Source: Gammaproteobacteria bacterium | GTDB lineage: Bacteria > Pseudomonadota > Gammaproteobacteria > Chromatiales > Chromatiaceae | DNA length: 10,584 bases | Assembly (NCBI GenBank): GCA_030594925.1 | Contig: JAUVEG010000024.1 | Location: 1-10,584 of the forward strand | Reading direction: 5' to 3' | Shown: positions 1 through 10,584 of the stretch, one piece after another | Position numbering within the stretch: position 1 is the first letter of the stretch | How the letters are laid out: every line of letters starts with the position of its first letter | Notes under the pieces: model-generated | The model's input: only the letters and a program-made list of their open reading frames with translations | Database searches by the model: none | What the model was told of the DNA's origin: nothing | Position numbers and translations under genes: made by a program

Positions 1-130
1 GCACTGGACGAATCGTTTCGCTCATCGTCTGGTGCATTCCAACAAGTTATTCTACGGGGGAAGGGGCGTTTATCAATGGAATGTAATCTGAGTATAGTCT
101 TGCCTTCCCCCGAACCCCCATCCAGCCGAT
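1..130. repeat. G-rich palindromic intergenic repeat, copy 1
   Basis: Non-coding segment after the REC-PAS stop codon, possibly starting before the window. Its left end folds into a hairpin: bases 1-11 pair with about 25-35, including G-T pairs. Its centre carries GGGGGAAGG (56-64) facing CCTTCCCCC (103-111). Positions 43-69 match 4479-4505 at 25 of 27 bases, and the C-rich half with the following CGATTC is also shared at similar spacing, so this is a dispersed family with two copies here. The homology runs into the last codons of the REC-PAS gene. A role in transcript end formation is inference. Confidence 0.75.
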
Positions 131-988
131 TCATTGAGATATTTCCCCGTCAGAGTCGATTTTCTGATAACCACTCATGTTTTTGGCGATACAGATGATA
201 TGGCGCAACTTGCCATCTTCATCGGTAATTGCCGTACGGGAAAAAAGAATAGGTATGCGTTTGCCGCTGCTGGTAATAAAGCGTGCGTCAATACTGGGAA
301 TGGCGCCGCTGCGAATGATAGCCTCCAGCCATGTGCCCATGAAAGCATCCGCCTGCTGATCGGTCTCCTCTTCAAACAGGTCGCCGATGGAGAGCGCGAT
401 GAGCTCGCTCTCTTTATACCCCAGCATCCTGCAGGCGGCAGGATTGGCTTCGGTCACCCTTCCTTCGGGATCAAGGATCAGCAGCGCCTCTCCCATAGCC
501 TGAAAAATATTTTGTAAATGTTCTCTGGCTTCATTCAGTTCAGCGGTGCGTTGTCTGACTTTCTCTTCCAGCAGACGGTTCATCTGCCGCTCTTTTTCGA
601 TGAGGCGAAAATAGGTGCTGAGCTTGTTGATCAGCTGATTGTCGTCAATCGGTTTGAGCAGATAGTCGGCAGCGCCGACATCATAACCACGCTGCTGAAA
701 ATCTTCAGTCTTGAAGGCTGCAGTGAGGAAGATGATGGGGATATTCTGGGTTTTTTTACGGATCTTCAGCAGGGAGGCGGTTTCAAAACCATCCATGCCG
801 GGCATCTGGATATCCAGCACAATCAGGTCGATATCAGGTGTATCCAGAGCAATCTCGATAGCCTCCCTGCCTGAATTGGCCTCGAGCACAGCGGCGTTCA
901 TATGCTGTTCGATCAATGCGCGCAGGGTAAACAGATTATCCGGATTGTCATCGACAATCAGTAGCTTGAAATTTGTATATCTGCTCAT
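131..988 (-). CDS. Response regulator with REC and PAS domains
   Basis: A 285-residue soluble signalling protein. Residues 7-125 form a complete receiver: acidic pair D13/D14, phospho-acceptor D59 in LDIQMPGMDG, switch T89 in IIFLTA, and K112 in LLKPID. A charged helical linker (about 128-160, EKERQMNRLLEEKVRQRTAE) probably forms a coiled coil. A PAS domain follows (about 160-270, with GEALLILDPEGRVTEANPAA and ending IICIAKN). There is no DNA-binding, GGDEF, EAL or kinase output, so the downstream partner is unknown. The gene lies downstream of a hybrid kinase on the same strand and is its likely phosphorylation target. No good Shine-Dalgarno precedes the ATG at 986-988; instead the preceding codons copy the kinase 3' end and its stop directly abuts the ATG. 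The stop TGA (131-133) lies at the edge of a repeat, so the original C-terminus may have been longer. Confidence 0.9.
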   Translation of the reverse strand: MSRYTNFKLLIVDDNPDNLFTLRALIEQHMNAAVLEANSGREAIEIALDTPDIDLIVLDIQMPGMDGFETASLLKIRKKTQNIPIIFLTAAFKTEDFQQRGYDVGAADYLLKPIDDNQLINKLSTYFRLIEKERQMNRLLEEKVRQRTAELNEAREHLQNIFQAMGEALLILDPEGRVTEANPAACRMLGYKESELIALSIGDLFEEETDQQADAFMGTWLEAIIRSGAIPSIDARFITSSGKRIPILFSRTAITDEDGKLRHIICIAKNMSGYQKIDSDGEISQ

Positions 989-989
989 T

Positions 990-1009
990 TAGATGTTAAT
1001 AGACTCATC
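990..1009 (-). repeat. Duplicated 3' end of the histidine kinase gene
   Basis: These 20 bases match 1218-1237 at 19 of 20. Read on the minus strand with the adjoining base 989, they encode DESINI followed by TAA, the same C-terminal residues as the kinase, and the TAA directly abuts the ATG of the REC-PAS gene. The only difference inside the 20 bases is AAC versus AAT, both Asn. The simplest reading is a target-site duplication, or other duplication, made when the 212-bp element entered the kinase/regulator junction. Confidence 0.75.
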
Positions 1010-1220
1010 TAGAATCCTTGATTCACTAAAATGCTTGCAAATGAGTCAAGTTTTAAAAGAATCTCTCGCTAAGAACGCAAAGCTTCCGCATCCCTGCTCA
1101 CGCCCCTGACCTACATCCATGTAGGCCAAGGACGCAAAGGTTTTTCCTGGCGGTCTTGGCGTCTTTGCGAGAGAAAATGTTTTTTTCATGCCTTGTCAGT
1201 CTGAGACCTGATCTCACTAG
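1009..1220. mobile_element. 212-bp MITE-like repeat element, copy A
   Basis: Non-coding element bounded by CTAG at both ends and exactly as long as a second copy at 10288-10499. Outer parts match the other copy in the same orientation: CTAGAATCCTTGATT on the left, and TCAGTCTGAGA then GATCTC and CTAG on the right. Inside, inverted repeats TCTCTCGC (1062-1069) and GCGAGAGA (1167-1174) enclose about 100 bp that match the other copy only after reverse-complementing. The core contains a small palindrome, CCTACATCCATGTAGG (1110-1125). A 20-bp direct repeat overlaps or flanks the ends (990-1009 and 1218-1237). There is no transposase, so movement would need help in trans. The right end overlaps the kinase stop codon. 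Confidence 0.75.
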
Positions 1221-3520
1221 ATATTAATAGACTCATCGATGATGGATTTTAACTGCTGTGCGTTTATCGGAGTTGTCAGGCAGTCACTGGCAGCCTGCAC
1301 CAACTCTTCATTGATCAGTGTGCAATCCTCGGCGAGCGCAATGATGGTCCCTGAAATTTTTTCATTTTGAATAATAGAGATGCTATCACAGTTATTGGTG
1401 TCGCAGATGCGGCTGTTGATGATAATCAGCAGGCATTCAGGCTCTTCACGCAGCACCTCCCTGATCTCATCCTCATCGGTGGCGGCAATGACCGTGATGC
1501 CCCATTGGCTCATTATCTGCGTCAGCTGCAGCAATGTATCGATGTCATCTTCGACCAGCATCACTGTTTGTCCGCTGAAGTCAGCCGCCGGTAGAGTTGA
1601 TGTTGAAGCTGTCGATGTGGCTGCTTCACTTTCGGATTCAGCGGTTACTCCCGCTTCCGGAGTCTCCGCAGGTTGACTGCGATAATACTCCAGCGGCAGC
1701 GCCAGCGTGAATGCGGACCCGCTATCCTCGGTGCTGGTGAGATCAAGGCTGCCCCCCAGCAGTGCAGCCAGACGGCGGCTGATATTGAGTCCGAGGCCGG
1801 TGCCGCCAAAACGGCGGCGAATAGAACCGTCTGCCTGGCGAAAGGCCTCAAAGATATGTTTCTGTTTCTCCACCGGAATGCCGATACCGCTGTCGCTGAC
1901 AGTAATATGCAGCGGTTGCCCGCGATAATCGGCATTGAAGAGCATCTTAATGGCTATAGTGATACCGCCCCGGTCGGTAAACTTGACGGCATTACTGAGC
2001 AGGTTTTTCAGGATTTGACGGATTTTATCGGAGTCGGAGGTGATTGTAGACGGCGAACCTGCGGCATACTTCAGCTTCAGGAAGAGACCTTTCTCCTCGA
2101 ATTGCGGACGCATCAAATCTATGGTGTCATCAAGCAGCTGGCGTAGATTGATCTCTTCAAGTTTGAGCTCTTCGTCCAGGGACTCGATGCGTGACAGTTC
2201 GAGGATGTTGTCGATCAAACCGAGCAGATCCCTGCCGGCATGGTGGATGACGTCGGCTTTTTTCTGTTGCCCCGCCGGAACTGTCGCATCCTCCTTGAGG
2301 ATTTTTGAGAGCACCATGATCGAGTTGAGCGGTGTCTTCAGTTCATGGGAGACATTGGCCAGGAATTCGGTTTTGAAGCGGTTGCTTTGCTCAAGCTGGC
2401 GGGTATGAGTGCGCAGATTGCGGTTGTTTCTGGCATGGGTCGAGGCCAGGCGCGTGAGGTTGCCGGCAAGGATATGCAGCTCATGGGGTTTGTTCCACGA
2501 AAATTTGACCTCTTCATTATTCTCAACGATACGGTGCACGCCATTGCCAAGCTCCTTACTGATACGATCGAGGCGATCTGCAAACCATTTTGCCAGCAGC
2601 GATACACCAATCAATACCAGCAGGAAGACGATAGCAACTGTAATCAACAGGCTGTTGCGCAGACCGGCCAGAGGCGACTCATCAACTATGCGTCCCACCC
2701 ACAGAGGTTCATTGCTCTCTGTACGAAACATTGGAACCCAGAACATGCGGTGATCTTCATCGTCAGTCCACAACCCGATTCTTCCCCGCTGAAAGATTTC
2801 ATCAAGACCGGGGAAATCCTCGAAGGCTTTCCTGGCGGGGGATTTCCTGGAAGTATAGAGATAGCTGCCATCGTTTTTCACCCACAGGGTGTCACGATAG
2901 GCGCGAGCAAGCCCGCCGGGGTCTACTGTTATGACAACCATCGCCGTTGCTTCCCCCTTGTTGTTCCTGATTGCACTGGCGATATAGAGACGCAGCAATC
3001 CACGCTGATGGTCATCATATTGAGTGTAGATCGGGCTGACGAGCACGGCTGATGGTCCGGCCTTCAACACGGATGTGAGGAAGGCATGGCTGGGCATAAC
3101 AGGCCGGGAGTCTGTCTTTTTGAGAAGATTTCCACTCTTATCCCTTTCGAGCCAGAAACGGGCTGCGCCATTCTCATCCAAAAAATTGATGCTGATGATA
3201 TCGAGGCTTTTGCCGAAGAGACGATTGATCCATTCTGTATAGCGTAGGCGGGCCTCCCCGGCCTTTTGTGAATTTTTGTTGTCGGAACTGACGATAATTC
3301 CAGGTTCAGGCAGTTTTGCCACGACGCCGGTGAGCGCCTGGCGACTGGCTATATGTTGATCAAGATCGCGAAAATCAGCGCGTAGTTGCTGCAGATGCGC
3401 CTGCTGATAGAACACCTGCAGACGATCAAGCATCGGCGGCAGCCCGAACGCCAACAACAACGCCATTGGCGCCAGTGCGAACAGCAGCAGGATCAACAGG
3501 ATGTAGGTGCGTAACTTCAC
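1217..3520 (-). CDS. Membrane hybrid sensor histidine kinase with degenerate receiver
   Basis: A 767-residue inner-membrane sensor kinase. Transmembrane helices at about 6-28 and 290-310 bracket a periplasmic sensor region of about 255 residues resembling Cache-type domains; its ligand is unknown. The linker leads to HisKA with phospho-acceptor H392 (SHELKTP). The ATPase follows: N box NLLSNAVKF (507-515), G1 DSGIGIP (543-549), F box and G2 FGGTGLGL (571-578). After a Ala/Ser/Thr/Glu-rich linker (about 615-650) comes a receiver (652-767) that keeps D658/D659 but has N702 for the phospho-acceptor Asp, A730 for the switch Thr/Ser and T750 for the conserved Lys. It should not be phosphorylated in the usual way. 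The start is GTG at 3518-3520, chosen because it places the first transmembrane helix at the N-terminus; there is no clear ribosome binding site. The REC-PAS gene follows across a repeat element. Confidence 0.93.
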   Translation of the reverse strand: MKLRTYILLILLLFALAPMALLLAFGLPPMLDRLQVFYQQAHLQQLRADFRDLDQHIASRQALTGVVAKLPEPGIIVSSDNKNSQKAGEARLRYTEWINRLFGKSLDIISINFLDENGAARFWLERDKSGNLLKKTDSRPVMPSHAFLTSVLKAGPSAVLVSPIYTQYDDHQRGLLRLYIASAIRNNKGEATAMVVITVDPGGLARAYRDTLWVKNDGSYLYTSRKSPARKAFEDFPGLDEIFQRGRIGLWTDDEDHRMFWVPMFRTESNEPLWVGRIVDESPLAGLRNSLLITVAIVFLLVLIGVSLLAKWFADRLDRISKELGNGVHRIVENNEEVKFSWNKPHELHILAGNLTRLASTHARNNRNLRTHTRQLEQSNRFKTEFLANVSHELKTPLNSIMVLSKILKEDATVPAGQQKKADVIHHAGRDLLGLIDNILELSRIESLDEELKLEEINLRQLLDDTIDLMRPQFEEKGLFLKLKYAAGSPSTITSDSDKIRQILKNLLSNAVKFTDRGGITIAIKMLFNADYRGQPLHITVSDSGIGIPVEKQKHIFEAFRQADGSIRRRFGGTGLGLNISRRLAALLGGSLDLTSTEDSGSAFTLALPLEYYRSQPAETPEAGVTAESESEAATSTASTSTLPAADFSGQTVMLVEDDIDTLLQLTQIMSQWGITVIAATDEDEIREVLREEPECLLIIINSRICDTNNCDSISIIQNEKISGTIIALAEDCTLINEELVQAASDCLTTPINAQQLKSIIDESINI

Positions 3521-3526
3521 AGTTGC

Positions 3527-3554
3527 ATAATACAGTTAAGCGCTGATTCTGCAA
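3527..3554 (-). promoter_or_regulatory. Candidate promoter for the histidine kinase, possibly leaderless
   Basis: On the minus strand, TTGCAG (3549-3554) and TATTAT (3527-3532, 5 of 6 to TATAAT) are 16 bases apart. The -10 ends six bases before the GTG start, so transcription would begin at or very near the start codon. This would fit the missing Shine-Dalgarno. An inverted repeat, AGTTGCA (3521-3527) and TGCAACT (3550-3556), overlaps both hexamers and could be an operator. Judged by eye only. Confidence 0.35.
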
Positions 3555-3589
3555 CTTCTCAAAAAGTCCGCACACTACTCGATACCTTG

Positions 3590-3743
3590 CAGGGTCGGGA
3601 TCAGCCTTTCAGCGCCGCTGTGAATACGTCCATGTACGCTCTGATAAAACATCCCTGTTTTCGACTGCCACGGAAGGCGGAAGTGCCGAAAACGCAGGAG
3701 TAGTTTTTCGGCGGAAAGCCCTGAAAGGCTGATCCCAACCCTG
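3590..3743. repeat. 154-bp palindromic intergenic repeat
   Basis: The ends form an inverted repeat of 23 bases with one mismatch (3590-3612 against 3721-3743). Its perfect 16-base inner part is GGGATCAGCCTTTCAG (3597-3612) facing its complement at 3721-3736. The interior holds TGAATACGTCCATGTACGCT and smaller palindromic stretches, in the style of REP/MITE-like elements. A 69-codon minus-strand reading frame crosses it but looks spurious. No convincing target duplication is visible. It lies 70 bp upstream of the kinase and 134 bp upstream of folE, between divergent genes, so it could also insulate their promoters. Confidence 0.7.
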
Positions 3744-3814
3744 TTTTCCTGCACGGAGTTATTGATGTATTGCCTGATTCTCACAAGGGGAGTAAATCCC
3801 TGAACAAAACAGGT

Positions 3815-3844
3815 TTGCTGATTTTTACTTTAGTCGCATACAAT
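3815..3844 (+). promoter_or_regulatory. Candidate sigma-70 promoter of folE
   Basis: TTGCTG (3815-3820) and TACAAT (3839-3844, 5 of 6 to the consensus) are separated by 18 bases, 33 bases ahead of the folE ATG. The region lies after the palindromic repeat and is AT-rich. The -35 is weak. Confidence 0.4.
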
Positions 3845-3877
3845 CAGATCTGAATCAATACAAAAGAGGTGAGAATC

Positions 3878-4432
3878 ATGTCACAGGATGCGTTGATACA
3901 ACACTATTCCGGCATTATCGAGGGAGTTGGTGAAGACCTGCAGCGTGACGGACTGCTGAAAACACCACAGCGTGCTGCCAAAGCGATGGAGTTTTTATGC
4001 AAAGGCTATCATCAGACATTGGATGAAGTAGTCAACAAGGCGATCTTCGAAACCAGCAATGACGACATGGTGATCGTCAAGGATATCGAACTCTACTCGC
4101 TGTGTGAGCATCACATACTGCCGTTTATCGGTAAGGCGCACGTTGCCTATCTGCCGAGGGGAAAGGTGATCGGGCTCTCTAAAATCGCCCGTATTGTCGA
4201 TATGTTTGCGCGCCGTTTGCAGATTCAGGAGAATATGACGGTGCAGATTGCAGATGCCATCGAACAGGCGATCCAGCCTGCGGGAGTTGCTGTCACCATC
4301 GAGGCGGAGCATCTCTGCATGAAGATGCGCGGCGTAGAGAAGCAAAACTCGGTCATGAAAACCTCGGTGATGCTGGGTGCATTCCGCAAATCCCAGGCAA
4401 CCCGCATGGAGTACCTGACGCTGATTCATTAA
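3878..4432 (+). CDS. folE: GTP cyclohydrolase I (FolE, class IA)
   Basis: A 184-residue cytosolic enzyme that converts GTP to 7,8-dihydroneopterin triphosphate and formate, the first step towards tetrahydrofolate and other pterins. By family knowledge it works as a homodecamer with one zinc per subunit. The zinc ligands are present: C76 and H79 in SLCEHH, and C147 in [11 protein letters not shown]; the catalytic histidines align with H78 and H145. The N-terminal [13 protein letters not shown] and the GTP-site stretch [23 protein letters not shown] are typical. The ATG at 3878 is preferred over an in-frame GTG at 3869, because AGAGG (3865-3869) is a good Shine-Dalgarno eight bases before the ATG and overlaps the GTG. 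The gene is apparently monocistronic, divergent from the kinase and convergent with tmcA. Confidence 0.96.
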
Positions 4433-4435
4433 GAA

Positions 4436-4472
4436 AGCTCTGAATGAATCGCTGCGCGATTCAATCAGAGCT
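4436..4472 (+). terminator. Strong hairpin directly after folE
   Basis: The 17-base arms 4436-4452 and 4456-4472 pair with one A-A mismatch around a TGC loop, three bases after the folE stop. A T run comes only 10 bases later (4483-4487), so this is not a textbook intrinsic terminator. It may instead protect the mRNA 3' end. It forms the left end of the G-rich repeat, as a hairpin also does in copy 1. Confidence 0.5.
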
Positions 4473-4570
4473 CCCTTACAAGTTTTTCTATGGGGGAAGG
4501 GGCGTGTGCAGTGGCTTACAGTTTACTTCATGCTGGCCCTTCCCCCAAACCCCCTTCCCATCGATTCTTG
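4436..4570. repeat. G-rich palindromic intergenic repeat, copy 2
   Basis: Second member of the family seen at 1-130. Order: left hairpin (4436-4472), a G-rich block matching copy 1 at 25 of 27 bases (4479-4505), a variable centre of about 30 bp, then the C-rich block with CCCTTCCCCC (4537-4546) and CGATTC (4562-4567). GGGGGAAGGG and CCCTTCCCCC form a second perfect 10-base stem. It starts three bases after the folE stop, while copy 1 abuts the REC-PAS stop in the other relative orientation. A 95-codon reading frame through it is not credible. Confidence 0.75.
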
Positions 4571-4594
4571 CAGAGTTCCTTAACGGGATCATTA

Positions 4595-4759
4595 TCATCT
4601 TTTACCACGAAAAGCACGAAAAAAGGGCATCCTTGATTTTTCGGTTTGCAGTCTGTCATCTCGACGCAGGAGAGATCCTGGAGCTCTATACTTCAGGATT
4701 CCTCGTCGTTCGCCTACACGGATGCAGGTGAAGGGCGTGACTTTCGTGGTTCATCTTTT
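4595..4759. mobile_element. MITE-like element with 9-bp inverted repeats and 9-bp target duplication
   Basis: A 147-bp non-coding core (4604-4750) starts with ACCACGAAA (4604-4612) and ends with its exact complement TTTCGTGGT (4742-4750). It is flanked on both sides by TCATCTTTT (4595-4603 and 4751-4759), a perfect 9-bp direct repeat typical of a target-site duplication. The right copy contains the tmcA stop codon (TGA on the minus strand, 4751-4753), so the insertion left the protein unchanged. The inner part contains a dispersed 31-base repeat (4649-4679) and a core (4709-4740) shared with the 212-bp elements. No coding capacity or transposase is present. Confidence 0.8.
4649..4679 (+). repeat. 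31-base dispersed repeat, copy 1 (CATCTCGACG type)
   Basis: This stretch, centred on GTCATCTCGACGCAGGAGAG, matches the reverse complement of 6875-6905 at 28 of 31 bases. Here it sits inside the MITE-like element after tmcA. The next bases (ATCCTG 4675-4680, CAGGAT 4695-4700) can form a small hairpin. Confidence 0.65.
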
Positions 4760-6838
4760 TTCAGTAGTTCCTGCAACCATCAATTTTTGAACAGCATCCT
4801 GCAGAGAGCGCTGCACCTCGCGCTTTCCGGCCAGCTGCAACCTTGTGGCAAGACTCTGGATTGATTCTCTCTGTAAAACCCTGCTGAAAAAGAGATCCTG
4901 CTGCTGATCGCTAACTCTTTCTGCATCGCCGCTGCGGGCGGCCCACATTGCCAGCTCCACGAGTTCCGGGAATATGGCGTCGAACGGGAGTTGCGCTGCA
5001 GCAAATCGCTTCAGCAGTTCTCTGCTGCCTGGTGATAAATCACGGTTGTGCATGGCGTCCTGAAGCAGCGGCAGGAAGATCCTGCTCTCCAGTTGATTGA
5101 GATTGTCGGTGAGTAGCAGTGGAAGTTGTTTGAAAAAACGCTCTTGTGCCTGCTTCAACAGCTGCCTGCCATTCTCAGTAACAGGCTTGAGCATTAGCAG
5201 CGAGTGGCAGCCGCTGGATGCCTCTCTTGTCAATCCGAGGCGCACCGGCAGGAAACCATTTTTTCGCCACAAAGCGATCAAGTCACTGCTGGCGCCAAAA
5301 CTGGTGCAGATCGTATCGATGCCTTCTGCTGTGGAAGCGAGCGCATTTAAAAGCGCAGTGGCAACGCCTTTTCTGCGGATTGCCGGATGCACGGCAATAC
5401 GCATGATGCGTAAAAAATTGTGCTGCAGCGCCTGCGGCTGGGCACAGTGCAGCGACAGTGTCTGGGGTGCAAGATGTCCTCGCGGACGCCTCTCCCCTGA
5501 AAGGATGTGTGACATCATGGCATCATCGAATCCCCCTTCGCGAACCGCAACTGCAACAGCGGCAATCTCTCCCCGGTAACGCCCCAGCAGGATCTCGACA
5601 TTGGCGCCATCGAGCAGATAACGCAGATCGAACGGGCGGGTGCGGTAGTGCGCCAGTACCAGCAAGCCAAATAACTGCCGCAATGTTTGCTCATCCTGAA
5701 GCAGTGCATCCCGGGTGATGCGGCTGATTTCAAGTTGATCCGGCGTGAAATTTGCAAAAGCATCTTCATCAGCCGGCTCTGCATTCATTAGAAGCGCATC
5801 AAAAGTGAGTTGTTCAAGCGGGTCGTTAGGATCCCAGCGTATCGGGGTGGAGAGTTGCATCTCCCGCCACTGCGGAGTGATACGATCGAGGGTGCTGCGA
5901 AAGCGGATGGCAAAACCTCTACCGGTGCCTTCGTAACCATGCACCGTGGTGGAGAAGACAATACGTTTGTAGCGCCGCAGCAGGGTTTCAAGCAGTGGGG
6001 CAGGAATGGCGGCGGCTTCATCAACAAGTAGAATATCGGCGCTGTTGTGCTCCTTCAATAGCTGATCCGGGGCTACGAAGCTGAGAGATCGATCCTGTGT
6101 AAATAGTCTCCCTTTACGGGAGCTGAAGCCGGGAAGTTGTGCGCCCGCATGTCGAAACAGGGTTTCAACAGCATTCATTGCCGGAGCTGTGACTACAATA
6201 TGGTATTTGTCATGTTCGTGTTTGTTCAGCAGTATGGCGGCAGCCAGGCCCAGCGCGGCGCTTTTCCCCCGCCCCCTGTCTGCTGTGATGACCAGCGGAC
6301 GGCAGCGATGACCGCTGGCGACGTGCACAATGGCGTCGATTGCCTGTTGTTGATCATCAGTGGATGTTGTTATGCAGGTGACGGGGGAGGGGAGCGGCAC
6401 GCTTTCATGCGCCTCTCCCTGTGAGATGATTTGAACATCAGGAGTGTGCAGAAACATGCTGCTGAGACGTTGCAAAAAGCGGCCGTTGATCTTGTCTGCC
6501 GTTACCGGCCATACGCAGATGCGTTGATAGTCGGGGTCTTCAAAATCGGGCCATTGATGTAGTGGCGGAGTGAGCAACAGCAGATAGCCGTGATTATTGA
6601 TGGTGCCACTGACAGCGGCAAAAGCATCCGCATCAAAGCCGCAATGGGCATCAAAGAGAATGCTGTGAAACTCCTCTCCCAGCAGCTGCTTTGCCCGGAT
6701 TGCTGGAATCACCTGCTTGAGTTGCTGCTGCTCTGCGATGTCGCCGACCCACACAACTCCCGGGCGGTTCGTCAGCAGCTGTGCGGCCCTTTCTCTACAC
6801 CATGCGGCGCTACCGGCAACAATCAGAAAATGACGCAT
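4751..6838 (-). CDS. tmcA: tRNA(Met) cytidine acetyltransferase TmcA
   Basis: A 695-residue cytosolic enzyme that makes N4-acetylcytidine at the wobble position (C34) of elongator tRNA-Met, using acetyl-CoA and ATP or GTP hydrolysis. Domain order fits the family: an N-terminal domain (about 1-140); an RNA-helicase-like ATPase with Walker A DRGRGKSA (187-194), Walker B DEAAAIP (273-279) and STTVHGYEGTGRGF (296-309); a GNAT acetyltransferase with the acetyl-CoA loop RIAVHPAIRRKGVATALL (480-497); and a C-terminal tRNA-binding tail. Length is close to the E. coli protein (about 670). The start is ATG at 6838; a possible AGAGG lies rather far upstream. It follows galU on the same strand after 112 bp, so co-transcription is possible. 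The stop codon lies in the target duplication of a MITE-like element. Confidence 0.95.
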   Translation of the reverse strand: MRHFLIVAGSAAWCRERAAQLLTNRPGVVWVGDIAEQQQLKQVIPAIRAKQLLGEEFHSILFDAHCGFDADAFAAVSGTINNHGYLLLLTPPLHQWPDFEDPDYQRICVWPVTADKINGRFLQRLSSMFLHTPDVQIISQGEAHESVPLPSPVTCITTSTDDQQQAIDAIVHVASGHRCRPLVITADRGRGKSAALGLAAAILLNKHEHDKYHIVVTAPAMNAVETLFRHAGAQLPGFSSRKGRLFTQDRSLSFVAPDQLLKEHNSADILLVDEAAAIPAPLLETLLRRYKRIVFSTTVHGYEGTGRGFAIRFRSTLDRITPQWREMQLSTPIRWDPNDPLEQLTFDALLMNAEPADEDAFANFTPDQLEISRITRDALLQDEQTLRQLFGLLVLAHYRTRPFDLRYLLDGANVEILLGRYRGEIAAVAVAVREGGFDDAMMSHILSGERRPRGHLAPQTLSLHCAQPQALQHNFLRIMRIAVHPAIRRKGVATALLNALASTAEGIDTICTSFGASSDLIALWRKNGFLPVRLGLTREASSGCHSLLMLKPVTENGRQLLKQAQERFFKQLPLLLTDNLNQLESRIFLPLLQDAMHNRDLSPGSRELLKRFAAAQLPFDAIFPELVELAMWAARSGDAERVSDQQQDLFFSRVLQRESIQSLATRLQLAGKREVQRSLQDAVQKLMVAGTTEKR

Positions 6839-6874
6839 TGTGCGGTGTTATCGCCTCTATTCATGGACACCCTT

Positions 6875-6905
6875 AAGATCTCTCCTACGTCGAGATGACA
6901 AACTG
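6875..6905 (-). repeat. 31-base dispersed repeat, copy 2
   Basis: Inverted copy of 4649-4679 (28 of 31 bases) in the 112-bp gap between galU and tmcA, 36 bp upstream of the tmcA start. It is not embedded in the ACCACGAAA element here, so the repeat also exists on its own. The rest of the gap (6839-6950) shows no strong terminator or promoter. Confidence 0.65.
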
Positions 6906-6950
6906 TGAGCCGGAAAATGAAAGATGCCTGTTTTTGGACAGCTCTTTAGT

Positions 6951-7778
6951 TTATTTCTCTGAATTCCGGAGCTGATAAAAGGCGTTGGTTGCAGCAACAA
7001 AACCGTCGATGGAGCCGCAGTCATAGCGATCCCCCTTAAATTCATAGGCGATCACATTGCCCGCTTTTGCCTGTTGCAGCAGGGCGTCGGTAATCTGTAT
7101 TTCGCCGCCGCTTCCTGCAGGAGTTTGCTCCAGAATTGTGAAGATATCCGGGGTCAGAATATAGCGTCCGATGATGGCAAGGTTGGATGGCGCCTCTTCA
7201 GGCGTCGGCTTCTCAATCATGTCGGTGACCCGAAATACGCCCTCTTCGATCTCATCCCCGGCAATTACGCCGTATTTGTGTGTCTCTTCAGGCGCCACTC
7301 TCTCGATTGCGACAACGCTGCACTGGTATTTGTCGTAAATTTTCACCATCTGGCGCATCACCCCGTCAGGCTCGGCGCTGCACAGATCATCGGCAAGAAT
7401 AACGCCAAAAGGTTCATTGCCGATCAACACCTCTCCGGTGTGAATCGCATGTCCAAGCCCATGCATCTCGATCTGGCGTGTATAGGAGAAGGTGCAGTGC
7501 TCGATCAGATAGCGGATCTCCTTTAGATAGGCCTCCTTGGAGGTGCCGTCAATCAGGTGCTCCAGTTCGTAATTGGTATCGAAGTGATCCTCGATGGCGC
7601 GCTTGCCGCGACCGGTGACGATGGCGATATCATGCATGCCCGCCTGCAGCGCCTCCTCGATGCCATATTGAATCAGTGGTTTGGTGAGAATCGGCAGCAT
7701 CTCCTTGGGCATTGCCTTGGTTGCCGGAAGAAAACGGGTGCCGTAACCGGCTGCGGGAAAGAGACATTTTCTGATCAT
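6951..7778 (-). CDS. galU: UTP-glucose-1-phosphate uridylyltransferase (GalU)
   Basis: A 275-residue cytosolic enzyme that makes UDP-glucose and pyrophosphate from UTP and glucose-1-phosphate, supplying LPS, exopolysaccharide and other glycans. The N-terminal nucleotide-binding signature is clear: FPAAGYGTRFLPATKAMPKE (7-26). Further family motifs are LPILTKPLIQYGIEEA (28-43), the metal-site ADD (129-131), VTDMIEKPTPEEAPSNLAI (184-202), and GGEIQITDAL (224-233). Length is typical of proteobacterial GalU. GAGG lies about eight bases before the ATG. The HEXXH gene ends 22 bp upstream on the same strand, so the two are probably one transcription unit. Confidence 0.96.
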   Translation of the reverse strand: MIRKCLFPAAGYGTRFLPATKAMPKEMLPILTKPLIQYGIEEALQAGMHDIAIVTGRGKRAIEDHFDTNYELEHLIDGTSKEAYLKEIRYLIEHCTFSYTRQIEMHGLGHAIHTGEVLIGNEPFGVILADDLCSAEPDGVMRQMVKIYDKYQCSVVAIERVAPEETHKYGVIAGDEIEEGVFRVTDMIEKPTPEEAPSNLAIIGRYILTPDIFTILEQTPAGSGGEIQITDALLQQAKAGNVIAYEFKGDRYDCGSIDGFVAATNAFYQLRNSEK

Positions 7779-7800
7779 TCTGTCAGCCTCATGTTGTGCG

Positions 7801-8286
7801 TCAACGCAGCTTCCATGTGGGGCTGCTTAAACGATCAATGATACCAGCCTTTAGCAGCCACTGTCTCGCATCTTCAGCATCTTCTTCAAACCATGCACGC
7901 GCGGAACCAAGCCGGAAGGTGTAGCCCCAGCGGTCCATATCCTGCATCATCTGAGCAGCACTGTAACCGGACAGTTCATCTGAGAGGATGATCTGCAGAT
8001 AACAGACGCCATTCTCTTCATCATAGTCACCGCCGGCATCCGTATGCAGTTGTGTGCGTCGCTCACTCTGCATGCAGATATAGTGGCAGGCCTCATGAAA
8101 GGCGGAGTGAAGTGGTGTGTCATCACGGATATAGAGGTGGTTTTTGATCAATCCGGCCTCACTCTCCCCCCAGTAGGAACCGGGTATAGGCGTGTCATCA
8201 CTGACCGGATTGATGGCCATTGCGTATCTAAGAAAGAGTTTTTCGATTTCTGGAACTCTTTCCCTGCAGAGAGTAACATCAGGCAT
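7801..8286 (-). CDS. Conserved-looking small protein with an HEXXH motif
   Basis: A 161-residue predicted soluble protein that I cannot assign to a named family. HEACH at residues 64-68 fits the zinc-metallopeptidase signature HEXXH and lies in a plausible helix (PLHSAFHEACHYICM). Possible third ligands follow in the acidic stretch (D87, E90, E91) or in SDELSG (102-107). The C-terminal third is rich in Trp and acidic residues (AWFEEDAEDARQWLLKAGII). There is no signal peptide or transmembrane segment, so activity, if any, would be cytosolic. The ATG at 8284-8286 has only a weak ribosome binding site. It lies immediately upstream of galU in the same direction and is divergent from the acyltransferase. 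Protease activity is inference from the motif. Confidence 0.8.
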   Translation of the reverse strand: MPDVTLCRERVPEIEKLFLRYAMAINPVSDDTPIPGSYWGESEAGLIKNHLYIRDDTPLHSAFHEACHYICMQSERRTQLHTDAGGDYDEENGVCYLQIILSDELSGYSAAQMMQDMDRWGYTFRLGSARAWFEEDAEDARQWLLKAGIIDRLSSPTWKLR

Positions 8287-8352
8287 AATTTCCCATAGGT
8301 TGTTATTACATTACAGCCGCACTCATTGTAATCCATATCAGCGAACCCTGAA

Positions 8353-9216
8353 ATGCTTCGGTTTCTACTTACACTCTATGCTAAAACTCCGCTGGGCGCA
8401 GCACAGCGACTGGGCAACTTTATTGGCTGGATTGCATGGACGTTCCGTCTGCGTGAACGTCACACGGCTGAGGTCAATATTGCTCTCTGTTTTCCCCGGA
8501 TGTTGCCACAACAGCAACGACAGCTGGTGAAACGGACACTGGTGGAGAATGGGAAATTGATGGCGGAGTTGCCAATTACCTGGTTGCGCCCATTCTCACA
8601 ATTTGAATCAAGAGTGGATGTGCGTGAATTCCGCAGACATCTGGACGAGAAATACCAGCAGGGTAAAGGTCTGATTGTTGCTGTTCCACACATGGGTAAC
8701 TGGGAGTTGGGTCTGCATGCCGTGGTCTCGGTTGCGCCGACAACAGTATTGTATCGCCCTCCCCGGCAGAAATGGCTTGAGGAGATCATGACGCAGGGGC
8801 GTTCGGCAACTGGTGCACTCCTGGTTCCGGCAACAGCCAGCGGCATCAAGCAACTTGTCGCTGCTCTTAAAAGAAAAGAGATTGTTATCATCCTGCCTGA
8901 CCAGGTTCCAAAGCAGTTGCAGAATGCCGGTGGCATCTACTCCCCATTCTTTGGACATCCGGCAATGACCATGACGCTGTTGTCAAAACTGGCGGCAAGA
9001 ACTGAGGCGCCGGTGGTGCTTGCTTTCGTCAAACGCCTGGCGCAGAGAGAAGGTTTCTTTGGTCAAATACTGGATGTTGAACCCGCTGTTAATGACTCTG
9101 ATATCGAGGTCTCAGTGGGTGCGCTGAACAGAACCATTGAGGCGGCAGTGCTTGAAGCGCCGGCTCAATATCAGTGGGTCTACCGCCGTTTTCAGAAAAA
9201 GGTTTACAACATATAA
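8353..9216 (+). CDS. LpxL/HtrB-family lipid A (lysophospholipid) acyltransferase
   Basis: A 287-residue inner-membrane-associated acyltransferase. The family transfers secondary acyl chains from acyl-ACP to Kdo2-lipid IVA during LPS synthesis. The catalytic HX4E motif is HMGNWE (113-118). Other family landmarks are VNIALCFP (41-48), the substrate-site LYRPP (133-137), LPDQVP (181-186) and the C-terminal QYQWVYRRFQKK (272-283). The N-terminus (about 3-30) is hydrophobic enough for membrane anchoring. Length is slightly below the usual 290-310. The ATG at 8353 has no strong Shine-Dalgarno. LpxL, LpxM and other family members cannot be told apart from motifs alone. The 66-bp gap to the divergent HEXXH gene must hold both promoters, but I could not fix either. 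The phosphoribulokinase-like gene follows after 94 bp. Confidence 0.9.
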   Translation: MLRFLLTLYAKTPLGAAQRLGNFIGWIAWTFRLRERHTAEVNIALCFPRMLPQQQRQLVKRTLVENGKLMAELPITWLRPFSQFESRVDVREFRRHLDEKYQQGKGLIVAVPHMGNWELGLHAVVSVAPTTVLYRPPRQKWLEEIMTQGRSATGALLVPATASGIKQLVAALKRKEIVIILPDQVPKQLQNAGGIYSPFFGHPAMTMTLLSKLAARTEAPVVLAFVKRLAQREGFFGQILDVEPAVNDSDIEVSVGALNRTIEAAVLEAPAQYQWVYRRFQKKVYNI

Positions 9217-9244
9217 CCCAAAGAAGAAGCTATTTCTAGAAGCC

Positions 9245-9271
9245 TGTGCAGTGATATGCACATGATATGAT
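9245..9271 (+). promoter_or_regulatory. Candidate operator and -10 element before the phosphoribulokinase-like gene
   Basis: A perfect inverted repeat TGTGCA-N6-TGCACA (9245-9262) lies 48 bases ahead of the ATG at 9311. It is followed by TATGAT (9266-9271), a fair -10. The palindrome would cover the -35 position, a suitable place for a repressor or CRP-like activator. It resembles TGTGA-N6-TCACA but does not match it. Confidence 0.35.
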
Positions 9272-9310
9272 CTGAATTCATGGTCATCTTGAGTAGTGGA
9301 GGAGAATCCG

Positions 9311-10252
9311 ATGTCTGCAGAATTTCCAATCATCGCATTAACCGGTTCGTCGGGGGCAGGCAGTTCGACGATCACCAGGGCTTTTGAGCATATCTTCTGG
9401 CGTGACAGGGTCAAGGCCGCCTATATTCAGGGGAGTGGTTTTCATCGCTACAATCGTAAGGAGATGGGACAGAAAGTCAGCAAGGCCTGTACTGAGGATC
9501 GTGTTCTCAGCCATTATGGTCCCGAAGGGAATTGTCTCGACAAGCTGGAAACGCTCTTTTTTCAGTACTCTGCAGTCGGTTCAGGACAGCGGCGTTACTA
9601 TCTTCACACAACTGAACAAGCAGTAAAGTGGGGGCAGGGTGTTGGGACTCTCACTCCCTGGGAAAAGATCGAGGGTAAAACCGACCTGCTGCTCTACCGC
9701 GGCCTGCATGGCGCCGCAATTGACGGAGATATCGATATCTCACAATATCCGGATCTGCTGATTGGCATTGTGCCGATCGTCAATCTGGAGTGGATCCGGA
9801 AGATTGGCCGCGATACGAAGTTGCGCGGCTACTCCGTGGACGATGTCAGGCACTCCATTCAGTGCCGCATGCACGACTATGTGCACCATATCACTCCGCA
9901 GTTTTCCCGCACGCATATTAACTTTCAGATGGTCTCTACGGTCGATACTTCAGATCCATTCGCTGAAGATAACATCATGCCGACTGAAGATGAGAGTTTT
10001 ATTGTGATCAGTTTTCAGCGCGGGATGCGGCCGGATTTTATCGAGCTGTTGAGCCTGCTGCCGAATTCATTCATGTCACGGAGAGACACGCTGGTGGTCC
10101 CGGGCAGCGCACTGCTGCATGCGATAGAGATTATCCTGATGCCACTGGTGCATGATCTGGTGGTGAAAGGCAGGGAGTTGCGCGAGGTCAGGAAACTGCC
10201 GAAAAAGCGCAAAGCAGGACTGCATGGCGTTCTCGGTCAGTCAGACGGGTAA
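9311..10252 (+). CDS. prk: Phosphoribulokinase-family protein lacking two catalytic acids
   Basis: A 313-residue member of the type I (bacterial) phosphoribulokinase family, which normally phosphorylates ribulose-5-phosphate to ribulose-1,5-bisphosphate for the Calvin cycle. The fold is well kept: P-loop GSSGAGSS (12-19), GFHRYNRKEM (43-52), IVPIVNLEWIRKIGRD (153-168), ITPQFSRTHINFQ (194-206), VDTSDPF (211-217) and FMSRRDTLVVPG (254-265). Two acids considered essential in characterised relatives are replaced: the Asp of the usual EGD-S/A-FHR motif is S42 (codon AGT, 9434-9436; the local sequence is QGSGFHR), and the Glu of FYEGLHG is R130 (codon CGC, 9698-9700). The frame is intact, so this is not an obvious pseudogene. 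GGAGGAG (9298-9304) fixes the ATG at 9311 over an in-frame GTG at 9296. The C-terminal tail is slightly longer than usual and basic. Confidence 0.9.
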   Translation: MSAEFPIIALTGSSGAGSSTITRAFEHIFWRDRVKAAYIQGSGFHRYNRKEMGQKVSKACTEDRVLSHYGPEGNCLDKLETLFFQYSAVGSGQRRYYLHTTEQAVKWGQGVGTLTPWEKIEGKTDLLLYRGLHGAAIDGDIDISQYPDLLIGIVPIVNLEWIRKIGRDTKLRGYSVDDVRHSIQCRMHDYVHHITPQFSRTHINFQMVSTVDTSDPFAEDNIMPTEDESFIVISFQRGMRPDFIELLSLLPNSFMSRRDTLVVPGSALLHAIEIILMPLVHDLVVKGRELREVRKLPKKRKAGLHGVLGQSDG

Positions 10253-10264
10253 AGAAAGTTCGCA

Positions 10265-10284
10265 GTTTGCAGTATGCAGCAAAC
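10265..10284 (+). terminator. Small inverted repeat after the phosphoribulokinase-like gene
   Basis: GTTTGC and GCAAAC enclose eight bases (AGTATGCA), beginning 12 bases after the stop. A six-pair stem without a T run is a weak terminator at best. Confidence 0.25.
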
Positions 10285-10287
10285 CGA

Positions 10288-10499
10288 CTAGAATCCTTGA
10301 TTGGCCAACATCTTTACAAATGCGTCAAATTTCAATAATGACTCTCGCAAAGCCGCAAAGTTCGCCAAGAAAACCTTTGCGGTCTTTGCGCCTTCGCCTA
10401 CAGGGATCGTAGGTGAGGGGCGTGAGCAGGACGCGGAAGCTTGGCGAGAGAAAATAATCTCTTTTCATGCCTCGTCAGTCTGAGATCTGATCTCGCTAG
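10288..10499. mobile_element. 212-bp MITE-like repeat element, copy B
   Basis: Same family and exact length as 1009-1220, with the same CTAG ends and similar outer arms (CTAGAATCCTTGATT; TCATGCC then GTCAGTCTGAGA). Inverted repeats CTCTCGC (10342-10348) and GCGAGAG (10444-10450) enclose an inner module that lies in the opposite orientation to copy A. The inner core (10393-10425) is shared with the ACCACGAAA element at 4709-4740. It sits between the 3' ends of two convergent genes. No target duplication is evident. Confidence 0.75.
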
Positions 10500-10524
10500 A
10501 CTTTTTCCAACTGCCAACTGTCAT

Positions 10525-10584
10525 TTAACCTTTGAACTTGCCGCGCTTGAGGCGCACGGCTTCCATGATCTCCACCTCTCTGGG
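10525..10584 (-). CDS. 3' end of an unidentified gene, cut by the window edge
   Basis: Only the last 19 codons and TAA (10525-10527) are visible. They read PREVEIMEAVRLKRGKFKG on the minus strand, a plausible basic C-terminus. The protein cannot be identified from this fragment. It would converge with the phosphoribulokinase-like gene across the repeat element. Confidence 0.5.
   Translation of the reverse strand, partial: PREVEIMEAVRLKRGKFKG

Follow-up and report, generated by a model that had tools for sequence, protein, structure and literature searches.

The window, by which we mean the whole stretch of 10,584 nucleotides that was analysed, carries on its plus strand at 9311..10252 a gene for a phosphoribulokinase (PRK) paralogue of 313 amino acids plus a stop codon (P0001). 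GGAGGAG at 9298..9304 on the same strand is likely its ribosome-binding site, with the ATG 6 nucleotides downstream. The protein belongs to the Pfam PRK family (E 4.9e-51) and is aligned by phmmer over residues 1-284 to the type I PRK of Rhodobacter sphaeroides (1a7j; E 2.5e-76), confirming the intact 313-codon PRK-homologue frame claimed in the preliminary description. With 386.9 bits it also clears the 362-bit cut-off of the NCBIfam equivalog for phosphoribulokinase. A lipid A acyltransferase-like gene (PF03279; 8353..9216, plus strand) is the upstream neighbour and is given here as context only. On the minus strand, 4751-6838 encodes a TmcA/NAT10-type RNA cytidine acetyltransferase-like protein of 695 amino acids, and 7801-8286 a protein of 161 amino acids that has no match in Pfam or NCBIfam and in which, by eye, a HEACH motif of the HExxH type is seen, as in zinc metallopeptidases. 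A promoter scan gave four promoter-like sites against 1.4 expected, the sole plus-strand one lying downstream of the gene, and a terminator scan found none.

We compared the neighbourhood of the paralogue in 14 stretches (L004 and L114 being one contig, and L007 and L117 one locus) and found no conserved neighbour tying it to Calvin-cycle genes. The neighbours vary by lineage: lipid A acyltransferase and polyphosphate kinase 2 (PPK2) in the window's genus, an RpoH sigma factor and a heavy-metal ATPase in the Solemya symbiont, and acyltransferase and SGNH genes in Thiothrix. The lipid A acyltransferase-like gene adjoins the paralogue in the five genomes of the window's genus that were compared and was not found in the other-genus stretches compared; a homologue of the 7801-8286 protein likewise lies nearby in those five same-genus genomes. 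In sister genomes the PPK2 gene is convergent and downstream (L114:63-950, L115:1168-2055), beyond the point at which the window ends.

The P-loop of the window protein (residues 12-20, GSSGAGSST; 9344..9370, plus strand) fits the pattern GxxGxGx[ST] and has the Walker serine, with Thr18 replaced by Ser. Ser42 (codon AGT, 9434..9436, plus strand) replaces the catalytic Asp42, and Arg130 (codon CGC, 9698..9700, plus strand) replaces the presumed metal ligand Glu131, as is evident from the sequence and its alignment to 1a7j; from here on, R. sphaeroides numbering is used. These are the two replacements originally claimed for this protein, and they stand: the phmmer alignment is gap-free at both motifs (QGSGFHR against EGDAFHR, and LLYRGLHG against LFYEGLHG), ruling out a shifted alignment as their cause, and Ser and Arg fall exactly on Asp and Glu, with E. 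coli PrkB reading EGDSFHR and FYEGLHG. We take the catalytic-base aspartate of the plant and algal enzymes to correspond to Asp42, and mutation of either Asp42 or Glu131 cripples R. sphaeroides PRK. The other residue roles used below, including that of the sugar-phosphate cradle, are presumed from work on the same enzyme. One source, in the sections available to us and with plant and algal numbering, gives an Asp as the base in PRK catalysis (PMC9978339). Residues 287-313, GRELREVRKLPKKRKAGLHGVLGQSDG, form a C-terminal extension (10169..10249, plus strand) that alignment and motif counts mark as typical of the clade described next.

When homologues were sought with the window protein and again with P0116, a deep-branching member of the clade, each query gave at least 120 matches, and the two together at least 144 distinct proteins besides the window's own. 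Among the matches listed, 144 homologues picked from the database by similarity alone all have Arg or Lys at position 131, and Asp42 is absent from 141 of them; the three that bear it (P0026, P0046 and P0109) have Arg at 131. Sequencing error is thus ruled out as the source of the replacements, like ones being present in isolates of other genera and in four more genomes from the window's genus. The clade makes up one side of a branch with SH-aLRT support of 100 in a tree of 138 rows, which included 68 of the 158 canonical rows (a chosen set plus 45 random ones) and 27 database proteins, and the branch has support of 100/100 in a more careful tree of 65 rows; both PrkB and R. sphaeroides PRK lie on the canonical side of the 100/100 branch. 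A contig-level profile scan with at least 80 loci listed places among the carriers Thiothrix caldifontis, T. lacustris, Thiothrix sp. UBA5583 and Thiolinea disciformis, and further Cocleimonas, the Solemya velum gill symbiont and a Chromatiales metagenome genome. Named isolates and genomes of one to four contigs are represented, and the open frame is full-length in every carrier locus read.

For a census of residues we used 176 clade rows, in which some genes are doubled as locus and database protein (as they also are in the set of 152 rows used for the tail). Locus rows below 300 bits or with more than 60 gaps were excluded, leaving 200, namely 31 from the clade, 8 of the g3 type discussed below, 158 canonical and 3 other; the canonical class is defined by Asp42 and Glu131, so that its 158/158 at both positions is no result. 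Position 42 in the clade is Ser in 99 rows, Asn in 71, Asp in 3, Gly in 2 and Ala in 1, and position 131 is Arg in 152 and Lys in 24. The P-loop pattern is intact in 111 rows, gapped in 4 and broken in 61 (61 of 172 ungapped), GAMESGSV being one broken form, seen in 19 rows; in the canonical loci Gly12, Gly15, Gly17 and Ser/Thr19 are present in 158 of 158. One Thiothrix branch of genus g240 (L008, L036 and L186-L196) has lost the pattern to GAMESGSV, GAMESGSI or GALESGSV, and there FHR has become FRR, a change that accompanies a swap at Arg168. No Lys is among the residues listed for clade rows at position 22, and no Arg is left at 208. Arg186 (kept in 48/176), Arg221 (18/176) and Arg234 (30/176), which we take to be effector or lid residues, are mostly lost.

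The residues presumed to bind the sugar phosphate have fared differently, being retained in the window protein and in most clade rows. Arg49 is present in all 176, Tyr98 in 175, Arg187 in 174, His100 in 173, Arg173 in 165, Arg168 in 152 and Lys165 in 151, with Arg in the other 25; Asp169 is kept in 154 rows (otherwise Glu) and His45 in 150. A nine-residue cradle set, picked by the presumed roles of the residues, has a mean entropy of 0.29 bits, against 1.19 for the P-loop set and 1.18 for all sites. Arg45 occurs with His168 in 23 rows and with Glu169 in 22, and this coupled swap at 45, 168 and 169 suggests that the cradle may still be in use, although it is perhaps a single event, since the loci read come from closely related carriers. 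A second Arg stands at 164 in 148 of 176 clade rows. Lys78 and Arg200 show little or no variation in the clade but vary in canonical PRKs, and position 140 is Asp in 94% and Glu in 3% of the clade, compared with 29% and 23% in canonical PRKs.

Another feature of the clade is a tail of about 20 residues, which in the window protein is basic and whose core resembles SRxIR...PKxRxxGLLG. The motif in its strict form is found in 115 of 152 clade rows and none of 158 canonical rows, and a looser core, [SG]Rx[ILV][RK], in 148 of 152 and 1 of 158, respectively; of the 37 clade rows missed by the strict motif, the 25 that were inspected have variant tails. Newly conserved features next to chemistry that has gone are to be expected of a recruited pseudoenzyme.

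Selection on the gene was gauged from dN/dS by the Nei-Gojobori method, with pairs dropped where dS was saturated or undefined (6 of 45 in Thiothrix and 12 of 28 for the g3 type). In the window's genus the median for the paralogue is 0.083 (10 pairs), compared with 0.046 (10 pairs) for its canonical counterparts in those genomes, and in Thiothrix it is 0.064 for the paralogues (39 usable of 45 pairs) and 0.063 for five canonical genes (10 pairs). The paralogue is under purifying selection, somewhat weaker than that on its partner in the window's genus. The proposals that selection maintains the gene and that Ser42 and Arg130 mark a clade under purifying selection are borne out by the single branch at 100/100 and by the low dN/dS (about 0.08 in the window's genus).

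The draft genome from which the window comes (1.78 Mb, 72% complete) has a second PRK homologue on another contig (C90:3146-4015), which is 52% identical to the window protein and retains both EGDSFHR and FYEGLHG; the window gene is therefore a paralogue beside a normal PRK, and the coexistence with a true PRK that had been predicted is indeed found. A canonical gene beside those for RuBisCO was also among the checks proposed: the canonical PRK gene is present, and a RuBisCO large-subunit gene is on a separate contig (C117), where it runs past the contig edge. Next to that RuBisCO gene is an opposite-strand frame that, by eye, resembles a LysR-type regulator.

To follow the paralogue across genomes we used a profile (A1) built from 66 clade proteins, which separates the clade by score; the clade range is 449 bits and above, the top canonical score is 448, and more diverged members could escape. 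In a sample of 276 genomes of the class, 176 have a PRK match, and scores in the clade range are confined to the window's genome and G088. Within family f67, to which G088 belongs, 24 of 63 genomes carry the clade gene, including 16 of 16 in g240. Among 210 genomes of the window's family it is present in five of six from the window's genus, the sole non-carrier being a genome 56% complete, and in two of two from genus g6. Every carrier (31 of 31) has two PRK matches, and in the 30 whose second copy was read (all but G378) that copy is canonical, with EGDS and YEGLHG.

The association with RuBisCO is looser. A RuBisCO match is present in 22 of the 24 f67 carriers, with none found in G350 (96% complete) or G351 (81%), and also in carriers G000 (the window's genome), G003 and G010; it was not found in carriers G001 (83% complete), G002 (93%) and G004 (79%). 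All five genomes without a match are drafts. Among the f67 genomes with PRK matches only below the clade range, 19 of 26 have RuBisCO (one of the 19 below the family cut-off), as do 5 of the 13 without a PRK match. A strict tie of the clade gene to RuBisCO thus failed, at 22 of 24 carriers against 19 of 26 and 5 of 13.

Altered PRK paralogues of other types also stand beside canonical copies, as read in part of the g3 and g273 genomes and in a Sulfuricella metagenome-assembled genome. In genus g3, eight of nine genomes (L091, L209, L210, L212, L213, L217, L218 and L220) have a gene with Ser or Gly at 42, Gln at 131 and the Walker Ser changed to Asn, Trp or Ala, and each of the eight has three or four PRK matches. 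The split joining the window clade and the g3 type has support of 98/90, and the g3 type may be the sister of the window clade. All 15 genomes of genus g273 (L266-L280) have DGN[ASG]FRR (Asn42), YDGMHG or YDGLHG (Asp131), an intact P-loop and Lys for Arg173; in L266, moreover, GMHG is followed by an insert of some 30 residues that is strongly basic, and L235 (G006), with its own motifs KGNAFRR and YEGMHG, groups with this type. The Sulfuricella gene (L025 / L156 / L245) has Glu at 42, keeps Glu131 and has the P-loop GASGAGTEP, with the canonical copy L158 in the same genome. When the window clade and the g3, g273/G006 and Sulfuricella types were constrained together, p-AU was 0.274, and a single origin of all the altered paralogues is not rejected.

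The carriers in Thiothrix bring the clade into contact with published work. In the portions of the genome papers that we could draw on, two phylogenetically different prk copies are reported in all members of Thiothrix (PMC9455678), two copies are called typical for the genus (PMC7767063), and two are given for 'Ca. Thiothrix putei' and thirteen earlier members, with prk1 and prk2 in a table (PMC10532065). The prk2 of these papers is most probably the gene of the window clade, because 16 of 16 g240 genomes carry the clade gene and a second copy and because loci of T. caldifontis and T. lacustris fall in the clade. Those portions count prk2 as phosphoribulokinase and are silent on any loss of catalytic residues (PMC9455678, PMC10532065, PMC7767063). 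As far as the excerpts of the open-licence literature that we searched extend, we found no description of the catalytic-residue loss in the window clade, and prk terms were found in neither PMC8570282 nor PMC9319827.

Our reading is that the window protein may be a type I PRK that has lost catalysis and is maintained because it regulates the Calvin cycle through sugar-phosphate binding; on the sequence data we give this about an even chance of being right. The missing base, the positive charge at the presumed metal-ligand position, the drifting nucleotide loop, the conserved cradle, the new tail and the second PRK in each carrier found suit this role better than any other. The preliminary description had left the choice among a pseudoenzyme, a regulator and a kinase for another substrate, a range that our results support; within it, we prefer a pseudoenzyme or regulator to the kinase, since about a third of clade rows have a broken P-loop. 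The P-loop of the window protein itself, intact but for Thr18, speaks against a dead enzyme, as nucleotide binding is possible there. Further points against our reading are the neighbourhoods lacking a Calvin-cycle link, the carriers in which RuBisCO was not found, the three homologues with Asp42, the rows in which His45 of the cradle is replaced, the loss of Arg186, Arg221 and Arg234 from most rows, and the variant tails. The chemistry would have been lost through the change of the base to Ser or Asn and of the YEGLHG Glu to Arg or Lys, with the nucleotide loop drifting; most of the cradle (Arg49, Arg96, Tyr98, His100, Lys165, Arg168, Arg173 and Arg187) is retained and the tail has been added. 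Inactivity, ligand and partner are what we infer: the ligand would be ribulose-5-phosphate or ribulose-1,5-bisphosphate (RuBP), and the protein might act as a non-catalytic subunit inside the octamer of the canonical PRK or might relay sugar-phosphate level to another partner through its tail.

In the part of one study accessible to us, RuBP activates the regulator CbbR (PMC4806589), and a sensor of RuBP or ribulose-5-phosphate would therefore sit at a known control point. Tentatively, and with distinctly less confidence, we would extend the regulator reading to a family of sensors in which Arg131 (Arg130 in the window protein), mostly together with Arg164, replaces the metal at the site of phosphoryl transfer, the pocket reads RuBP or ribulose-5-phosphate, and the signal is passed on through mixed octamers or through the tail.

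The protein could instead be a dead paralogue working outside the Calvin cycle, as a scaffold or bound through its tail to some other partner, with no sugar-phosphate ligand at all. The conserved new tail, the lack of a Calvin-cycle link in the neighbourhoods compared and the carriers without detected RuBisCO would all suit such a role, which we nevertheless think unlikely, given that the sugar-phosphate residues are more conserved than the average site and that a second PRK match accompanies the gene in all 31 carriers. A kinase or phosphotransferase acting on another substrate, or an active site rearranged around another acid as base, is improbable. Some so-called pseudoenzymes are active through migrated residues, according to the sections of PMC10211241 at hand, the window protein keeps most of its P-loop and Asp169 (Asp168 in its own numbering), and Asp140 is enriched in the clade; however, Arg or Lys at 131 in every one of 176 rows, the absence of Asp42 from 173 of them and the broken P-loops are losses that working ATP-dependent kinases should not tolerate.

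More doubtful again, and in our view quite improbable, is an active PRK isozyme that tolerates the substitutions and serves the cell as a second enzyme in different conditions. The portions of the Thiothrix papers cited above do count both copies as phosphoribulokinase (PMC9455678, PMC10532065, PMC7767063), and the window protein passes the NCBIfam cut-off, but an Asp, which we equate with the one replaced at 42, is described as the catalytic base in the sections of PMC9978339 already mentioned, and even the three homologues bearing Asp42 have Arg at 131. A decaying relic or an assembly artefact is hardly credible, for despite the weaker constraint relative to canonical PRK in the window's genus (0.083 against 0.046) the gene has full-length open frames in many genomes, dN/dS near 0.08, deep divergence, clade-specific conserved positions and a tail, and its presence in named isolates, and in assemblies made up of one to four contigs, helps to rule out error of assembly.

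Set beside known systems, the proposed regulator shares with the octameric R. sphaeroides enzyme (1a7j) its family, its cradle and, in the window protein, the lid residues Lys165, Arg168 and Arg173, and the clade differs from it in having Ser or Asn for Asp42, Arg or Lys for Glu131, a drifting P-loop and the extra C-terminal tail. E. coli PrkB matches the same NCBIfam model as the window protein, but unlike the window clade it keeps EGDSFHR and FYEGLHG and sits on the canonical side of the tree; of seven proteins scanned, PrkB is the one that NF011997/PRK15453 scores highest, and its function, too, is to our knowledge unsettled. RuBisCO-like proteins (form IV RuBisCO) are members of a Calvin-cycle enzyme family that lack catalytic residues; some of them are enzymes of other pathways, and the window clade would be their kinase counterpart should the sensor reading be true. 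The trypanosomatid prozyme and a dead paralogue of deoxyhypusine synthase, as presented in those parts of the reports that we consulted, likewise pair a dead copy with an active enzyme (PMC5201418, PMC3663545). They offer a model for activation within a hetero-oligomer, in families unrelated to PRK.

Automated annotation labels many proteins of the clade as phosphoribulokinase. Scores above the NCBIfam cut-off of 362 are reached by the window protein, by P0116 and by P0057 of the Solemya symbiont, and P0141 of Thiothrix caldifontis (359.4) and the Thiolinea disciformis protein (345) fall below it; P0141 has a broken P-loop pattern and is still named phosphoribulokinase in public records. PRK serves as a marker gene for the Calvin cycle, and the enzyme inventories of Thiothrix, the Solemya symbionts and their relatives would need correction. 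If the protein is a regulator, it would give chemosynthetic bacteria a point of control over carbon fixation that can be put to the test and, were the sensor reading to prove true, would add a further level of control to the Calvin cycle of sulphur oxidisers and animal symbionts.
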